From the NCBI RefSeq assembly GCF_028330965.1, contig NZ_JAQMUB010000088.1, positions 1-64,000 of the forward strand: a DNA stretch of 64,000 bases, in the 5' to 3' direction. This stretch comes from Oscillatoria sp. CS-180 (GTDB taxonomy: Bacteria; Cyanobacteriota; Cyanobacteriia; Phormidesmidales; Phormidesmidaceae). The position numbers and the translations under genes were made by a program. The notes under the pieces were generated by a model. That model worked only from the letters and a program-made list of their open reading frames with translations, was not told the origin of the DNA and searched no databases. Shown here piece by piece: positions 1 through 64,000 of this stretch. How positions within the stretch are numbered: the first letter of the stretch is position 1; each line of letters starts with the position of its first letter.

Positions 1-77
1 AAGTGATGCACGAGCGCAACGCTCACAACTTCCCGCTCGACTTGGCTGCGGCTGAGGCTCCCGAAATCATCGGTTAG
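1..77 (+). CDS. psbA: Photosystem II D1 protein, C-terminal end (partial)
   Basis: Only the last 24 codons and the stop are present; the frame begins with GTG at base 3. The tail reads VMHERNAHNFPLDLA followed by a short extension ending EAPEIIG. The HERNAHNFPLDLA string is the C-terminus of D1, the photosystem II reaction-centre subunit, and established knowledge places the CtpA processing cut right after that alanine. The residues in this tail include the carboxy-terminal ligands of the Mn4CaO5 cluster. A strong terminator follows within 40 bases, so the transcript probably ends there. The 5' part lies outside the window, so which psbA copy this is cannot be told. Confidence 0.96.
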   Translation, partial: VMHERNAHNFPLDLAAAEAPEIIG

Positions 78-115
78 TCCTCGACCCTCAGCTAGTCTGA
101 GATAGAACAAATCGA

Positions 116-142
116 AGCCCCCTCTCACGAGGGGGCTTTTTT
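116..142 (+). terminator. Rho-independent terminator of psbA
   Basis: AGCCCCCTC and GAGGGGGCT form a 9-bp GC-rich stem around the loop TCAC, followed directly by a run of six T. It starts 39 bases after the psbA stop. Confidence 0.93.
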
Positions 143-323
143 CGTTTAAAGCCCTTGCTATGTATTGAGTTGCAAAGAGTAGAGGTGAAATGGCTGAGCC
201 TGAATCTAGGTCCCAAAAACTACATCGCAGAAAAATAGTACGATTAGACCAACTTGGAGGGTTTTCTAACTTTCCGGCTCCTGGCGATCGCCCTAAAATT
301 AAGACAGTGTCATTCAGGTTCGG

Positions 324-1184
324 TTGATGACTTCTCAGCAAGTGCGCAGCAGCAATCCCCTAAATGAAGACGGCATTGTTACTGAATTGGACATCAGCCA
401 TTTGGTAATCGAGGATGATGAGCCAGTGGACAATTTTCAGTCGGCGCAGCAGCAGCGTCTATTGGTGGAGCCGCTCTACAGCAGTGAGGCATTACCTCGT
501 CCTTTTTTAGCCGATGCCAATGTCGGGCTGTTTTATAAGCTACAGGGTGATCCCATCGTTCCCGACACGATGGTTAGCCTAGGTGTGCAGCGAGCCAATG
601 ATTATGCTCAAAAGCGAGATCGCTCCTACTTTGTGTGGGAATTTGGCAAAGTCCCTGATGTGTGTGTCGAGATTGTCTCCAATCAAGAAGGCAGCGAAAT
701 AATCCTGGATAGAGCTTCGCAGCGTAAGGGGAAAACACAGAGCAAACGAGACATTTACGCTCAGATTGGCGTACCTTACTATGCGGTCTTTGATCCGCTT
801 GAGTACATTCAGGATGCCAATCGCATGGAAGGATCTCTCTTGCGAGTGTGGGGGATCTCGCCCAGCGGATATCAAGAGCTGACAGGTGCAGAGCGATTGA
901 GACAGCCTGGACAGTTTGTCTGGTTAGAAGGCGTCGGCATCGGGTTAACGCTTTGGGAAGGGCAATTTGAGGAGGCGATTACTCGACTTTGGCTGCGATG
1001 GTGCGATCGCAACGGAGATGTAATTCTTACCGGGGCAGAAGGCCAAGCGGCTGAGCGACAAAGGGCCGAAACAGAGCGACAGAGAGCTGAAACAGAGCGA
1101 CAGAGAGCTGAAACGGAGCGGCAGAAGGCCGAACGATTGGCGATACGGCTACGTGAAATGGGTATTGATCCCAACGAGATTTGA
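324..1184 (+). CDS. Uma2-family (DUF820, PD-(D/E)XK fold) protein with coiled-coil tail
   Basis: This 286-residue protein has the cyanobacterial Uma2 layout: VPDTMVSLGV near residue 80, the motif PDVCVEIVSNQEGSE near residue 112, and YYAVFDPLEY near residue 152, which together form the restriction-endonuclease-like core. The family is hugely expanded in cyanobacteria and its function is unknown, although the fold suggests nucleic-acid cleavage. The C-terminus is a charged coiled coil built from four 21-bp tandem repeats (bases 1053-1136) encoding ERQRAET-like heptads. The ATG start lies in a region with no clear Shine-Dalgarno. No partner gene is adjacent, and a second Uma2 gene lies at 37494-38219. 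Confidence 0.85.
   Translation: MMTSQQVRSSNPLNEDGIVTELDISHLVIEDDEPVDNFQSAQQQRLLVEPLYSSEALPRPFLADANVGLFYKLQGDPIVPDTMVSLGVQRANDYAQKRDRSYFVWEFGKVPDVCVEIVSNQEGSEIILDRASQRKGKTQSKRDIYAQIGVPYYAVFDPLEYIQDANRMEGSLLRVWGISPSGYQELTGAERLRQPGQFVWLEGVGIGLTLWEGQFEEAITRLWLRWCDRNGDVILTGAEGQAAERQRAETERQRAETERQRAETERQKAERLAIRLREMGIDPNEI
1053..1136 (+). repeat. Four 21-bp in-frame tandem repeats
   Basis: Units start at 1053, 1074, 1095 and 1116. Units 2 and 3 differ at only one base; units 1 and 4 are more diverged. Each encodes one heptad of the coiled-coil tail, so copy number can change without breaking the frame. Confidence 0.85.
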
Positions 1185-1626
1185 TTTCATTGCGTCCACG
1201 CTGAAACTTATGACAACTCAAGATCCTGGTTGATCTGCCATGAATTTCAGTCGCCGATAAAAATTATCCTCAAAGGTTTCTGTCTAAATATGTCCGTTTC
1301 TCTCCAAAGCGTGTCGCTTATTTCCTGATCAGCCATGCAATCGCCCCCTTGCTTCGACCCCATAAAGTATCTATTTTGACTTGCTCTCAGGGATCAAATG
1401 ACTTATCATCAGCAACCATAGCTGCCTCCGTGCAGCTTGCTGTCCCCGAACGTTTAGTCGGCGGCACTGGCAAGTGGTAGGACACAAACCAGCGCCTAAC
1501 CCATAGACAGATCCAGCCTGTCGTACGGGCTTTGCCTATTTTAGGTCGCCCCACCGAAGCGCTTCGTCTAAGGGCGACTGAATCTTCGGGGATTCCAACC
1601 CAATCCAATCCTTTGGAGGAATCCTC
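1185..1626. other. Intergenic region without recognisable gene
   Basis: About 440 bases. The only coding-like signal is a 29-codon minus-strand frame (about 1253-1342, MADQEISDTLWRE...) with no recognisable homology. A long minus-strand frame covering 1387-2040 is the antisense of the gene at 1627-1911 and is not credible. The right end provides the leader and ribosome-binding site of the next gene. Confidence 0.5.
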
Positions 1627-1911
1627 GTGATTACCATTCAATATTTCTTGCCGTCTCATCACACTGAGGCGGCACCGCCGTCGCTGTCGAGTAATCCTAC
1701 TCGTCCCCAGCGACGACACAAACGCCTGCGCCTGTATCTCGTCGGCACTGAAGCGGACACCCAAAGCGCCATTGATCTGTTCCACCTCCGAAACTGCATC
1801 GAGCGCATCGAGTGGAGTCCCAAAATCGACGTGCCGGAGAACGGCGTGCTGATTCGGCAGGATCCGGGAGATGTGTTGCGGTACTTGCAGCGAGATCGCC
1901 TGTTTGAGTGA
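1627..1911 (+). CDS. Conserved cyanobacterial hypothetical protein
   Basis: A 94-residue protein starting with GTG, chosen because GGAGGA lies six bases upstream. It begins MITIQYFLPSHHTEAAPP, continues with a basic stretch RPQRRHKRLRLYLVGT, and ends with DVLRYLQRDRLFE. From memory this resembles small conserved cyanobacterial proteins with the same YFLP...LRLYLVG layout, but no function is known to me. There are no membrane segments or cysteines. Two hairpins follow the stop codon and probably end the transcript. Confidence 0.7.
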   Translation: MITIQYFLPSHHTEAAPPSLSSNPTRPQRRHKRLRLYLVGTEADTQSAIDLFHLRNCIERIEWSPKIDVPENGVLIRQDPGDVLRYLQRDRLFE

Positions 1912-1917
1912 TGATTT

Positions 1918-1947
1918 GAAGGCGATCGCTCCTAAGCGATCGCCTTC
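1918..1947. terminator. HIP1-containing hairpin after the small gene
   Basis: GAAGGCGATCGCT and AGCGATCGCCTTC are perfect 13-bp arms around a 4-base loop. Each arm holds one HIP1 octamer. It sits seven bases after the stop codon; the T tract is weak, so termination is inferred from position. Confidence 0.6.
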
Positions 1948-1975
1948 ATCATCGATCCCCCTAACCACTGTTAGG

Positions 1976-2016
1976 AACAGCCTCTCTCCCTTGAAAACCA
2001 AGGCAAAGAGGCTGTT
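1976..2016. terminator. Stem-loop between convergent genes
   Basis: AACAGCCTCT and AGAGGCTGTT form a 10-bp stem, with an inner CCTTG/CAAGG stem. It lies between the plus-strand gene ending at 1911 and rsgA ending at 2062, so it may serve either direction. Confidence 0.5.
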
Positions 2017-2061
2017 GGGATATAACAAAAACTCAAGCAATCAGCACGATTTACCTACGAC

Positions 2062-3135
2062 TTACCAAAGCGACTTATTTTGTTGACGTATGGTTTTGGT
2101 GATCTGCTTCCATCGGCGTTTTGTGTTTTGGCGAACATGACTATCCTGCCGCTGTTCAATCCACTGTTGCTCTCGCTGAAGCTTTTGATAGCTCTGCAAT
2201 CGTCGTCGATCAAGAGTGCCAAGGGCGATCGCTTCCTGCACGGCACATCCTGGCTCTGTATCATGCTGACAATCCCGAAATTTACAGTTTTCCGCAAGGG
2301 CTTCGATATCCTCAAAGGTTTCCTGTAAGCCAGACCCGTCACCCCAAAGCTGGATTTCACGCATTCCTGGAGTGTCAATGAGCAAGGCCCCGGACGGCAA
2401 TAGCACCAGTTGTCGATGGGTAGTGGTATGTCGCCCTCGACTATCATCTGCCCTCACCGCCCGAATATCTTGCTGTTGATGCCCCAATAAGTAGTTCGTC
2501 AGAGTAGATTTACCTACACCCGACGAGCCAATCAACGCGATCGTTTTGCCTGGGAGTAGATATGGCTCAAGCTGATCCAGTCCTCTTCCAGATAAAGCAC
2601 TGATCGGATGGATGGGCACTCCAATGGCAATGGATTCCACCTGGGCAATCACATCCTCTAAATCAGAACAGACATCTGCCTTGTTCAACACCACGACCGG
2701 CGTTGCCCCGCTCTCCCAAGCAGTTACCAAGTATCGCTCAATACGCCGTACATTAAAATCGCCGTCCAACCCCGACAGGAGAAATACCGTATCTACATTG
2801 GCGGCGACGATTTGTCCTTCTGTTGCAGCACCCGCCGCCTTTCGCACAAACTGGCTGATGCGCGGCAGCACATGATGAATGGTGGCTGAATTGTTTCTCC
2901 CATGAGATTCAACAACAACCCAATCGCCTACTGCCGGAAACGTTAATGAGTTTTCAGCCTGATGTCGAAAACGTCCAGTGACGTGTGCATCGGCCTCACC
3001 CATGTCCAGCACGATCCGATACGTGCCACGATGCTCAGAAATTACGCGGGCCATGACAAACTTCGCTTGATCAAATGATGCAAACGCTAAATCAATGCTG
3101 CTGCCTGGGCACCAGCCAAACCTAGTTAAATTCAA
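2062..3135 (-). CDS. rsgA: Ribosome small-subunit-dependent GTPase A
   Basis: RsgA is a circularly permuted GTPase that assists late maturation of the 30S subunit. In the 357 residues the order is: N-terminal OB-fold region (RGTYRIVLDMGEADAHVTGR), G4 motif NKAD near 159, G1 motif GSSGVGKS near 204, DTPGMRE (G3) near 254, then a zinc-binding segment CKFRDCQHDTEPGC. G4 preceding G1 is the hallmark permutation. The TTG start at 3135 is preferred because the protein then begins MNLTRFGW, matching the MNL..LGW start common in the family, and GAGGA lies just upstream. A shorter ATG start at 3054 is possible. It appears to be a single-gene transcript. Confidence 0.95.
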   Translation of the reverse strand: MNLTRFGWCPGSSIDLAFASFDQAKFVMARVISEHRGTYRIVLDMGEADAHVTGRFRHQAENSLTFPAVGDWVVVESHGRNNSATIHHVLPRISQFVRKAAGAATEGQIVAANVDTVFLLSGLDGDFNVRRIERYLVTAWESGATPVVVLNKADVCSDLEDVIAQVESIAIGVPIHPISALSGRGLDQLEPYLLPGKTIALIGSSGVGKSTLTNYLLGHQQQDIRAVRADDSRGRHTTTHRQLVLLPSGALLIDTPGMREIQLWGDGSGLQETFEDIEALAENCKFRDCQHDTEPGCAVQEAIALGTLDRRRLQSYQKLQREQQWIEQRQDSHVRQNTKRRWKQITKTIRQQNKSLW

Positions 3136-3488
3136 TGTTCTGTCCTCAAAAAAGCCAATTACAGGGCAAGGCTCTAAGAGGAGTCTGAAAATGCCTTAGA
3201 AGGAGGCGACCTCTGACCTTGCCGATTAAACGAAGCGTTGAGTAGAACTTGTCACCGACTCAGCCATAAGACACATCCTTAGATCTTGAGGAGAAACTTC
3301 TGACTTTCTCAACCTAGCAAATAAGATCTGGAGTAGGCGCTGTAATCACGAAACGTAAAATCTGACCCGGTCAATCAATTGGGGTAGATGGCTACAGCTT
3401 GAAGTCAGAGCAGACGCCATCCAAAAATGCTATACACACCGAACATTAAGGGGCCAACATCTCAAATTTAGAGGTGAGTATTTGTGTT

Positions 3489-3549
3489 CGTAAGAAAACT
3501 GTTATTTGATGATTCTTACGATCTGAAACCTTTATCAAAGGTTTCAGAT
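3489..3549. repeat. Two directly abutting hairpins
   Basis: Hairpin 1 (3489-3520) has arms CGTAAGAA/TTCTTACG. Hairpin 2 (3521-3549) has perfect 13-bp arms ATCTGAAACCTTT/AAAGGTTTCAGAT with a 3-base loop. There is no base between them. They lie in the otherwise empty 3136-3648 region upstream of the TetR gene. Role unknown. Confidence 0.7.
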
Positions 3550-3612
3550 GAGCAATCACGCTGTCATAGAACGCGATCGCCCACCTAAAAAGCAAAAAAT
3601 TCAAATTGAGGG

Positions 3613-3642
3613 TTGACACCTACCATCTAGAAGGTAGATAAT
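3613..3642 (+). promoter_or_regulatory. tetR promoter overlapped by its probable operator
   Basis: TTGACA (3613-3618) and TAGATA (3635-3640) or GATAAT (3637-3642) make a sigma-70 promoter. The spacer holds an 18-bp near-perfect palindrome, CTACCATCTAGAAGGTAG (3620-3637). A related half-palindrome occurs before the SDR gene at 4335. The -10 box ends only six bases before the ATG at 3649, so the mRNA may be leaderless. Confidence 0.75.
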
Positions 3643-3648
3643 CGATTC

Positions 3649-4221
3649 ATGCAAGAAACCGCTCAACAAATTCTGGATGTGGCTCAGGATCTCGTGCGTT
3701 GCCGAGGGTATAGCGCCTTTAGCTACGCCGATATTTCTAAGCAGGTGGGCATTCGCAAAGCCAGCATTCACTACCACTTCCCCTCCAAGGAAGCGCTCGG
3801 AAAGGAGTTGGTCAAACGCTACCGCACCACCTTTCAGCAGAAGCTGAAAGCCATTGAGCAGTCTGAGTCTGACCCGCGCCAGCAACTGCAACAGTTTGTA
3901 GGGCTTTACCGCAGTGGACTCAGCGAACGCCAGATGTGTCTGTGTGGCATGTTGTCCGCCGAGATTGAAGTCCTCCCCGACTCCATTCAGGAAGAAGTTA
4001 GGGCTTTCCTTTCAGTCGTACAGAATTGGCTTACAAGCGTTTTGACGGCAGGAGAAGTTGCAGGCTGTCTACAACCGCGTGTCGCGCCCGCGACTGAAGC
4101 CTCGCTTTCGCTAGCAACCGTTCAGGGAGCACAGCTTATAGCTCGCACAGCAGCCAATAGTTTAGCCACCTTTGACGGCATCGCTCAACCGCTTTTAGCC
4201 AGCCTCTGTATTGACCACTGA
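3649..4221 (+). CDS. TetR/AcrR-family transcriptional regulator
   Basis: A 190-residue regulator. Residues 1-55 form the TetR helix-turn-helix (ILDVAQDLVRCRGYSAFSY, then ISKQVGIRKASIHYHFPSKE); the rest is the ligand-binding and dimer domain, with the sequence MCLCGMLSAEIEVLP typical of the YjdC-like subgroup that often controls short-chain dehydrogenases and redox genes. The palindrome in its own promoter and a related site before the SDR gene suggest it represses itself and the SDR/hydrolase genes. The ligand is unknown. There is no Shine-Dalgarno because the predicted transcript starts at or near the ATG. Confidence 0.9.
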   Translation: MQETAQQILDVAQDLVRCRGYSAFSYADISKQVGIRKASIHYHFPSKEALGKELVKRYRTTFQQKLKAIEQSESDPRQQLQQFVGLYRSGLSERQMCLCGMLSAEIEVLPDSIQEEVRAFLSVVQNWLTSVLTAGEVAGCLQPRVAPATEASLSLATVQGAQLIARTAANSLATFDGIAQPLLASLCIDH

Positions 4222-4334
4222 TATTCAGTCGCGTTTTTAGAGTTTCGCCTTTGAATTGAAGACTGCCTATCATCAGGGCCAGCTTCGGTGTCAATGGCCA
4301 TCTAAAAGCAACACAGAATATTTTTCTCGGTCAG

Positions 4335-4352
4335 CTACCTACTAGTAGATAA
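4335..4352 (+). promoter_or_regulatory. Second probable TetR operator, upstream of the SDR gene
   Basis: CTACCTACTAGTAGATAA shares the left half CTACC..CT and the centre CTAG with the operator at 3620-3637. It lies 22 bases before the SDR start and overlaps a possible -10 (TAGATA). The right half is weaker than in the first site. Confidence 0.55.
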
Positions 4353-4374
4353 ATTTAAGAAAGGAGATAATTTA

Positions 4375-5157
4375 ATGACTCAGGAATTTGCGGGGCAAAA
4401 GCTCATTGTGATTGGCGGCACCAGCGGCATCGGCAAAAGCGTTGCTCAACGGGTTTTGCAAGGGGGTGGGTCTGCTGTATTGGTTGGTCGTCGGGCAGAA
4501 AAGCTCCAGGCTGCTGTTGAGGAATTGCAAGTTTATGGTCCCGTTATTGGGGAACAAGTGAACATTGCCAATCCTGAAGAGCGTCGATCGCTGAGCGATC
4601 GCCTCAAAGCTAAACACGCTGATGCAACCCTGCTGGTGAATGCAGTTGGCGTCTTCTTGCCTAAACCTTTCTTAGAGCACACCGAAGCTGACTATGATCA
4701 ATATCTCGACCTCAACAAAGCCACCTTTTTCCTGACCCAAACCGTAGCAAAAAACATCGCGGACAACGGCCATGGAGGCGCGATCGTCAATGTTGGTTCC
4801 ATGTGGGCTAAGCAGGCGGTGCAGGCCACACCCTCGTCAGCCTATTCCATGGCTAAGGCGGGACTTCATTCCCTAACTCAGCACCTGGCAATGGAGCTAG
4901 CCAGTCAAAACATCCGTGTGAATGCCGTATCCCCTGCCGTGGTTGAGACCCCCATCTACGAAGGGTTCATTCCCAAGGATGAAGTGCATGGCACCCTACA
5001 GGGCTTCAACACCTTTCATCCCATCGGTCGGGTTGGAACGCCGGAAGACGTAGCTCAGGCGATCGCCTTTCTTCTATCCAATCAGGCTGGGTGGGTCACC
5101 GGAGCTGTATGGGACGTTGACGGTGGTGTCATGGCTGGACGTAATCAATACCACTAA
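4375..5157 (+). CDS. Short-chain dehydrogenase/reductase (SDR)
   Basis: A 260-residue classical SDR. The Rossmann cofactor motif GGTSGIG lies near residue 14, the catalytic serine region is NVGSM near 139, and the catalytic pair YSMAK lies near 158; [14 protein letters not shown] follows as usual. Basic residues VGRRAEK after strand 2 suggest NADP(H) preference (inference). The ATG is preceded by AAAGGAG, and a TetR-type operator sits further upstream. It is followed after 180 bases by an alpha/beta hydrolase, probably co-regulated. The substrate cannot be told from sequence. Confidence 0.93.
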
Positions 5158-5339
5158 TTCGACACCACTAATTCGACAAGCTGCTGCGAGAAGGCATTAA
5201 CCCTCTTGCCAGCGATCACTGCCCTGTGCAAAAAATTCTCACGAACGCTATCCCAATTCAGACGCAGCTAGTGGATCTTGCTGGGGATTAACCCAGTGGT
5301 CCAGTTTTCAAACACACATTTTTTCGAGGTATTTCTGAC

Positions 5340-6218
5340 ATGGCAACTCCTAATATCACCACTTACCATACGCAGACCGTTGGCAATGTAGACGTGTTTT
5401 ACCGTGCAGCTGGTCCTGTGGATGCACCTGCAATTTTGCTACTCCACGGCTTTCCGTCTTCCAGCCACATGTTTCGTAATTTGATTCCTCAACTAGCAGG
5501 CCAGTATCGAGTCATTGCCCCTGATTTTCCAGGGTTTGGGTCTACTGTGGCTCCCCCGCGAGGCGAATACGACTACACCTTCGATAACTTAGCCCAAACA
5601 ATTGACGAGTTTACCGCAGCGATTGGTCTGGAAAAATTTGCCATCTACGTTTTCGACTACGGCGCACCCGTGGGTTTTCGAATTGCCACTGCTCACCCCG
5701 AGCGCATTACCGCCATCATTTCCCAAAACGGCAATGCCTATAAAGAAGGACTGACCGACGGTTGGAACCCCATTCGGGCCTATTGGGAAAACGATACCCA
5801 AAAAAACCGGGATGCCTTGCGATCGCTCCTCACTCGTCCAACGACAGAATTCCAATACACCCACGGCGCTCCAGAAGACCGGCAGCATCATATTAGTCCT
5901 GACGCGATTAATCACGATCAAGCCATTCTGGATCGGGATGCTGAGATTCAACTGGACCTGTTTGGCAACTACAAAACAAACGTCACATCCTATCCCCAAT
6001 GGCAGGCGTATCTGCGGACCCATCAGCCACCAGTGCTAGCCATTTGGGGCAAAAATGATCCGTTCTTTGGCCCTGCGGGAGCAGAAGCGTTCAAGCGAGA
6101 TGTGCCTCAAGCGAAGGTTGAGCTGCTTGATGCCGGTCACTTCACTCTGGAAACTCACAGTATTGAAGTTGCCGAGCATATAGGCGAGTTCTTATCTACT
6201 ATCAATGCGCGGAAATGA
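5340..6218 (+). CDS. Alpha/beta hydrolase, haloalkane dehalogenase/epoxide hydrolase type
   Basis: A 292-residue alpha/beta-hydrolase. The oxyanion segment LLLHGFPSS is near residue 34. The nucleophile elbow reads YVFDYGAP near residue 103, so the nucleophile is aspartate, as in haloalkane dehalogenases and epoxide hydrolases rather than esterases. The helical cap spans about 130-215, and the catalytic histidine is in DAGHFTLETH near 260. No signal peptide, so cytosolic. It follows the TetR-linked SDR gene and may belong to the same detoxification response (inference). Substrate unknown. Confidence 0.9.
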   Translation: MATPNITTYHTQTVGNVDVFYRAAGPVDAPAILLLHGFPSSSHMFRNLIPQLAGQYRVIAPDFPGFGSTVAPPRGEYDYTFDNLAQTIDEFTAAIGLEKFAIYVFDYGAPVGFRIATAHPERITAIISQNGNAYKEGLTDGWNPIRAYWENDTQKNRDALRSLLTRPTTEFQYTHGAPEDRQHHISPDAINHDQAILDRDAEIQLDLFGNYKTNVTSYPQWQAYLRTHQPPVLAIWGKNDPFFGPAGAEAFKRDVPQAKVELLDAGHFTLETHSIEVAEHIGEFLSTINARK

Positions 6219-6239
6219 CTGTTTCATAAAAAACAGTCA
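6216..6239 (+). terminator. Hairpin at the hydrolase stop codon
   Basis: TGACTGTTT and AAACAGTCA form a 9-bp stem; the stop codon itself is the first base triplet of the stem. No T tract follows, so it may be a 3'-end stabiliser rather than a terminator. Confidence 0.45.
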
Positions 6240-6299
6240 CATCAAATATTAGGACCGCCCTGAGATTAGGAATTATCCACTAGCCCAAGAACACAACCC

Positions 6300-6649
6300 A
6301 TGTTGTTTCACATGGGGCTAGTGGCGCTATTCCTGCGAGGGACGGATTGGTTCTTCTTTACTGGGGTATCGAGCTATTTGTTAATTGCTGCTGGACTGGT
6401 GTTAGCGAGTCCCTTGACCTGCAACGGCCCATCGCTCTGGGATTATACGGTTTAGCCCTAATCGGCGATCGCTATCTCTTGACGCCAACACCGGGATTAG
6501 AATGGTTTCTGCCCTTGTTTTTTCTGAAACTCCTAATCAGCCACTTGCTAAATGAAACGGCTTATCCACCGAGCGATCGCTATCAGAGCAATAGGACGAC
6601 TGTTACCGCTTTAGACCTATCAATGAGCAACAGGAAAAGCGCACCATGA
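6300..6649 (+). pseudogene. Small membrane protein gene broken by a single-base frameshift
   Basis: The frame from ATG 6300 reads MLFHMGLVALFLRGTDWFFF and on through VLASPLT, then runs into a stop about ten codons later. The next frame carries the continuation QRPIALGLYGLALIGDRYLL and the third hydrophobic segment (WFLPLFFLKLLISHLL). Adding one G at about 6421 would turn TGCAACGG into TGGCAACGG and join the two as PLTWQRP. Both halves are hydrophobic and look like one three- or four-helix cyanobacterial membrane protein. Either a real frameshift mutation or a sequencing error. The second-frame stop overlaps the next ATG (ATGA at 6646), which supports an originally coupled pair. Confidence 0.6.
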
Positions 6650-7311
6650 AACCGAAAGTCATTCTATACACCGCGACAAGTTTAGATGGTCGAACTCAGG
6701 GGTTCTCTATCGATATGGGTTTGTTCTATTCCCTAGCGCAGCGCTGGGGTGAGAACGCCTCTCTTGTGGGCTGCGATACCCTTCTCAACGCACCGGATGA
6801 TATCCCTGAAGATGAGCCATCCGAAGTATTGACCATCACGCCAAGTGCTGACGATTCGCGTCCCATTTTGGTGGTACCAGACAGTCGCGGACGGCTCAAA
6901 AGCTGGCACTACTGGCGAAAACAGCCATATTGGAAGGACTGCATCGCTTTGTGTACTAAAAACACCCCTGCTGAACATATCGAATACTTAAAGCGCAATA
7001 GCATCAAGACCATCACGGCTGGCATTGAGACCGTAGACTATAGTCAAGCTCTTGATGCCCTGCATGAGCAGATGGGAACGACCACAGTGCGCGTTGACAG
7101 CGGCGGAACCCTGAATGGGGTGTTGATCAGATCTGGATTGGTTGACGAACTCCATTTGCTGGTACATCCCACTTTAGTGGGCGCGAGCACTCAAGCGACA
7201 TTCTTTCGAGACGCAAATTCCCCGCCAACCGGTGAGATTCCCCTAAAATTTCTGGGGTCCGAAGTACATTCTGAGCAGATCATCCTTCTCAGTTACGCTG
7301 TCGTGAAGTAG
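6646..7311 (+). CDS. RibD C-terminal-like (DHFR-fold) reductase
   Basis: A 221-residue protein with the RibD_C/DHFR-superfamily pattern: the N-terminal strand VILYTATSLDGRTQG, GCDTLL near residue 40 where classical members use the substrate-binding helix, and the C-terminal block TVRVDSGGTLNGVLIRSGLVDELHLLVHPTLVG near 142-178. In riboflavin synthesis this fold reduces a ribosylaminopyrimidine with NADPH, but stand-alone members have varied or unknown roles, so a riboflavin function is not assumed. Its ATG overlaps the stop of the frameshifted membrane gene. Confidence 0.85.
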   Translation: MKPKVILYTATSLDGRTQGFSIDMGLFYSLAQRWGENASLVGCDTLLNAPDDIPEDEPSEVLTITPSADDSRPILVVPDSRGRLKSWHYWRKQPYWKDCIALCTKNTPAEHIEYLKRNSIKTITAGIETVDYSQALDALHEQMGTTTVRVDSGGTLNGVLIRSGLVDELHLLVHPTLVGASTQATFFRDANSPPTGEIPLKFLGSEVHSEQIILLSYAVVK

Positions 7312-7431
7312 CAATTGTCTAAACAGGGGGGCAGTGACCATCATCTATATAAACGCTTTGCACCGTCGGTTTTCTAATGGCAGCAGCTGATTGCAAGGCT
7401 CGATGAGGTCTGTTTTGAAACTCTGAAAAAG

Positions 7432-7459
7432 CGTCAGGTGAGCCATTGTCCACCTGACG
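7432..7459. terminator. Stem-loop between the reductase and msrA
   Basis: CGTCAGGTG and CACCTGACG are perfect 9-bp arms around a 10-base loop, lying between two convergent genes. No long T run is present on either strand. Confidence 0.5.
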
Positions 7460-7518
7460 TTCAAACGTTTCGTCTCAGATGTTTCTGCTGTGCTGATCGC
7501 AGCTCGTTCATCCCAGCC

Positions 7519-8175
7519 TTACGACACACTTAGCCCGGTGGGACAGGCAACCCCTGTACCGCCCAAACCGCAGTAGCCACCAGGATTCTTCGCTAGATAC
7601 TGCTGGTGATAATCCTCTGCATAGTAGAACTCAGGCGCGTTCAGAATTTCAGTCGTAATTTTTCCGTAACCAGCTTCACTCAGTTGCTTCTGATAAGCGT
7701 CGCGAGAAGCCTCGGCTAGCTGACGCTGTTCATCAGAGTAAGTGTAGATGCCAGAACGATATTGAGTTCCGGTGTCGTTGCCTTGGCGCATCCCTTGTGT
7801 GGGATTGTGGCTTTCCCAAAAGACTTGCAGGATGCCTTCATAGCTGATGACGCTGGGATCGAAAACGACAAACACCACTTCGTTATGTCCCGTCATGCCG
7901 GAGCACACTTCGCGGTATGTAGGGTTGGGCGTGTAGCCGGCGGCATAGCCAACAGCGGTCGTATAAACACCGTCTGTCTCCCAAAATTTGCGCTCAGCCC
8001 CCCAAAAACAGCCCATTCCAAACAGAGCTGTTTCCATTCCTGCTGGAAAGGGGGTTTTGAGGGGATTGCCGTTGACATAATGCTTATCGGGCACGGGCAT
8101 AGGTTCGCTGCGTCCCGGTAATGCCTCATCTGGGCTGGGAAGTTCCAGCTTTTTGCCGAAGCCAAATAACACCAT
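7519..8175 (-). CDS. msrA: Peptide-methionine (S)-S-oxide reductase
   Basis: MsrA repairs methionine-S-sulfoxide in proteins and free methionine, using thioredoxin. The active site GCFWGAER has its catalytic cysteine at residue 56, followed by the family blocks [21 protein letters not shown] (beginning near residue 73) and [19 protein letters not shown]. The C-terminus has [16 protein letters not shown], supplying possible resolving cysteines. The 218-residue length and the N-terminal extension with [11 protein letters not shown] are usual for the long bacterial type. Start ATG at 8175. Monocistronic on the minus strand. Confidence 0.97.
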
Positions 8176-8380
8176 AATGTTGTCTCAAAAATTAACGTGT
8201 CTTCATTTCACTATAAATCACCCTTTTGAAACCTGGTTTAAGAAACAGCTGAGAGGACGTGAAGAGAACCGTAAAAGGTCAAATGGTGTGCGTTAAACAG
8301 TTGTAGGAAACCGGGTTGTAATACAATTCTGGCGTTTCAGCCCAGATATCGGCGTAATCCTTGAATTCCAGGTGTCTCCT

Positions 8381-9790
8381 ATGAATAACTTGTCTTCAAA
8401 GCCTCCTACCGATGCAGATCAAGGAGGGGGTGCGATCGCTCGCTTTTTTGACTTTGCAGCTTTAGGGACAACCTTTCGCACAGAAATCCTGGCGGGAATT
8501 ACGACCTTCGTCACCATGGCCTACATTTTGGTGGTCAATCCAGGTATCTTGTCGGAAGCCATTTTTCTGCAGGAAGGCGGCGATTTATTTGCTGAATTGG
8601 TGGTGGCGACGGGAGTCTCAGCGGCGATCGCCACCCTCATCATGGGTATTGTCGCCAAATATCCCATTGCTCTAGCGCCCGGGATGGGCCTCAACGCATT
8701 TTTTGCCTTCTCAGTTGTCCTCGGTTTGGGAATTGATTGGCGAGTTGCCCTGGCCGCCGTCTTCATTGAAGGACTGATATTCATTGCCCTGACGTTGACC
8801 AACTTACGAGCCGCCATCATTACGGCGATTCCTGAATGTTTGAAACGAGCAACCGCCGTAGGGATCGGCTTGTTCATTGCCTACATTGCGCTCTCCGGCA
8901 ACCCCGATTTTGGCGGAGCAGGTATTATCGTTGCCTCCGAAGCAACTACCACGACTTTAGGCAATTTGGCTCGGCCTGAAACGCTGATGGCGCTGCTGGG
9001 AATCTTGCTGACCTCTGCTTTCATTGCTCGGCGCATTACAGGGGCGCTGCTGTGGGGCATCTTAGCCACTGCTATTCTCGGCTGGCTCACAGGTATTACG
9101 CCTCCACCAACAGGCATTGTCGGCCTGCCCATGTTGCCAGTGGATTTGGTCGGACAGGCATTTGTCGGATTGGGGCAAATTGGCTCAGCAGGCATTGCTA
9201 ATTTCCTAGCGGTTCTCTTTGTGTTCCTCTTCGTTGATTTGTTTGACACTATTGGTACGCTATCCGGCATTGGTGTACAGGCTGGCTACATCCAAGAAGA
9301 CGGGCAGTTACCCAGAGCAAACCAAGCGCTGATGGCTGATGCTGTCGGTACGACAGCGGGTGCTCTGCTGGGCACCTCAACCGTGACGAGCTACATTGAA
9401 TCGGCATCCGGCATCACTGAAGGAGGCCGCTCTGGATTTACAGCGGTCGTCACGGCTATCTGTTTTCTCCTGTCGATTTTCTTCATTCCTCTGCTGTCTG
9501 CTATTCCTGGCTATGCCACGGCTCCAGCGCTAATTATTGTGGGTGTGTTGATGGCTGGCAGCGTCACGGGGATTCGCTGGTCTGATCCGGCAGAGTCGAT
9601 TCCATGCTTTCTGACAATTCTGCTGATGCCGTTGACGTATTCCATTGCAGAAGGACTAGCCGTCGGCTTCATTGCCTATCCCTTAATCAAAACTTTCCAG
9701 GGCAAAGCACAGGAACTGAACTGGGTGATTTGGGTTCTAGCAGCAGTCTTTGTCTTGCGTTTTGTATTGTTAGCGCTAGGAATTGCTTAG
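8381..9790 (+). CDS. NCS2-family purine permease (AzgA/PbuG type)
   Basis: A polytopic inner-membrane transporter of about 469 residues with some 12-13 hydrophobic segments. Diagnostic AzgA/PbuG blocks are TFVTMAYILVVNPGIL, APGMGLNAFFAF, VDLFDTIGTLSG and GTSTVTSYIESASGITEGGRSG. This subfamily imports adenine, guanine or hypoxanthine by proton symport. I prefer ATG 8381 over the in-frame GTG at 8372 because AGG lies eight bases upstream of the ATG. No riboswitch-like fold was seen in the leader (8176-8380), although I did not exclude one. Confidence 0.93.
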   Translation: MNNLSSKPPTDADQGGGAIARFFDFAALGTTFRTEILAGITTFVTMAYILVVNPGILSEAIFLQEGGDLFAELVVATGVSAAIATLIMGIVAKYPIALAPGMGLNAFFAFSVVLGLGIDWRVALAAVFIEGLIFIALTLTNLRAAIITAIPECLKRATAVGIGLFIAYIALSGNPDFGGAGIIVASEATTTTLGNLARPETLMALLGILLTSAFIARRITGALLWGILATAILGWLTGITPPPTGIVGLPMLPVDLVGQAFVGLGQIGSAGIANFLAVLFVFLFVDLFDTIGTLSGIGVQAGYIQEDGQLPRANQALMADAVGTTAGALLGTSTVTSYIESASGITEGGRSGFTAVVTAICFLLSIFFIPLLSAIPGYATAPALIIVGVLMAGSVTGIRWSDPAESIPCFLTILLMPLTYSIAEGLAVGFIAYPLIKTFQGKAQELNWVIWVLAAVFVLRFVLLALGIA

Positions 9791-9952
9791 ACATTTCTCG
9801 TTAAGCGGTTTAATACGTTCGGAGCGTTTACTGGCTTGACAAACTCGCTTGCAGTTTGGAAAGTGTCGTGTGAGCATAACAAAATCCTGACTTGTGTATC
9901 CGTTGTGGCAAAGGCATCGTCAACCCATAAAGTGGTCTCAATAACCGGACTG

Positions 9953-10759
9953 ATGAGTCATCAAGTCGGGTCAGCGTCGCAGCGGATCTACCGAAACAAT
10001 GCTTCTGTATTGAATCGCTACGGACGCTGGTTTTTGATAGCGTGGCTGGCAGCTCTGGCAGATGGCAAAATTTTGCTGGCGATCGCCATTAGCACCCTCA
10101 CCTACCAATTTTTGGCCTCGGGTAACCAGCTTCCCTGGGAAAAATTGGAGTCTTTATATCAACGGCTTTGCCAACGGCTCTCCCGCATGGGACAATCGCC
10201 GCTACTCATTAGCAGCCTGGCATTCGGAACAACCTATTGGTTTGCGGCGGCCTGGTCCCAACTGGGGGGTGGATGGGCCGCTGTGACGTTGCTGAGCTTG
10301 GGTGTCGGCAATGGACTGTTCTTTCTGCGTGAAATCAATGCTCAGGCCAAGGCGTCGACAAAATCTGCTAACGCTTCGCTAGATTCTGTTTCTTCGACGG
10401 ATTCACCACCATTAGAGCCCATGCCGACGGACTGGCACAATTTGTCCTCTGCAAGTCCTTTGCAGCGTCTACTGGCCGTGAGATCGCTCCTTCATGAAGT
10501 TCTCAGCTCCGACAATTCATCCGAATCCTACTTGCCAGGAACCCCTGTCACTGCGCGATCGCATCTGGTCGATTGCTTTCGGATCATGCTGACTCACGAA
10601 TCTGAGCCTTTGGTGCGGGTTGCGCTCATTGAGGCACTCAAGGCCCTTCAGCCCAAACCACAGCTGCCAGCGGGTCAACCGGCCATCCAGCCTCTCAAGT
10701 CCCACAGCATCCAAGCTGAAGTCAATCGCGTGGTGGAATATGTTGAACTGGACGGATAA
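9953..10759 (+). CDS. Cyanobacterial membrane protein with HEAT-like tail, function unknown
   Basis: From ATG 9953 the protein is 268 residues. Residues 20-45 (FLIAWLAALADGKILLAIAISTL) and about 80-125 form hydrophobic helices; a linker rich in Ser and Ala follows; the C-terminal 90 residues (SPLQRLLAVRSLLHEVL, then RIMLTHESEPLVRVALIEALKAL) look like one or two HEAT-type repeats. A TTG at 9836 would add 39 residues that have no membrane or domain character, so I left it out. I do not know a function. The next gene, thyX, lies 130 bases downstream. Confidence 0.7.
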   Translation: MSHQVGSASQRIYRNNASVLNRYGRWFLIAWLAALADGKILLAIAISTLTYQFLASGNQLPWEKLESLYQRLCQRLSRMGQSPLLISSLAFGTTYWFAAAWSQLGGGWAAVTLLSLGVGNGLFFLREINAQAKASTKSANASLDSVSSTDSPPLEPMPTDWHNLSSASPLQRLLAVRSLLHEVLSSDNSSESYLPGTPVTARSHLVDCFRIMLTHESEPLVRVALIEALKALQPKPQLPAGQPAIQPLKSHSIQAEVNRVVEYVELDG

Positions 10760-10888
10760 GCCTTAAGGAATGTAGCGCGTTCTCTGAAGTTGAAACCGGA
10801 TCGGGGTAGCCTAGCAGAGCATTTACCGAGGGGCTGCGATCGCGAGTCCCCTGTCTCTACTGCTTAAGTCGTTCACCTTTCAAGCTTA

Positions 10889-12970
10889 ATGGATCGCTTT
10901 ACCGTTGAGGTCATCTCCCAAACACCGAATCCTCAGCAAACGATATATGCCGCTATGCATCAGGATTACGCCGAGGGTTTCGTCGCCCACGAGCGGGATC
11001 AGTGGCCGAGCGAAGAGAAAGCGGGCGAGGTTGTTATCAAGAGCCTGCTCAAGGGCGGACGTGGCCATTACGGCCCCCTGGAACACCCTCAAATCGTGCT
11101 GAATGTGGGTTGGTTTCCCCACAGCACCATGCAGCAAATTCGGACACATCGCGTCGGCGTCAGCTTCGATGTTCAATGTCTCTCTGGAGACACAGAAATC
11201 ACGTTTGTTCAAGCATCAGGTTCACTTAAAAAAATTCAAATTGCTGAACTATACGACCTTTGGGCTAATGGTGAAAAGGCAGTCCGTGAACGCAAAATAC
11301 GAGGTCGAAACGGGGAACCTCCAGGACTGTACCGACGAGATTGCAAAAAGCGGCTTCGTACCATGCGGCTTCGCGTCCTAAACGAAGAAACAGGATATTT
11401 CGAGACCAGTCACATTCAAGATGTGATGTGCAGTGGAATTCAGCCTGTCTATCGATTGACCTTTGAGGATGGGAGAAGTCTGAATTGTACGACTAACCAT
11501 CATTTGTTGACCCCAAAGGGTTGGCAAACGATGGCAGAGGCCATTGGCTTACAAACTGCACCCAATGGTGAGGTTCTGACAATAGCGCGAGATCGTAGCG
11601 TTATGGCTAACGGTGTCTTTGCTGAAAATGAAGGAGTGTATCGAGATCAAACTTGGTTAACTCGGCAAATCAAACTAGGACTCTCAGCTCAAGAAATTGC
11701 TGATTTGGCTAACTGCTCTGATACGACTGTACGAGATTGGGCCAATCGGTTTGGATTAAAGTTGAATTCAAGGAATACACGGTTCAAGAAAGGGCAAAAA
11801 CCCTGGAATCATAATCCTCATGCCCTATACAGAGACAAAGCGTGGTTAGAAGAGCAGCTTCAACAAGGCCTACATGTTGACGAGATGGCCAAAGCTGCTG
11901 GTTGCTCTGTAGAAGCCATCAAAAAGTGGGTTTATGCGTACGGACTTTCTTTAAATAAGCGTCCGACTCCTTTTCAAAAAGGATTCACGCCCTGGAATAA
12001 GGGTAAACCTGGATATCAGTTAAATCTATCCCCCAGTGACATTGCGAAAAGACGAGAAAATTCGGCTCGCTACACAAAACGAGGGGCCGAGTCGAATTTC
12101 TGGAAGGGTGGGACGTCTGATGAAAGAGAACTAATCGGGGCTTGGACTCGGCAAATAGCTCCACAGGTTCACGAGAAGTTCGATTATATTTGTCAATGCT
12201 GTGGCATTAGGGGTCATGAACTTCATGCCCATCACTTGGTTCCGGTTTTTGCTGATGAATCTTTAGCGTACGAATTTGAGAATTTAGTGAGTCTTTGCAA
12301 AGACTGTCACGAGCAGATTCACCACAAAAATCTTGAAGCAGAATTTGCCGACAACTTTGAGCCCATTACGCAACCAACTCACTGGCACTCAAAGCCAAAA
12401 CCTAAGGGGCGTAAGCTAATGGCCCATCCTCTGAAAGTTATTCGGGTAGACTATCTCGGTCTCCAAATGACTTATGATTTAGAGGTTAAAGATCCTTGGC
12501 ACAACTTTGTTGCGAACGGTTTGGTTGTGCATAACTCTTTTCGCTACACAGGCAGTCGAATTCTGGACGTAATTGATGGAAAGCGAGACATCGAAGAGGT
12601 CTTCTATTTGCGGCCTGTAGGAGCCTATGCCGATCGCCAGGGTAAAAAGTATGACTACACCGCTGAAGAACGCCAGCAGGATCTGGAGTGGTGTCTACAG
12701 GCTTGCCATCGCTATAAAGCTAAGATCGATGCCGGCTTTGCCGAAGAACATGCTCGTGGCCTGATCCCATTTGACGTGCGACAGCATTGGGTGATGTCGG
12801 CCAATCCGCGATCGCTCATGCACCTTCTAGACCTGCGCTGGAAAGCGGACGCTCAGCTAGAAGCGCAGAAAATGTGTGAGGCAATCTGGCCCTGCTTTCA
12901 AGCCTGGGTACCGGCGATCGCGGCCTGGTATGAAGACAACCGCCTCAAGAAAGCACGCCTCGCCCCTTAA
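10889..12970 (+). CDS. thyX: FAD-dependent thymidylate synthase precursor containing an intein
   Basis: ThyX makes dTMP from dUMP using methylenetetrahydrofolate, NADPH and FAD. The 693-residue reading frame holds extein residues 1-96 and 550-693, which join to a normal-sized 240-residue ThyX. The signature is split: IRTHRVGVSFDVQ ends the N-extein and SFRYTGSRIL starts the C-extein, so the insertion lies inside the conserved substrate/FAD-binding motif. The enzyme can only work after protein splicing removes residues 97-549. Other family blocks are visible: GRGHYGPLEHPQ upstream and HWVMSANPRSLMHLLDLR downstream. No thyA is seen in the window. Confidence 0.96.
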   Translation: MDRFTVEVISQTPNPQQTIYAAMHQDYAEGFVAHERDQWPSEEKAGEVVIKSLLKGGRGHYGPLEHPQIVLNVGWFPHSTMQQIRTHRVGVSFDVQCLSGDTEITFVQASGSLKKIQIAELYDLWANGEKAVRERKIRGRNGEPPGLYRRDCKKRLRTMRLRVLNEETGYFETSHIQDVMCSGIQPVYRLTFEDGRSLNCTTNHHLLTPKGWQTMAEAIGLQTAPNGEVLTIARDRSVMANGVFAENEGVYRDQTWLTRQIKLGLSAQEIADLANCSDTTVRDWANRFGLKLNSRNTRFKKGQKPWNHNPHALYRDKAWLEEQLQQGLHVDEMAKAAGCSVEAIKKWVYAYGLSLNKRPTPFQKGFTPWNKGKPGYQLNLSPSDIAKRRENSARYTKRGAESNFWKGGTSDERELIGAWTRQIAPQVHEKFDYICQCCGIRGHELHAHHLVPVFADESLAYEFENLVSLCKDCHEQIHHKNLEAEFADNFEPITQPTHWHSKPKPKGRKLMAHPLKVIRVDYLGLQMTYDLEVKDPWHNFVANGLVVHNSFRYTGSRILDVIDGKRDIEEVFYLRPVGAYADRQGKKYDYTAEERQQDLEWCLQACHRYKAKIDAGFAEEHARGLIPFDVRQHWVMSANPRSLMHLLDLRWKADAQLEAQKMCEAIWPCFQAWVPAIAAWYEDNRLKKARLAP
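11177..12535 (+). mobile_element. ThyX intein with HNH homing endonuclease
   Basis: A 453-residue intein. Block A starts with the nucleophile Cys97 (CLSGDTEI); block B is CTTNHHLLT; the end has TYDLEV...HNFVANG and the final VVHN, followed by Ser as +1 residue. Between the splicing halves are two homologous helix-turn-helix modules (RDQTWLTRQIKLGLSAQEIA and RDKAWLEEQLQQGLHVDEMA), each followed by an FKKGQKPWN or FQKGFTPWNKG segment resembling NUMOD DNA-binding repeats. An HNH nuclease follows with CQCC, HAHHLVP and CKDCHEQIHH. All splicing and nuclease residues appear intact. The base composition is A+T richer than the exteins, which fits horizontal arrival. Confidence 0.95.
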
Positions 12971-12971
12971 T

Positions 12972-13799
12972 TCAAGGCTGAGCATCCGGCGAGAAAACGC
13001 TCTGCATGGCTAGCTCTCCTCCCGATGCTGTAGACGAAGAGATCGGGTCAATCGTGATCACAGCCTGTTGTGACTGGAGGCCGCAAGTAGGTTCAGGCAG
13101 CGACCATTCCACAAGAGCCTCTGTATCAACCGTGAACTGCCCACAATACATCAGGGCGTTTTCGGGGGCATCGAATGCCCAAAAGCGATAAACTTCATCA
13201 TCCGGTAAATCAGGTAGGTTGTGGGCAATTAACACGGCCCTGTTTTCCTGATTAAAGGTGACAACGCTGCCAAAGGTATCAGTCAGCTTTCCAGTCCCTT
13301 CCAAAGCATAAATCGCCTCAGGATTTTGAAGACTCGCAAGAACCGTTTCAGCCTCGTCTTTTTCACGCTGCAATTGCTGAATGGCCGCTTTCAAATCAGT
13401 GAGCTTTTGCTGATTAGCGGTGAGCGATCGCCTCAGCTGATAGTTATTCCAGGACAAGGCAGCGACCAGAGCAGCGGCAGCAATGCCACCCCATTGCAAC
13501 CAATAGCGACGTCTAGGTCGAACCCATGATTGTCCTCCTGCTCGAACAACATCAGGTTCATGCTCTGCAACCTGGATCTCCTGCAATATTCTGGTTTCTA
13601 AATCGACAGGCAGCGGTGCACTTTCCAACGCATAAGGCAATTGTGCAAAAGTTGATTCATAAGCCCGTAGCTCCTCACGCAGTTCAGGTTGCTCTTCTAG
13701 AATTTGATCCAGTTCCGTCTGCTCAGCTTGAGTCAAGTTCCCCAAAGCGTAGCCAGAGAACAAATCATGCCATTTATCGGGAAGGTCTAAACGGGTCAT
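12972..13799 (-). CDS. RskA-type membrane anti-sigma factor
   Basis: A 275-residue single-pass membrane protein. The N-terminal 75 residues (WHDLFSGYALGNLTQAEQ, then ELREELRAYES) form the cytosolic sigma-binding domain, without the HxxxCxxC zinc motif. The membrane helix is WLQWGGIAAAALVAAL near residue 100, followed by a coiled coil and a periplasmic RskA domain (LPDLPDDEVYRFWAF, then ALVEWSLPEP). Such proteins hold the sigma factor until regulated proteolysis. It starts eight bases after the stop of the sigma-factor gene, so the two form a classic sigma/anti-sigma operon. Confidence 0.92.
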   Translation of the reverse strand: MTRLDLPDKWHDLFSGYALGNLTQAEQTELDQILEEQPELREELRAYESTFAQLPYALESAPLPVDLETRILQEIQVAEHEPDVVRAGGQSWVRPRRRYWLQWGGIAAAALVAALSWNNYQLRRSLTANQQKLTDLKAAIQQLQREKDEAETVLASLQNPEAIYALEGTGKLTDTFGSVVTFNQENRAVLIAHNLPDLPDDEVYRFWAFDAPENALMYCGQFTVDTEALVEWSLPEPTCGLQSQQAVITIDPISSSTASGGELAMQSVFSPDAQP

Positions 13800-13807
13800 G
13801 TGGGTCG

Positions 13808-14395
13808 TTAGATAAGATCCTGTAATTTTTGTCTCAGTTTTTTCAAAGCTTGTCGCGAGCGAGTTTTGACTGTCCCCAGAGGAATGTCTAATCGTTGAGC
13901 CGTTTGCGACTGACTCAATCCTTCATAGTAAGCAATTTCCAATATTTCTTGCTCTTGGGGGGAAAGTTGCGATAGAGCAGCCTGAACACGAACAACTTGT
14001 TCTCCGAGAGTGGCTTTCTCCAACGGCACATTGGGAGTAGCCATTGCCATACTATCGGTGTGATACCGCTGCGCTAAACGAGAATGGGCATCGTGCGAGC
14101 GAACTCGATCCAAAGCACGTGATCGAGCGATGACGCCTAAGTAAGTTCCCATGGAACCTCGGGCAGGATTGTAGTGAGGCTTTTGCCAAAATTTGACGAA
14201 AATATCCTGCACTAGGTCTTCTGCCTCTTCCGGCGTTTTTAAGATCCGTAGAGCCAAAGCGTATACCAAACGCCCATAGCGACGGTACACCTCTTGTAAG
14301 GCTTCGACCTGTCCTTCCTGCATCGCCTCCAAAAGAGCAGCATCTCCAGCGTCCGACCATCGGAGCGTTGGGTCAGTCACAGGTTCAGACTGCAT
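13808..14395 (-). CDS. ECF-type RNA polymerase sigma factor
   Basis: Region sigma2 is visible as LLEAMQEGQVEALQEVYRRYG with AEDLVQDIFVKFWQKP, and region sigma4 as ALSQLSPQEQEILEIAYYEGLSQSQTAQRLDIPLGTVKTR. There is no sigma1 or sigma3, so it is an extracytoplasmic-function factor of about 195 residues. I start at ATG 14395 because AAGG precedes it and the protein then begins just before the sigma2 helix. A TTG or other start at 14503 would add 36 residues of unclear value. It is followed by its presumed anti-sigma factor, which probably shares its transcript. The stress signal is unknown. Confidence 0.92.
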   Translation of the reverse strand: MQSEPVTDPTLRWSDAGDAALLEAMQEGQVEALQEVYRRYGRLVYALALRILKTPEEAEDLVQDIFVKFWQKPHYNPARGSMGTYLGVIARSRALDRVRSHDAHSRLAQRYHTDSMAMATPNVPLEKATLGEQVVRVQAALSQLSPQEQEILEIAYYEGLSQSQTAQRLDIPLGTVKTRSRQALKKLRQKLQDLI

Positions 14396-15093
14396 CGATA
14401 CCTTAGAAGGGGGTTTGTCCAAAGCAATTAAACCAAATAGAACTGACACACCCAGTGAAAGTTCGGCAAACTCACGTCGCAGTATGTCACGACTGATTAA
14501 CACACGTGGCCAAAATCTTACAGGATGACGTTAACAGCGCGCTGAAGAAAGCGACAGAAGCCTCTTTCGGAAAAAGCCTCAAGGCACTTCAAGAACTTCA
14601 ATGTTGAATGGTCAGACTATTTATCCAAAATATTGATATCTTTCTTTTTTATCTATTGGCAATAATCTATATTTTCAATTTCTACAGCAAGACAGAATCA
14701 ACACAATCAGAGAAATTTAAAACCGTTTTTGAGCGCCAGTCGTAACTCAAATAGGAAATAGAAAATTCGAGAAAATCTCTCTTAAGGCTTGATCTTTTAT
14801 AGATTGAATTAGGGCTCTTAATCAAAAGATTAAGAGCATTCTTGAAATGGCAACTTTCAATTGAACAGAAAATGCTTTTGATGGGATCACTTGCATTGAA
14901 TGCTTTTTTGAAATTGGTTACCTCAAGACTATAGATCTTTAAGAGCTGATCTCATTGAATTATTTCTATTTTCTATCGATTCTCTTGACTAAAAGATGTT
15001 GATCGTTTTTTGGATGCTTCAGTCTAAGTGTCCACTTTCGATCGCAATCTTTTTAGTATCAACCATTCAAAAGTCCACCGCTAGGAGATAGAA
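14396..15093. other. A+T-rich divergent intergenic region
   Basis: About 700 bases between the divergent sigma-factor and repeat-protein genes. It is conspicuously richer in A+T than its neighbours. The only clear structure is a hairpin at 14814-14837 with 10-bp arms GCTCTTAATC/GATTAAGAGC and an AAAA loop, without a T tract. Promoters for both genes should lie here, but none stands out. Confidence 0.5.
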
Positions 15094-16407
15094 ATGTCAT
15101 TAACAAGTCAAGTACAGTCTGGCGTCACGAGTGTTGGTTTAGATTTGGAGTTGTTGGAAACAGCGGCCAATCTTGTTCTAGCCGGTGTCGAGAATACAGT
15201 TCCTCCCGCATCACCCGACTTTCAAGTCGGGTTTAATATCACCGATGCTTCTGATTTTGTTTATTCACTCAATCCTTTTGCCCCCGTCAGCGGCACTATT
15301 GAACATACCGGCATCTTAAACCTGAGCATTCATGACAACGGCAGTGATACAGAACTGTCGGTTGGCAATTTCTCAATCGGGTTTGATTCCAACCGTGTTT
15401 CAGACAGTAATAGCGGTTTCTTCATCGCCGACACCCTTGACGGCAACGGATTGGAGATTCTCTTTGATATTGGTAATCCTGATTCAGCTACTGTGGAAGC
15501 GCGATCGCTCGATCTTGAAGACGCAGACGTTTTAGTTGCTCCAGAATTTGCAGCCGCACTATCTGCGCTTGAATTAGCGGAGACAGATTTGACTGGAGCT
15601 GACGTTGGGGATGCCAGCATCAATGCCATTAGCACCTTTTTACCAGCAGGGTATTTCAACTTCACTCAATTCTCTCAGTTTCAGCTGTTGGATGAGGGCG
15701 TTACTCTCCCTGATTCACCGGCTGAAATTAACGGCATCCAGTTAGGTCTGTTGTTTGATGAAACGTTCTATCTAGCCGAAAACCCCGACATAGCAGCGGC
15801 AATTCAGTCTGGACAGTTCAGCAATGGATTTAGTCACTTCACGTCAGTCGGTTTGTTGGAAGGTCGCGACCCCAGTATTCTGTTTGATGGGGAGTTTTAC
15901 CTGGCCGAAAATTCTGATGTAGCCATGGCGGTGGCGATGGGAGAGATTGAGAGTGCATTAAGTCACTATCTCTCATCAGGCGTTTTGGAGGGCCGCGATC
16001 CGAGTAGCCTATTTGACGAAAGCGATTACTTGACCGGGAATCCTGATGTTCAAACCGCGATCGCTCAGGGAGTGTTCACGAACGGATTTGACCATTTCTT
16101 AGAGTTTGGTGCTGCGGAAGGAAGGCAACCTAATCTTCTTCTCTTCCAGGAAACTTTCTACCTCTCTGATAATCCAGATGTTGCTCAGGCCGTAACGAAT
16201 GGAGCGTTTACCAGTGGATTTGAGCACTATGTGGTGTTAGGTCAAGGAGAAGGACGCGATCCCAGTAGTCTGTTTGATGAGAGCGTCTATTTGTCTGACA
16301 ATGTAGACGTCACACAGGCTGTTACAGCCGGGGCTTTCAGCAGTGGCTTTGAACATTTTGTCAAATTTGGTCGAGTCGAAGACAGACAAGCGAGTGCAGT
16401 CGTCTAA
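15094..16407 (+). CDS. Repeat protein with five FDE.YL..NPDV units
   Basis: A 437-residue acidic protein preceded by AGGAGATAGAA. Residues 1-215 form a domain with FQVGFNITDASDFVYSLNPF and VGNFSIGFDSNRVSD, recalling the N-terminal domain of cyanobacterial PEP-CTERM and choice-of-anchor proteins. From about 15751 to 16395 there are five repeats of about 42 residues, each of the form LFDE.FYL..NPDVA.A...G.F..GF.HF...G..EGRDPS. These units occur in many secreted bacterial proteins, often with calcium-binding or haemolysin-like repeats. There is no classical signal peptide, no PEP-CTERM anchor and no catalytic domain. It may be exported by a type I system (inference). Confidence 0.8.
   Translation: MSLTSQVQSGVTSVGLDLELLETAANLVLAGVENTVPPASPDFQVGFNITDASDFVYSLNPFAPVSGTIEHTGILNLSIHDNGSDTELSVGNFSIGFDSNRVSDSNSGFFIADTLDGNGLEILFDIGNPDSATVEARSLDLEDADVLVAPEFAAALSALELAETDLTGADVGDASINAISTFLPAGYFNFTQFSQFQLLDEGVTLPDSPAEINGIQLGLLFDETFYLAENPDIAAAIQSGQFSNGFSHFTSVGLLEGRDPSILFDGEFYLAENSDVAMAVAMGEIESALSHYLSSGVLEGRDPSSLFDESDYLTGNPDVQTAIAQGVFTNGFDHFLEFGAAEGRQPNLLLFQETFYLSDNPDVAQAVTNGAFTSGFEHYVVLGQGEGRDPSSLFDESVYLSDNVDVTQAVTAGAFSSGFEHFVKFGRVEDRQASAVV
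15751..16395 (+). repeat. Five tandem protein repeats of about 42 codons
   Basis: Unit starts are marked by LFDETFYL, LFDGEFYL, LFDESDYL, FQETFYL and LFDESVYL, each followed by a ...NPDV or ...NVDV turn and ending in EGRDPS or a variant. The last unit ends in EDRQAS. The DNA units have diverged strongly, so the array is old. Confidence 0.85.
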
Positions 16408-16429
16408 GGCATTTCCAAACAAAAATGGT

Positions 16430-16458
16430 GGCGGACTTGAGACAGTTTCAAGCCCGCC
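16430..16458 (+). terminator. Stem-loop after the repeat-protein gene
   Basis: GGCGGACTTGA and TCAAGCCCGCC form an 11-bp stem with one A-C mismatch and a 7-base loop, 22 bases after the stop codon. It also lies at the 3' side of moeB on the other strand. Confidence 0.55.
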
Positions 16459-16528
16459 ATGCAGTATCGAGATATCCAACCGTACTCTCATTTGGCTTCA
16501 CTGAGTTATCAGAGTGCGGTTTCTGCCT

Positions 16529-17701
16529 CTAATACTGAGGCACTGAAGGATCAACTTCTTTGCTCCACGCCATGATGCCGCCTTTGACGTTAGTACCCTC
16601 AATGCCCTGTTGTTTCAGTAGACCGAGTGCTTTGGCTGATCGCACACCGCCTTTACAGTGCACCACTAGCTCATGTCCGTTAAGGAGCGATCGCACCTTC
16701 TCGACACCTACACCACTTTCAATGTCTGAGAGCGGCACCAAAACAGCGCCAGGAATCTTGGCGATCTCATATTCGTGAGGGTTTCTCACATCCAGCAGCA
16801 GGACTTGATCCGTTTTGGTCTCCATCAACTGCTTGAGATCGGTCACCGTCATCTCAGGGAGCGCGGCCTGAGCTTCAGCTTCCTCGGCTTGGGCTTGGGG
16901 AATGCCACAGAACTGTTCGTAGTCAATCAGTTTCTCGATGACGGGGCGAACCGGATTAGGCCGCAGCTTCAGTTCCCGAAACGTCATATCCATTGAATTG
17001 TAGAGCAGCAGGCGACCGCTTAAAGTGGTGCCTTGACCAATGATGATCTTGACTGTTTCCGTTGCTTGGATAATGCCGATGATGCCTGGCAGGATGCCTA
17101 ATACGCCACCCTCAGCACAGGACGGAACCATTCCGGGTGGTGGGGGTTCGGGATACAGGTCACGATAGTTCGGTCCACCTTCATAGTTGAAAACAGTAGC
17201 CTGTCCTTCAAACCGGAAAATCGAACCGTACACGTTGGGTTTGTTCAACAGCACACACGCATCGTTGACCAGATAGCGGGTGGGAAAATTATCAGTCCCA
17301 TCGACCACAATGTCGTAGGGTTCCATGATGTCTAGCGCATTCTCTGAGGAAATGCGGGTTTCGTAGAGATCAACTTGACAAAACGGGTTGATTTCTAGAA
17401 TACGGTTTTTAGCCGATTCAATCTTGGGCTTACCGACCCAGGAAGTCCCGTGAATAACCTGCCGCTGCAGGTTGGACTTATCCACAATGTCAAAATCGAC
17501 AATGCCAAGCCGTCCAATTCCGGCTGCTGCCAAATAGAGTAATAAAGGGGAACCAAGGCCACCAGTACCGATGCAGAGTACGCTAGCCGCTTTTAGACGT
17601 TTTTGTCCTTCAAGGCCAATCTCAGGCAAGATCAGGTGTCTAGAAAAGCGCTCGTACTCCTCGGGATGCAGTTGTATTTCATCAAGGTTGGGATTGAGCA
17701 T
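16529..17701 (-). CDS. moeB: ThiF/MoeB adenylyltransferase with C-terminal rhodanese domain
   Basis: A 390-residue E1-like enzyme that adenylates the C-terminal glycine of a ubiquitin-like sulphur carrier (MoaD or ThiS type) and can transfer sulphur. Residues 1-265 hold the ThiF fold: ATP-binding GTGGLGSPLLLYLA near 46, DNFPTRYLVND near 138 and the catalytic-cysteine area VPSCAEGGVLG near 194. Residues 285-390 are a rhodanese domain with VVHCKGGVRSA, where Cys is the persulphide site. This is the MoeZ/Uba4 architecture common in cyanobacteria. The zinc-binding CxxC pairs of some homologues are not evident. Monocistronic. Confidence 0.93.
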   Translation of the reverse strand: MLNPNLDEIQLHPEEYERFSRHLILPEIGLEGQKRLKAASVLCIGTGGLGSPLLLYLAAAGIGRLGIVDFDIVDKSNLQRQVIHGTSWVGKPKIESAKNRILEINPFCQVDLYETRISSENALDIMEPYDIVVDGTDNFPTRYLVNDACVLLNKPNVYGSIFRFEGQATVFNYEGGPNYRDLYPEPPPPGMVPSCAEGGVLGILPGIIGIIQATETVKIIIGQGTTLSGRLLLYNSMDMTFRELKLRPNPVRPVIEKLIDYEQFCGIPQAQAEEAEAQAALPEMTVTDLKQLMETKTDQVLLLDVRNPHEYEIAKIPGAVLVPLSDIESGVGVEKVRSLLNGHELVVHCKGGVRSAKALGLLKQQGIEGTNVKGGIMAWSKEVDPSVPQY

Positions 17702-18062
17702 GGCGTAGAGCAGAAGCGTTAACGCTATTTACAGAAGTACAAACAAGAATCTGAGCCAGGGGTCGCGTAGTCACAAGATATCCATATTACAGCGCATTGC
17801 TATGCACGGGTTGATCCCCTAAGAATCACTCAGAAATGTCTAGTTTGGTTAAGGTAGGAAGCCCTGCTTGGGTGGAAATTGTATTAGCAGCGCGATCGCT
17901 TCATCAGCTTGGTCAACAGGCCCTTTATTAGACAGATTTTCGAAATTGGCTTCAAGTTCCGAGTTCGTATCATCAGCTACGACTTCAAGGGTTAGGGCTT
18001 GATACAAGTCAATGCATAGGCTGTTAGCAAGGCACTGATGCTCCGAATTTAAATTATTGGTG
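17702..18062. other. Intergenic region upstream of the guanidine locus
   Basis: About 360 bases between divergent genes. I see no gene. The promoters of moeB (minus) and of the riboswitch-led operon (plus) must lie here. One HIP1 octamer occurs near 17890. Confidence 0.4.
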
Positions 18063-18190
18063 AGCTTCTAGGGTTCCGATTTTCCATAGTGGAAAATGTC
18101 TGGTCCGAGAGAAGCGGCTGGTTTGAGACGGAATGCTGCAATTGCAGTACTCATTAGCCAGTACACGGCGGGACAAAAGCCCGGGAGGTT
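18063..18190 (+). ncRNA. Guanidine-I (ykkC) riboswitch aptamer
   Basis: The conserved ykkC core is present in order: CTAGGGTTCCG (from 18068), TGGTCCGAGAG (from 18100) and ACACGGCGGGACAAAAGCCCGGGAG (18163-18187). A P1 helix can form between AGCTTCT (18063-18069) and GGAGGTT (18184-18190) with G-U pairs. Internal hairpins TTTCCATAGTGGAAA and CTGCAATTGCAG fill the variable arms. In the known class the RNA binds free guanidinium. The downstream genes are guanidine hydrolase, its nickel chaperones and an ABC importer, which fits the ligand. Confidence 0.95.
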
Positions 18191-18237
18191 GAGCAGAGAT
18201 TTGTCATCTCTGAACCTCCCGGGCTTTTGTGTTTTGG
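18174..18237 (+). terminator. Riboswitch expression platform (intrinsic terminator)
   Basis: A perfect 17-bp inverted repeat, CAAAAGCCCGGGAGGTT (18174-18190) and AACCTCCCGGGCTTTTG (18213-18229), with an inner CAGAGAT/ATCTCTG stem and a T-rich tail. The left arm is also the 3' strand of the aptamer core and P1. Ligand binding should therefore block the terminator and switch the operon on (inference from the overlap). Confidence 0.92.
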
Positions 18238-18400
18238 AAAAAATTGGGTGCCTAGAGCGCATCATCCATTAATTCTAGAAGCCTCGTGGCACAAGCGTTG
18301 CTGCGATCGTTATCAATGATTAATTAGGGGCTGAAATCTTTTCCAATAAAGCATTTGAGCGCTAACGGTGACAGCCTCTAGCATCGCCAAAGGAGATTTC

Positions 18401-19573
18401 ATGACGGATGAACCAATGTTTCGTAACCCTAGTGAAGCAAGCGAAGCGCTGCAAAAAGAAGCTCGCCTGCCGATGACCGGGTGGCAACAAGAAGTCAATC
18501 AGGGTTTGGACTATGGGTTAGAAGCAGCAGAGAGCATTCGCGATCGCACTATCCCAACCTTTTCACGTGGCGAATTGCCCCACTATGCAGGCATTAATAC
18601 TTTTTTAAAGGCACCGTATGTTGAGGATGTGAGAAAAGTCGGCAATTACGATGTGGCGATCATCGGCGTCCCCCACGACTCCGGCACGACCTATCGCCCC
18701 GGCACTCGCTTCGGTCCTCAGGGCATCCGCAAAATTTCGGCGCTCTACACGCCTTACAACTTTGAACTGGGTGTCGATCTGCGAGAACAAATTACCCTGT
18801 GTGACGTTGGTGATATTTTCACCATTCCTGCCAATAACGAGAAGTCTTTCGACCAAATCTCCAAGGGCATTGCTCACGTTTTCAGCTCCGGTGCCTTTCC
18901 CATTATTCTGGGGGGCGATCACTCCATTGGGTTTCCCACCGTGCGGGGCGTCTGTCGCCATTTAGGCGATAGAAAAGTCGGCATCATCCATTTCGATCGC
19001 CACGTCGATACTCAAGAGACTGACCTTGACGAACGGATGCACACCTGTCCCTGGTTCCATGCCACCAACATGGCCAACGCTCCGGCCAAAAACCTGGTGC
19101 AGTTGGGAATTGGCGGTTGGCAGGTGCCGCGTCAGGGCGTGAAGGTGTGCCGCGAACGGAGCACTAACATCCTGACCGTCACCGACATCACGGAGATGGG
19201 GCTAGATGCTGCCGCCGACTTTGCCATTGAAAAAGCTACTGACGGCACCGACTGCGTGTGGATCAGCTTCGACATCGACTGCATTGATGCGGGCTTTGTG
19301 CCGGGCACGGGCTGGCCCGAGCCCGGTGGCCTCATGCCCCGCGAAGCCCTATATCTGCTCAAGCGCATTGTGCAAGAGACACCAGTGTGCGGCATTGAAG
19401 TGGTTGAAGTTTCCCCGCCCTATGACGTCAGCGATATGACGGCCCTCATGGCAACCCGCGTTATCTGCGACACGATGGCACACCTCGTCATTTCGGATCA
19501 ACTTCCTCGTCAGGAAACACCCAGCTACATTCATGCCGAGGCCAACATGAACGTCGATCAGGCTTGGGCGTAG
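18401..19573 (+). CDS. gdmH: Ni-dependent guanidine hydrolase (ureohydrolase family)
   Basis: GdmH hydrolyses guanidine to urea and ammonia; the cyanobacterial enzyme (type member Synechocystis Sll1077) needs nickel and dedicated HypA/HypB-like helpers. The 390-residue protein has the binuclear metal motifs GGDHS (His174), HFDRHVD (residues 197-203) and SFDIDCID (Asp291, Asp293). The R in HFDRHVD replaces the A of agmatinases and arginases. The long N-terminal extension (about 75 residues) is also typical of GdmH. Start ATG 18401 is chosen for the AAAGGAG just upstream. It was formerly annotated as agmatinase; the riboswitch and neighbours argue for guanidine. Confidence 0.94.
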   Translation: MTDEPMFRNPSEASEALQKEARLPMTGWQQEVNQGLDYGLEAAESIRDRTIPTFSRGELPHYAGINTFLKAPYVEDVRKVGNYDVAIIGVPHDSGTTYRPGTRFGPQGIRKISALYTPYNFELGVDLREQITLCDVGDIFTIPANNEKSFDQISKGIAHVFSSGAFPIILGGDHSIGFPTVRGVCRHLGDRKVGIIHFDRHVDTQETDLDERMHTCPWFHATNMANAPAKNLVQLGIGGWQVPRQGVKVCRERSTNILTVTDITEMGLDAAADFAIEKATDGTDCVWISFDIDCIDAGFVPGTGWPEPGGLMPREALYLLKRIVQETPVCGIEVVEVSPPYDVSDMTALMATRVICDTMAHLVISDQLPRQETPSYIHAEANMNVDQAWA

Positions 19574-19582
19574 GAGGTCACC

Positions 19583-19972
19583 ATGCATGAAACCGACATG
19601 ACCAAAGCGCTGATGATGACCTTGCGAGACTGGTGGGAATCACAGCCGCAGCGATCGCCCATTGAAAAGGTCTATCTCACGGTCGGGCAATTTACCTGCG
19701 TCGAACCCGCTAGTCTGCACTTTGCCTTCGATGTCGAAACGAAAGGCACCTTTCTGGAGGGGGCCGAATTAGTAATTCAAGAAACACCTCTGGTGGCCTT
19801 CTGCCACACCTGCCAAACCGAATATCATCCCGAAATCGGCTCCCAGTATGCTTGCCCAACCTGCCGTTCTCCGATGGACGATATTCGCTCCGGGCGCGAA
19901 CTCAAAATTGATCGCGTGCAGTGCGTCTCCAGAGAAACGGCAGAGGCGGCACCGGCAACTACATCGACATAG
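19583..19972 (+). CDS. HypA-like nickel chaperone for guanidine hydrolase
   Basis: A 129-residue HypA/HybF family protein. The N-terminal MHE nickel-binding motif is present ([10 protein letters not shown]), as are the two CxxC pairs of the zinc finger (CHTCQTEY and CPTCRSP). In hydrogenase systems HypA delivers nickel; here, with no hydrogenase genes nearby and gdmH ten bases upstream, it most likely loads nickel into GdmH, as shown for the Synechocystis counterpart. GGAGGTCACC precedes the ATG. The tail after the zinc finger (EAAPATTST) is poorly conserved. Confidence 0.92.
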
Positions 19973-20094
19973 TATTAACGCTATTTGTTACGAACTCAGC
20001 CCTCAAAAGGATTGTTTTTACCCATGACATAACCGTCAGACTCTTATCTTTTCAATCTCTCACCGCCCTGCCCACCGATATCTCAGTACTCGCC

Positions 20095-20793
20095 ATGCAT
20101 CAACCTATCGACGCCACCCTTGGTATCAATCTGCTCCACGCCAATCAACATGAGGCTGACCACAATCGTACTCAGTTCGACAATTGGGGCATTGCCTGTT
20201 TCAACATCATGAGTAGTCCCGGCGCTGGCAAAACGGCTTTGCTGGAAAAAACGCTAGCAGCCCTGAATACGGCGCTGCGGATTGCCGTAATTGAAGGGGA
20301 CATGACAACCGAACTAGACGCCGAGCGCCTGCGTCAGTACGGCGTTCCTGTCATCGCTATTAACACGGGTCGTGCGTGTCATCTGGATGCTCGCATGGTG
20401 GCAGGGGGGCTGCATACCCTCGCCCACGACTTTACGCCTGCTGACTTAGATCTGGTGCTCGTAGAAAACGTAGGCAATCTGGTCTGTCCAGCTGAGTTTG
20501 AGGTTGGGGAACATGCCAAAGTAGCCCTCCTGAGCGTCACTGAGGGAGAAGATAAGCCGCTGAAGTATCCCGTTATGTTTCGAGAAGCAGATGTATTAAT
20601 CGTGACAAAAATTGATCTCGCTCCCTATTTAGATGTGGAGTTATCACGGATTGAAGCGAACGTCCGTCAGATCAATCCCCATGTCACCGTCATTCCTGTT
20701 TCGGCCAAAACGGGAGAAGGATTAGAAGCCTGGTTTGACTGGGTAAAACTGACTGTAGGCTCTTCCCGGCCCATAGCTTTGTCTGGAGGTTGA
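20095..20793 (+). CDS. HypB-like GTPase nickel chaperone for guanidine hydrolase
   Basis: A 232-residue G3E GTPase of the HypB family. Walker A is SSPGAGKT near residue 40, followed by [21 protein letters not shown] and [18 protein letters not shown], which is the HypB metal and switch region; the base-recognition motif is TKIDL near 185. The histidine-rich nickel-storage N-terminus of many HypB proteins is absent. ATG 20095 is chosen because it begins the protein right before the family's start; upstream in-frame codons overlap hypA and look non-coding. It works with the HypA-like protein on GdmH (inference from gene order and the known system). Confidence 0.92.
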
Positions 20794-20884
20794 AGGTAAT
20801 CAGATGTCGTGTCGCTGCCAGTACAGTCACTCTCTAGGGTTGACCGTGTCCAATGTTCGCTGATGTTCAGTTGTAGGTGGAATT

Positions 20885-21946
20885 ATGAAACGTCGTACCG
20901 TTTTGCCAGTGCTGCTGGCGTTCTTTTGTACTTTTCTAGTAACCGTAAGTTGTGCCCAAGATCCGGTCGATACCGGCAATGTTGATGCTGGAACGGAAGA
21001 AACTGCTGAAACGACAGCTTTGATCAACGAAACCCCTATTCAGATGGGATACAGCAGTTGGGCCGGGTGGTGGCCTTGGGCGATCGCAGAGCAAGAAGGT
21101 CTCTTTGAGCAAAACGGCGTAAACGTTGAACTGATCTGGTTTGATGGCTACCTAGAATCCATGCAGGCGCTTGCTTCCGGTCAACTAGACGCTAACTGCC
21201 AAACCCTCAATGACACCATTTCTTTTGCAGGAGAAGCCGTGAACGGTGAGGTCGCTGTTGCCGTCAACGACAACTCTGCAGGCAATGACAAAGTCATTGT
21301 GGCTCCCGAAATCAACACGATTGATGACATGGTTGGCAAAACAGTGGCGTTAGAAGAAGGTGTCGTTGGTGACTTCCTTTTGACCCTAGCTCTAGAAGAA
21401 GCTGGAAAATCTCGCAAAGACGTGACCATCAAGAACTTGGAAACCGGGGCGGCGGCGGCGGCCTTTGCTGCCGGACAGTCTGACGGCTTTGCGGGTTGGG
21501 TACCTTTTTGGGAAACTGCGTTGGAACGAGAAGGCAGCAAAGAATTGACTAGCTCGGCCAATTTCCCTGGTGCGATTCCAGACCTACTGGTTGTTACGCA
21601 AACGTTGGTCGATGAACAACCTGACGTGGTGCAGGCACTCGTTAACACTTGGTTTGACATTTTGGCATTCATTGATGAAGAGCAAGACCGTGCCTACGAA
21701 ATCATGGCCGATCGCGCTAGCGTCAGCGCTGAAGATTTTGACCGATATCTAGAGGGGACTCGGTTCTTTACTCTGGATGACAATCTGGAAGCCTTCTCGC
21801 CTGGGGACAGCATGGTTCACATGCCTTATGCTGCCGAGGTCATGGCGGACTTCATGGTGGAAGTCGGTTTCATTCCGGAAGCGCCTGATTTAGAAGCCGT
21901 ATTAGACGATCAGTTTGTGGCTGCCTATGCAGAAGAGAACGCTTAG
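20885..21946 (+). CDS. ABC transporter substrate-binding lipoprotein, NitT/TauT type (probable guanidine importer)
   Basis: A 353-residue SsuA/THI5-like binding protein. The signal sequence MKRRTVLPVLLAFFCTFLVTVSC ends in the lipobox VTVSC, so it is membrane-anchored in the periplasm. The first mature strand IQMGYSSWAGWWPWAIAEQEGLFEQNGV and DGYLESMQALASGQLDAN are family hallmarks. As the first transporter gene downstream of gdmH and its chaperones, it corresponds to Synechocystis Sll1080. The natural assumption is that it binds guanidine or a close derivative, but the sequence alone does not prove the ligand. Confidence 0.9.
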   Translation: MKRRTVLPVLLAFFCTFLVTVSCAQDPVDTGNVDAGTEETAETTALINETPIQMGYSSWAGWWPWAIAEQEGLFEQNGVNVELIWFDGYLESMQALASGQLDANCQTLNDTISFAGEAVNGEVAVAVNDNSAGNDKVIVAPEINTIDDMVGKTVALEEGVVGDFLLTLALEEAGKSRKDVTIKNLETGAAAAAFAAGQSDGFAGWVPFWETALEREGSKELTSSANFPGAIPDLLVVTQTLVDEQPDVVQALVNTWFDILAFIDEEQDRAYEIMADRASVSAEDFDRYLEGTRFFTLDDNLEAFSPGDSMVHMPYAAEVMADFMVEVGFIPEAPDLEAVLDDQFVAAYAEENA

Positions 21947-22085
21947 GCCCGCAGTGATGGGTGCATGAGTCGATAGGCGATGCTGCCGATAGATTGTCCT
22001 CTCATTTGAGGAGTCCCGTTCAATCCATTCGGTCGCCTTTTCAAGAAGTGGGAAAACTGAACGCAAACTATTGCAAGGTCTTCAT

Positions 22086-22934
22086 ATGACTGTTGTACCG
22101 TCTGCTCATACGCCTGGCGAATCTGGGCTACCAGCCAGAAGTCTGAAACCAACCGTGTTTTGGCGTATTGGTGAAGATATTCCTCAGCCCCTAAAAGGAA
22201 GCTTTACAGTGATGTCTGTGCTGGTACCTTTTTTGCTCTGGTGGGGCCTAGCGAGTACAGGTTGGGTTGATGGAAAGTTTCTACCGTCCCCTGGAATGGT
22301 GGGAACGTCTCTCCTCAATCTAGGGCAGGAAGGCTATTTGCTCAGCGATACGCTAGCAAGCTTCCTGCGCGTTTCGGCTGGATTTTTGCTGGCATCGCTG
22401 GTGGCGATTCCCATCGGCATCGCCATGGGGGCATTCATGAGTGTGCGATCGCTCCTGGAACCGCTCATCGGCATCGTGCGGTACATGCCAGCTCCAGCGT
22501 TTATCCCACTGCTCATCATTTACTTAGGCTTGGGCGAAGAACCCAAGGTCGCTCTAATTTTCATTGGAACCGTGTTTTTCAACACGCTGATGATTATGGA
22601 CGCCGTTAAGTTTGTGCCCAAGGAGCTGATTGAGACAACGTACACCTTAGGGGGCGATCGCCGTCAGGTGTTGATGCAAGTCATCACCCCCTATGTGATT
22701 CCCAGCATCTTTGACACCCTGCGGGTCAACATGGCAGCGGCTTGGAACTTGGTGATTGTCTCAGAACTGGTTGCCGCCGATAGCGGACTGGGTAAACGAA
22801 TTGCCCTTTCTCAAAAGTTTTTTCAGACAGATGATATTTTTGCCTGTTTGATTGTCTTGGGTCTCATCGGTTTTGTTCTAGATTTGTCACTCCAGGCCAT
22901 CATGCGAATGACCTGCCGCTGGGCAGCGAAATAA
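22086..22934 (+). CDS. ABC transporter permease, NitT/TauT type
   Basis: A 282-residue permease with about six membrane helices (first one VMSVLVPFLLWWGLAS). The EAA-loop region that contacts the ATPase reads KELIETTYTLGGDRRQVLMQVITPYVIPSIFDTLR near 185-220. ATG 22086 is preferred to an upstream TTG at 22071 because it starts the family-like N-terminus. It lies between the binding-protein and ATPase genes and should form one importer with them, homodimeric in the membrane as in related systems. About 140 bases separate it from the binding-protein gene. Confidence 0.92.
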   Translation: MTVVPSAHTPGESGLPARSLKPTVFWRIGEDIPQPLKGSFTVMSVLVPFLLWWGLASTGWVDGKFLPSPGMVGTSLLNLGQEGYLLSDTLASFLRVSAGFLLASLVAIPIGIAMGAFMSVRSLLEPLIGIVRYMPAPAFIPLLIIYLGLGEEPKVALIFIGTVFFNTLMIMDAVKFVPKELIETTYTLGGDRRQVLMQVITPYVIPSIFDTLRVNMAAAWNLVIVSELVAADSGLGKRIALSQKFFQTDDIFACLIVLGLIGFVLDLSLQAIMRMTCRWAAK

Positions 22935-23002
22935 TTCATATACAAATATTGCTCACTCTGACTGTTTAGGGACTCTCAAAACCCACCCAAAGGTCTGATT
23001 CT

Positions 23003-23776
23003 ATGCACCTCGAAGTTTCCAAGGTCTATAAACAGTTCACCACTCGCCAAGGACCTTTAGTCGCCCTCAAGGATGTCTCCATACACGTTGAAACCGGGGA
23101 GTTCGTTTGTGTTGTTGGGGCCTCTGGCTCAGGCAAGTCTACGCTGCTGCGCTTAGTGGCGGGACTAGACCTGCCGACAGCAGGGGATATCACTGTTGAT
23201 GGACAGGCGGTGATTGGGCCGGGGGCTGATCGCGGCATGGTGTTTCAAAGCTATACGCTGTATCCCTGGATGACCGTCCAGGAAAATGTCGAATTTGGCC
23301 TCAAGCTTCAGGGCTTTGCCCGCCGCAAACGCCGAGAAGAAGCGTCTTATTATTTGGATGTTGTGGGACTGACCCAGTTTGCTCAATCACTGCCCAAAGA
23401 GCTGTCTGGGGGAATGAAGCAGCGAGTCGCGATCGCCCGTGCCCTTGCCAACCATCCCCGCATTTTATTGATGGACGAACCCTTCGGCGCGCTGGATGTG
23501 CAGACCAAAGAAACCATGCAGGAGTTCTTACTAGATTTATGGAAGCGGCTAGAAATCAGCATTTTGATGATTACTCATGACGTGACCGAGGCTGTATTTC
23601 TGTCAGAACGAATCTATGTCATGTCCGCTAGACCCGGCACCGTCCGCAAAGAAGTCAAGGTCGATTTGGGCAGCAATCGCCCCTACGACATTCGCCGTAC
23701 ACCTCAGTTCTACCATTACTGTGAAGCGATTATGGACCTGCTGCGCGATCGCCCACCTCAAACAACAGCGTCTTGA
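23003..23776 (+). CDS. ABC transporter ATP-binding protein, NitT/TauT type
   Basis: A 257-residue ATPase with all required motifs: Walker A GASGSGKS near residue 39, Q-loop in VFQSYTLYPWM, ABC signature LSGGMKQRVAIARAL near 133, Walker B LLMDEPFGALD near 156 and the switch histidine in MITHDVTEA. It completes the importer with the two genes upstream. The fragment VMSARPGTVRKEVKVDL is typical for the SsuB/TauB group. It is the last gene of the presumed riboswitch-controlled unit; the next gene, tag, begins 46 bases later but is unrelated. Confidence 0.95.
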   Translation: MHLEVSKVYKQFTTRQGPLVALKDVSIHVETGEFVCVVGASGSGKSTLLRLVAGLDLPTAGDITVDGQAVIGPGADRGMVFQSYTLYPWMTVQENVEFGLKLQGFARRKRREEASYYLDVVGLTQFAQSLPKELSGGMKQRVAIARALANHPRILLMDEPFGALDVQTKETMQEFLLDLWKRLEISILMITHDVTEAVFLSERIYVMSARPGTVRKEVKVDLGSNRPYDIRRTPQFYHYCEAIMDLLRDRPPQTTAS

Positions 23777-23822
23777 AATCATGCTAAAAATCTAAAATCC
23801 GAAATCACCAATCCAAAATCCA

Positions 23823-24416
23823 ATGTCCTCCAATCCTGCCTCTGATCCTGTTCGTTGCGGTTGGGTCCACGATGACCCCGTTGAGATTGCCTATCACGAC
23901 AACGAGTGGGGGGTGCCACTTCATGACGATCAGACACTCTTTGAATTCATGGTGCTGGATGCCTTTCAAGCAGGATTAAGCTGGATCACCATCCTTCGTA
24001 AACGAGACAACTTTCGAAAAGCCTTCGACCAGTTTGATCCCAAGGTCATTGCCCAATACGATGCCGCCAAACACGAGGCACTTCTGACAGATGCTGGCAT
24101 TATCCGCAATCGCCTCAAGATTGCTGCTGCAACGACGAACGCACAAGCTTTTTTGAAAGTGCAGGAGGAGTTTGGTAGTTTCGATACCTATTTGTGGGGT
24201 TGGGTAGACGGCAAGCCCATTCAAAATCAGTGGGTAACTCTAGAGGAAGTACCCGCCCGGACTGAACTATCCGACGCTATCAGCAAAGACCTCAAAAAAC
24301 GAGGTTTCAAATTTGTAGGCTCCGTGATTTGCTATGCCTTCATGCAGGCGATCGGGATGGTTAATGACCATACGGTGGACTGTTTTCGCCATGCCGAGCT
24401 AGCTCAAAAGAGGTGA
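23823..24416 (+). CDS. tag: DNA-3-methyladenine glycosylase I
   Basis: Tag removes 3-methyladenine from alkylated DNA in base-excision repair. The 197-residue protein has the family start RCGWVHDDPVEIAYHDNEWG, the helix-hairpin-helix region and the C-terminal zinc-site segment GMVNDHTVDCFRH. The cysteine near the N-terminus and the HxxxC at the C-terminus match the Zn ligands of E. coli Tag. The short leader upstream (23779-23822) is a run of AAAATC-like words that recurs in cyanobacterial intergenic DNA. Start ATG 23823. Confidence 0.96.
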   Translation: MSSNPASDPVRCGWVHDDPVEIAYHDNEWGVPLHDDQTLFEFMVLDAFQAGLSWITILRKRDNFRKAFDQFDPKVIAQYDAAKHEALLTDAGIIRNRLKIAAATTNAQAFLKVQEEFGSFDTYLWGWVDGKPIQNQWVTLEEVPARTELSDAISKDLKKRGFKFVGSVICYAFMQAIGMVNDHTVDCFRHAELAQKR

Positions 24417-24471
24417 ATCAAGCTGATTTAGCGGTGCTATGCTTTGGGTGCTTGTCGCGATCGCATCTCGT

Positions 24472-25101
24472 ATGAAACGCCCTCAAACTATCTCGGTGCT
24501 CCTGCCTTTAACCCTCGTTCTATTCGGAGCCGTTGGTTGTGAAAACCTTCTAGGCTGGCGCGACAGAACTGATGATGTCACGCTTAGAAGAGTCGAAGAT
24601 GCACCCGATCGAGCCGTCGGAGTTCAGTCACTCGATACCGTAGGAGGTGAGCAGGTTCTCACCAACGAAGAGGCGGGTATTGCTATTACCCTACCCTCTA
24701 GCTGGACCGATACGACCGGCCTGCACAATTCCGCAGAGTTGCAAGCCGTAAATTCTGACCGACAGCTGTATCTCATCGTCGTTGCCGAGGATGCCACTGC
24801 TCTCAATCGATTTGGACTAAGAGAGAACGCATCAGCGTATCGCGAGTTATTGGCTGATCGAATGCAGTCCTACGAGGGGGAGTTTCCGACAGACGTGGCA
24901 TTTGTGGGTAATAACTTTGCAAATCAGTATGAGATAAGAGGGCAAGTAGACGAAGATACCCCTGTTGTTTATCTGCACACGACAGTACTCTCAGAGGACA
25001 CCTATTACCAAGTCGTTGCCTGGACAACTCCAGACCAGTACGAATTCTACCGCTCAGAACTGCGGACGATTGTGAGTTCCTTTCGAGAAATCGATTCGTA
25101 A
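24472..25101 (+). CDS. Lipoprotein with PsbP/DcrB-like domain, function unknown
   Basis: A 209-residue exported protein. The signal MKRPQTISVLLPLTLVLFGAVGC ends in a lipobox (AVGC). The mature part has NEEAGIAITLPSSWTDTTGLH followed by LQAVNSDRQLYLIVVAED and ends YRSELRTIVSSFREID; this order of strands resembles the PsbP/DcrB (MOG1-like) fold often found in small cyanobacterial lipoproteins, though the match is from memory. An in-frame ATG at 24439 would add 11 residues before the signal. No clear Shine-Dalgarno at either start. Role unknown. Confidence 0.75.
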   Translation: MKRPQTISVLLPLTLVLFGAVGCENLLGWRDRTDDVTLRRVEDAPDRAVGVQSLDTVGGEQVLTNEEAGIAITLPSSWTDTTGLHNSAELQAVNSDRQLYLIVVAEDATALNRFGLRENASAYRELLADRMQSYEGEFPTDVAFVGNNFANQYEIRGQVDEDTPVVYLHTTVLSEDTYYQVVAWTTPDQYEFYRSELRTIVSSFREIDS

Positions 25102-25140
25102 TTTATAGCTGTAGCCATCTAGGTTTGTTCATTCCCAATA

Positions 25141-25210
25141 GCATCCGGGTGCTTAGCATAGGCCAGATAGCTCGCCGTCTTGTCCTAACGGAACTGGCGA
25201 CGGCTATATG
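25141..25210 (+). repeat. Dispersed intergenic repeat, copy A
   Basis: Contains CCAGATAGCTCGCC and GTCCTAACGGAACTGGCGAC. The same element occurs at 54030-54114, and on the minus strand at 63231-63294 and 42869-42933. Arms GCCGTC/GACGGC can pair. Confidence 0.85.
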
Positions 25211-25275
25211 AAGCGATCGCTACACTCTCAACTTTCTTGGTTGAAGTTATACCAGTATTGATAACAGAACACTAT

Positions 25276-26370
25276 TTACGAAGCTTGCAGATTAGCTTGC
25301 AATAGAGAAACAAGTTGTTGAGCTGTCGCAGCCGTCGAAAAATTCTCTTGGGTATGAATGTAAGCTTGATTTCCTCGGTTTAATAAATCATCAGGATTTT
25401 GGAGCGCATACGCTAGAAGCTTGGCCAAGTCATCAACGTTTTCTCGTTCAAAAGACAGGCCAGAAGGTCCGGCAACTTCGGGTAGACCACCTGCCTGAGC
25501 GACGATAGAGCAAGTACTCATAACAGATGCTTCCATCACTACATAGGGAGCTGGATCTTGAATACGCGATGGTACGACGAGTGCAAGGGACTTACTCACA
25601 ATCGGCATTAATTCTTCTGGCAATAGCCGTCCCTTAAAATCCACTTGCTCACTCAAATTGAGGTCCTGTGCCAACTTTTTCATCTTTTCCATACCTGGAC
25701 CATCACCAATAATACAAATACAGAAGGGGATAGCAGATGATTGCGCAATACGAGAGACGGCCATTAACAAGATATCAATTCCCTTATCATCAGCAATCCG
25801 GCCCACAAAAGTCAGCGTTAAAGGCGCAAGTAAATCCTCACGAGTTTTGACAGAGTTAGGCGAAATCGCAATGGGATTGTAGATAGTTTTGACAGGCCAG
25901 GGAAAATCGAGAGAGCGACCTAAGAAATCACTACAGGCAATATGAGAATCCCCGATACAAGCGGTAGCAACGCGAATTAAAAGACGCGAGTAATTGATTA
26001 GCGCAAACAGCTTCCATTTCAAAGGGATCCGCTTTTTAGGCCATAGTGATTTTATTTCATGCCAAAGACGTTGGCTAAAAGAGTAAGGGATATATTCTAG
26101 ATGCGTTGTTTTATAAAAGGGAAAATGATACTTAATAACAACTTTCTTTCTGAAAATTTTGCATAGAATAACAAAACCAAGATGGTTTGAGTTCATATGA
26201 ACAATATCACACCATTTGATTGCCGATATCCATGATTGAATGGAGTCTGTTTTTGTGGAAATAACTTTTGTCTCTGTATCTAACTGAGCTAATTCAGGTA
26301 GCAGGAAATTCACATAGGTCGTCACACCACTAATCTCTTCGCCATGACGATGCTGAATTAATATTTTCAT
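25276..26370 (-). CDS. Glycosyltransferase, GT4 family (GT-B fold)
   Basis: A 364-residue enzyme of the GT4 type. The N-terminal domain opens MKILIQHRHGEEISGVTTYV with the glycine-rich acceptor loop; the nucleotide-sugar domain has LTFVGRIADDKGIDILLMAV near 190 and the EX7E motif in MEASVMSTCSIVAQAGGLPEV near 285-305. It retains configuration at the sugar anomeric carbon. No other polysaccharide gene is adjacent, and its codon use is more A+T rich than both neighbours, with dispersed repeats on both sides, so recent acquisition is possible. Donor and acceptor unknown. Confidence 0.9.
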   Translation of the reverse strand: MKILIQHRHGEEISGVTTYVNFLLPELAQLDTETKVISTKTDSIQSWISAIKWCDIVHMNSNHLGFVILCKIFRKKVVIKYHFPFYKTTHLEYIPYSFSQRLWHEIKSLWPKKRIPLKWKLFALINYSRLLIRVATACIGDSHIACSDFLGRSLDFPWPVKTIYNPIAISPNSVKTREDLLAPLTLTFVGRIADDKGIDILLMAVSRIAQSSAIPFCICIIGDGPGMEKMKKLAQDLNLSEQVDFKGRLLPEELMPIVSKSLALVVPSRIQDPAPYVVMEASVMSTCSIVAQAGGLPEVAGPSGLSFERENVDDLAKLLAYALQNPDDLLNRGNQAYIHTQENFSTAATAQQLVSLLQANLQAS

Positions 26371-26669
26371 GGCAATTATTTGAGTAATAGTTAGGCACTG
26401 TGCTGAATGTCTTTAAAACTTGAGGCTGCCCTGAAGTAAGCTTCTGAAAAATTTTTAGGAAATAATGCTGTAGTAGTCACCAGGTAGACTTTGGATTATG
26501 GATGCCGTTGTCAACTGAAATTTGCCCCCCCTTCGCGTGAAGACAATCCAAAGAAAACATCAACGGGCTGTCTTAGCTTGGGTTAATGTAAAATACTTTT
26601 CCTATTTACCTGGTATAGAAACATCTAGCAGGACAAATTAGTTGTCTAGTTATCATTCTTTTTACTCAA

Positions 26670-26803
26670 ATCTTGCAGTTGTCCCGACATTGCCTGACTT
26701 GCCCCCCTGCCCCCCAAATTTGGGAAGTTCTGAGGTCGAAGTTCCCCAGAATTGGGGGATTTGGGGGCAAATGCAGGATGCCGATGTACTAGTTCAAGAT
26801 CTC
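26670..26803. repeat. MITE-like palindromic repeat, copy 1
   Basis: About 134 bases starting ATCTTGCAGTTG and ending near TTCAAGATC, with short terminal inverted repeats (ATCTTG/CAAGAT). The core is a double palindrome of CCCCC and GGGGG runs around AAATTT and AGAATT. A second copy of the same length lies at 53654-53787. It fills most of the otherwise gene-free 26371-26891 region. Confidence 0.75.
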
Positions 26804-26891
26804 AGTTTTATCAATTAAATTGATAATGACAATAGCCAAGATGATGATTAGCCTATTTCAATCAGATGCTGACCTAAACGGACTGTGAACT

Positions 26892-27518
26892 GTGAACAGA
26901 ATATGGCCTAATAGGATAATGAAACGTATCTGTGAAATGGTCATGATGCAACAGTTCCGACAGTGGCGAAGATGGTTGGTTCTAGGAATGGCGGTCATGC
27001 TGTGCTGGCTAGGGGGCGCTGGCACTGCTTGGGCAGGACTCAACGACGATCGCTACGACGGCAATATCTTTGCGCTGTATGCTGGCAACGGTTCTCTGGT
27101 GCCGCCACGGGTGACGTTGGCCCAATCTCTCAGACAAAAGAAACCCACGCTGTTGGTGTTCTATGTTGACGATAGTTCTGATTGCAAACAATTTTCTAGC
27201 GTCATCTCTCAGCTCCAGGCGCCATACGGGCGAGCGGCCAATTTTGTTCCCGTCATGGCAGACTCTGTTCCTCGCCAAGACCAAGACAGCTTTGCGCCTA
27301 CTGAACCTGGGTATTACTTCGAAGGTTCAGTCCCCCAAACGGTTGTGCTCGACGAAGCAGGTACCGTCCGTTTGAACGAAACAGGGATGATCAGCTATGA
27401 AGCGATCGATGATGTCATGCGAGACGTTTTTGACTTGCTGCCTCGCTCCAAATCGGAAGAGCTGCGACGTCGGCGACCCATCAACGAACTCAACACTGAA
27501 CTAGTCGAAGAGTCTTAG
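26892..27518 (+). CDS. Thioredoxin-fold thylakoid protein (photosystem I accumulation factor-like)
   Basis: A 208-residue protein with a signal-like helix (WLVLGMAVMLCWLGGAGTAWA) that would be cleaved after AWA. The mature part starts LNDDRYDGNIFALYAGNGSLVPP, then KPTLLVFYVDDSSDCKQFSSVISQLQAPYGR and PQTVVLDEAGTVRLN, a thioredoxin-like fold with only one cysteine where CxxC would be. From memory, cyanobacterial homologues with this exact opening are annotated as thylakoid photosystem I accumulation factors. In-frame ATG codons at 26937, 26943 and 26946 could shorten the N-terminus. It converges on the HAMP gene nine bases away. Confidence 0.78.
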   Translation: MNRIWPNRIMKRICEMVMMQQFRQWRRWLVLGMAVMLCWLGGAGTAWAGLNDDRYDGNIFALYAGNGSLVPPRVTLAQSLRQKKPTLLVFYVDDSSDCKQFSSVISQLQAPYGRAANFVPVMADSVPRQDQDSFAPTEPGYYFEGSVPQTVVLDEAGTVRLNETGMISYEAIDDVMRDVFDLLPRSKSEELRRRRPINELNTELVEES

Positions 27519-27526
27519 GGATCAAC

Positions 27527-28642
27527 TCATTGTTGCTGTCGTTCTTCCTCTTTTTCCCGTGTGCTTTTCGCCTCGGCAGTGCGATCGCGAATCTCCCGTG
27601 CTTTTTGCTGAAGCGATTGAAAATAGTCCGTTTCGACAATATTCTTGACTTCCTTAGCCTTGCGCGTTTCGTCAATTTCGATCTTCAGGTCACGAATTTG
27701 CTGGCGCAGCCGCTGCTGCCGTGCAATAACCTCATTGAGCATCTTCTGAAAGACTTGCCCGAGCTGTCCTAACTCATCGTGACGTTTGACAACGTTGACA
27801 AGCTTGCGAGACTCCGCTTTGTCTAAATCCTCTAGGGTTTGAATATCGTCGGTAGCTAGCTTTTCAGAGAGCTTAGCCAACCCCTGCACGGGTCGAATCA
27901 CCAGCGGTTTGAGCAGCGCATTGAGGCAGAGGAGGGCGATCGCGCAAATCAGAACGAACAGTCCCATGACGGAGGAAAATGACTGTCTTGCAGCTTGGAA
28001 AACTTCTTCAGCGGGGATGTAGACGACCTGGGTTCCCAAAACTTCATTTAACTCCCAATTGAACCCGTTTTCGCGGCCATACTGCGCCAGCATTGCTGGA
28101 GGAGCAGCTTCAGGAACGCTATGGCACTCTAAGCAAGAGGGATCTCGAATAATGATAGGTAGAGCGCTGTAAAAAACGAGACCCTGATCAGCCAGTTCGC
28201 GATAGCCTGATTTTTCTAATGCATCAGGCTGCTCAGCGAAAGCTGTAACCAGAGAGGTCTCGAAGGCATCTGCCAAATCTCGGGGATTGGTAGGATTTAA
28301 GACGGCTTCTTTATAGATGTAGTCAAAATCACCTTTAGCCAGACCCGCTTCCTGCAAAAGCTCAAAAACGCGACGGGCTGAATACGCTGGAATGGTCTCA
28401 GGCCAGAACACTTCAGAAGTTTCGTGGGCCTCTAGCAGAGGACGAACGTGCTGGTCAGTGTAGCGACGCACAGCCTGCATGGATTCCATCAGCATGACAC
28501 CTTCAGCTGTGACCTGAGATTCGATTCGGTATTGCAAAACCTTAGCCAGCACAAATCCCCCTAGGGAGCTGCCAATGATGAATACCACTAAGAGAATAAT
28601 CGTAAATTTAGGCGCAAGCTTTAGGCGATTAAACATGACCAA
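27527..28642 (-). CDS. Membrane sensor with Tll0287-like (DUF3365) haem domain and HAMP
   Basis: A 371-residue protein: membrane helix at about 13-33, periplasmic Tll0287-like domain with a c-type haem motif in DPSCLECHS (Cys170, Cys173, His174), second helix near 225-250 (VMGLFVLICAIALLCLNALL), HAMP linker with IRPVQGLAKLSEKLA, then a long charged coiled coil to the end. There is no histidine kinase, cyclase or methyl-accepting domain, so it must pass its signal to a partner. Cyanobacterial homologues share this truncated layout. The haem may sense redox state or a gas (inference). Confidence 0.88.
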   Translation of the reverse strand: MVMFNRLKLAPKFTIILLVVFIIGSSLGGFVLAKVLQYRIESQVTAEGVMLMESMQAVRRYTDQHVRPLLEAHETSEVFWPETIPAYSARRVFELLQEAGLAKGDFDYIYKEAVLNPTNPRDLADAFETSLVTAFAEQPDALEKSGYRELADQGLVFYSALPIIIRDPSCLECHSVPEAAPPAMLAQYGRENGFNWELNEVLGTQVVYIPAEEVFQAARQSFSSVMGLFVLICAIALLCLNALLKPLVIRPVQGLAKLSEKLATDDIQTLEDLDKAESRKLVNVVKRHDELGQLGQVFQKMLNEVIARQQRLRQQIRDLKIEIDETRKAKEVKNIVETDYFQSLQQKAREIRDRTAEAKSTREKEEERQQQ

Positions 28643-28843
28643 CTCACCACTGGATAGGAAAAAGCCTAGGAAAAAATTGGGATAAACTAGGGTAGGCAGA
28701 TGTTCTTCTGATCCTACAGAGCCTCCTTCAAAGTTAAGGATTGATCTGAATTCAACCTGAGAAATTCATAATCCTGGCTAAAAATGTAGGGCTAGTGCAA
28801 ATGGCTATTTAATTTTCAGATTGAGTCGGCAGGCCTTCGCTGT

Positions 28844-29734
28844 TTACAGGCTATGGCCCCGCTTCTGGTCATGCTGAAACTTCTTCATCTCTTGCTTGGA
28901 CCGTTTCTCAGGTGTTAGTTCGTGATAGCAGTGCGGACAGGCAATTCCTGGCTCGTAATAAGAGGTTGCTTTATCAGTTTCACTGATGGGGTGACCGCAG
29001 GCGTAGCACAAGTCATAGCTGCCTGGCTCTAATCCGTGCCGGACAGCAACTCGCTCGTCAAACACGAAGCATTCCCCCTCCCAAAGGCTTTCAGTTTCTG
29101 GCACCTCTTCGAGATATTTGAGAATTCCCCCTTTCAGGTGGTAAACCTCTCGAAACCCTTGCTTTAGAAGATAGGCAGTAGCTTTCTCACAGCGGATACC
29201 GCCTGTGCAAAACATGGCTACTTTCTTATGCTGTTGGGGATTGAGATGAGTCGTGAGATAGTCCGGCAGTCGTCGGAAAGCCTCAGTTTGAGGATTGATC
29301 GCCCCGTGGAAAGTGCCAATATTGACCTCGTAATCATTACGGGCATCGACTAACACAACGTCAGGATCGACAATCAACTCATTCCATTCCGCAGGATTGA
29401 CGTAGGTGCCGACGTGTTGAGTCGGATCAATATCGGGTTGACCCAAAGTCACAATTTCAGGCTTGATCTTTACTTTCATGCGACCAAACGGATGATGCTC
29501 TGCGGTAGAAAACTTGACCGTTAAATCCGTGAAGCGAGGATCGGCTTTCAAAATTGCCAAAATCTGACTAATGTTGTCTCGTAGGCCTGAAACGGTTGCG
29601 TTAAGACCCTCTGGTGCCAGCAGAATGGTGCCTCGGATAGCGTAGTCATCACAAAGGGCTTGGAGCGATCGCCGCAGGTCTTCACAATTTTCAACCGCAA
29701 CAAACTTATAGAACGTGGCTACAACAACAGTCAT
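28844..29734 (-). CDS. trhO: tRNA uridine(34) hydroxylase, rhodanese family
   Basis: TrhO (YceA) makes 5-hydroxyuridine at the wobble position of certain tRNAs, using molecular oxygen. The 296-residue protein has the N-terminal acylphosphatase-like domain ([17 protein letters not shown]), a rhodanese domain with [20 protein letters not shown] and the catalytic Cys176 in [12 protein letters not shown], and a C-terminal cysteine-rich tail (CYACGHPI, then CPHC) that probably binds zinc. It lies 55 bases downstream of the HDAC-family gene and may be cotranscribed with it. Confidence 0.94.
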
Positions 29735-29789
29735 TTGATGTCAATCAGTGGCGCGATGGATAGGCAAGCGATTGTGACCCGTTCCTATC

Positions 29790-30710
29790 TTACAGACGAT
29801 ATTGTCGATAGACTTCAGCAGCAGCTCGATGAAGTAAGGAATGACGATAGACCAGGTCGATCATGTTGTCGTCATATCCGCCCCCAATCACACAGGCAAC
29901 CGGATATCCTGCGGCTACACAGGTTGCCAAAACGGTGCGATCGCGCTCATAGAGTCCCGTATTGGACAACGCTAACTTGCCCAAGCGATCGCGCACGTGA
30001 ATATCTGCCCCTGCATCGTATAGCACTAAATCTGGCTTCACTTGACTCAGAAGATCAGGTAAATAGGTGTGCACTTTGTGTAAATAGGCGGCGTCCTCTA
30101 AACCTTCAGCCAGCGGCACATCTAAGTCACTCGTTTGTTTTTGTCGAGGAAAGTTGACGTCGCAGTGCATAGAAAAGGTGAACACTCTTGGCTCTGCTTG
30201 AAAAATCCAGGCGGTACCGTCACCCTGATGGACATCTAAATCAAAGATAAGAATACGATTGACGTGCTGTTGCGTGAGAAGAATGCGAGCGGCGATCGCA
30301 AGGTCATTAAAAATACAAAAACCTGAGCCATAGGCTGGAAACGCATGATGTGTCCCCCCGGCAGTATTACAGGCAATGCCATGACTCATGGCCAGCTTAG
30401 CCGTCAGAATGGTTCCGCCAACTGCGGTACAGGTTCGCTTAACTAAATTAGGGCTCCAAGGCAGACCAATACGCCGTTGGGCTTTGGCGTCTAGAGTTCC
30501 AGTGCAATAGGCCCGCACATAGTCTGGCGTATGCACTTCTTCGATCCAGCTTTGGGGCGGTGCTCCCGGCTGATAAATCTGGTCGAGTGAAACAATTCCC
30601 TCTTGAATCAGGAGATCTCTCAACAAGCCAAACTTCGGCATCGGAAAACGATGCTTAGACGGCAGTGGTGCAACATAATCCGAGTGATAGACAACAGGTA
30701 GACCAGACAA
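29790..30710 (-). CDS. Histone-deacetylase-family amidohydrolase
   Basis: A 306-residue zinc-dependent deacetylase-like enzyme. The active-site motifs are NTAGGTHHAFP (the paired histidines), IFDLDVHQGDGTA (metal Asp and His) and DAGADIHVRDRLG (second metal Asp), followed by GGGYDDN. Bacterial members deacetylate acetylpolyamines, acetoin-related or other small acyl amides, and some act on proteins; this substrate is unknown. The start appears to be TTG at 30710. It follows sufR by 30 bases, so it may be autoregulated with sufR by Fe-S status (inference). Confidence 0.92.
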   Translation of the reverse strand: MSGLPVVYHSDYVAPLPSKHRFPMPKFGLLRDLLIQEGIVSLDQIYQPGAPPQSWIEEVHTPDYVRAYCTGTLDAKAQRRIGLPWSPNLVKRTCTAVGGTILTAKLAMSHGIACNTAGGTHHAFPAYGSGFCIFNDLAIAARILLTQQHVNRILIFDLDVHQGDGTAWIFQAEPRVFTFSMHCDVNFPRQKQTSDLDVPLAEGLEDAAYLHKVHTYLPDLLSQVKPDLVLYDAGADIHVRDRLGKLALSNTGLYERDRTVLATCVAAGYPVACVIGGGYDDNMIDLVYRHSLLHRAAAEVYRQYRL

Positions 30711-30740
30711 GACAGTTGAAGGTTTTTCTCTCTATCCAAA

Positions 30741-31421
30741 TTAACCCTTCTCGACTGCTTTCTCATCCTGCGCCTGCACTAAATATCCGCACCGATGCTC
30801 TCCCTGTGCTAACCAATGAGTTCTTTGCACAGAACAGTCGGGAAGAGCCATTTGAAACATTTCTAGTTCGTGGCCACAGACGCTCGGAAACGTTTCGGCA
30901 ATGTGAGAAATCGCGCAGTTGTATTCAGTGATGATGTAGCAAGGAGCAATGGTGCGGACTTCATTGTCAGGGGTAACTTCGTGCCATTCCGCCATGTAGC
31001 CCTCGGCTTGACGCAGCTCTACTAGACGAGCTACTCGGTCAGCGAGTGCCCCAACGCCAACCAACCTGCGATACTCTTCAGCCTTGCGCTGCCACTGCTT
31101 TTGCAAAATGGTTTGAACTTGGTCTTTGCCCAGACTGTCGGCCATAGTGTCGAGCAGGGAAATGGCAAACTCGTCGTATTGGGCTGGAAAGCGATCGCGT
31201 CCTTTGCGGCTCAACCGATAGAGATAGTTGGGACGACCCATCCCTTCCTGTACAGCGCGATGTTCAATCAGTTCTTCCGTGGTCAAGTCCTTGAGATGAC
31301 GACGAATTGCTTGGACGCTGACATCCAAGGGCTCAGCTAGGCTTTGGGCACTCGTCTCACCCTGCTTAAGCAAAGCTTGCAGAATGTCGTCTTTGGTGGA
31401 GGGCGGCTGTAGAGAAGACAT
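30741..31421 (-). CDS. sufR: Fe-S cluster biogenesis repressor SufR
   Basis: SufR is a DeoR/ArsR-like winged-helix repressor that carries a 4Fe-4S cluster and represses the suf operon and itself. The HTH spans SAQSLAEPLDVSVQAIRRHLKDL with the wing RPNYLYRLSRKGRD. Cysteines for the cluster lie in the C-terminal third: PCYIITEYNC, SVCGHE, LPDCSV and HRCGYL, of which the later set fits the known CX12CX13CX14C-type pattern. ATG 31421 (MSSLQPP) is preferred over 31439. Three CAAC-N6-GTTG operators lie between it and the divergent ftrC-suf unit. Confidence 0.96.
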   Translation of the reverse strand: MSSLQPPSTKDDILQALLKQGETSAQSLAEPLDVSVQAIRRHLKDLTTEELIEHRAVQEGMGRPNYLYRLSRKGRDRFPAQYDEFAISLLDTMADSLGKDQVQTILQKQWQRKAEEYRRLVGVGALADRVARLVELRQAEGYMAEWHEVTPDNEVRTIAPCYIITEYNCAISHIAETFPSVCGHELEMFQMALPDCSVQRTHWLAQGEHRCGYLVQAQDEKAVEKG

Positions 31422-31473
31422 GCTAGAAAACCGAATCAACGCCGACAGTCTGAAAAGTTATCTGCCACTTTAG

Positions 31474-31551
31474 CAACAAATCTGTTGCTTTACTTTGACA
31501 ACATGAGTGTTGCTAAAGTACTCTAATACAAGTTGAACAACTTACAGGTTG
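31474..31551. promoter_or_regulatory. Three SufR operators
   Basis: Three CAAC-N6-GTTG palindromes: 31474-31487 (spacer AAATCT), 31499-31512 (spacer ATGAGT) and 31538-31551 (spacer TTACAG). This is the known SufR box of cyanobacteria. They sit in the 180-base gap between divergent sufR and ftrC, so SufR can control both directions. Confidence 0.92.
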
Positions 31552-31602
31552 TTTTAATTATAAGATTGAAAGGTTGATACGCCACTCCATCCAAAAAGTT
31601 CG

Positions 31603-31962
31603 ATGAAAGACAACACTACAAATCAGGCAACTGAAAAGAACTTAGAGCTGATGCGAAATTTCGCACAGAGCTATGCTAAGCGTACTGGAACCTATTTTTG
31701 CGCTGATCTCGGCGTCACGGCTGTCGTACTGGAGGGTCTGGCAAAGCATAAGGATGACCTGGGTGCTCCCCTCTGCCCTTGCCGTCACTACGAGGATAAG
31801 GAAGCCGAAGCGAAGGCAACTTATTGGAATTGCCCCTGTGTACCTATGCAAGAGCGCCACGAATGCCACTGCATGTTGTTCTTGAAAGAAGACAATCCTT
31901 TCTCAGGAGATAAGCAGGAAATCTCTTTCGAAGAGATTCGTACTGAAACGAACAAATACTAG
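31603..31962 (+). CDS. ftrC: Ferredoxin-thioredoxin reductase, catalytic (beta) subunit
   Basis: FTR reduces thioredoxin with electrons from photosynthetic ferredoxin; this subunit carries a 4Fe-4S cluster next to a redox-active disulphide. The 119 residues contain the signature CPC (58-60), CPC (77-79) and CHC (88-90), the pattern CPCX16CPCX8CHC. The start ATG 31603 follows the SufR boxes by 51 bases. It precedes sufB by 88 bases, so its expression is probably tied to the Fe-S assembly operon, an unusual location compared with the model cyanobacteria I know. The variable (alpha) subunit is not in the window. Confidence 0.95.
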
Positions 31963-32050
31963 TTATTGGGTGCTTTGGTCGCCAAGGCTGACAGCTTTGG
32001 GTTGCGATCGCACCCCCCCCGCCCTTTATCGATACCCCTCAGTTTCAACC

Positions 32051-33487
32051 ATGTCTACTTCCGTTCAGACACTCGTTAGTCAGCCCTACAAGTACGGTTT
32101 TACAACCGATATTGAGTCGGATACAATTCCGCGTGGCCTTACCGAAGATACGATTCGTTTGATTTCAGCCAAAAAGAATGAGCCTCAATTCATGCTGGAT
32201 TTCCGGCTCAAGGCTTATCGGAAGTGGCTGACGATGGTTGAGCCTGTTTGGCCTAACGTTGCTTATCCAGCCATTAACTATCAGGACATTATTTATTATT
32301 CGGCTCCTAAGCAGCAGAAAAAAAAGCTGGCTAGTCTGGACGAGGCCGATCCTGCTCTATTGGAAACCTTTGAAAAACTAGGGTTACCGCTTTCTGAGCA
32401 GAAGCGCTTGGCAAACGTAGCGGTGGACGCAGTATTTGATAGCATTTCTATTGGAACGACTTACAAGGAAAAGCTAGCCGAGCATGGCGTCATCTTTTGC
32501 TCTATTTCGGAAGCCGTTGAGGAGCATCCTGAGCTGGTTGAAAAGTATCTGGGTAGCGTTGTTCCAGTGGGCGACAATTACTTCGCAGCTTTAAACTCAG
32601 CAGTTTTCAGTGACGGGTCCTTCGTTTACATTCCTAAAAACACTGAATGTCCAATGGACCTGTCTACCTATTTCCGCATCAATAACGGAGACTCGGGGCA
32701 GTTCGAGCGGACACTAATCGTTGCTGAAGAAGGGAGTTCGGTGACTTACCTGGAAGGCTGCACAGCTCCTATGTATGACAGCAATCAACTCCACGCAGCG
32801 GTTGTTGAGCTAGTAGCCCTAGATAATGCCAACATCAAATACTCTACTGTTCAAAACTGGTTTGCTGGAGACGCAAACGGCAAAGGCGGTATCTATAACT
32901 TTGTGACGAAGCGAGGTCTTTGTCACACCAATGCCAAGATCTCTTGGACTCAGGTGGAAACCGGATCAGCGATTACTTGGAAGTATCCTAGCTGCGTATT
33001 GCTGGGTGATAACTCAGTCGGCGAGTTTTATTCTGTAGCGCTAACGAACAACAAACAGCAGGCTGATACGGGAACCAAGATGGTTCATGTGGGCAAAAAT
33101 ACTCGCAGTACGATTGTGTCTAAGGGGATTTCAGCCGGTAATTCTAAGAACAGCTATCGCGGTTTAGTGAAAATGGGGCCGAAGGCAGCCGGAGCACGGA
33201 ACTATTCTCAATGTGATTCCATGCTGATTGGTGACGCTTCCAACGCCAACACCTATCCCTATATCCAGGTTCAAAACAACACCGCCCAGGTAGAGCACGA
33301 AGCGTCAACTTCCAAAATCGGTGAAGATCAGCTCTTCTACTTTGCCCAGCGGGGTATTTCTCCGGAAGATGCCGTATCGATGATCATCAGCGGTTTCTGT
33401 CGCGAGGTTTTCAACGAGCTGCCCATGGAATTTGCTGCAGAAGCCGATAAGCTGATGGCATTAAAGCTAGAAAACACTGTGGGCTGA
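32051..33487 (+). CDS. sufB: Fe-S cluster assembly scaffold SufB
   Basis: SufB is the scaffold of the SufBC2D complex on which Fe-S clusters form. The 478-residue protein begins [17 protein letters not shown] and includes the typical beta-helix core with [34 protein letters not shown] and the C-terminal [32 protein letters not shown] 32051 is chosen; upstream in-frame codons to 31970 lie in a low-complexity leader with CCCCCCCC. It is the first classical suf gene of the operon, downstream of ftrC. Confidence 0.96.
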
Positions 33488-33492
33488 GCGCG

Positions 33493-33912
33493 ATGGGTGT
33501 TACCTATGTCGAAATCGAGCTTGTCCGCGGAGATGACCTTGCTTTGGAAAGGTCAGGCTATCTCAACGCTGATCAAATCAACCGTATTTCTGTTTTGGCC
33601 CTGGTTGATAGTGGTGCGTCGATGCTGACGATACCTAGACTGCTGAGTCAAAAGCTCCAGCTTGCAAAACTAGACGAGGTCGAAGCAGAACTGGCGGATG
33701 GCTCCGTCATGCGGGCTGACGTCGTTGGGCCTCTAGAAGTCAGATTTCAAAATCGTAAAACGGTTGTCAACGCAGTAGTTGTTGATGCCGACACCGATAC
33801 ACTTTTGGGAGCAATTCCAATGCAAGGCATGGATGTTGTTATCGACCCGAAACGGGAGCAGCTAGTTGTCAATCCAGATAGCCCTGATACAGCCCGAATG
33901 CTGCTGAAATAA
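33493..33912 (+). CDS. Retropepsin-like (clan AA) aspartic protease domain protein
   Basis: A 139-residue single-domain protein of the retroviral-type aspartyl protease fold. The catalytic motif is ALVDSGASMLTIP near residue 35 (D-S-G in place of D-T-G) and the second hallmark is TLLGAIPMQGMDVVID near 102. Like other small bacterial members it would act as a homodimer. It starts five bases after the sufB stop and is followed by sufC 79 bases on, so it is embedded in the suf operon. No such gene is part of the canonical sufBCDS set; whether it acts on Suf proteins is unknown. Confidence 0.88.
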   Translation: MGVTYVEIELVRGDDLALERSGYLNADQINRISVLALVDSGASMLTIPRLLSQKLQLAKLDEVEAELADGSVMRADVVGPLEVRFQNRKTVVNAVVVDADTDTLLGAIPMQGMDVVIDPKREQLVVNPDSPDTARMLLK

Positions 33913-33991
33913 CCTGATTCGGAATAATCCTTAACTAGATTGCTAGTCCATTGATAAATTTGATTGCCCGTCGTAGACAGTTGACTAAGCC

Positions 33992-34780
33992 ATGATTAAC
34001 GAGAACAGTGAAACCATCCTTTCTGTAAAAGACCTGCACGCTACCGTGGATGGAACAGAGATTCTAAAGGGCGTCAGCCTGGAAGTAAAAGCAGGTGAAA
34101 TCCACGCCATTATGGGACTGAATGGCTCCGGCAAGAGCACTTTCTCTAAAGTTTTGGCAGGACATCCTGACTATGAAGTCACCGGCGGTCAGATTCATTT
34201 CAAGGAACAGGATATTGCTGAGTTGGAGCCGCACGATCGCGCCACTGCTGGCATCTTTCTTGCATTCCAATATCCCCTTGAAATTCCGGGCGTTAGCAAT
34301 CGAGATTTTCTCAGGGTTGCCTTTAATGCTCACCGCAAGGCCAAAGGGGAGGACGAAATGGATGTCTTCGATTTTGATGACCTGATCGATGAGAAGTTAG
34401 AGGTTGTCAAAATGGACGCGGCATTTCTAGATCGCAGCGTCAATGAAGGCTTCTCAGGGGGCGAAAAGAAGCGCAACGAGATTTTGCAAATGGCTTTGCT
34501 AGAGCCAGCACTATCCATTTTGGATGAGACTGATTCTGGCCTTGATATCGATGCGTTAAAAACCGTTGCCAATGGCGTCAATCAACTGACCACTCCAGAC
34601 AATGCCGTAGTGATGATTACGCACTACCAGCGTCTGCTGAACTACATCGTGCCTGATTATGTGCATGTGATGGCAGATGGCCGCATTATCACAACAGGCG
34701 GTAAGGAGCTGGCTGAGCGGTTAGAAAATGAGGGCTACGAAGGCGTTTTGACGGAGTATACCGTGGAGGGTGTAGCGTAA
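33992..34780 (+). CDS. sufC: Fe-S cluster assembly ATPase SufC
   Basis: SufC is the ABC-type ATPase of the SufBC2D scaffold. In 262 residues: Walker A GLNGSGKS near 41, Q-loop [16 protein letters not shown] signature SGGEKKRNE near 152 and Walker [13 protein letters not shown] near 170. The Q-loop with YPLEIPGV is a SufC-specific block. Its stop codon overlaps the start of sufD (TAATG), which implies translational coupling. Soluble, no membrane segments. Confidence 0.97.
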
Positions 34781-36126
34781 TGGTGCATCCAGTTTCAGAC
34801 ACGAGTGCTCCAACTCAATTGTCTAAGCGAGAGCAGCGAGAAGCGTATTTTCAGGCATTGCTGAATACAGTACAAGCTCAGGTACCTGACGAGCTGTCGT
34901 ATTCGGAATTGAGAGGGCGAGCCAGAGCAATCGTTAAGGAGCATACCTTTCCTTCAGCCAAAGATGAAGACTGGCGCTTTACAGACTTGAGTGCCATGCT
35001 GTCGATTCCTTTCACAGCGGCTCAAAGTCCAGCTGAAATAGACTTAGGGTCACTCGGTCCTGTGCAAATGCCTGAGGCGATCGCCCGCATTGTCTTCGTC
35101 AACGGACAGTTCAACGAAACCTTATCTGATGTCGGGCGTCTTCCCGTCGGAGTTGTCGTTGGTAGTCTGGCAGCTCTGCAAACAGGAACGGTCGGAGAAA
35201 AGCTAGCGGCTCGACTAGCGCGCTCTAACGGCAGTAATGAAGCTTTCACAGCTTTGAATACTGCTGGGTTCCAGGATGCCGCAGTCATTTGGGTACCGCG
35301 CAATCAAGAGGTTGAGCAGCCTGTTCAAGTTGTCTATCTCTCTGTCGGTCGAGCTGAACCGGTCATAACCAGTCCCCGCTGTTTGGTCGTGGCTGAAACA
35401 GGCAGCCAATTGACTCTAGTTGAAGACTTCTACGGCGCTCAAGACCGTGACCATTTCAACAACAGCGTCAGTGAGATTTGGGTCGACGACAATGCCCAGG
35501 TATCTCACGTTCGCCTACAGCGGGAAGGGACTGGGACCTTCCACATTGGCAAGACAGTCGTTACTCAAGACCGCGACAGCCGCTACACCCTCATACCGAT
35601 TACGCTCGGCGCACGATTGTCTCGACATCATTTAGAGGTTTACCAGTCAGGACCTCAAACGGATACCAATCTATATGGCTTGACGGCGATCGCAAACACT
35701 CAGCTAGCGGATACCCACAGCCTGATTGCCATGAGTCACCCCCATGGAACGGCTGAACAGATTCATAAATGTATTGTTGATGATGCCGCTCACTCAGTTT
35801 TCAACGGTAAGGTTTGGGTATCCCGTGAGGCTCAGTTGACCAATGCCAGTCAGCTCAACCGCAACCTGCTGTTGTCCAACAAGGCGCGAGTCGACACCAA
35901 GCCCGAACTGGATATCGTCGCTGATAATGTTAAGTGTGCCCACGGAGCAACGGTCAGCCAATTAGACGACAACGAAGTGTTTTATCTGCAAAGTCGGGGC
36001 ATTGATGCTGAAGCTGCTCAGCGAATGCTAATCTCTGGGTTTGCACTTGATATCACTAGCCGCATTCCGATTCCATCTTTGGAACAGATGCTTTCAGAGA
36101 AAGTCATCCAACAAGCCCGCCTTTAG
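34780..36126 (+). CDS. sufD: Fe-S cluster assembly protein SufD
   Basis: SufD pairs with SufB in the scaffold complex. The 448-residue protein has the weakly conserved N-terminus and the shared beta-helix C-terminal half: GTAEQIHKCIVDDAAHSVFNGKVWV, LLLSNKARVDTKPELDIVADNVKCAHGAT (the conserved late histidine is in CAHGAT) and VFYLQSRGIDAEAAQRMLISGFA. The start overlaps the sufC stop. Sixty-five bases separate it from sufS. Confidence 0.96.
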   Translation: MVHPVSDTSAPTQLSKREQREAYFQALLNTVQAQVPDELSYSELRGRARAIVKEHTFPSAKDEDWRFTDLSAMLSIPFTAAQSPAEIDLGSLGPVQMPEAIARIVFVNGQFNETLSDVGRLPVGVVVGSLAALQTGTVGEKLAARLARSNGSNEAFTALNTAGFQDAAVIWVPRNQEVEQPVQVVYLSVGRAEPVITSPRCLVVAETGSQLTLVEDFYGAQDRDHFNNSVSEIWVDDNAQVSHVRLQREGTGTFHIGKTVVTQDRDSRYTLIPITLGARLSRHHLEVYQSGPQTDTNLYGLTAIANTQLADTHSLIAMSHPHGTAEQIHKCIVDDAAHSVFNGKVWVSREAQLTNASQLNRNLLLSNKARVDTKPELDIVADNVKCAHGATVSQLDDNEVFYLQSRGIDAEAAQRMLISGFALDITSRIPIPSLEQMLSEKVIQQARL

Positions 36127-36191
36127 AACTAGTTGGTACCATTGCTCGTTAACCTTTAAACATCCCCTATCTGATTTCACAACGTCCCCTC

Positions 36192-37460
36192 ATGACACTG
36201 GCTCAAGAACTTACCCTCGCTGCTAAAGTCCGTGCTGATTTCCCCATCCTCCATCAGGAAGTCAACGGACATCCTTTGGTGTATTTGGACAATGCCGCCA
36301 CGTCACAAAAGCCCAGGGCAGTCTTGGACGTTATTCAGCAGTATTACGAGAGGAATAATGCCAATGTTCACCGAGGCGTTCACGCTTTGAGTGCGCGGGC
36401 TACGGATGCCTATGAAGCGGCAAGAGACAAGATTGCGGCCTTTGTGAATGCAGCATCCCGAGACGAAATCGTGTTTACTCGCAATGCTAGTGAGGCGATT
36501 AACCTCGTGGCGTATACGTGGGGAATGAATACGCTACAGGCTGGGGACGAAATAATCCTGTCCGTTTTGGAGCACCACAGTAATTTAGTGCCTTGGCAGT
36601 TTGTGGCCCAGCGCACAGGTGCTGTCCTTAAGTTTGTGGGACTAACTGACACCCAAGAGTTCAATTTAGATGAGTTGCGATCGCACCTCTCTGACAAAAC
36701 GAAACTCATCGCGACCAATCACGTCTCCAACACCCTGGGATGCATTAATCCGGTCACAGAGATCGTCACTCTAGCTCAGCAGTATGGTGCCAAAGTTCTG
36801 ATTGATGCCTGTCAAAGTACGCCTCATATGCCGTTGGATGTACAGGCATTAGGGTGTGACTGGTTGGTGGCTTCTGGACACAAAATGTGTGGTCCCACAG
36901 GAGCGGGGTTCCTGTATGGAAAACTGGATTTACTGCAATCCATGCCACCCTTTATGGGAGGGGGTGAGATGATTGCTGACGTCTTTTTAGAGCATTCTAC
37001 CTATGCTGAACTGCCCCATAAATTCGAAGCCGGGACGCCAGCAATTTCTGAGGCGATCGCCCTGGGAGCCGCTGTTGACTACCTCAACTCAATCGGCATG
37101 GACAAGATTGCCGACTATGAGCACGAGCTGACAGCCTACTTATATCAGCAACTTAATCCTATTCCTCAGGTAAAGCTATACGGGCCGCAGCCCCAAGCTG
37201 ACGGTACAGGACGGGCGGCGATCGCAACTTTCACCATAGACGGTATTCATGCCCAAGACCTGTCAACTCTGCTGGACCAATCTGGTGTTGCCATTCGCTC
37301 TGGACATCACTGTACCCAGCCTCTCCACCGCATTTTGAACGTGAGTTCCACTGCCAGAGCTAGCCTCTATTTCTACAACACTCGTGAAGAAATCGACATA
37401 TTTATCACAGCATTGAAAGAGACTATCGATTTCTTCGCTAGCGTCTTTGACGACGAATAA
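36192..37460 (+). CDS. sufS: Cysteine desulfurase SufS
   Basis: SufS is a PLP enzyme that takes sulphur from cysteine and hands it to SufE-type acceptors. The 422-residue group II desulfurase has [12 protein letters not shown] at the start, [14 protein letters not shown] (PLP aspartate), [11 protein letters not shown] (PLP lysine) and the catalytic cysteine in [11 protein letters not shown] near residue 375. It closes the suf operon; no sufE is adjacent. I see no strong terminator in the 33-base gap to the convergent Uma2 gene. Confidence 0.96.
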
Positions 37461-37493
37461 CCCTACCTACGGAATGAGTCTAGATATCCTACG

Positions 37494-38219
37494 TTATCTG
37501 TCCTTTTGCTCCTTCAGTTGCGCTTCCAATTCGGCTAATCGAGCCTCCGCTGCTTCTGCTCGTTGCCGTTCTTGTTCAGCCCGCTGCTCTGCTGCTTCCG
37601 CTCGCTGTTCGGCCTGCTGGCGAGCGAGAGCTTCTTGCTTCACAGCTTGCGCTAGCTCTCCAGGAATCAACAGTTTTTCATCAGTGTCTTCGCGATAAAA
37701 GCCGATGAGCTGTCCTTCAACCTGTAACCGCAGTCGAAGTGCTTCACTCTGACCATCGGTAATTGGGTAATACACACCTCGCTCTAAGCGATAGCCTTCA
37801 AGCTGTTGCCCTATCCACTCACCTTTGGGATCAAACAGCCAGTATTCTTGAACACCTAGCTGCTCATACAGCATCTTTTTGAAGCTCTTGTCCTGGTCTT
37901 GAGTACCCTTTGATGTCATCTCGAAAATGACACTAGGGACCTGACCTTCTTCCCAGATTTTGTAGTTGTCTCGGGGACCTGGCTCAACATCGAAAATGAC
38001 CATAACATCGGGTGCAACCCGTAGCTTTGGCATGCCTTGAGAGTAGTAGAGGAACTGGTTAGCAAGGACCATAGCGGTCTGTCCATCCAGATATTGCCGC
38101 AGCACTTCCAGCGTGGTCAACAAAGCATAGAGATGCACAGACGTTTCAGCCACGGGTTCTCCGTCTGAACTGGGATATTCGATCGCAGGAATCGGGACTT
38201 GATTAGGGGTTGCAACCAT
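37494..38219 (-). CDS. Uma2-family (DUF820) protein with coiled-coil tail
   Basis: A 241-residue Uma2 protein. Core motifs: LRVAPDVMVIFDVEPGPRDNYKIWEEG near residue 70, PSVIFEMTSKGTQDQDK near 100 and EYWLFDPKGEWIG near 126, the putative PD-(D/E)XK active site. The C-terminal 65 residues are a heptad-rich coiled coil (QQAEQRAEAAEQRAEQERQR...), like in the Uma2 protein at 324-1184, although the two cores are clearly different paralogues. Function of the family is unknown. It converges on sufS. Confidence 0.88.
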   Translation of the reverse strand: MVATPNQVPIPAIEYPSSDGEPVAETSVHLYALLTTLEVLRQYLDGQTAMVLANQFLYYSQGMPKLRVAPDVMVIFDVEPGPRDNYKIWEEGQVPSVIFEMTSKGTQDQDKSFKKMLYEQLGVQEYWLFDPKGEWIGQQLEGYRLERGVYYPITDGQSEALRLRLQVEGQLIGFYREDTDEKLLIPGELAQAVKQEALARQQAEQRAEAAEQRAEQERQRAEAAEARLAELEAQLKEQKDR

Positions 38220-38502
38220 ACTGAATGTCCGCTCACTGGCGAATTGCTTGAACTAATAGCGGATAGCAAAAGGTAAAGGGATAAATCTCATCCTTTACAC
38301 AGAATAGACTCTGACATTTCTGACTTCTGGGTCTGCACAACTAAAGCCATATTGATAGACCTATAGTACACCGGATAGTTCAATCGAACTATATAGACCC
38401 TGCATCATTCATTCCTACAAAAATACGCTCGGGCAGGCGTTGAAAAATCCGATAATCGACCAAGTCCGCAATCCATCATTTCGAGAGCTGATGATTTTAG
38501 AT

Positions 38503-39870
38503 CTACAGTCGCTCTTCCCAAGATAATGTCCGTTCTGCAGAATTCTCACCTAGCGATCGCACGACCTGTAGCTCTACCCTGGCGTAGGTTCCACGCTGAA
38601 AGTAGCGATCATTGATCGCCATTTCACCTAGAGCAATCACAAAGCGATTGTTGTCACGGGTGATGACCTCAGCCGGTACGATACCGTCAAAATGTTTGCG
38701 ATAGCGGGCACGACGATTATCGCGGGGATCATCCTCAGAGGTACTGTAAACCAGCTTGAATTGGGTATCGACGAACTCAGTTTCCTGGCCCAAGTCAATC
38801 ACTGTGATGGCGAAGTCTGAGCCACGCCCGGTTTGTCTTCCCCAAGAGAGGTTAGTGACTTCATCGGCCCGAACAACGTGGGTGACGACATAGGTCGTCA
38901 GCTCTCCCGTTTGTTCCGTCCGTCCCTCTATCCAGAGGGAATCGGGAAAGATCATCTGAAGTTCACCGGAGTCCTCCAGCGTCACTGTAGGCGCGAAAGA
39001 TAAAAACGGCGATTGCGATCGCTCTGCCTCCCAAACCACTTGAGCTTGGGCCTCCAGGCGACCCATAAATTCATAGTATTCGTTAGCGACGATAGATCCG
39101 CTGGCCAACACAGCACCCGCACCAAACCGAGATTGCCACCTATTCTTGGACAGCCGTACAGGGGCTTGCAAAAAGGCGTTTAATGGCTGCGTCTGAGTCG
39201 GAGCATCTGACAATAAAGGCGTTGATTGATTGATCAGCCGGAGCTGACCAGGCTGACCAGAGGTACCGTCATAGCCGTCATAGCCTGTATTGCCGGAGCG
39301 TCCATCACGGCAAACATACCGTTCATTGCGGCAATTACCATCCTGACAGACCTGTACTTCCCAGCCGTGGTCCTCACAATTACACTCGTCGCCGCCATAA
39401 CCACCGCGTCCACCGCGTCCACCACGCCCACCGCTAGCGTCCACCGCAATCAGTCTCAAATGAGCCGGATCAGTGTAATAGATAGTCACGTTGCCGCCAC
39501 GTCCACCATTCCCACCGCTACCACCACTACCGCCATCGCCGCCATCAGCCGCCTGTAAGTTATAGCGAACGTTGCGCGGCTGTGCACGGCAAAAAGGTCG
39601 CTCTCCCGGATCTCCTGATTCTCCATCCCCACCATCGCCGCCAATCGCGTTCACTTGCTGAGGCCGACCATCCGCCCAAACGGTTTGATCCCGTCCCGCC
39701 GCCCCAACTTGACCACTACGACCGCTCCGCCCATTGCTACCATCACTACCAAAGCTGCGAATCTCATCGGCCCATGCAACGAGGGTAGGCCAGTAGTGAT
39801 GAGAAACAAGTGAGGTCGTGGAAAGGGCGATCGCACTCAGACCCAATCCAACGAAAATGCGGAATTTCAT
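38503..39870 (-). CDS. Glycine-rich, collagen-like secreted protein
   Basis: A 455-residue exported protein. A signal-like helix (FVGLGLSAIALSTTSLV) starts the protein. Residues 40-215 are dominated by short Gly-rich units (DGSNGRSGRSGQVG, GGDGGDGESGDPGE, GGSGGNGGRGG, GRGGRGGYGGDE) interrupted by a cysteine cluster between 150 and 190 (CNCEDHGWEVQVCQDGNCRNERYVC). The C-terminal half (about 220-455) is a non-repetitive domain with LSWGRQTGRGSDFAITVIDL. The Gly-X-Y spacing is irregular, so a true collagen helix is doubtful. Likely a cell-surface or periplasmic protein. Function unknown. Confidence 0.75.
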   Translation of the reverse strand: MKFRIFVGLGLSAIALSTTSLVSHHYWPTLVAWADEIRSFGSDGSNGRSGRSGQVGAAGRDQTVWADGRPQQVNAIGGDGGDGESGDPGERPFCRAQPRNVRYNLQAADGGDGGSGGSGGNGGRGGNVTIYYTDPAHLRLIAVDASGGRGGRGGRGGYGGDECNCEDHGWEVQVCQDGNCRNERYVCRDGRSGNTGYDGYDGTSGQPGQLRLINQSTPLLSDAPTQTQPLNAFLQAPVRLSKNRWQSRFGAGAVLASGSIVANEYYEFMGRLEAQAQVVWEAERSQSPFLSFAPTVTLEDSGELQMIFPDSLWIEGRTEQTGELTTYVVTHVVRADEVTNLSWGRQTGRGSDFAITVIDLGQETEFVDTQFKLVYSTSEDDPRDNRRARYRKHFDGIVPAEVITRDNNRFVIALGEMAINDRYFQRGTYARVELQVVRSLGENSAERTLSWEERL

Positions 39871-40090
39871 AGCAACAACGATCCCATAGAACGGTTAAGG
39901 CTCACAAACCAAAAAAATAGGCTTCCTGGGTAAGGGATTGACTTTGCCCTCTACCGTTACGTTTTAGTCTCTTAGCCTTTAATTCTAGAGGAGCCTTGAA
40001 TTCGAGAAGTTCCCTAGAATCAGAAGATTAAGGGAACCGAGCAGGTTTATCACCTCTTTCCCGCTGCTCAGTCCGTAATTGATGAGATAG

Positions 40091-40285
40091 CTACAAAAGC
40101 CTGCCTATTTTCAGCCAGCCATCCACCCAGCTTTGTTGCTCCGAGACGAATGTTTGACGATCCTGGCAGATCCACAGACGGGCCTGGATGCAGGTTGCCT
40201 CAAAGCTTAGGGGATCTCCAGGAAAGAATTTACCGCTAGCAGGGTGCTTTAGCGCAGCGCAATGCACTACGTCGGGTATTTCCAT
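40091..40285 (-). CDS. Small ORF, truncated paralogue of the island gene at 43414-43977
   Basis: A 64-residue frame with a good AAGGAG upstream, starting 20 bases after the NrdG-like gene's stop. The first 25 residues (MEIPDVVHCAALKHPASGKF) are unique, but residues 27-55, beginning SFEATCIQAR and ending EQQSWVD, match SFEATYTQAR...EQQTWVD of the protein at 43414-43977 in the same frame, 17 of 29 residues by eye, and the DNA is alignable without gaps. Just past its stop, bases near 40047-40085 also match the last codons of that gene in another frame. It looks like a copy with an internal deletion that may still be translated. Confidence 0.55.
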   Translation of the reverse strand: MEIPDVVHCAALKHPASGKFFPGDPLSFEATCIQARLWICQDRQTFVSEQQSWVDGWLKIGRLL

Positions 40286-40305
40286 TGTCAGAATCTCCTT
40301 AGACC

Positions 40306-40938
40306 CTATTCGAACACACCAATCTGCCCTTGATACCCGGTAAAGATACGACTGCCATCTTTTAGCACATGAACTTCAAGCTGATCGCTCGCCCAAGTTA
40401 TGCGCTCCTTAAGGGCCGGATTGAACACCCGCACCCGCTGATTTTTTGAGGAGACAGGAGAGGAGGGATCATTGATAGCTAAGGATTCTACATAGGGGCC
40501 ATCCACCAAGATATCTAACTGAGCCAATAACGCCTGAGATTCAGGCGGGGCAGATTTGGACTGCAGTTGTTCAAGAGTAAAGCCGGAAAAAGACATTACA
40601 TTTAGCCCTTGCTCCTTTACTCGGCGGGCGACTTCGGCCAGCGCTGATGCTTGCCAGAATGGTTCACCCCCTGAAAATGTGACACCTTCATTGCGCGGTT
40701 CACTTAAGATGCGTTCCACTAAGTCATCAATCGTAATCAGTTGATTCGGTTCAAACGACCATGAGGCCGGATTAAAGCAGCCGGGACAAGCCCGCAAACA
40801 GCCCTGGACCCACACCACAGCTCTACAGCCGGGACCATTGACCTCTGAGCGATCAACATACCCCATCGTATTGAGAAAGCCTGGGGGGATATCTTGTAAC
40901 GTCTCAGAAAGCTCAGTCGTAGTCTTTGAAAATGTCAT
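40306..40938 (-). CDS. NrdG-like radical SAM activating protein
   Basis: A 210-residue radical SAM protein. The 4Fe-4S site is CLRACPGC (CX3CX2C) near residue 47, preceded by NGPGCRAVVWVQG, and the SAM-binding GGE motif is in GVTFSGGEPFWQ near 87. This is the layout of anaerobic ribonucleotide reductase activases and of the related 4Fe-4S single-cluster domain proteins. No class III reductase (nrdD) is nearby, so the target could be something else. The C-terminal LEVHVLKDGSRIFTGYQGQIG segment occurs in cyanobacterial homologues. Start ATG 40938. Confidence 0.85.
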   Translation of the reverse strand: MTFSKTTTELSETLQDIPPGFLNTMGYVDRSEVNGPGCRAVVWVQGCLRACPGCFNPASWSFEPNQLITIDDLVERILSEPRNEGVTFSGGEPFWQASALAEVARRVKEQGLNVMSFSGFTLEQLQSKSAPPESQALLAQLDILVDGPYVESLAINDPSSPVSSKNQRVRVFNPALKERITWASDQLEVHVLKDGSRIFTGYQGQIGVFE

Positions 40939-41116
40939 GATTCAGATTCTCCCTTGACCACTAACAGAACATATCTTCAGAGAATTCGATTAGTTGAGAG
41001 GTTGACTTGATAGCAGGCTAACCCCAAATGAGGATGAAGTTTGCAGAATTTCAGGATTATTTTTAGCCGTTCCTACTGCAAGCTTGATCAAAAAGAGTAT
41101 GGGCGTTTTGCAAAAA

Positions 41117-42280
41117 TCAAGTATCTTGCAGGATAAGTTGATCTGATAGTGAATCAATCAAATCGACATTAATACCCAGTTTTTCAATATCTGTCAGAAA
41201 CTGTACTGGCTCAACTAAATCAGCCTGAAACCATAATCCTGGACGCCGGATATCTCCATTGAGATATTGCAATAGACAGGCGACAACTGGAACAGCTGTC
41301 AAGGCGTATACATCATCATGCCTAAGTTGCATCTGTAAACAACGATTTTTCTTATCTTTCAATCCCCTGGCTTCCAATTGCAAAATAGCCCCAAAAGGAG
41401 GAAGACTAAACTTTTTCAAGCTCCAGCTGAAGACTTTTCCCATGGGGAGTTTAGCTTTTTGACCGAACACTCTCAGCATGACAAAAGCAATCGGCATAAC
41501 CACATAGTCAGTCATCCAATTGAATCCTGAAATATAAAAACCCGTCTCATTAAGAGATGGGATCATAGCGGGTAATAAACGAAGTTCTTCTAAGAAAATT
41601 GGGCGACAGTAACGCTCACCGAAGCGATCGCCAAAGTCAACCTTTAAAGACGTATTCAGGCTCATTGTCACCCATTCCTTATTCTTGAATATCAACGGGT
41701 TGAAATGATTTAACTCATCCATAAATTCAGCCAGGGTGGAATCGGAGAACTGTAAAGCTTGCCAATTGAGTTGAAAAGTAGAACTCACATGAGCGACTTC
41801 TAGCACATCAAACTTGGGAGCTACATAGCGCACCATTGCTGCTGGAACCCCTGGATGAAAGCCCCCATCGGTGATAAAACAGCGTTCCTTGCCTTCAATT
41901 TCTTCCCGTAAAGCATCCAGCACCGCTAATTTTTGAGGAGAAGACAGTTGGAGATCCAGATAGTCACACCCTACTGCGAGAGCTGACTCGGCAACATTAC
42001 CAACATAATCAGCAGTACTTGACGCCACTACAACGATATCAATGTCTGCAAAAGCAGCTTCTAAGGAAATTTTGTTCGCCGCATCTGCCTGTTTGCTGGA
42101 GACGCGATCCGTCTCAAATTCGGAGTTCAACTCAGCAACTGTTTGCTGTGCTCGACTTAAATTTCTGCCTGCGATTACGATTTGAGCATTGCTTTCCTGG
42201 AGGAGAAATCTGGCAACTAAAAGACCTGCATTGCCATATCCTCCCAGGATTAGAATTCTTGGTGGCATCTTTTGGCTCAT
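41117..42280 (-). CDS. Saccharopine dehydrogenase-like NAD(P)-binding protein
   Basis: A 387-residue protein with an N-terminal Rossmann fold: RILILGGYGNAGLLVARFLL near residue 8, AGRNLSRAQQ near 38 and DIVVVASSTADYVGNVAESALAVGCDYLDL near 80-105. This is the Sacchrp_dh_NADP domain. The C-terminal half has two hydrophobic patches (MTDYVVMPIAFVMLRVFGQ) and resembles trans-acting enoyl reductase-like homologues rather than lysine-pathway enzymes. The reaction is unknown. No operon partner. Confidence 0.8.
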   Translation of the reverse strand: MSQKMPPRILILGGYGNAGLLVARFLLQESNAQIVIAGRNLSRAQQTVAELNSEFETDRVSSKQADAANKISLEAAFADIDIVVVASSTADYVGNVAESALAVGCDYLDLQLSSPQKLAVLDALREEIEGKERCFITDGGFHPGVPAAMVRYVAPKFDVLEVAHVSSTFQLNWQALQFSDSTLAEFMDELNHFNPLIFKNKEWVTMSLNTSLKVDFGDRFGERYCRPIFLEELRLLPAMIPSLNETGFYISGFNWMTDYVVMPIAFVMLRVFGQKAKLPMGKVFSWSLKKFSLPPFGAILQLEARGLKDKKNRCLQMQLRHDDVYALTAVPVVACLLQYLNGDIRRPGLWFQADLVEPVQFLTDIEKLGINVDLIDSLSDQLILQDT

Positions 42281-42868
42281 AGTTTTTGAGGAGTTAAAAG
42301 GTCAAACATCACACCTGTTGGGTTTGCAAGAACCGCCAATTGCTCCACGCTGGGTCAGTCAGTTTCTTTCTATGCCCGATCGCACCGTTTTTTCAACCGG
42401 CTAACGGTCGAGTCAACGGTATCGCGGTTGCACTAGAGCCAAGCACACCCTAGCTCCTGCCTTGGACAAGATGTACTAGGAGTGGATTTAAAGTCGTGGA
42501 TCTTGTTGAAAACTACTATCTGGCGATATGACGAGCAAACAGAAGTCACGAGATTCTTCTCGGTTACACTGCATCCCTTCACACAAAAGATAGGGTGAGG
42601 CACATTTGAAGGCTTATGGACTACTCCAGCAAAACTTTGTGCGTTTCTTGTGAGGAAGCGATCGCCCTAGTACCGCTACGCAGAATTCAAAATTCAGAAC
42701 TAAGGCGGATAAGCTTTCCCAATGTTTTGAATGGTGAGCATAATTTCTGCCGTAGTGTACTAGCCATAGATGCCCCCTGCCTAGCGGTCTCTGCATCTCA
42801 ACGCTGCAATGGCTGTAGTCAGTCTCACGAGAAATCGTTCAGACAGCGCCCACATATTTTAGAGTTAG
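42281..42868. other. Intergenic region, no convincing gene
   Basis: About 590 bases. Short frames exist (for example 42616-42957, plus) but have no ribosome-binding site and no recognisable composition. The region ends in dispersed repeat copy D and the tRNA fragment that marks the left edge of the island. Confidence 0.45.
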
Positions 42869-42933
42869 TCGTCGCCAGTTCTGTGAGGGCCAGATGGCGA
42901 GCCATCCGGCTATGGGCTTGTGCACCCAGACGT
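42869..42933 (-). repeat. Dispersed intergenic repeat, diverged copy D
   Basis: Read on the minus strand it has GTCTGGGTGCACAAGCCCAT, then AGCCGGATGGCTCGCC and AGAACTGGCGACG, matching copies A and B. It lies 24 bases outside the left island boundary. Confidence 0.65.
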
Positions 42934-42956
42934 CACTGGGTTCACACGTCTAGATA

Positions 42957-43004
42957 ACGGGCCTTACAGGATTCGAACCTGTGACCGACCGCTTAGAAGG
43001 CGGT
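42957..43004 (-). repeat. 3' fragment of tRNA-Arg(UCU): left boundary repeat of the island
   Basis: Forty-eight bases identical to 51151-51198, covering the anticodon stem 3' half, variable loop, T arm and acceptor 3' strand of the tRNA at the other end. The D arm and 5' half are missing, so this copy is not a functional tRNA. Such a split is what integration into a tRNA 3' end leaves. Confidence 0.93.
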
Positions 43005-43413
43005 CAATATAAATCTTGAAAGTCCTTCTGGATAGGTTTTTCAGCTTACGATATTTATTTGATCACCATCCATTCACCATTTTTGACTGTGACAGTTTCT
43101 TCCACATTTTTTTCACAAAGTGGGGTAAACATCTTGCTGAGCAAAGCGACCAACGACGCATCGTTAAAGGGGAGCTTCTATCTTTTCAAACTTTCAATTT
43201 TTCAATAAAGCTTTCAAATCACTTGTCGAGCAAGAGGATCAGTGTATTGAAAGGTTTTCAATATTCTTTCTATATTTCAACACTGTAGATCCTACAAACT
43301 GATATCTCGTCTTGAGATGAAATACTCTCGCAATAAGATGAGAAAGCTACTGCCTTTAGTGCCTGACTGCAGCTTGACTAACCTCAATAGGCTTACAAAC
43401 TCTTTCCTACTGC
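43005..43413. other. A+T-rich left end of the island, no gene seen
   Basis: About 400 bases with many T and A runs. A plus-strand frame from 43016 (TTG) has no ribosome-binding site and low-complexity content. It may hold the former recombination arm sites, but no repeated arm sequence was recognised. Confidence 0.4.
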
Positions 43414-43977
43414 TCAAGCCGTTATTGGCGAGATAGCCTCCCAATGTCTAACCTGCAGAATACCTTCTGCCATTCCTTGAGCCGCTGTGTCGGCCAATAT
43501 CTGCCAATCTTCCTGCGTGAACATCTGAGACATCATCGTGATCGCTTGGCTGCGAATCACTTTCTGACTGGCTTCCAATACCTGCTCATCTTCAGCGAGC
43601 AATGAATCTACCCAGGTTTGCTGCTCTGGGGTGAGTGCTTGAAGATGCTGACGGATTAGCTGACGGGCTTGGGTGTAGGTTGCCTCAAAGCTCAAGCCCA
43701 GTTGCCAAGACGACATCCAGTGCTGAAGTTCTGTGAAGAGAATGGACTGTAGCCGCATTTGCTGTATCTGTTCATGCGAAACGGTCCTGGAACGAGCCAC
43801 ATATTCTCGCATCATGAGACCCGCCTCAACATATCCGCCAGAGGCTTCCTCGGCTGCTGCCGATTCTCTCAGCCAAGTTTCGTCGAAGCAGAGATCCATT
43901 AGGTCGCCTGTCTTAGCAAGCTGCTCGGCAAGTTTACGATCCTCTGGAGGATGGTTCTCTGACATTGCGTTGTTCAT
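43414..43977 (-). CDS. Uncharacterised protein coupled to the GNAT gene
   Basis: A 187-residue, mainly helical soluble protein with no motif I recognise. The start ATG 43977 overlaps the GNAT stop (ATGA), which indicates translational coupling; longer frames to 44268 run antisense to the GNAT fold and are not credible. Blocks seen: MSENHPPEDRKLAEQLAKTG, ESAAAEEASGGYVEAGLMM, LSFEATYTQARQLIRQHL and EQQTWVDSLLAEDEQVLEA. A truncated paralogue sits at 40091-40285, outside the island. It may be the partner or substrate of the acetyltransferase (inference). Confidence 0.7.
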   Translation of the reverse strand: MNNAMSENHPPEDRKLAEQLAKTGDLMDLCFDETWLRESAAAEEASGGYVEAGLMMREYVARSRTVSHEQIQQMRLQSILFTELQHWMSSWQLGLSFEATYTQARQLIRQHLQALTPEQQTWVDSLLAEDEQVLEASQKVIRSQAITMMSQMFTQEDWQILADTAAQGMAEGILQVRHWEAISPITA

Positions 43978-44519
43978 GATTGGATGGCACCGTACTCGAA
44001 GTATACTAAGTCCTCTTTCTCTGGATCGGCACCGTAGTCTGGGACTTGTAGGTGACGATAAAATCCTTCTGCTTCCGGCAGAGAATGGAAGCCTACCCGT
44101 CCACCATAACCAAGCTCTACGCTGCGGCGACGCGCAAACAGTAACAATGTTCGCCCGACCCCTCTTAAAAATGGTGGCCGCTCTATGGCTGAGCGATTCC
44201 AGGGAGCTGAGGCCAAAGCTTCCACGTAAACTAATGGATAGCGCTGTGGGAAGTGAGACCGACGCCACTGAGTCTCCAGAAACAGTAACCCCTGAGTGAA
44301 GGATTCTACTTCTAGGGCATAGGCTTCATAACGGCTCTCTTGTTGAGCTTGGCGGAGCTTGTAATCCCACATCCACCTAGCATCTGGTTGCTCTAACTCA
44401 ATCAAGATGCCTTGCCAGACTGATTGAAAGTCGGACCAGTGGCGCCGCTGCATGGTGCGAATTAACCCATTAACGATTTGCCCTGTGCTGCTGAGAAGCT
44501 GAACTGGTCGTTCTATCAT
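43974..44519 (-). CDS. GNAT-family acetyltransferase-like protein
   Basis: A 181-residue protein. The C-terminal half has the GNAT pattern: GVGRTLLLFARRRSVELGYGGRVGFHSLPEAEGFYRHLQVPD, where GVGRTL is the acetyl-CoA pyrophosphate loop (compare Q/RxxGxG/A) and the later part is the alpha4-beta7 region. The N-terminal half (QIVNGLIRTMQRRHWSDFQSVWQGIL) has no known match to me. The upstream region contains a perfect 24-bp tandem repeat. Its stop overlaps the ATG of the next gene. Confidence 0.78.
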   Translation of the reverse strand: MIERPVQLLSSTGQIVNGLIRTMQRRHWSDFQSVWQGILIELEQPDARWMWDYKLRQAQQESRYEAYALEVESFTQGLLFLETQWRRSHFPQRYPLVYVEALASAPWNRSAIERPPFLRGVGRTLLLFARRRSVELGYGGRVGFHSLPEAEGFYRHLQVPDYGADPEKEDLVYFEYGAIQS

Positions 44520-44532
44520 CGGCTGCTTTCAA

Positions 44533-44580
44533 TCTGAATCATTAACTTTGGCAACTTCTGAATCATTAACTTTGGCAACT
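44533..44580. repeat. Perfect 24-bp tandem duplication upstream of the GNAT gene
   Basis: Two identical head-to-tail copies at 44533-44556 and 44557-44580, each containing AATCATTAACTTTGGCAACT. They lie 14-61 bases upstream of the GNAT start. An imperfect inverted repeat (GTTCGAGCGCACTGTGAC at 44623-44640, GTGACAGTTGCTCGAAAC at 44694-44711) follows in the same gene-free 44520-44849 region. Confidence 0.9.
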
Positions 44581-44849
44581 ACAAATTTAGGGTAATGGGT
44601 GCATCGCTGATCTTTTCCTATTGTTCGAGCGCACTGTGACAGTAGGCGAATTTCATGGGACTGTTTTTGGTCTAAAAAATTTTAGATGGGTGTGTGACAG
44701 TTGCTCGAAACCCTTGAAATCTCATTGAGAGTTGATGAGAGGGTGGAAACTCGTGCGATCGCCCTTCCTGCATGAGATTGCAACCACTACCACTAAGGTG
44801 AATAGTTGCCGTTGTGCTGCAGCTGCTCTCGATAGGTTAAGCCAATAAT

Positions 44850-45338
44850 TCACGAGCAACCTAATCGTTGCCTAAGGAATTTGACTTCTGATTGGGACAG
44901 GCGTCGGTTGTAGCGATTAAGAGTGGTTAGCCATTCACACAAAATTGCGGCATCGAGTAATTGACGTTCGTAGACGGATTGAATAATCCAGAGGGTGCCA
45001 TGAACCGGGACTTGCTGCTCCTGACAGCATCTTCTGAGAGGCTTTTCGTTGGTTAGCAATAGCCGTTGATAGGTCTTGGCGTAGCACAGGCAGAGGGCAT
45101 CTTGGAAACTGAGTGGTCCCGTTTGATAAGTGCGAGCTAGGAGCGCCCACTCCTGAGTGACAGTAACTTTTTGAATACCAGCAGTAGCGATCGCCTCCGG
45201 CAAATCCGGCTGACGAGGATGGCAGCATTCATCAAAGACGACATCCAGAACCTCGATTGTGCCTAATTGCGTTAAGACGGATAAGCCATCAACATAGCCC
45301 AGGTCGATGAGGACGTTGGCATCTGACAGCAGAATCAA
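44850..45338 (-). CDS. PIN-domain protein, probable toxin of the Xre-ImmA/PIN pair
   Basis: About 162 residues. PIN-fold acidic positions are visible: LLSDANVLIDL at the start, then LSFQDALCLCYAKTYQRLLLTNEKPLRRCC in the middle (D and N/E positions). PIN proteins are Mg-dependent ribonucleases. I start at TTG 45338, whose TTGA overlaps the stop of the Xre-ImmA gene, with GGAGGAAA upstream; an earlier TTG at 45359 is possible. The overlap shows translational coupling. Such DUF3368-like PIN genes next to Xre-ImmA genes are a known arrangement in cyanobacteria; toxicity is not proven. Confidence 0.82.
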   Translation of the reverse strand: MILLSDANVLIDLGYVDGLSVLTQLGTIEVLDVVFDECCHPRQPDLPEAIATAGIQKVTVTQEWALLARTYQTGPLSFQDALCLCYAKTYQRLLLTNEKPLRRCCQEQQVPVHGTLWIIQSVYERQLLDAAILCEWLTTLNRYNRRLSQSEVKFLRQRLGCS

Positions 45339-46423
45339 ACTTCCATTTCCTCCAGCCAATCGTTCAACGTATCGCGCAGTTCGATCAAGGGTTGGCCTAA
45401 AATCTCTGCGGCTCTAGAAATCGTGATTTCCTCTTGGAGCAAGGCCAGAAAGACCATGCGCTCCAGGCGGGTTAAACGTTCGGGTTCTGGTAAAGTGACG
45501 GGCTCATTGGCTGCACCATGTTTCTTATTGAGCTGGCCGATTTGTTGCCCCTGCTGCTTCTGGGTGATGATGCCCGCTTGGGCCGCTCGGTACAAGACAG
45601 TTCTCATGCTGACGCCATACCGTCGTTTCATATCGGCCAGTAGAGGTTCTGGCAGCCAGCGCTGGCGATAACCGTGAAGCTCGCGGCGAATGACATCTTC
45701 GGGTAGGAGGACAGCGCCCGCAAAGTGGTTAGCCACCTTTTCTCGTGGGTCAGAGCGTCCGCCTGCTTTTTCATGCGGAGTTCGATACTCCTGACGATGA
45801 AAAATCAGGTGGGCAAGCTCGTGGAGAGCAGTGAAGAATTTCCGCTCCGTGGGGTGAACCGCATTGATGAAAATGACGGCTCCTGAGGTTTCGGTGTAGG
45901 CCGAAAAACCAGAAATCTCATTGGGCAGCGGATGCAAAATGACCTTCAGCCCTTTCGACTCCAATAGAGCCAGGGTATCTCCCAAGGAGCAAGTTTCGCC
46001 CATACCTAGCCAGTCGCGGATTTCCCGCGCGACTTCCTCAACGAGATGGGCATCGTACCCAGTCAACGGGCGCATCTCTGGCAGGGTAGGAATTTCGTGG
46101 ATCAGTTGCTCAATGAAGGTATAGTCTTCGGCTTTTCGAGAAAGGGCAGCCCGCAGGTGAGGATTGAGCGCGGAGGGCTGATCGGCCCGAAACATCAGCC
46201 CTGCCATTGCAGGCAGGGCTGATGTTTCGGTTTCTGGCAGCAGCAGATCGACGGCAATGTCCAGAAATTGAGCAATTTGGGTAAGTTGCGCGACAGAGGG
46301 TTCGCGATCGCCCTTTTCCCACGCGGCGATCGTTTGGCGAGTAACGCCCAGATGCTTTCCCAGTTCGGCTTGAGAGATTCCGGCCTGCTCTCGATAAATT
46401 CGGATCAAGTTAACATTTGTCAT
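45335..46423 (-). CDS. Xre-family HTH protein with ImmA/IrrE metallopeptidase domain
   Basis: A 362-residue two-domain protein. Residues 1-62 are an Xre HTH (IRIYREQAGISQAELGKHLGVTRQTIAAWEKG). Residues 165-290 are an ImmA/IrrE peptidase with the zinc motif HELAH in FFTALHELAHLIFH and the downstream REKVANHFAGAVLLP. A C-terminal region (about 320-362) is helical. In phage and stress systems such proteins cleave a repressor; in PIN pairs they act as antitoxin or regulator. A perfect 19-bp palindrome lies within the coding sequence at residues about 65-79. Confidence 0.92.
   Translation of the reverse strand: MTNVNLIRIYREQAGISQAELGKHLGVTRQTIAAWEKGDREPSVAQLTQIAQFLDIAVDLLLPETETSALPAMAGLMFRADQPSALNPHLRAALSRKAEDYTFIEQLIHEIPTLPEMRPLTGYDAHLVEEVAREIRDWLGMGETCSLGDTLALLESKGLKVILHPLPNEISGFSAYTETSGAVIFINAVHPTERKFFTALHELAHLIFHRQEYRTPHEKAGGRSDPREKVANHFAGAVLLPEDVIRRELHGYRQRWLPEPLLADMKRRYGVSMRTVLYRAAQAGIITQKQQGQQIGQLNKKHGAANEPVTLPEPERLTRLERMVFLALLQEEITISRAAEILGQPLIELRDTLNDWLEEMEV
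46187..46230. repeat. Perfect 19-bp inverted repeat inside a coding sequence
   Basis: Arms CCGAAACATCAGCCCTGCC (46187-46205) and GGCAGGGCTGATGTTTCGG (46212-46230) with a 6-base loop ATTGCA. In the gene it encodes ETSALPAMAGLMFRA, in the linker right after the HTH domain, and keeps the frame open. It may be a small palindromic insertion or a regulatory mRNA structure. Confidence 0.92.
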
Positions 46424-46489
46424 GACCCATTTTTGATTTTGCGATCTAGTATTGTTCTATAAATCTAACATTGAGGAGGGATATGTCTG

Positions 46490-46726
46490 ATGTCTAAATC
46501 ACAGAAAGGCAAAAATCAACACGTTGTGCCTCATCCTGATGGCTGGGCGGTGAAGTCTGAGGGCGCAGGTCGGGCGACGCGGGTAACGGAAACCCAGCGA
46601 GAAGCGATGGAGATTGCCCGCGAGATTGCCAAAAACCAGGGTTCAGAGCGGATTGTGCATGGTGAGAATGGTCGTATTCGTCAGAAGAACAGCTACGGCA
46701 ATGATCCTCATCCTCCCAATGGATGA
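46490..46726 (+). CDS. DUF2188 protein
   Basis: A 78-residue basic protein of the DUF2188 family. The pattern is HVVPHPDGWAVKSEGAGRATRVTETQREAMEIAREIAKNQGSERIVHGENGRIRQKNSYG, with the conserved G-W, the A-A helix and the ending ...GRI..K.SYG. Such proteins are common on bacterial mobile elements and have no assigned function. The ATG at 46490 is used, with GAGGAGGG about 10 bases upstream. It diverges from the Xre-ImmA gene and may be under its control (inference). Confidence 0.9.
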   Translation: MSKSQKGKNQHVVPHPDGWAVKSEGAGRATRVTETQREAMEIAREIAKNQGSERIVHGENGRIRQKNSYGNDPHPPNG

Positions 46727-46780
46727 TGGCTTCAATTCACAAAAAGCATGAGTTCCCTGTTATGTAGATGGTGATTGATT

Positions 46781-46993
46781 ATGAATAGACAACCCGTGAG
46801 TTCCAGTAATGTCCGCAGTGTAGGTTATGACTCTGCGAGCTCTACATTAGAAGTCGCGTTTCACAATGGAGGAGTTTATCAATATTTTGGTGTTCCCTCT
46901 ACGGTGTACGCCGGTCTAATGGCAGCAGCATCTAAAGGGCGTTATCTGCACCACTATGTCAAAGGTAGATATCGCTATTCCAAAGTCTTCTAG
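46781..46993 (+). CDS. KTSC-domain protein
   Basis: A 70-residue single-domain protein. The KTSC pattern (named after the C-terminal domain of some lysyl-tRNA synthetases) is clear: VSSSNVRSVGYDSASSTLEVAFHNGGVYQYFGVPSTVYAGLMAAASKGRYLHHYVKGRYRYSKV. Stand-alone copies are frequent on mobile elements, with no proven role. Start ATG 46781; an upstream TTG at 46775 is in frame. It lies 55 bases after the DUF2188 gene and is probably cotranscribed with it. Confidence 0.92.
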   Translation: MNRQPVSSSNVRSVGYDSASSTLEVAFHNGGVYQYFGVPSTVYAGLMAAASKGRYLHHYVKGRYRYSKVF

Positions 46994-47034
46994 ATTGAAG
47001 TTTTCCGAATCATGACTGATGACCTAAAATCAGC

Positions 47035-47505
47035 TTGGCGGCAGCATTGTTTCCAACTTTAATAAGTGTAATTGCCCTGCTCACAATCAATCGTGACAAG
47101 CTACGGCGTCCAAAACTCAAGATTGAAGTTTTGGACGAACCGACAGCAACGTATCGGGACAGTGGAGCACTTGATTTGCAAATCAATCTAAGGCTTCAGG
47201 CGATACAGTGCATGGTTTCTGTAAGAAGCATAAGCTTGCTTAAAAAGCGATACTTTAACGATCAACTTATGGATTTTTTTGAGAAGGCAGTCAATATCAG
47301 GGGGGATTTGACAAAATATAGCGAGGCTGATTTTGCTCAGTTTATGGCTTGTATTATTGCTGAATCTGATTGCTCAAAGATCACGGAATATGAGAGTCGG
47401 TTTAAAGAATTTTTTCAGATTCGAGATTTTTTGATGAAGGAAGGTCAGCCACATTCATTAACATTACTCGGCAGGATATCTGAATATGATGTTGACAAAA
47501 CCTAG
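47035..47505 (+). CDS. One-helix membrane protein, unknown
   Basis: A 156-residue frame. Residues 1-20 (MAAALFPTLISVIALLTINR) form one membrane helix at the very N-terminus, followed by a soluble, A+T-rich-codon domain with KLKIEVLDEPTATYRDSG and FEKAVNIRGDLTKYSEADF. The start is unclear: only TTG 47035 precedes the helix, and an in-frame stop lies 15 bases before it. The gene may have lost its true 5' end or use TTG. It opposes the AlbA_2 gene. I do not recognise the family. Confidence 0.5.
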   Translation: MAAALFPTLISVIALLTINRDKLRRPKLKIEVLDEPTATYRDSGALDLQINLRLQAIQCMVSVRSISLLKKRYFNDQLMDFFEKAVNIRGDLTKYSEADFAQFMACIIAESDCSKITEYESRFKEFFQIRDFLMKEGQPHSLTLLGRISEYDVDKT

Positions 47506-47742
47506 CATCTAGAATTTGACTACGACGTGAATGGTTCTAGGAAGAAAAAACTAGAAAAGTTGGATTTCCGATAGGTTGCAAGAAGTAACTGTGGATAGGA
47601 GTATGTATTACCAGCGTTGAGAAATTCTTGCTAGTTAGTGGGGGCAAGTAAGCTAAGTCAGCAAATGCGATCCATTGAAGATTTGCTAGATTCCTGTGAA
47701 TTCTGTACGACTGTTTAAACTCCACATAATTGTTTAACCATA

Positions 47743-48786
47743 CTACTCTTGGCTATTTTTCCCGTTCGTAAATATGTCCTCTCTTATTTCAATCTCGCCT
47801 TGGCATGGCGTTCTATCTTCCAGGTAGAGCGTCCACTTGAGTAAGAGGTCATCTTCGAGTAAGCGTTGGGCTTTCTCTAAACCGAAAGAACATCGACAAA
47901 TGAAGAAGGTGTCATCGGGAAATATGTTAACTTTCATTTTAGGTCTTTCTATATCTGTTTTTCCTGACAGCATTCCGAGTGCTGGCCGAATCTCTTGCTC
48001 TTGCCATCCTTCCTTGAAAGAATATTCATTGTTTCTTAGCATCTTTCCAAAAGCGCATTCATCAAACAATTCTGAATATACGAATTTAATTCTACATTTG
48101 AATGCTTGGATATTCGTCTCGCCTATGTTTTTTAAAAAAACCTGAAGCGAATATTGACTTTCCAATATTGGTTTATAACCTTCTCCAAGAATCTCGCCAT
48201 CCTCTAAAAATCTTCTTTCTTGTCCAAGATAAATCGGTTTATTCTCACGATTAGCCTTCTTGATAATCAAAGTGGCGTTTGGAACTTTGCCTCGAAACAT
48301 GCGCATCCTGATTTCGTGGTCTGGAAGGGCTTTCGATTCGTATTCGGAGCGTCCGTAGTAGATGTGGTCTTTCGCTTGGTAAGCTGTCGTGCCTGTTGGG
48401 ATATAGATCACGTAGACGCAACTGGAGCGTTCGACATCAAGGTAGACTAACTTAACTCGGATACCAGGAAGTGGAGGGCTAATATTGGAGCTAATGATTT
48501 GCTGAAGCTTTTCTGGGTTCCAAAAACTGATGTCAACGCTACTAATTCGCAACGCAACTCTGGGTTTGCTATCTTTGTCTTCTTCAATTCCAATAATGAG
48601 TGTTCCGCCTTCTGTGTTGGCAAATGCAGATACCTCTTTGCTGAGTTCTGTAACAACCTTGTTAATACTGTTACCTTTCTGATTGAGGTCCAACAGTCTG
48701 GCGTCCTTGAACTCTAGTCGTAAGGATTCAGGCTGACCTATAAGGTTATCTAGGTCTGTAATATCCCACTGCCACGGGTGTTTCAT
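47743..48786 (-). CDS. AlbA_2/Schlafen-type ATP-binding domain protein
   Basis: A 347-residue protein. Residues 10-150 form the AlbA_2 (Schlafen AAA_4) domain with ESLRLEFKDARLLD, VVTELSKEVSAFANTEGGTLIIGIEED and VYVIYIPTGTTAYQAKDHIYYGRSEYES. This domain is found in regulators and in several defence-linked proteins. The C-terminal half (about 175-340) has no match to me but shows a beta-rich pattern, YKPILESQYSLQVFLKNIGETNIQAF. Its A+T-rich codon use differs from the core genes. Partner unknown. Confidence 0.85.
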   Translation of the reverse strand: MKHPWQWDITDLDNLIGQPESLRLEFKDARLLDLNQKGNSINKVVTELSKEVSAFANTEGGTLIIGIEEDKDSKPRVALRISSVDISFWNPEKLQQIISSNISPPLPGIRVKLVYLDVERSSCVYVIYIPTGTTAYQAKDHIYYGRSEYESKALPDHEIRMRMFRGKVPNATLIIKKANRENKPIYLGQERRFLEDGEILGEGYKPILESQYSLQVFLKNIGETNIQAFKCRIKFVYSELFDECAFGKMLRNNEYSFKEGWQEQEIRPALGMLSGKTDIERPKMKVNIFPDDTFFICRCSFGLEKAQRLLEDDLLLKWTLYLEDRTPCQGEIEIREDIFTNGKNSQE

Positions 48787-49000
48787 AACGGTGTCTTCTT
48801 CTCCTGCCTTGAGGGTGCGAAAATATTATTTTCGACAAATAGTTTTCCAGTTCAAATCAATTTCTTCGGGGACAAGACTCTTGGTGCGGCGCTGCTGAGC
48901 GGAGCGCGTTCATCGTAGCAAAACTTTCTGGAAAACACTTCGGTGAGAGAACACCGTCGTCCGGCAGCGTTAACAGGGCACTTTAGGGGCAGTTTTCCCG

Positions 49001-49840
49001 ATGACCATGTCGCTACAACTCGCCACCTTACCAAACTCAAGTATCCAGCACCTGGATCGCTTGCCCGATTGTCCCGCAATTTACTTTGCGATCGACGAAC
49101 GAGGCCGCGTTCTCTACATCGGACAAGCCAAGAATCTAGCAAACCGTTGGCGTGGCAAAGGTCATCACCGCATCGAACAACTCAGGCGCATTCATCGACG
49201 GCATCCAGTCACGCTAGCTTGGCTCGATTGTACTGACTGTTGCGATGCTCCCCCGAAGCGGCTCCACCAACGCTTGAAGGAATTGGAAGACCAGTACATT
49301 GAGGAGTTTCAGCCCCTGCTGAACGGGACCGAAGTCCCGGCAGCTAAGGTCATTCCTGCTGAAACCGTCTTGCAGCAAAGCCTAGAGAAGATTGCCAAAT
49401 ATGTTGTGGCTTTCGGCTTGGTCGAGACGCCTGAAACAGAGCCGCCAACTGTGATTCTCAAATATTCAGGTTATGGTCGCCAAAAAGTTTATCTCCGCCG
49501 CATCATTCAAGGGATCAACCGCCAACCATCTACTTTCCGGTGGACGGAATTCGTCCGCAGTAAGTTCAGTCCCTGGTGGCGAGCAAAATGTAACGGTGTA
49601 GACTTACAGCTTGGCCCCTGGTTTGAGACAAAATATGATCCTGCACCAGTAACAGAGGCAGTTTCCCACAATAAAAACCTGCATCCTTTGGCTGGAACAA
49701 TGATCCCAACCTTGTCCCCCAAGGTTCTGGAGCATCTACTTCAAAGTGATCCTAACTTGGCAAAGAACTATCCCGGTTTGAAACCTTATTGCGCTGACCC
49801 CATTTCGCTGATTTGGCAAGACTTTGCAACTAAGCGATGA
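49001..49840 (+). CDS. GIY-YIG nuclease-domain protein
   Basis: A 279-residue protein with an N-terminal GIY-YIG nuclease: CPAIYFAIDERGRVLYIGQAKNLANRW near residue 24-50 (the Y, the YIG-like YIG, and the catalytic R), followed by LEDQYIEEFQPLLNG, whose glutamate completes the active site. The C-terminal 150 residues, beginning VILKYSGYGRQKVYLRRIIQ, are unfamiliar and could be a DNA- or substrate-recognition domain. It is not UvrC (no helix-hairpin-helix or UvrB-binding part) and not an intron-encoded homing enzyme by context. Start ATG 49001; a second ATG is at 49007. Confidence 0.85.
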   Translation: MTMSLQLATLPNSSIQHLDRLPDCPAIYFAIDERGRVLYIGQAKNLANRWRGKGHHRIEQLRRIHRRHPVTLAWLDCTDCCDAPPKRLHQRLKELEDQYIEEFQPLLNGTEVPAAKVIPAETVLQQSLEKIAKYVVAFGLVETPETEPPTVILKYSGYGRQKVYLRRIIQGINRQPSTFRWTEFVRSKFSPWWRAKCNGVDLQLGPWFETKYDPAPVTEAVSHNKNLHPLAGTMIPTLSPKVLEHLLQSDPNLAKNYPGLKPYCADPISLIWQDFATKR

Positions 49841-50040
49841 GTTTCTGAGAGGCCGCTTATTCAAGTAAAAGCAGCTAAGCTGCTTCCGTTAAAAGCGACA
49901 CAGGCCAATGGCATTAGCTCAAAGGAATTATCTCATCCAGCCATCGGCAAACGGCAATGCTGTATTGGAGTCGCTTTTCCTGAACTCGTTCTCCGGTTGA
50001 GTTACGCAGTGCGTGAGGATTCACCCTAACCCTTGACTGC

Positions 50041-50691
50041 TCAAGGCTGCGTGCCGATCGCCCGTTCAATGCGCTCCAATCGGATAAGCGTCGAGTTATG
50101 CAATCGCCTCAAATGCTGGACCTGAAAAAGACTGAAGCCACTCAGCCCAACAAGAAAAGCCATAGCGATCGCAATCACCCAAGTGTTAGCGCTCCAATTC
50201 TGAGGATCGGTTCTCGTTTCGATCCGCTGGGATAACTGGACGAGTTGCTGGAGAGTGCTGCTGACGTCCTGCTGCTCTCGACTGTTCTGGTTCTGTTGGC
50301 GTTCTGCCTTCAACTGCCAATCGTTGTGCGTGGTTGCAACCGACTGTAATTGAGTGCTCAATTTGCTGATTTGCTGCTGCGAGGTCACGAACTGCTGTGG
50401 CAATTGCTCGTAAGTACGGCTCAAATTCGCTACTGCTTTCCCTAACCGTTCCGTCTCCTGAGTTTTCTGCGTTAGGAGCTTGAGGAGTTCGAGAATCGTT
50501 TCGTTGTGATAGCTGAGTGTCTGATTGCATTGGTTCACCGCCTGAGTGGTTTCCGTTACTGCTCGAATCACAGGCAAGTGAGCCTGCACCAGGACATCAT
50601 CTGGGTCGAGGCCCATTTCCGCTGCGAGTCGTTGTTGTGCCGCCGAGATGTCAGGCTGAGAGACCTGGAGCGGCTGGAACCCATTCGTCAT
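50041..50691 (-). CDS. Coiled-coil protein with C-terminal membrane helix
   Basis: A 216-residue protein. A short N-terminal region with DISAAQQRLAAEMGLDPDDVL is followed by a long coiled coil (about 55-170) and a membrane helix WVIAIAMAFLVGLSGFSLFQ near 170-190, with a short tail after it. The start ATG overlaps the stop of the preceding small gene (ATGA). The type recalls plasmid or phage membrane-associated coiled-coil proteins, without a known function. It is the last gene before the right boundary on its strand together with its partner. Confidence 0.7.
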   Translation of the reverse strand: MTNGFQPLQVSQPDISAAQQRLAAEMGLDPDDVLVQAHLPVIRAVTETTQAVNQCNQTLSYHNETILELLKLLTQKTQETERLGKAVANLSRTYEQLPQQFVTSQQQISKLSTQLQSVATTHNDWQLKAERQQNQNSREQQDVSSTLQQLVQLSQRIETRTDPQNWSANTWVIAIAMAFLVGLSGFSLFQVQHLRRLHNSTLIRLERIERAIGTQP

Positions 50692-50903
50692 GATGGCAAC
50701 ACTCCCGTGCGCTCAAATTCGCCATATGCCTGAGCTAGAAACCTACGCACCCCGGCCTGCTCGGTGATGCCATAGGACTTGCCCTGATAGGTTCGCGCCT
50801 GGTCATAGGTGAGTCGCTGGTTGAGTATCGTGCTGGCTAGGCGTAGGGGCAGACGCGGTAAATCAATTACCTGATTGCGGGTTTCCTGAATGAGCGTGAG
50901 CAC
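50688..50903 (-). CDS. Small protein preceding the coiled-coil gene, possibly frameshifted at its start
   Basis: The clear reading frame is 71 residues from GTG 50903 (MLTLIQETRNQVIDLPRLPL). The best start signal is upstream and out of frame: AAGGAG then ATG at 50935 (MADRSKT...). One extra A in the AAAA run near 50915 would join MADRSKT to DAEEVLTLIQETRNQ. So either the gene carries a one-base deletion, or it starts at the weak GTG, or frameshifting occurs. ORF content: NQRLTYDQARTYQGKSYGI and RRFLAQAYGEFERTG. Function unknown. Its stop overlaps the next ATG. Confidence 0.6.
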   Translation of the reverse strand: MLTLIQETRNQVIDLPRLPLRLASTILNQRLTYDQARTYQGKSYGITEQAGVRRFLAQAYGEFERTGVLPS

Positions 50904-51151
50904 TTCCTCTGCATCGTTTTAGAACGATCAGCCATACCAGGCTCCTTAACCCTATTTTTAAGGGTTTGGGCCAAGCCGATGTCGTGGGTGTAGAACGGTC
51001 CTGCAGGATGCTGACGGATAAAAAGGTCCCAATGCAGCCTCCCACGAAGGGCACTGCGGTAAAAGAGACCATGCTACCCAAGGCAAACAGGGCACCCTAA
51101 TGCTCTGGTAATGGTTCTGAATAAGAGCTGAAATCATTGATTTTTTCAAGA

Positions 51152-51225
<74 letters not shown>

Positions 51226-51312
51226 CAGTTATCAGCCAAGCATCAATACTGCAAAGTCATATGTCACAGTCATGACAAATCATTGATCTTGGCTAATTCT
51301 ATTATCTATACT

Positions 51313-51346
51313 CCCAAAAAAACGGCAAGATATAGCGTTTTTTGGG
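51313..51346. terminator. A/T-capped hairpin, possible terminator
   Basis: CCCAAAAAAACG and CGTTTTTTGGG can pair around an 11-base loop, in the 330-base gene-free stretch 51226-51555. No other structure was seen there except a short CTTCTG/CAGAAG hairpin near 51471. Confidence 0.4.
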
Positions 51347-51555
51347 CTTCCTTAGCATAGACTACAAAGTTTCCCGTATTCGTGCGGGCGATCGCTCGGG
51401 ATGCTCTAATGTAAGGTATCAATAATGAAACTGTCACCAGGCTTGTCCTAATTGATGGTTAAAATGGGTTCTTCTGTCATGCAGAAGCGTCCTAACTGCT
51501 AGCCATTGTGCCCGCTTATTGCTGACTTGATCCTACCAACGCGACTCGCTGCATC

Positions 51556-52224
51556 ATGTTCATTCTTAAGCGACAGGATGTTGATATCAAAAATATTCAG
51601 CACCCAAGTACAGATCAGCCAATCCCAATTCTGCATTACCAGGAGCAAACCTTTCGACTGCTGAGCGTTTTTACAGCTGCTCAGGAAGAGGATGCTATGG
51701 CGCTGTGGCGAGATTTAACAGACAACCGAGGCAAAGCCTGTGTTTTGCTTGAGGAAGCTGAGCGTTATAGCGTTTGGGGCAAAATACGGCTGGACTCGCT
51801 GAGCACAGGACAGAGTAATGCCAAAACTAGCGGAACCGCAGAGCAGCTTCTCATTCAAGGATGTCTGCTGCTATTACAAGCTCTGTTTATCGACGTCGAA
51901 GATTTGCTAGGTAATAAGCAAGCCGCATTATTTGAGCAAGACATCACGAGCGTACTGACTCAGTGGCAGTTTCCTCAAGTGACGTCAGCAAAAACGGTCA
52001 AAACTTTGCTGACCATGGACCCCTTGGCAACCCAAGTCCCTGCGTGGAAAGAACAACATCTATTGAAACTTTTAGAGGAATTGCATCGATTAGGGAAAGA
52101 TTGTTTTGGTAATGCCAACTTTACAGAGCGATCGCTAGAAGCTCTGGAAGATTTACCTGCCAACAATCGTCAAAAGTTCATGACCTGGCTGCAGCAAAGC
52201 CCGCCGGGTCAGCTTTGGAGTTAA
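51556..52224 (+). CDS. Npun_F0813-like conserved cyanobacterial protein
   Basis: A 222-residue soluble protein beginning MFILKRQDVDIKNIQHPSTD. Further blocks are LHYQEQTFRLLSVFTAAQEEDAMALWRDLTDNRGKACVLLEEAERYSVWGKI, which I recall from the cyanobacterial Npun_F0813 family. The family has no assigned function. The ending PANNRQKFMTWLQQSPPGQLWS is helical. Start ATG 51556 with no strong Shine-Dalgarno. It is the first gene on the right of the island. Confidence 0.78.
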   Translation: MFILKRQDVDIKNIQHPSTDQPIPILHYQEQTFRLLSVFTAAQEEDAMALWRDLTDNRGKACVLLEEAERYSVWGKIRLDSLSTGQSNAKTSGTAEQLLIQGCLLLLQALFIDVEDLLGNKQAALFEQDITSVLTQWQFPQVTSAKTVKTLLTMDPLATQVPAWKEQHLLKLLEELHRLGKDCFGNANFTERSLEALEDLPANNRQKFMTWLQQSPPGQLWS

Positions 52225-52424
52225 CCTTAAAGCTTTAAGAAACATTGACCTGTTCGGCTTTTGAGACAAAATATGGCAACCTTGCATAACAAAACGACAG
52301 CCCTGAATTCACAGGCTGTGCAGTAGGTTATCAACTATTCCCTCTGGATTTTGGGTTGCGGCGTTCTGATGAACGACAATCTGGAACACGTCATTAGCTG
52401 AAAGATGCTAAGGAGAGCACTCCA

Positions 52425-53441
52425 TTGAGCAAACAGTCATCTACCGCATCACCCTTCCTGTCTACCAACGCTCTTTTGGCGATGGGAATTATTTGGGGTT
52501 TTGCCTCCCTTCTCTTTTTTCTATTGTTCAGCGTACCGCCACCAGGACAAGACCATCCGCAGTGGTATCTGGACGGCATTACGGTTTTTGAGACGGGAGC
52601 ATTTGTCCTTTCCAGCTTGCTTTGTCTGCGAAATTGGCAGAGTGGACAAATTGTCAGTGGGCGGACTGTCTGGTTGTGGATTGGCTTAGGATTGCTCTGT
52701 TTTAGCTTCGGTAATTTGCTGTTCTACCTCTGGGGCAATGTTTGGGGTAAAGATCCAGCTGTATCGCTGGGCGACGCCTTCTACCTACTGTCCTACATAT
52801 TTCTAGCTACTGGCATGTTTCAGGCGGTCTTACCGAGACGACTCAATCTAGATATGCCTCAGTGGATTTTGGTGGCAATTGTCGGTTTGCTGGGAGTTGT
52901 TTTAGCTTTTTTCCTAAGTTATCGCGCCGGGGCTGAGGTTGAGGAGGCTGTGCTAGAGCCGGAAGTCCCCATTCAAGAAGTTGAGCCTGCTGACGGGATT
53001 GAGCAAACTGATCCAGAAGCGCTTCGGCCATCTGCTACCCCTGAACTGGAACTAGAAGTTCTCTCTGAAGCAGAGGTCGAGGCCAGTACGGCTCCGGCTT
53101 GGGTTGTTAGTTTGGATACAGCCCTTGAACCTTTTGAATCTTTTGTAAGTTTGCTCTACGTTTTAGGCGATTGTTTGCTAATTGTCGTTGCGACGACGCT
53201 GCTGGTCGCCTTTTGGGGGGGACGGTTTTCACAATCCTGGAAATTGATTGCGATCGCTGCTATCTGTCTCTACATCGCAGACATGTGTTTCGCCTATTAC
53301 GTCAGCCAGTCAGACTATCAAGAAGGTAGCCTCTGGGAAGTGTTCTGGACCTTCTCGGCGGTCTTCTTTGGACTAGGAGCGATCGTCGAATATGCCATTT
53401 CAACTCGGTCTCGCCGTAGCCGCCGCCGCCGCGCATCGTAG
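52425..53441 (+). CDS. Cyanobacterial polytopic membrane protein, function unknown
   Basis: A 338-residue protein with TTG start, supported by AAGGAG ten bases upstream. It has about seven hydrophobic segments (for example MGIIWGFASLLFFLLFSV, LWIGLGLLCFSFGNLLFYL and LIAIAAICLYIADMCFAYYV) and a long acidic loop at residues 170-220 rich in Glu, Pro and Ala (VEEAVLEPEVPIQEVEPADG). It ends in a basic tail RSRRSRRRRAS. No transporter or enzyme motif is seen. Homologues in cyanobacteria are uncharacterised as far as I know. Confidence 0.75.
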   Translation: MSKQSSTASPFLSTNALLAMGIIWGFASLLFFLLFSVPPPGQDHPQWYLDGITVFETGAFVLSSLLCLRNWQSGQIVSGRTVWLWIGLGLLCFSFGNLLFYLWGNVWGKDPAVSLGDAFYLLSYIFLATGMFQAVLPRRLNLDMPQWILVAIVGLLGVVLAFFLSYRAGAEVEEAVLEPEVPIQEVEPADGIEQTDPEALRPSATPELELEVLSEAEVEASTAPAWVVSLDTALEPFESFVSLLYVLGDCLLIVVATTLLVAFWGGRFSQSWKLIAIAAICLYIADMCFAYYVSQSDYQEGSLWEVFWTFSAVFFGLGAIVEYAISTRSRRSRRRRAS

Positions 53442-53653
53442 CTTATAGAGCTTGCGTCAGACGTTCCCAAGGCGTTGCGGCTAGCCTAAACAGACAGGCT
53501 GGATTGATCCTCAGCAAACCCAGCACAACTATCAGCATCAGTTTTCTGAAAGAAGTTCAGGCTTCCATGGCGTCCAAGCTCAGTCGACATAGCCCACCAT
53601 TAAAGCTTTAGCCATCCAGTGCAGCGTCAAGCTCGAAATGGTGAGTCAATCCA

Positions 53654-53787
53654 GATCTTGCAGTTGAGTTGAGACTGACTGCTTTGGGGCCCCTAGCCCC
53701 CATTTTGGGGGAGCTGAATCTCCGAAAGTCCCCCACGATGGGGGATTTAGGGGGCGAATGCACGCTATTTGCTGAACCAAGAGATCA
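53654..53787. repeat. MITE-like palindromic repeat, copy 2
   Basis: About 134 bases, GATCTTGCAGTTG at the left and ACCAAGAGATC at the right, with the core CCCCCATTTTGGGGG and GTCCCCCACGATGGGGGATT. Same length and order as 26670-26803. It occupies part of the 667-base gene-poor stretch 53442-54108. Confidence 0.75.
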
Positions 53788-53838
53788 GAGCAACGTATAG
53801 TCTATTTCAACACTTGCAGGGATAACTCACTCACAATT

Positions 53839-54024
53839 TCAAAATTGGCAGACCACTAATACTTTGTCAAAGCTAAGAATGTGCCTATCGGTTGGATAGA
53901 CCGAACTGTAGACTTTGCCTTCTCGTAGAGTAAGTAAGTCAACACTGCTAACAGTTTCGTCGGGTTTCCTGGACGCTACCCAACCGACAAAATCCAAGCC
54001 TGAGAGACCACTCGGCTGGTGCAC
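53839..54024 (-). CDS. Small ORF of uncertain status
   Basis: A 61-residue frame reading MHQPSGLSGLDFVGWVASRK, then VSSVDLLTLREGKVYSSVYPTDRHILSFDKVLVVCQF. The composition is protein-like and it could be a small protein or the C-terminal remnant of a larger one, but there is no clear ribosome-binding site and it lies between two dispersed repeats, overlapping neither. I do not recognise it. Confidence 0.35.
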   Translation of the reverse strand: MHQPSGLSGLDFVGWVASRKPDETVSSVDLLTLREGKVYSSVYPTDRHILSFDKVLVVCQF

Positions 54025-54029
54025 CCATA

Positions 54030-54114
54030 GCGTCTGGTTGCCTAGTGCATAGCCAGATAGCTCGCCCTCTCGTCCTAACGGAACTGGCGGCGGACATAAA
54101 AGGTCTGGCTATGC
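54030..54114 (+). repeat. Dispersed intergenic repeat, copy B, ending in an 11-bp hairpin
   Basis: Matches copy A in CCAGATAGCTCGCC and GTCCTAACGGAACTGGCG. GCATAGCCAGA (54047-54057) pairs with TCTGGCTATGC (54104-54114), so the element folds into one large hairpin. The right arm covers the stop codon of the aldolase gene on the minus strand, so it may act as that gene's 3' end. Confidence 0.85.
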
Positions 54115-55191
54115 AATTGTCACTTCAGATGACAAATAGACATCCTGAATCATGTGAAACAGCTTGACGCCCTCTTTGAAGTCACGTTGGAAAGCTTTAC
54201 GGCCTGAAATCAATCCACAGCCACCAGCCCGCTTGTTAATCACAGCAGTTCGGACCGCTTCAGCAAAATCGTTTTTACCAGATGCACCACCAGAGTTAAT
54301 CAATCCAGCTCGTCCCGCATAGCAATTCAAGACCTGATAGCGAGTTAAGTCGATGGGATGATCGCTGGTTAGTTCGCTATAGACCCGATCATCCGTGCGG
54401 CCAAATTTTTGGCCTGTGGCCTCAGCAACGGCCTGATAGCCTCCATTATTCTCGGGTAGCTTCTGTTTGATGATGTCGGCTTCGATAGTTGTGCCAAGAT
54501 GATTCGCTTGTCCCGTCAAGTCTGCCGAGAGATGATAGTCCTGGTCTTGCTTAAAGGCATTGTTTCGCAAATAACACCAAAGAATAGTCGCCATACCCAG
54601 CTCATGTGCTCTGGCAAAGGCAGCACGGACCTCTTGAATTTGGCGAGTGGATTCTGAGGAACCAAAGTAGACAGTAGCTCCAACAGCGACTGCACCTAAA
54701 TTCCAAGCTTGTTCTACTGAGGCATACATCACCTGATCATTGTCATTGGGAAACGTTAGCAGTTCACTGTGGTTAATCTTGACGATGAACGGAATCTTGT
54801 GCGCGTATCGGCGGGAGACGCTACCCAAGACGCCAACCGTTGTCGCGACAGCGTTACATCCGCCCGCGATCGCCAATTCAATAATGTTTTGAGGATCAAA
54901 ATAGATGGGATTAGGGGCGAAAGAGGCTGCCGCAGAGTGTTCAATGCCCTGGTCCACTGGCAAGATTGATAGGTACCCTGTATTCGCGAGCCGTCCTGTG
55001 CCGTACAGCTGCTGCAAGCTACGGAGAACCTGACTATTGCGATCGCTATGAGCAAAGATTCTCTCCACCCAATCGGGACCGGGGAGATGTAGAAGAGATT
55101 TCGACACCTTTGCTTCATGGGTCAGTAGGTCGTCCGCTTCCTGGCCTAGTAGGTCTGTAATTTGATCTGAAGATGTAGCTGTTGCAACCAT
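54109..55191 (-). CDS. Class I fructose-bisphosphate aldolase (archaeal/FbaB type)
   Basis: A 360-residue Schiff-base aldolase of the DhnA/FbaB type, for glycolysis and gluconeogenesis. Visible blocks: [27 protein letters not shown] near 105, [11 protein letters not shown] (strand with the first lysine), [13 protein letters not shown] and the late [42 protein letters not shown] 55191 (MVATATSS) has GGAG upstream and gives the normal length; upstream codons to 55353 are probably not translated. Plant-type class II enzymes are usual in cyanobacteria, and class I forms like this often accompany them. Confidence 0.92.
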
Positions 55192-55456
55192 AAGTGTCTC
55201 CTTATAAAGGTCTTCAGCTTCCCGCAATATGGCACACGCTAATGCAAACGTCTCATAGGACGGCAAGCCATTCAGCGAGGTTATTGAGCATGAGGCCCGA
55301 TACCCCACCTCAGTATCAGTGCCAAGCACAACTTGCTGAGAGAATGTGTACACAGCAGCTACACCTTAGGCAGTAGACAATTTGTTTGACGTCCTTCAAT
55401 ACGTAGATTTTTAGGCTGGCATTGGAGAAAATATTGCCGGACATAGGTAGGAATTC

Positions 55457-55834
55457 ATGAGTCTTGCAAACTGTAAGGAAGCATATATTGCATTGGCAAC
55501 GCAGCGATTACAAGCCAGTGTGGACTTTTATCGAGCTGTGCTGAAAAGTGATCCGGCTGTCTGGGTGTCGCAGTCTTATGCTGAGTTTTGGATTGCAGGA
55601 CTAAAGCTTGCCCTATTTCAACCTAGGCCATCGAACCGCGAATTTTCTAATTCAACGGGATCCAAAATGAGTTTGTGTATAGAAGTCGAAGATTTAGATG
55701 CCGCGATCGCTCACCTGTCATCCCTCGGCCACGCTCCACCCGGTCCAATCATGACGGCCTCACATGGTCGAGAAATCTATGCTTATGACCCTGACGGCAA
55801 TCGCCTCATTCTCCATCAGGCACAGTCGAATTAG
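55457..55834 (+). CDS. VOC-superfamily (glyoxalase/bleomycin-resistance-like) protein
   Basis: A 125-residue two-motif VOC protein: EAYIALATQRLQASVDFYRAVLKSDP at the start and MSLCIEVEDLDAAIAHLSSLGHAPPGPI followed by GREIYAYDPDGNRLILHQ. Most members use a divalent metal; here the expected first ligand position is not obvious, and E/H near the end could serve. It may be a glyoxalase, dioxygenase or resistance protein; context does not help. Its 3' end overlaps the convergent DUF3593 gene by 29 bases. Confidence 0.85.
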   Translation: MSLANCKEAYIALATQRLQASVDFYRAVLKSDPAVWVSQSYAEFWIAGLKLALFQPRPSNREFSNSTGSKMSLCIEVEDLDAAIAHLSSLGHAPPGPIMTASHGREIYAYDPDGNRLILHQAQSN

Positions 55835-56132
55835 CGGTGCGCTTTTCTTGCTGAAGCTTTAAGACGGCCTGCCGAAAACCCAAGACGACCAGAATGTTAG
55901 AGAGTGTTAGAAAAGACTCAGCCGAACCGTGAAGCCAATCAATATTGGCAAGTTCAGCACCGTATGCTGATCGAGCATAAAGACCCGCCGGGATAGTAAC
56001 AGCCACAAAAATTAGCAGCACGTAAAAGCCAATCAGGGCAAGACGAGGTGTTTGACGCGATCGCGTCAAGAAAAACAAAAACCCTAAATAGGGGAAAAGC
56101 GACATCGCGAACAATGTTTGTTTATCGAGCAT
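55806..56132 (-). CDS. DUF3593 membrane protein
   Basis: A 108-residue membrane protein of a family found in cyanobacteria and plastids. It has MSLFPYLGFLFFLTRS, the helix LALIGFYVLLIFVAVTIPAGLYA and a third helix SFLTLSNILVVLGFRQAVL, with LHGSAESFLTLSNI between helices 2 and 3. Next to it lies DUF2499 on the same strand, the usual partner. Both are thought to be thylakoid-related, with unproven function. Start ATG 56132; the C-terminus overlaps the VOC gene. Confidence 0.87.
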   Translation of the reverse strand: MLDKQTLFAMSLFPYLGFLFFLTRSRQTPRLALIGFYVLLIFVAVTIPAGLYARSAYGAELANIDWLHGSAESFLTLSNILVVLGFRQAVLKLQQEKRTANSTVPDGE

Positions 56133-56209
56133 TAATTAACTCCATACCAATGAACCGTGAGGGCGCTGCCAAAAACCCATCCTCTTGTATAGGCATCAAA
56201 ATCCATCTT

Positions 56210-56515
56210 CTACGTCTCAGATAGACGCGCTTGTCGCCAAATCCACCAAGCAGCTGCACAAACAGTGCAGTTACCAACGACCGTCATCGCAGCTTGTAAC
56301 GTAACTAACCAAGAGAGCGACTCAGCATTGTCAAAAAAATGCCAGGTGCAGGCACACATGGCACTGACCAAGGCTGGCAACATGGCAAAGGACAGCGCTT
56401 TCCAGGCTTGCAGACCACTGAGCTCAGCAAATTGCCAAATAAACCCAATAGCCGCAATCCATTCAACAACGCTTGTAATGTGGACAACCCAGGTAGGAAT
56501 GGAGAGTACGTGCAT
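56210..56515 (-). CDS. DUF2499 membrane protein
   Basis: A 101-residue membrane protein beginning MHVLSIPTWVVHITSVVEWIAAIGFIW, with further helices at 40-60 (ALSFAMLPALVSAMCACTWHFF) and 70-95 (WLVTLQAAMTVVGNCTVCAAAWWIW). The MHVLSIPTWVVH..SV.EW start is diagnostic of DUF2499, a family of cyanobacteria and plastids. It is 77 bases upstream of the DUF3593 gene and probably cotranscribed. Function unknown. Confidence 0.9.
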   Translation of the reverse strand: MHVLSIPTWVVHITSVVEWIAAIGFIWQFAELSGLQAWKALSFAMLPALVSAMCACTWHFFDNAESLSWLVTLQAAMTVVGNCTVCAAAWWIWRQARLSET

Positions 56516-56623
56516 AGCAAATCATTGTCAGAAAAAGTCATCTCCGTGCTATCAGAGCACAAAGATTGGGCTGTAAGCCCAACGTTGAGTATTGTAAAAG
56601 GTGCATTTTCAAACGAGGGCAAA

Positions 56624-57739
56624 ATGAAAGTTGTGCTGTGTGGCTATTACGGGATGGGTAATGGTGGCGATGAAGCCCTGCTTGCCTCTCTGTTACAAAT
56701 GCTGCCTGCAACTGCCAAACCGGTTGTGCTCTCTGGCAATCCTGACGAAACGACTGAGCGCTATGGCGTTGAGGCCCAACCTCGCAAATCAGTTCAAGGC
56801 ATTTGGGCCGCCTTTAGCGGAGCCGAAGCCTTCATATGGGGCGGTGGTAGTTTGATGCAGGACACCACCAGCGCAATGAATCCGCTCTACTACGGTGGGT
56901 TAATGTGGCTAGCTCAGACCCTACGCTTGCAGACGATCGCTTGGGCGCAGGGTATTGGACCGCTCGAACGACGCTGGACGCGCCGCTTGACCCGGAACCT
57001 TTTGAGCAGATGTGCAGGCGTTACGGTCAGAGATCGGGTTTCTGCAGCTCAAGTCGCTAGCTGGCGAGTGAATAGCTGGTTGGCGCCCGATCCGGTGTGG
57101 GCTTTGGAGTCAATACCCGTGCCAGGACTTGCCGATTTTCCGGCTCCCCGTATAGCGGTAGCGCTGCGATCGCATCCCTCGCTCACAGAAACTCGCCTAG
57201 CCCAACTAGGACAAGCATTAGCCAGTTTTCAAATCGCAACCGGAACCACTGTTTTACTGGTGCCGTTTCAGCCGACCAAAGATTTACTCATTGCACAACG
57301 GATTGCACCCTACCTCAAAGGAAACTATGAAATTCTATCGGTGGGTGATCCCCGGCAGCTAAAAGGTATTTTTCGAGGAGTTGAAATGGCGATCGCAATG
57401 CGCCTACACGGGTTAGTTATGGCAGCTGCTGAGGGATGCCGATGTTTTGCCCTGAGTTATGACCCCAAAGTGACCTACTTTGCTGAGGATTTGGACATTC
57501 CAGGCTGGGAAATGACCTCATCGAAAGCTGCTTCCACCTCTCCTGATTTTGCCCTATCGCCTTGGCCTGAGAGTTCTGCTGAAATGACAAAAGCACTATT
57601 GACCCAATATGCCGATGGCTTGCCCGCTTCCCCTGATCAAATTCAGTCCCGAATTGACAGGGCGCTAATGCACAGGGATTTGTTGAGCCAACTCTTAGAC
57701 AGTCGCCAATCCTCCCAAGGAATTCCGTCTCGCACTTAG
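56624..57739 (+). CDS. csaB: Polysaccharide pyruvyl transferase CsaB
   Basis: CsaB adds pyruvyl ketals to cell-wall-linked polysaccharides. The 371-residue protein begins KVVLCGYYGMGNGGDEALLASLLQ, typical of the family, and has FIWGGGSLMQD near 68, TIAWAQGIGPLERRWTRR near 95, and GVEMAIAMRLHGLVMAAAEG near 260, whose MRLHG is the conserved loop. ATG 56624 is chosen as the family-like start; earlier in-frame codons (to 56339) run antisense to DUF2499. In cyanobacteria the acceptor is a secondary cell-wall polymer or exopolysaccharide (inference). Confidence 0.95.
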   Translation: MKVVLCGYYGMGNGGDEALLASLLQMLPATAKPVVLSGNPDETTERYGVEAQPRKSVQGIWAAFSGAEAFIWGGGSLMQDTTSAMNPLYYGGLMWLAQTLRLQTIAWAQGIGPLERRWTRRLTRNLLSRCAGVTVRDRVSAAQVASWRVNSWLAPDPVWALESIPVPGLADFPAPRIAVALRSHPSLTETRLAQLGQALASFQIATGTTVLLVPFQPTKDLLIAQRIAPYLKGNYEILSVGDPRQLKGIFRGVEMAIAMRLHGLVMAAAEGCRCFALSYDPKVTYFAEDLDIPGWEMTSSKAASTSPDFALSPWPESSAEMTKALLTQYADGLPASPDQIQSRIDRALMHRDLLSQLLDSRQSSQGIPSRT

Positions 57740-57821
57740 CTCACTCAGGTTATGAATGAACCTATGGAACTGCAAACAGTTTCCGCAATGATGGCTTGTC
57801 CCAACCTTGCCTCAAACAGAC

Positions 57822-57901
57822 AGAGAGCCTGAAAGCAGCGAATACCAAAGGTTACAGAAGTAGACCTTTAGGAAACTCGCTTCAGTGCTTTCAGGCTCTC
57901 T
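57822..57901. repeat. 16-bp perfect inverted repeat with a 48-base loop
   Basis: AGAGAGCCTGAAAGCA (57822-57837) and TGCTTTCAGGCTCTCT (57886-57901). It lies in the 402-base gap 57740-58141. It could end the csaB transcript or be the core of a small RNA; no promoter was assigned. Confidence 0.75.
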
Positions 57902-58141
57902 ACGCACACCGATGGTAGGGATAATCACTGATGTCAGTGATATGAGTTGTTCACAACCTAACCCAGGAATAGTAGAGAGTGGAAGAGGGCTGCCTCCCCT
58001 CAGTACGGGTGGCTGTTGAAGATACTTTTTTGACAATTTGGTTTGAAATTTGACTTTCTGTGTTACACCATAGAAATTAACTGGGTCAGTGTGCTATGTG
58101 CGCTGCCCAACTTTTCCTAAAGATGAACTTCCCTGAGTGCT

Positions 58142-59614
58142 ATGAGTGAAGGAAACGTACCGTCCTACCCTAATGCCTCCAACCCTGCGGACCCTACGGC
58201 AGGTGATCAGCGAGTTGTGACGAATGTTTCGTCTGATTCATCGGCATCTGGCGATTGGGAAGTCGTTCCGCGCTCTGGTTTACCGCCCCTCGGAACCGAG
58301 GTGGAAACTGAGGATCTGCCTTCAGCACATCTGTCCTCCGGTCAACAAGACGCTCAGCTACGTAACCATATTCGGGGGCTGCGCCGCTCTAATCAAAGCC
58401 TAACTGAGCGAGTAAAACGCTTAGAGGAAGCACTAGAGCAATCTCAGCAGGCGCTACAGCAGGAAGTTGAGCGATCGCAACGAGTCTCTCAAGAGGAAAA
58501 AGTGGCGGCAGCTCAATCGCATTCAACGGCTCAGTTGTTGAGCGAATTGGAGCAGTCAAACGCGGCATTGGAACGTCAGACCATCTTGGCAGAAACGTTG
58601 CAGGCACAGCTCCAGACCTTTCAAGAGCGCAATCAGCAACTGGAGAAAGAATGCACAATGCTGCGACGGCAACAGACAGAGCGCCAACAGCAGCTGCAGA
58701 CGGCTGAAGAAGCCTGTTCTGATCTGCGATCGCGACTACAGCGGCAGCAGCGCTACACGTTACAGTTCAAAGCAGCTTTAGAGAAATGCCTTGACACCTC
58801 AGCCTTCAAGCATGCTTCTCGCAGCATCGAGAATAAGGTTGCGGCTGAAAGTTCTCCTTCCACAGATACGGCAGCAGCACTCAATCCTCTAGTCATGCCT
58901 CGGTCACAACGTATCCAGCCTTGGTCTGCTAATGAAGGTGCTGCACAGGCCGACCCCCAATTGCTATCGCTGGTGCGATCGCATCCTGAACCTGTTATCT
59001 CAAGTGAGGCTGTGACTGATTCCGATGCACTGCAACTAGACTCGCCTCAGACGGGTGATTCAGAACCTATCGTGACGTTGATCCCGAAGTCTCCACAGTC
59101 AGAAGACGCTAAAGCCATTAATCATAACCGTGAAGCTGAGGATCAACTCTGGCAAGACGTTGAGCGAGTCGTAGATAATGCGGCCTCGTCATCCAGTTCA
59201 CCACCCTCAACTGCTAGTAGTACCACTGATTCTGAAACACCTGCTCAAACTGCTGCATTCACGGAACCTATTCCCTGGGGTACTCCTGTCCAGAAGGAAA
59301 TTCCAATGCGCCCAGAGGAAACAGTTGCCGTGGAGCCACAGGGTGAAGCAGTTGCTAAACAGCAGCCCTCTAGCCGCGAAACTGATTTTACAGAGCCTCC
59401 CCGTCAGGACAGTGACAACGCTCGTCCGACAGCGGATAAACCCTTTCAGCCCTCTTCGTTTCCGGCCAGTATTCCGGCCTTGGAAGGCATGGGCACCACT
59501 CAAAATTCGCCGTCGCCAATCGTGCATCCACTCAAGCCAAAGCGTCGCAAGCGTCAGTCATTATCTGCTGTGGAGTTGCCTAGTTTTCCTCCTCTACCCA
59601 AAGTTGAAAACTAG
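58142..59614 (+). CDS. Low-complexity coiled-coil protein, conserved in cyanobacteria
   Basis: A 490-residue protein with three parts. Residues 1-70 are polar and disordered; residues about 78-225 are a continuous coiled coil (LRRSNQSLTERVKRLEEALE, then ELEQSNAALERQTILAETLQ); the rest is Pro/Ser/Glu-rich and disordered, ending with a basic KPKRRKRQSLSAVELPSFPPLPKVEN. No signal or membrane segment. Such proteins occur across cyanobacteria without a defined role; scaffold or cell-structure functions are possible but not shown. Start ATG 58142. Confidence 0.72.
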   Translation: MSEGNVPSYPNASNPADPTAGDQRVVTNVSSDSSASGDWEVVPRSGLPPLGTEVETEDLPSAHLSSGQQDAQLRNHIRGLRRSNQSLTERVKRLEEALEQSQQALQQEVERSQRVSQEEKVAAAQSHSTAQLLSELEQSNAALERQTILAETLQAQLQTFQERNQQLEKECTMLRRQQTERQQQLQTAEEACSDLRSRLQRQQRYTLQFKAALEKCLDTSAFKHASRSIENKVAAESSPSTDTAAALNPLVMPRSQRIQPWSANEGAAQADPQLLSLVRSHPEPVISSEAVTDSDALQLDSPQTGDSEPIVTLIPKSPQSEDAKAINHNREAEDQLWQDVERVVDNAASSSSSPPSTASSTTDSETPAQTAAFTEPIPWGTPVQKEIPMRPEETVAVEPQGEAVAKQQPSSRETDFTEPPRQDSDNARPTADKPFQPSSFPASIPALEGMGTTQNSPSPIVHPLKPKRRKRQSLSAVELPSFPPLPKVEN

Positions 59615-59633
59615 CAAACTGCAACACATAACG

Positions 59634-60032
59634 CTACGGTTTCCGCAGTCCAAAGACCTGCCCCAGTACGTCCAAGCGTGAACAGTTCCAATGATCAATA
59701 TGAGACGTGATTTTCCCTTGTGAATTCAAGCGATAGTCCGTCCATCCGGGGATTGAAATGTAAGGTTTCCAAGGCAGTGGGGTAATCCAACTCAAGGTCC
59801 AGCGAGTTTGAAAGGCATCTTTAGCCGTTTGCTCTAGGACGTGAAGCTCTAGGTTGGGATCTTCAAACCAGCGTTCAATGAAGCGAATCATCTCCTGATA
59901 GCGCTTGACACCTTTGAAGCGATTCAGCGGATCCTGAAAAAAAACGTCCTCGGCGTATAAGTCATAACTCTGGTTGTCAGGAAAGCTGGCATAGTCTTGG
60001 CGGATGCGATCGCACACGCTTTCAATATCCAT
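59634..60032 (-). CDS. DUF2358 protein
   Basis: A 132-residue protein of the SnoaL/NTF2-like fold seen in cyanobacteria and plastids. Blocks are VCDRIRQDYASFPDNQSYDLYAEDVFFQDPLNRFKGVKRYQEMI and KDAFQTRWTLSWITPLPWKPYISIPGWTDYRLNSQGKITSHIDHWN, which is the DUF2358 signature. ATG 60032 is chosen because GGAGGA is at the right distance, inside the 3' end of the upstream gene, and the longer frame would overlap it. Function unknown. It is coupled to the gene at 60038-60598. Confidence 0.9.
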   Translation of the reverse strand: MDIESVCDRIRQDYASFPDNQSYDLYAEDVFFQDPLNRFKGVKRYQEMIRFIERWFEDPNLELHVLEQTAKDAFQTRWTLSWITPLPWKPYISIPGWTDYRLNSQGKITSHIDHWNCSRLDVLGQVFGLRKP

Positions 60033-60037
60033 CACCG

Positions 60038-60598
60038 TTATTCCTCCTCCGTCCACAAGCGCTCCAGCTGACGTCGCCAGGCTTCCAAAACTTGATCTTG
60101 ATATTCGCTATCAGCCATGTCGCCCATCATGCCCTCGCTGTAAAAGCGATCAAGCGTCTGCATCGTTTCTTCAAGAGACTGACCTCGCTGTTTGGCCGCC
60201 GCAATAATTTGTCGAATCTGCTGTTCGGCCAGCGCGTTAAAGAAAGGATCTATGCCTTCGCGTTTCATCATCAGTAGCCGACTGATAGCAGACTCAAACC
60301 GAATAATGGTCAAGCTCTCCAAGTCATATTGAAAGACGCCCCACAGGACATCCTGACTTAAGGCATACCGGACCTCCTGAGTGAGATCAAAGTTAGCCCC
60401 CAGTATCTGGGCGAAGTAAGGCTGAGCAACCTGAATTGGCACGATGGGAACCAGCAAACGGAGCCAACTCTGGTCAGACGACAACAGGACCAACAGACGA
60501 AATTCTTCGGTCTCAACCTGCCATGCGTCCGGCGGACTGAACTGAACCTGGTTCTTAAAGAGGGTGTTTAAGTGGTTGGTGATATCTTTGATTTCCAT
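60038..60598 (-). CDS. Conserved cyanobacterial protein, YbjN/secretion-chaperone-like fold possible
   Basis: A 186-residue soluble acidic protein. The N-terminal 90 residues (HLNTLFKNQVQFSPPDAWQVETEEFRLLVLLSSDQSWLRLLVPIVP) have strand-helix alternation that recalls YbjN or type III secretion chaperones, but this is only an impression. The C-terminal part is helical (IRQIIAAAKQRGQSLEETMQTLDRF) and ends EEE at the stop, where the Shine-Dalgarno of DUF2358 begins. The two genes form one transcript. Function unknown. Confidence 0.7.
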   Translation of the reverse strand: MEIKDITNHLNTLFKNQVQFSPPDAWQVETEEFRLLVLLSSDQSWLRLLVPIVPIQVAQPYFAQILGANFDLTQEVRYALSQDVLWGVFQYDLESLTIIRFESAISRLLMMKREGIDPFFNALAEQQIRQIIAAAKQRGQSLEETMQTLDRFYSEGMMGDMADSEYQDQVLEAWRRQLERLWTEEE

Positions 60599-60627
60599 AC
60601 TCTCACCTTAGCAGGGAGCTTCCTCAC

Positions 60628-60660
60628 AAAAAAAGACGCTGCTGAGGCAGCGTCTTTTTT
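60628..60660. terminator. Bidirectional Rho-independent terminator
   Basis: AAAAAGACGCTGC and GCAGCGTCTTTTT pair around TGAG, flanked by A and T tracts on both sides. As the strand before it starts a minus-strand gene at 60598, its main job is ending the DUF4912 transcript. Confidence 0.9.
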
Positions 60661-60683
60661 ACAACGTTAAAGGCGATCAACAG

Positions 60684-61940
60684 CTAGCTTAGCCACTCTT
60701 GCACAGCTTCTTCCTTAGTGTTGGTTCGACGGTGAGGTGTCTCACGGGTGAACTTCATGTGAACAGCCCGGTTTTGCTCCCCATCAGCCGCTACAGCAAA
60801 AATGGGATAGTCGATAAGACCGTCTTGGAATGACATCTGGAAGCGGAAAGTACCGTCAGAATTCAACTTGATGGGCTTACCACCGATAGTGACCGTTGCG
60901 TCTGGCTCAGTTGCGCCATAGACAATCAGCTCAGCATCGGCTACCAACCAAAACTGGCGAGGACGGACAGGAGGCGCTGATGCCGAGAAACCGACCCCAG
61001 ACATGTTTAAGCCAGACATTGTGAGCAGTTCAGCCCCAGGAGCAGCACCACCGGCCCACATGCCAACACCAGATGGGAAAACATAGGAGCTTACAGGCAC
61101 CGCGAAGGAACTCATGAGAGAACCTGCAACGTGCTGCATAGAACCGAAGAGGGAACCAGCGACTCGTTGAGCTTCAGCAGATTCGGCCATGCCGAAGATC
61201 TCTTTGTAAATAGCGTTATCAGCGTCTGCACTTACACGCTTGCTGGGATGCGTCAGCGTCATGATGCTCTTGCCGCGCAGGTCTTGATCCCAACCGACCG
61301 TCATGAAGTGATCTTCAATCCAGTCCGAAGGATAGACCGGCGGGATGTGAACTGGTGTAGAACGCGCTAGCAGGAGCCAGCGACCATCGTTGCAAAGATA
61401 GCCGATCTCGATGGCATAGTCGCGATCGCTCACAGGAATAGGGATGTACCATTCCCGAGCCATCTCATCGCACTCGTATTGCTGCAGGCTATGAGGAGCC
61501 TGGTAACCCATATTAATATCGGTCACGTCATAGAATCGCAGTGCCAGACGCCCCCCCCCTTGACGGCGTAACTCCTCCTTATGCTCATTAGGAATATCCC
61601 AATACGCATAAGCCCATTGAGGATCACGGGGCATTAGTACAATGCGACTTTCACCATATCCGCTAGGCAAATCTGGCAATCCCTCATCCACAGACGCCAG
61701 CACCTCCGGCGGAATTGGCTCTGTGGAAGGAACAAACTTAGAGGCTTCCACCTCAGTTTGTCCTTCTACGGTAACGGAAGGCGTTGGGGCAGAAGACGTT
61801 CGTCGAGCACGCGCTGCTTCAATAGCATCGATCAGTTCTGTCTTACGCATTCGGCTATAGCGAGAGACTTCGAACTCACTCGCCACTCTACGCAGCTGCC
61901 GCAGAGTCATTTCATCGAGAGACAGATTGGATGGGGACAT
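60684..61940 (-). CDS. DUF4912 protein with N-terminal SAP/Rho-N-like domain
   Basis: A 418-residue protein. Residues 1-45 (LSLDEMTLRQLRRVASEFEVSRYSRMRKTELIDAI) form a SAP- or Rho_N-like helix-extended-helix that can bind nucleic acids. DUF4912 follows with SRIVLMPRDPQWAYAYWDIP and VHIPPVYPSDWIEDHFMT, a cyanobacterial and firmicute family. A later part has AELIVYGATEPDATVTIGGKPIKLNSDGTFRFQMSF, a carbohydrate-binding-like beta sandwich. ATG 61940 is preferred to the GTG at 61949. The upstream region carries phased GGGATC repeats. It is widespread in cyanobacteria, with unknown function. Confidence 0.9.
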   Translation of the reverse strand: MSPSNLSLDEMTLRQLRRVASEFEVSRYSRMRKTELIDAIEAARARRTSSAPTPSVTVEGQTEVEASKFVPSTEPIPPEVLASVDEGLPDLPSGYGESRIVLMPRDPQWAYAYWDIPNEHKEELRRQGGGRLALRFYDVTDINMGYQAPHSLQQYECDEMAREWYIPIPVSDRDYAIEIGYLCNDGRWLLLARSTPVHIPPVYPSDWIEDHFMTVGWDQDLRGKSIMTLTHPSKRVSADADNAIYKEIFGMAESAEAQRVAGSLFGSMQHVAGSLMSSFAVPVSSYVFPSGVGMWAGGAAPGAELLTMSGLNMSGVGFSASAPPVRPRQFWLVADAELIVYGATEPDATVTIGGKPIKLNSDGTFRFQMSFQDGLIDYPIFAVAADGEQNRAVHMKFTRETPHRRTNTKEEAVQEWLS

Positions 61941-61981
61941 ACGCTTCACTCCTAAACTGTGGAACAGTCGAAAAACGACTG

Positions 61982-62139
61982 GGGATCGAATCTATGATTG
62001 CGGGATCAAGATTTGCGATCACTATGACAGATGCTTCCTACTGGGATCAACCCCCCAAAGCTGCGTAGAAAGAGGATCTCCACGAAGTGATGGCCTTTTC
62101 GGGGATCGCATTGTCAAGATTTTATGACAATTCGGGATC
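61982..62139. repeat. Helically phased GGGATC hexamers upstream of the DUF4912 gene
   Basis: GGGATC occurs at 61982, 62002, 62043, 62102 and 62134, with AGGATC at 62073. Intervals are 20, 41, 30, 29 and 32 bases, all close to multiples of the DNA helical turn. They begin 42 bases from the minus-strand start codon. Such phasing suits a set of protein sites on one face of the DNA. Confidence 0.7.
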
Positions 62140-62376
62140 CGTCAAAACTGAAAGTCATAAGACTCTGGCATTTTGATCTCCGAGGATTTTTATAGTTCAC
62201 TTAGGCTTGAGACGTTGCGGTTACTGAAGGGCTAGTAGTTTGAGGTTGAAATAATGGCAATAGGAATTGTTTTCCTAGCAAAACCCTCACAACAAGAGAG
62301 CGGTAGGCAGTAGAAGACGTTAAGAGCAACATGCTTGAATATCTGGAGAGACATTCGCGATACGAGGAACGGTTTA

Positions 62377-63144
62377 GTGACCGAGTTAGCTTCGAATAAG
62401 TCAGGTAGTCGGCTGATTAGCCGCATCCTGCCGCCAGCAATTCGCCTGTGGTTGACAACTCAACTGGACGATGTGGAGAACTTGATATTTCGAATAGAAG
62501 GTCGCGATCGTGAGATTCTTTCTGGTCATATTTCCAACGTTTCGCTATCGGCTGAACGCGCGGTTTATCAAGGTATTCACCTAAGCCAAGCAGCTGTACA
62601 GGCTAGTGGCATCCACATCAATCTTGGACAGGTCATTCGTCGCCAACCATTGCGTCTGCTCGCCCCTTTTCCCGTCAGCGGTACAGCTCTGCTGAGTGCC
62701 ACGGACCTCAACAAATCGCTACAGTCGCCATTATTAGGAGAAGGCCTCTACGATTTTTTGGTCCTTCTGGCAAAATCTCAGCCAGAGGCAGATTATCTCA
62801 AGACTGTTTTGGGACATTTACCTGAGCGGACGGTTCTCTCTCATTACCAGCCCATAGCCGCTATTGAGTCACACAATCTCATCTTGCGGCTGGTTCCTCG
62901 ACCAGAACATGCAGTTTCGCCGGTTGCAATTTCAACCCAGTTAGAAATTCGAGAAGGTCATCGTCTTTGCCTCAAAGCTCCTCATTGGCTCATTGATGAC
63001 AACTCGACAGACACGGCACCCTTGCCAGCTATTCACGGCTTTGAGATTGATCTAGGGTCCGAAGTCACGCTCACCCATTGTGAGATTCAGTCTGATCATG
63101 TTGCCTTAAGTGGAACCGTGCAGGTTTTACCGGAAAAGAGCTAA
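62377..63144 (+). CDS. LmeA/DUF2993-like protein
   Basis: About 255 residues from GTG 62377, chosen for GAGGAA seven bases upstream; a TTG at 62335 would add 14 residues. The pattern LISRILPPAIRLWLTTQLDDVENLIFRIEGRDREILSGHISNVSLSAERAVYQGIHLSQAAVQASGIHIN is typical of DUF2993, tubular-lipid-binding-like proteins known from cyanobacteria and actinobacteria (LmeA). It has no membrane helix, so it is probably soluble or peripheral. It is divergent from the DUF4912 gene. Confidence 0.83.
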   Translation: MTELASNKSGSRLISRILPPAIRLWLTTQLDDVENLIFRIEGRDREILSGHISNVSLSAERAVYQGIHLSQAAVQASGIHINLGQVIRRQPLRLLAPFPVSGTALLSATDLNKSLQSPLLGEGLYDFLVLLAKSQPEADYLKTVLGHLPERTVLSHYQPIAAIESHNLILRLVPRPEHAVSPVAISTQLEIREGHRLCLKAPHWLIDDNSTDTAPLPAIHGFEIDLGSEVTLTHCEIQSDHVALSGTVQVLPEKS

Positions 63145-63230
63145 TCCATTCAATTTTTGGCGTTGCTTATCAGCGGGACAATTGTCTCCCCTTCACTGAG
63201 AAGTCATGACTTGGCGTTTCGAAGACCAGG

Positions 63231-63294
63231 GCTTTATAGCTGTCACCCGTTCCGTTAGGACAAGGCGGCGAGCCATTGGGCTATCCCGCTTCAG
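63231..63294 (-). repeat. Dispersed intergenic repeat, copy C
   Basis: On the minus strand it reads GGATAGCCCAATGGCTCGCC, then GTCCTAACGGAACGGGTGAC, matching copy A in length and order. It sits in the 300-base gap before pgi, on the opposite strand to copies A and B. Confidence 0.8.
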
Positions 63295-63448
63295 CAACAC
63301 TCGATTGTTGGTCATCAGTTCTACTTTGTCCCTGAAACTGACAAACTTTTCCCAAAACTTATCTATAAGATCCTGACCGTGCCGCTGTGGTTACCTAAAC
63401 TGAATTGGAATATGTTCAAACTTCAACAGGCATAACCGGAAAACTGCT

Positions 63449-64000
63449 ATGGATGCGATCGCACTTTGGCAACGCTATCAAGATTGGCTCTATCACCACG
63501 ACGAGCTAGGTATCTATCTCGACATTAGCCGCATACGATTTGACGACGCTTTTGTTCAACAAATGCAGCCTAAGTTTGACAAGGCTTTTAAGGATATGGA
63601 AGCGCTTGAAAACGGGGCGATAGCCAATCCGGATGAGAATCGCATGGTCGGTCATTATTGGCTGAGAGACCCGGATCGAGCACCGTCACCAGCGCTCAAG
63701 CAGGACATCTTATCAACGCTTCAAGATATCAAAACGTTTACTCAGCAAGTCCACACAGGGGCGCTTTATCCTCCTGGGCAGGAAAAATTCACCGACCTGT
63801 TGTGTATTGGAATTGGGGGATCAGCCTTAGGCCCACAATTTGTTTCTCAGGCCTTGACAGCTGATCAGCCGCCTCTAGCAGCTCATTTTATTGACAACAC
63901 TGATCCTGCAGGCATTGATCGCACCTTGAATCGTTTGGGCGATCGCTTAGCGACAACGCTAGTCATCGTAACGTCTAAGTCTGGAGGTACCCCAGAGACC
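63449..64000 (+). CDS. pgi: Glucose-6-phosphate isomerase (5' part, cut by window end)
   Basis: Pgi converts glucose-6-phosphate and fructose-6-phosphate. The first 184 codons are in view: [36 protein letters not shown], the sugar-binding segment [14 protein letters not shown] near 118 and the SIS motif [11 protein letters not shown] at the end of the window. The start ATG 63449 gives an N-terminus like other cyanobacterial Pgi. The downstream half, including the catalytic glutamate, is outside the window. Confidence 0.97.

Follow-up and report, generated by a model that had tools for sequence, protein, structure and literature searches.

Organization of the suf locus

The 64,000-nucleotide stretch of the Oscillatoria sp. 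CS-180 genome analyzed here (hereinafter, the window) encompasses a suf gene cluster in which a gene for a putative retropepsin-like aspartic protease is located between sufB and sufC. The features of this region, with the basis of each identification in parentheses, are the following.

30741-31439, minus strand: gene of a sufR-like repressor, oriented divergently from suf (ORF list)
31603-31962, plus strand: small gene between sufR and sufB (ORF list)
32051-33487, plus strand: sufB, 478 aa from the ATG used (ORF list, locus comparison)
33493-33912, plus strand: putative retropepsin-like aspartic protease gene (ORF list, sequence, profile matches, conservation, predicted fold)
33607-33615, plus strand: predicted catalytic motif D39-S40-G41 (sequence; D39 conservation)
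33802-33822, plus strand: second conserved family motif, LLGAIPM, residues 104-110 (sequence, conservation)
33913-33991, plus strand: 79-base spacer between the insert and sufC (sequence, pattern scan)
33992-34780, plus strand: sufC (ORF list, locus comparison)
34780-36126, plus strand: sufD (ORF list, locus comparison)
36192-37460, plus strand: sufS (ORF list, locus comparison)

The insert is a complete ORF with an ATG start that encodes a protein of 139 amino acids; with the sufB stop codon at 33485-33487 and the ATG of the insert at 33493, the two genes are separated by a 5-base spacer. The ORF list and the sequence coordinates bear out the preliminary description of this region, according to which a 139-residue protein with a D-S-G motif is encoded five bases past sufB. 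For sufB itself, a longer frame with a GTG start begins at 31970. A pattern scan detected no promoter-like or terminator-like sites on the plus strand between sufB and sufC; over the scan as a whole, the number of sites was not above that in shuffled sequences.

The small gene between sufR and sufB, homologues of which occupy the same place in most of the suf loci compared, is taken here to encode the beta subunit of ferredoxin-thioredoxin reductase. A sufR-like gene is also present upstream in most of these loci; the name is assigned from the place of the gene and from the cyanobacterial suf layout as given in the published account (PMC7058544). Directly past sufS, on the opposite strand, the window contains a gene of the Uma2 family (37494-38219, minus strand; Pfam, 70.7 bits).

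The insert encodes a predicted retropepsin-like protein

The protein encoded by the insert scores over the cut-offs of two Pfam families, gag-asp_proteas (PF13975; 33.1 bits, cut-off 28.2) and Asp_protease_2 (PF13650; 32.9 bits, cut-off 24.3), and barely over that of the NCBIfam family TIGR03698 (57.4 bits, cut-off 57.35); four relatives scanned alongside fall just under the TIGR03698 cut-off. In addition to passing these curated cut-offs, the window protein resembles the clan AA proteases of TIGR03698 and PF13975-PF13650 in possessing a D-S-G-A active-site motif and in its one-domain size, but it belongs to a distinct subfamily with conserved stretches of its own, namely GPxEVRFxNR and LLGAIPM. 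The aspartate D39 is invariant in 11 aligned relatives that show 55-78% identity to the window protein, which indicates that the insert is not a chance ORF; this residue is kept in 58 of the 59 rows having that position. At the sequence level, the window protein is thus classified as a predicted retropepsin-like protein of clan AA.

A retropepsin fold is predicted for the window protein as well. The model obtained from a 20-row alignment has a mean pLDDT of 91.1, Foldseek matches this predicted model to Ddi1 and to the FIV and HIV proteases with a probability of 1.00, and its comparison with the XMRV protease using VIA-align yields a Z score of 12.2, with 2.6 A over 106 residues. A sequence search of solved structures produced weak matches only, the best of these to a Ddi1-type domain (E 0.012).

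Distribution of the protease gene among cyanobacteria

Within the window genome, there are only two other matches to the protease, both distant (33% and 25% identity), so that close paralogues, a possibility raised in the preliminary description, were not found there. Some match at E 0.001 is present in 21 of 59 related genomes, the window genome included. The subfamily as such (E 1e-30) is represented in 30 of the 388 genomes of the class, and in 25 of these 30 a copy is located at suf. The insert is therefore not peculiar to this strain, nor is it generally present with sufBCDS, being found in 25 of the 388 class genomes and in 24 of the 103 suf loci sampled. Of the 25 suf copies, 24 are flanked by sufB upstream and sufC downstream; for the 25th (G013), sufC is downstream and the contig ends inside the gene. 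The other five genomes carry the protease gene in stretches that, as fetched, contain no suf gene (G030, G227, G279, G315, G375), and in G243 a second copy lies outside suf. Carriers of the gene include the cultured Leptolyngbya sp. PCC 6406. Scanning of named genomes yielded 49 loci, among which the 16 with at least 57% identity are all cyanobacterial and all between sufB and sufC; the other 33 are scattered among many phyla and have no adjoining suf genes.

The 103 sampled suf loci include 24 with the gene, four labelled as relics and 75 with neither; because this sample is enriched for the window's family and for carrier families, these counts are not class-wide rates. Among the loci with neither the gene nor a remnant are those of G001 and G005, which are closely related to the window genome.

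Descent, loss and selection

In the phylogenetic tree of the protease (60 rows), all 25 suf rows belong to a single 29-row clade with 100/100 support, which also includes four non-suf rows. The evolutionary distances between the proteases correlate with those between the concatenated SufB and SufC (Spearman 0.66 over 23 genomes, with two rows left out), and none of 1000 permutations gave a correlation as high. The joint placement of the suf rows and this correlation suggest one origin at suf followed by descent with the operon. The suf label requires two changes on the protease tree, a single change being sufficient in only 3% of the bootstrap trees, and, compared with the Suf tree, the protease tree brings the group of L044, L136 and L151 closer to the window's family. 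On the SufB+SufC tree (103 rows), the gene label requires at least 14 changes, a count that fits one gain with many losses and repeated transfer alike; a single gain at suf is the simpler reading, albeit not a proven one.

Losses of the protease at suf are shown in part. They are indicated by the presence of the gene in only 24 of the 103 loci, by the 14 or more changes on the Suf tree, by the broken copy in L082, a clear relic in which a deletion with a frame change takes out D39, and by the C-terminal tail retained in L170, which at 31.6 bits scores well above the shuffle maximum of 25.8 bits. The same tail in L158 is marginal against that maximum (26.2 bits), and in L176 it lies inside the shuffle range (20.8 bits). 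With the exception of L082, the sufB-sufC gaps of the window's own family yielded no remnant scoring above 25.8 bits.

The pairwise dN/dS values for the protease are between 0.028 and 0.196 in the eight computable pairs out of 13, the other five being saturated; for SufC, the usable comparisons, from which two pairs involving L151 were excluded due to a broken SufC frame, gave tighter values of 0.017 to 0.055. Hence the gene is kept as a protein, under a constraint looser than that on SufC. The low dN/dS in these eight pairs, together with the intact D-[ST]-G motif in 21 of the 24 suf rows that cover the motif, suggests that the function is kept as well. It is highly improbable, in our assessment, that the copy at suf is degenerating into a remnant without catalytic activity or a present role: such decay is apparent in the loss of D-[ST]-G in three of the 24 suf rows (L039, L138, L148), in the in-frame stops of two suf copies (L136, L138) and in the broken L082, but most copies, that of the window among them, are intact and dN/dS is well below 1 in every computable pair. 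The protease gene is real, old at the suf site and under selection.

The sufB-sufC gap as a collecting site

The gap between sufB and sufC accommodates other genes as well. Three genes were tracked across the 103 gaps, namely the protease gene, a gene for a 206-aa protein and a gene for a 339-aa protein. None of these is present in 66 gaps, some of which reach 667 bases and all of which were screened for the three tracked genes only. The protease gene stands alone in 12 gaps, is accompanied by the 206-aa gene in seven and by both other genes in five; a full 206-aa gene alone is found in four gaps, a fragment of it in four and a fragment of the 339-aa gene in one. Among the four gaps with a protease relic, one also holds a full 206-aa gene and another one a fragmentary 206-aa gene. 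At one locus, the gap additionally contains an acetyltransferase gene. Given the fragments of the 206-aa and 339-aa genes in other genomes, the gap displays stages of gene decay.

Insertions at the same operon junction have been published for unrelated bacteria: momL lies between sufB and sufC in Muricauda olearia (PMC5484670), and a small ORF annotated as an ADP-ribosylglycohydrolase occupies this position in Caulobacter (PMC11475020). In each case, as at the window locus, a foreign gene is involved, but the proteins are unrelated to the window protein and neither is a protease. The view that the sufBCDS order is normally uninterrupted, expressed in the preliminary description, thus holds insofar as 66 of the 103 gaps are free of the tracked genes, but as a general statement it is qualified by the Muricauda and Caulobacter insertions as so reported. 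In the open-licence literature searched, no report of a protease gene located between sufB and sufC came up.

The 206-aa protein shows weak PADLOC matches to Cas4 (E 0.0003) and PD-(D/E)XK (E 0.001), whereas the 339-aa protein has no Pfam or PADLOC match and only an insignificant one in NCBIfam (E 0.044); the L046 copies of the 339-367 aa and 206-aa genes gave no Pfam match. For the protease, PADLOC returned only a weak 'protease' match (E 0.007). A fixed three-gene defence cassette consisting of the protease, the 206-aa and the 339-aa genes was rejected because the genes are found apart, with the protease alone at 12 loci and the full 206-aa gene alone at four. A phage origin was likewise rejected: no relative was confirmed in one scan of viral contigs, run with one protein and hence sensitive to close relatives only, and a search of PHROGs with the protease and two of its neighbours had no match at E 0.01.

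Genes of 339-367 aa and 206 aa occur together in the gaps of L042, L046, L047, L135 and L148. Several protease-free gaps (L091, L095, L111, L184) are filled with repeated GGTGGGCAGTGCCCACC-like palindromes.

Relatives in other phyla

In one class sampled around an Acidobacteriota genome, the subfamily is present in 25 of 147 genomes. In 12 of these 25, the protease gene is inserted between homologues of the genes for the E1 alpha and beta subunits of pyruvate dehydrogenase, pdhA and pdhB (L053, L057, L059, L060, L195, L196, L198, L199, L201, L202, L203, L205); the alpha homologue falls under the NCBIfam cut-offs and the beta homologue is over one. Two further single-gene inserts are between atpA and atpG (L204 and L215, atpA in the latter being identified by eye), and single-gene inserts were detected between nuoI and nuoJ (L069) and between rpoB and rpoC (L075). 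One locus is between metK and ahcY, one comes after fusA where the contig ends, and many other relatives are solitary or adjoin unrelated genes. Further samples contained the subfamily in 15 of 247, 2 of 105, 12 of 274 and 3 of 124 genomes.

Tight co-directional nesting, defined as both neighbours being on the same strand and within 150 bases, was observed for 22 of the 63 protease loci having two neighbours, a count in which the mechanical choice of ORFs missed at least two pdh loci. With the pdh group collapsed by hand, the frequency was 13 of 51, compared to 7 of 27 for Uma2 (p 1.0; for one of these 27 control loci there is no neighbour downstream) and 2 of 17 for distant paralogues (p 0.32); the last survey gave 3 of 22. 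A general excess of operon nesting was accordingly rejected, there being no significant difference from either control family. Sites between genes for subunits of one complex were counted in 6 of 52 cases versus 0 of 44 in the two control families (p 0.03) and, once the last survey was added with one more site (xylG/xylH-like by eye), in 7 of 74 versus 0 of 44 (p 0.045); these hand counts were made by eye and post hoc, and the controls were drawn from smaller sets or from different taxa.

The recurrent placement of the protease between genes for subunits of essential complexes is therefore a weak, post hoc lead. It would be consistent with a roaming family of small retropepsins that, in several phyla, settles between the genes of partner subunits (SufB/SufC, PDH E1-alpha/beta, AtpA/AtpG, NuoI/NuoJ, RpoB/RpoC), either because such a nest makes its deletion difficult or because the protease serves a common function in assembling co-translated complexes or in their quality control, a generalization that we regard as improbable. 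As an explanation of the suf copy itself, it is improbable that the gene persists by virtue of nesting, as a near-selfish resident that enjoys free expression in an essential operon where most deletions would be harmful. The insertion sites listed above and the subunit-gene counts speak for such persistence, but tight co-directional nesting is not raised in comparison with the Uma2 and distant-paralogue controls, the subunit-pair test has the post hoc character just noted, and no means of movement was seen. Should the wider pattern be true, it would represent an unnoticed route of persistence for small genes inside essential operons or, alternatively, would link the protease to the making of multi-subunit complexes.

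Functional implications

We consider it likely that a small retropepsin-type protease was gained downstream of sufB by an ancestor of this cyanobacterial group, was inherited with the operon and often lost, and represents a functional accessory passenger of suf that is not required in Fe-S assembly. The patchy presence of the protease gene (24 of the 103 sampled suf loci), the occurrence of further genes, whole or fragmentary, in the gap, the location of relatives in unrelated operons and the published insertions at the same junction all point to a passenger, one of the two possibilities put forward in the preliminary description. The gene product would be a small, cytosolic-looking aspartic protease of the clan AA/TIGR03698 group that, judging by the family, is most likely a homodimer, with one D-S-G aspartate contributed by each chain, and may make limited cuts in its substrate. 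Just downstream of sufB, the gene, once acquired by an ancestor of the cyanobacterial group, would have been passed down with the operon and lost many times; given its spacing, it is probably transcribed and translated together with suf.

The other possibility, a role in the processing or turnover of Suf proteins, finds no support beyond the position of the gene, considering that most of the sampled suf operons lack it and that the family has no fixed association with suf. In its specific form, whereby a suf-dedicated protease would respond to iron or redox stress by trimming or removing Suf proteins or an Fe-S client, this role appears unlikely. A functional tie could also explain why 25 of the 30 class genomes carrying the subfamily keep a copy at suf, and it would be compatible with the location directly after sufB, with purifying selection and with a likely shared control with suf, the repressor of which, SufR, responds to stress (PMC7058544). 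Nevertheless, 75 of the 103 sampled loci, including those of the close relatives G001 and G005, have neither gene nor remnant, genes of the same subfamily reside in unrelated operons, and unrelated genes fill the same gap.

Under the passenger interpretation, a foreign gene can persist in functional form over a long period within an operon thought to be uninterrupted, several stages of decay being captured here, and the case warns against inferring function from position alone.

Among the characterized proteases of this type, APRc of Rickettsia has a membrane setting. The predicted fold of the window protein matches that of APRc (PDB 5c9b, 5c9f; Foldseek rank 13, probability 1.00), and there is a weak profile match (E about 0.7), but the Foldseek superposition is poor (rmsd 10.2). 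In Pseudomonas, as described in two reports (PMC11957791, PMC12239564), RimB works with RimK on the ribosomal protein RpsF, and RloA is described as secreted. In contrast to RimB as so described, no RimK-like neighbour was seen at the window protease; going by these descriptions, RimB and RloA share with the window protein a bacterial origin, a small size, a D-T-G/D-S-G motif and the retropepsin-like fold of a protease.
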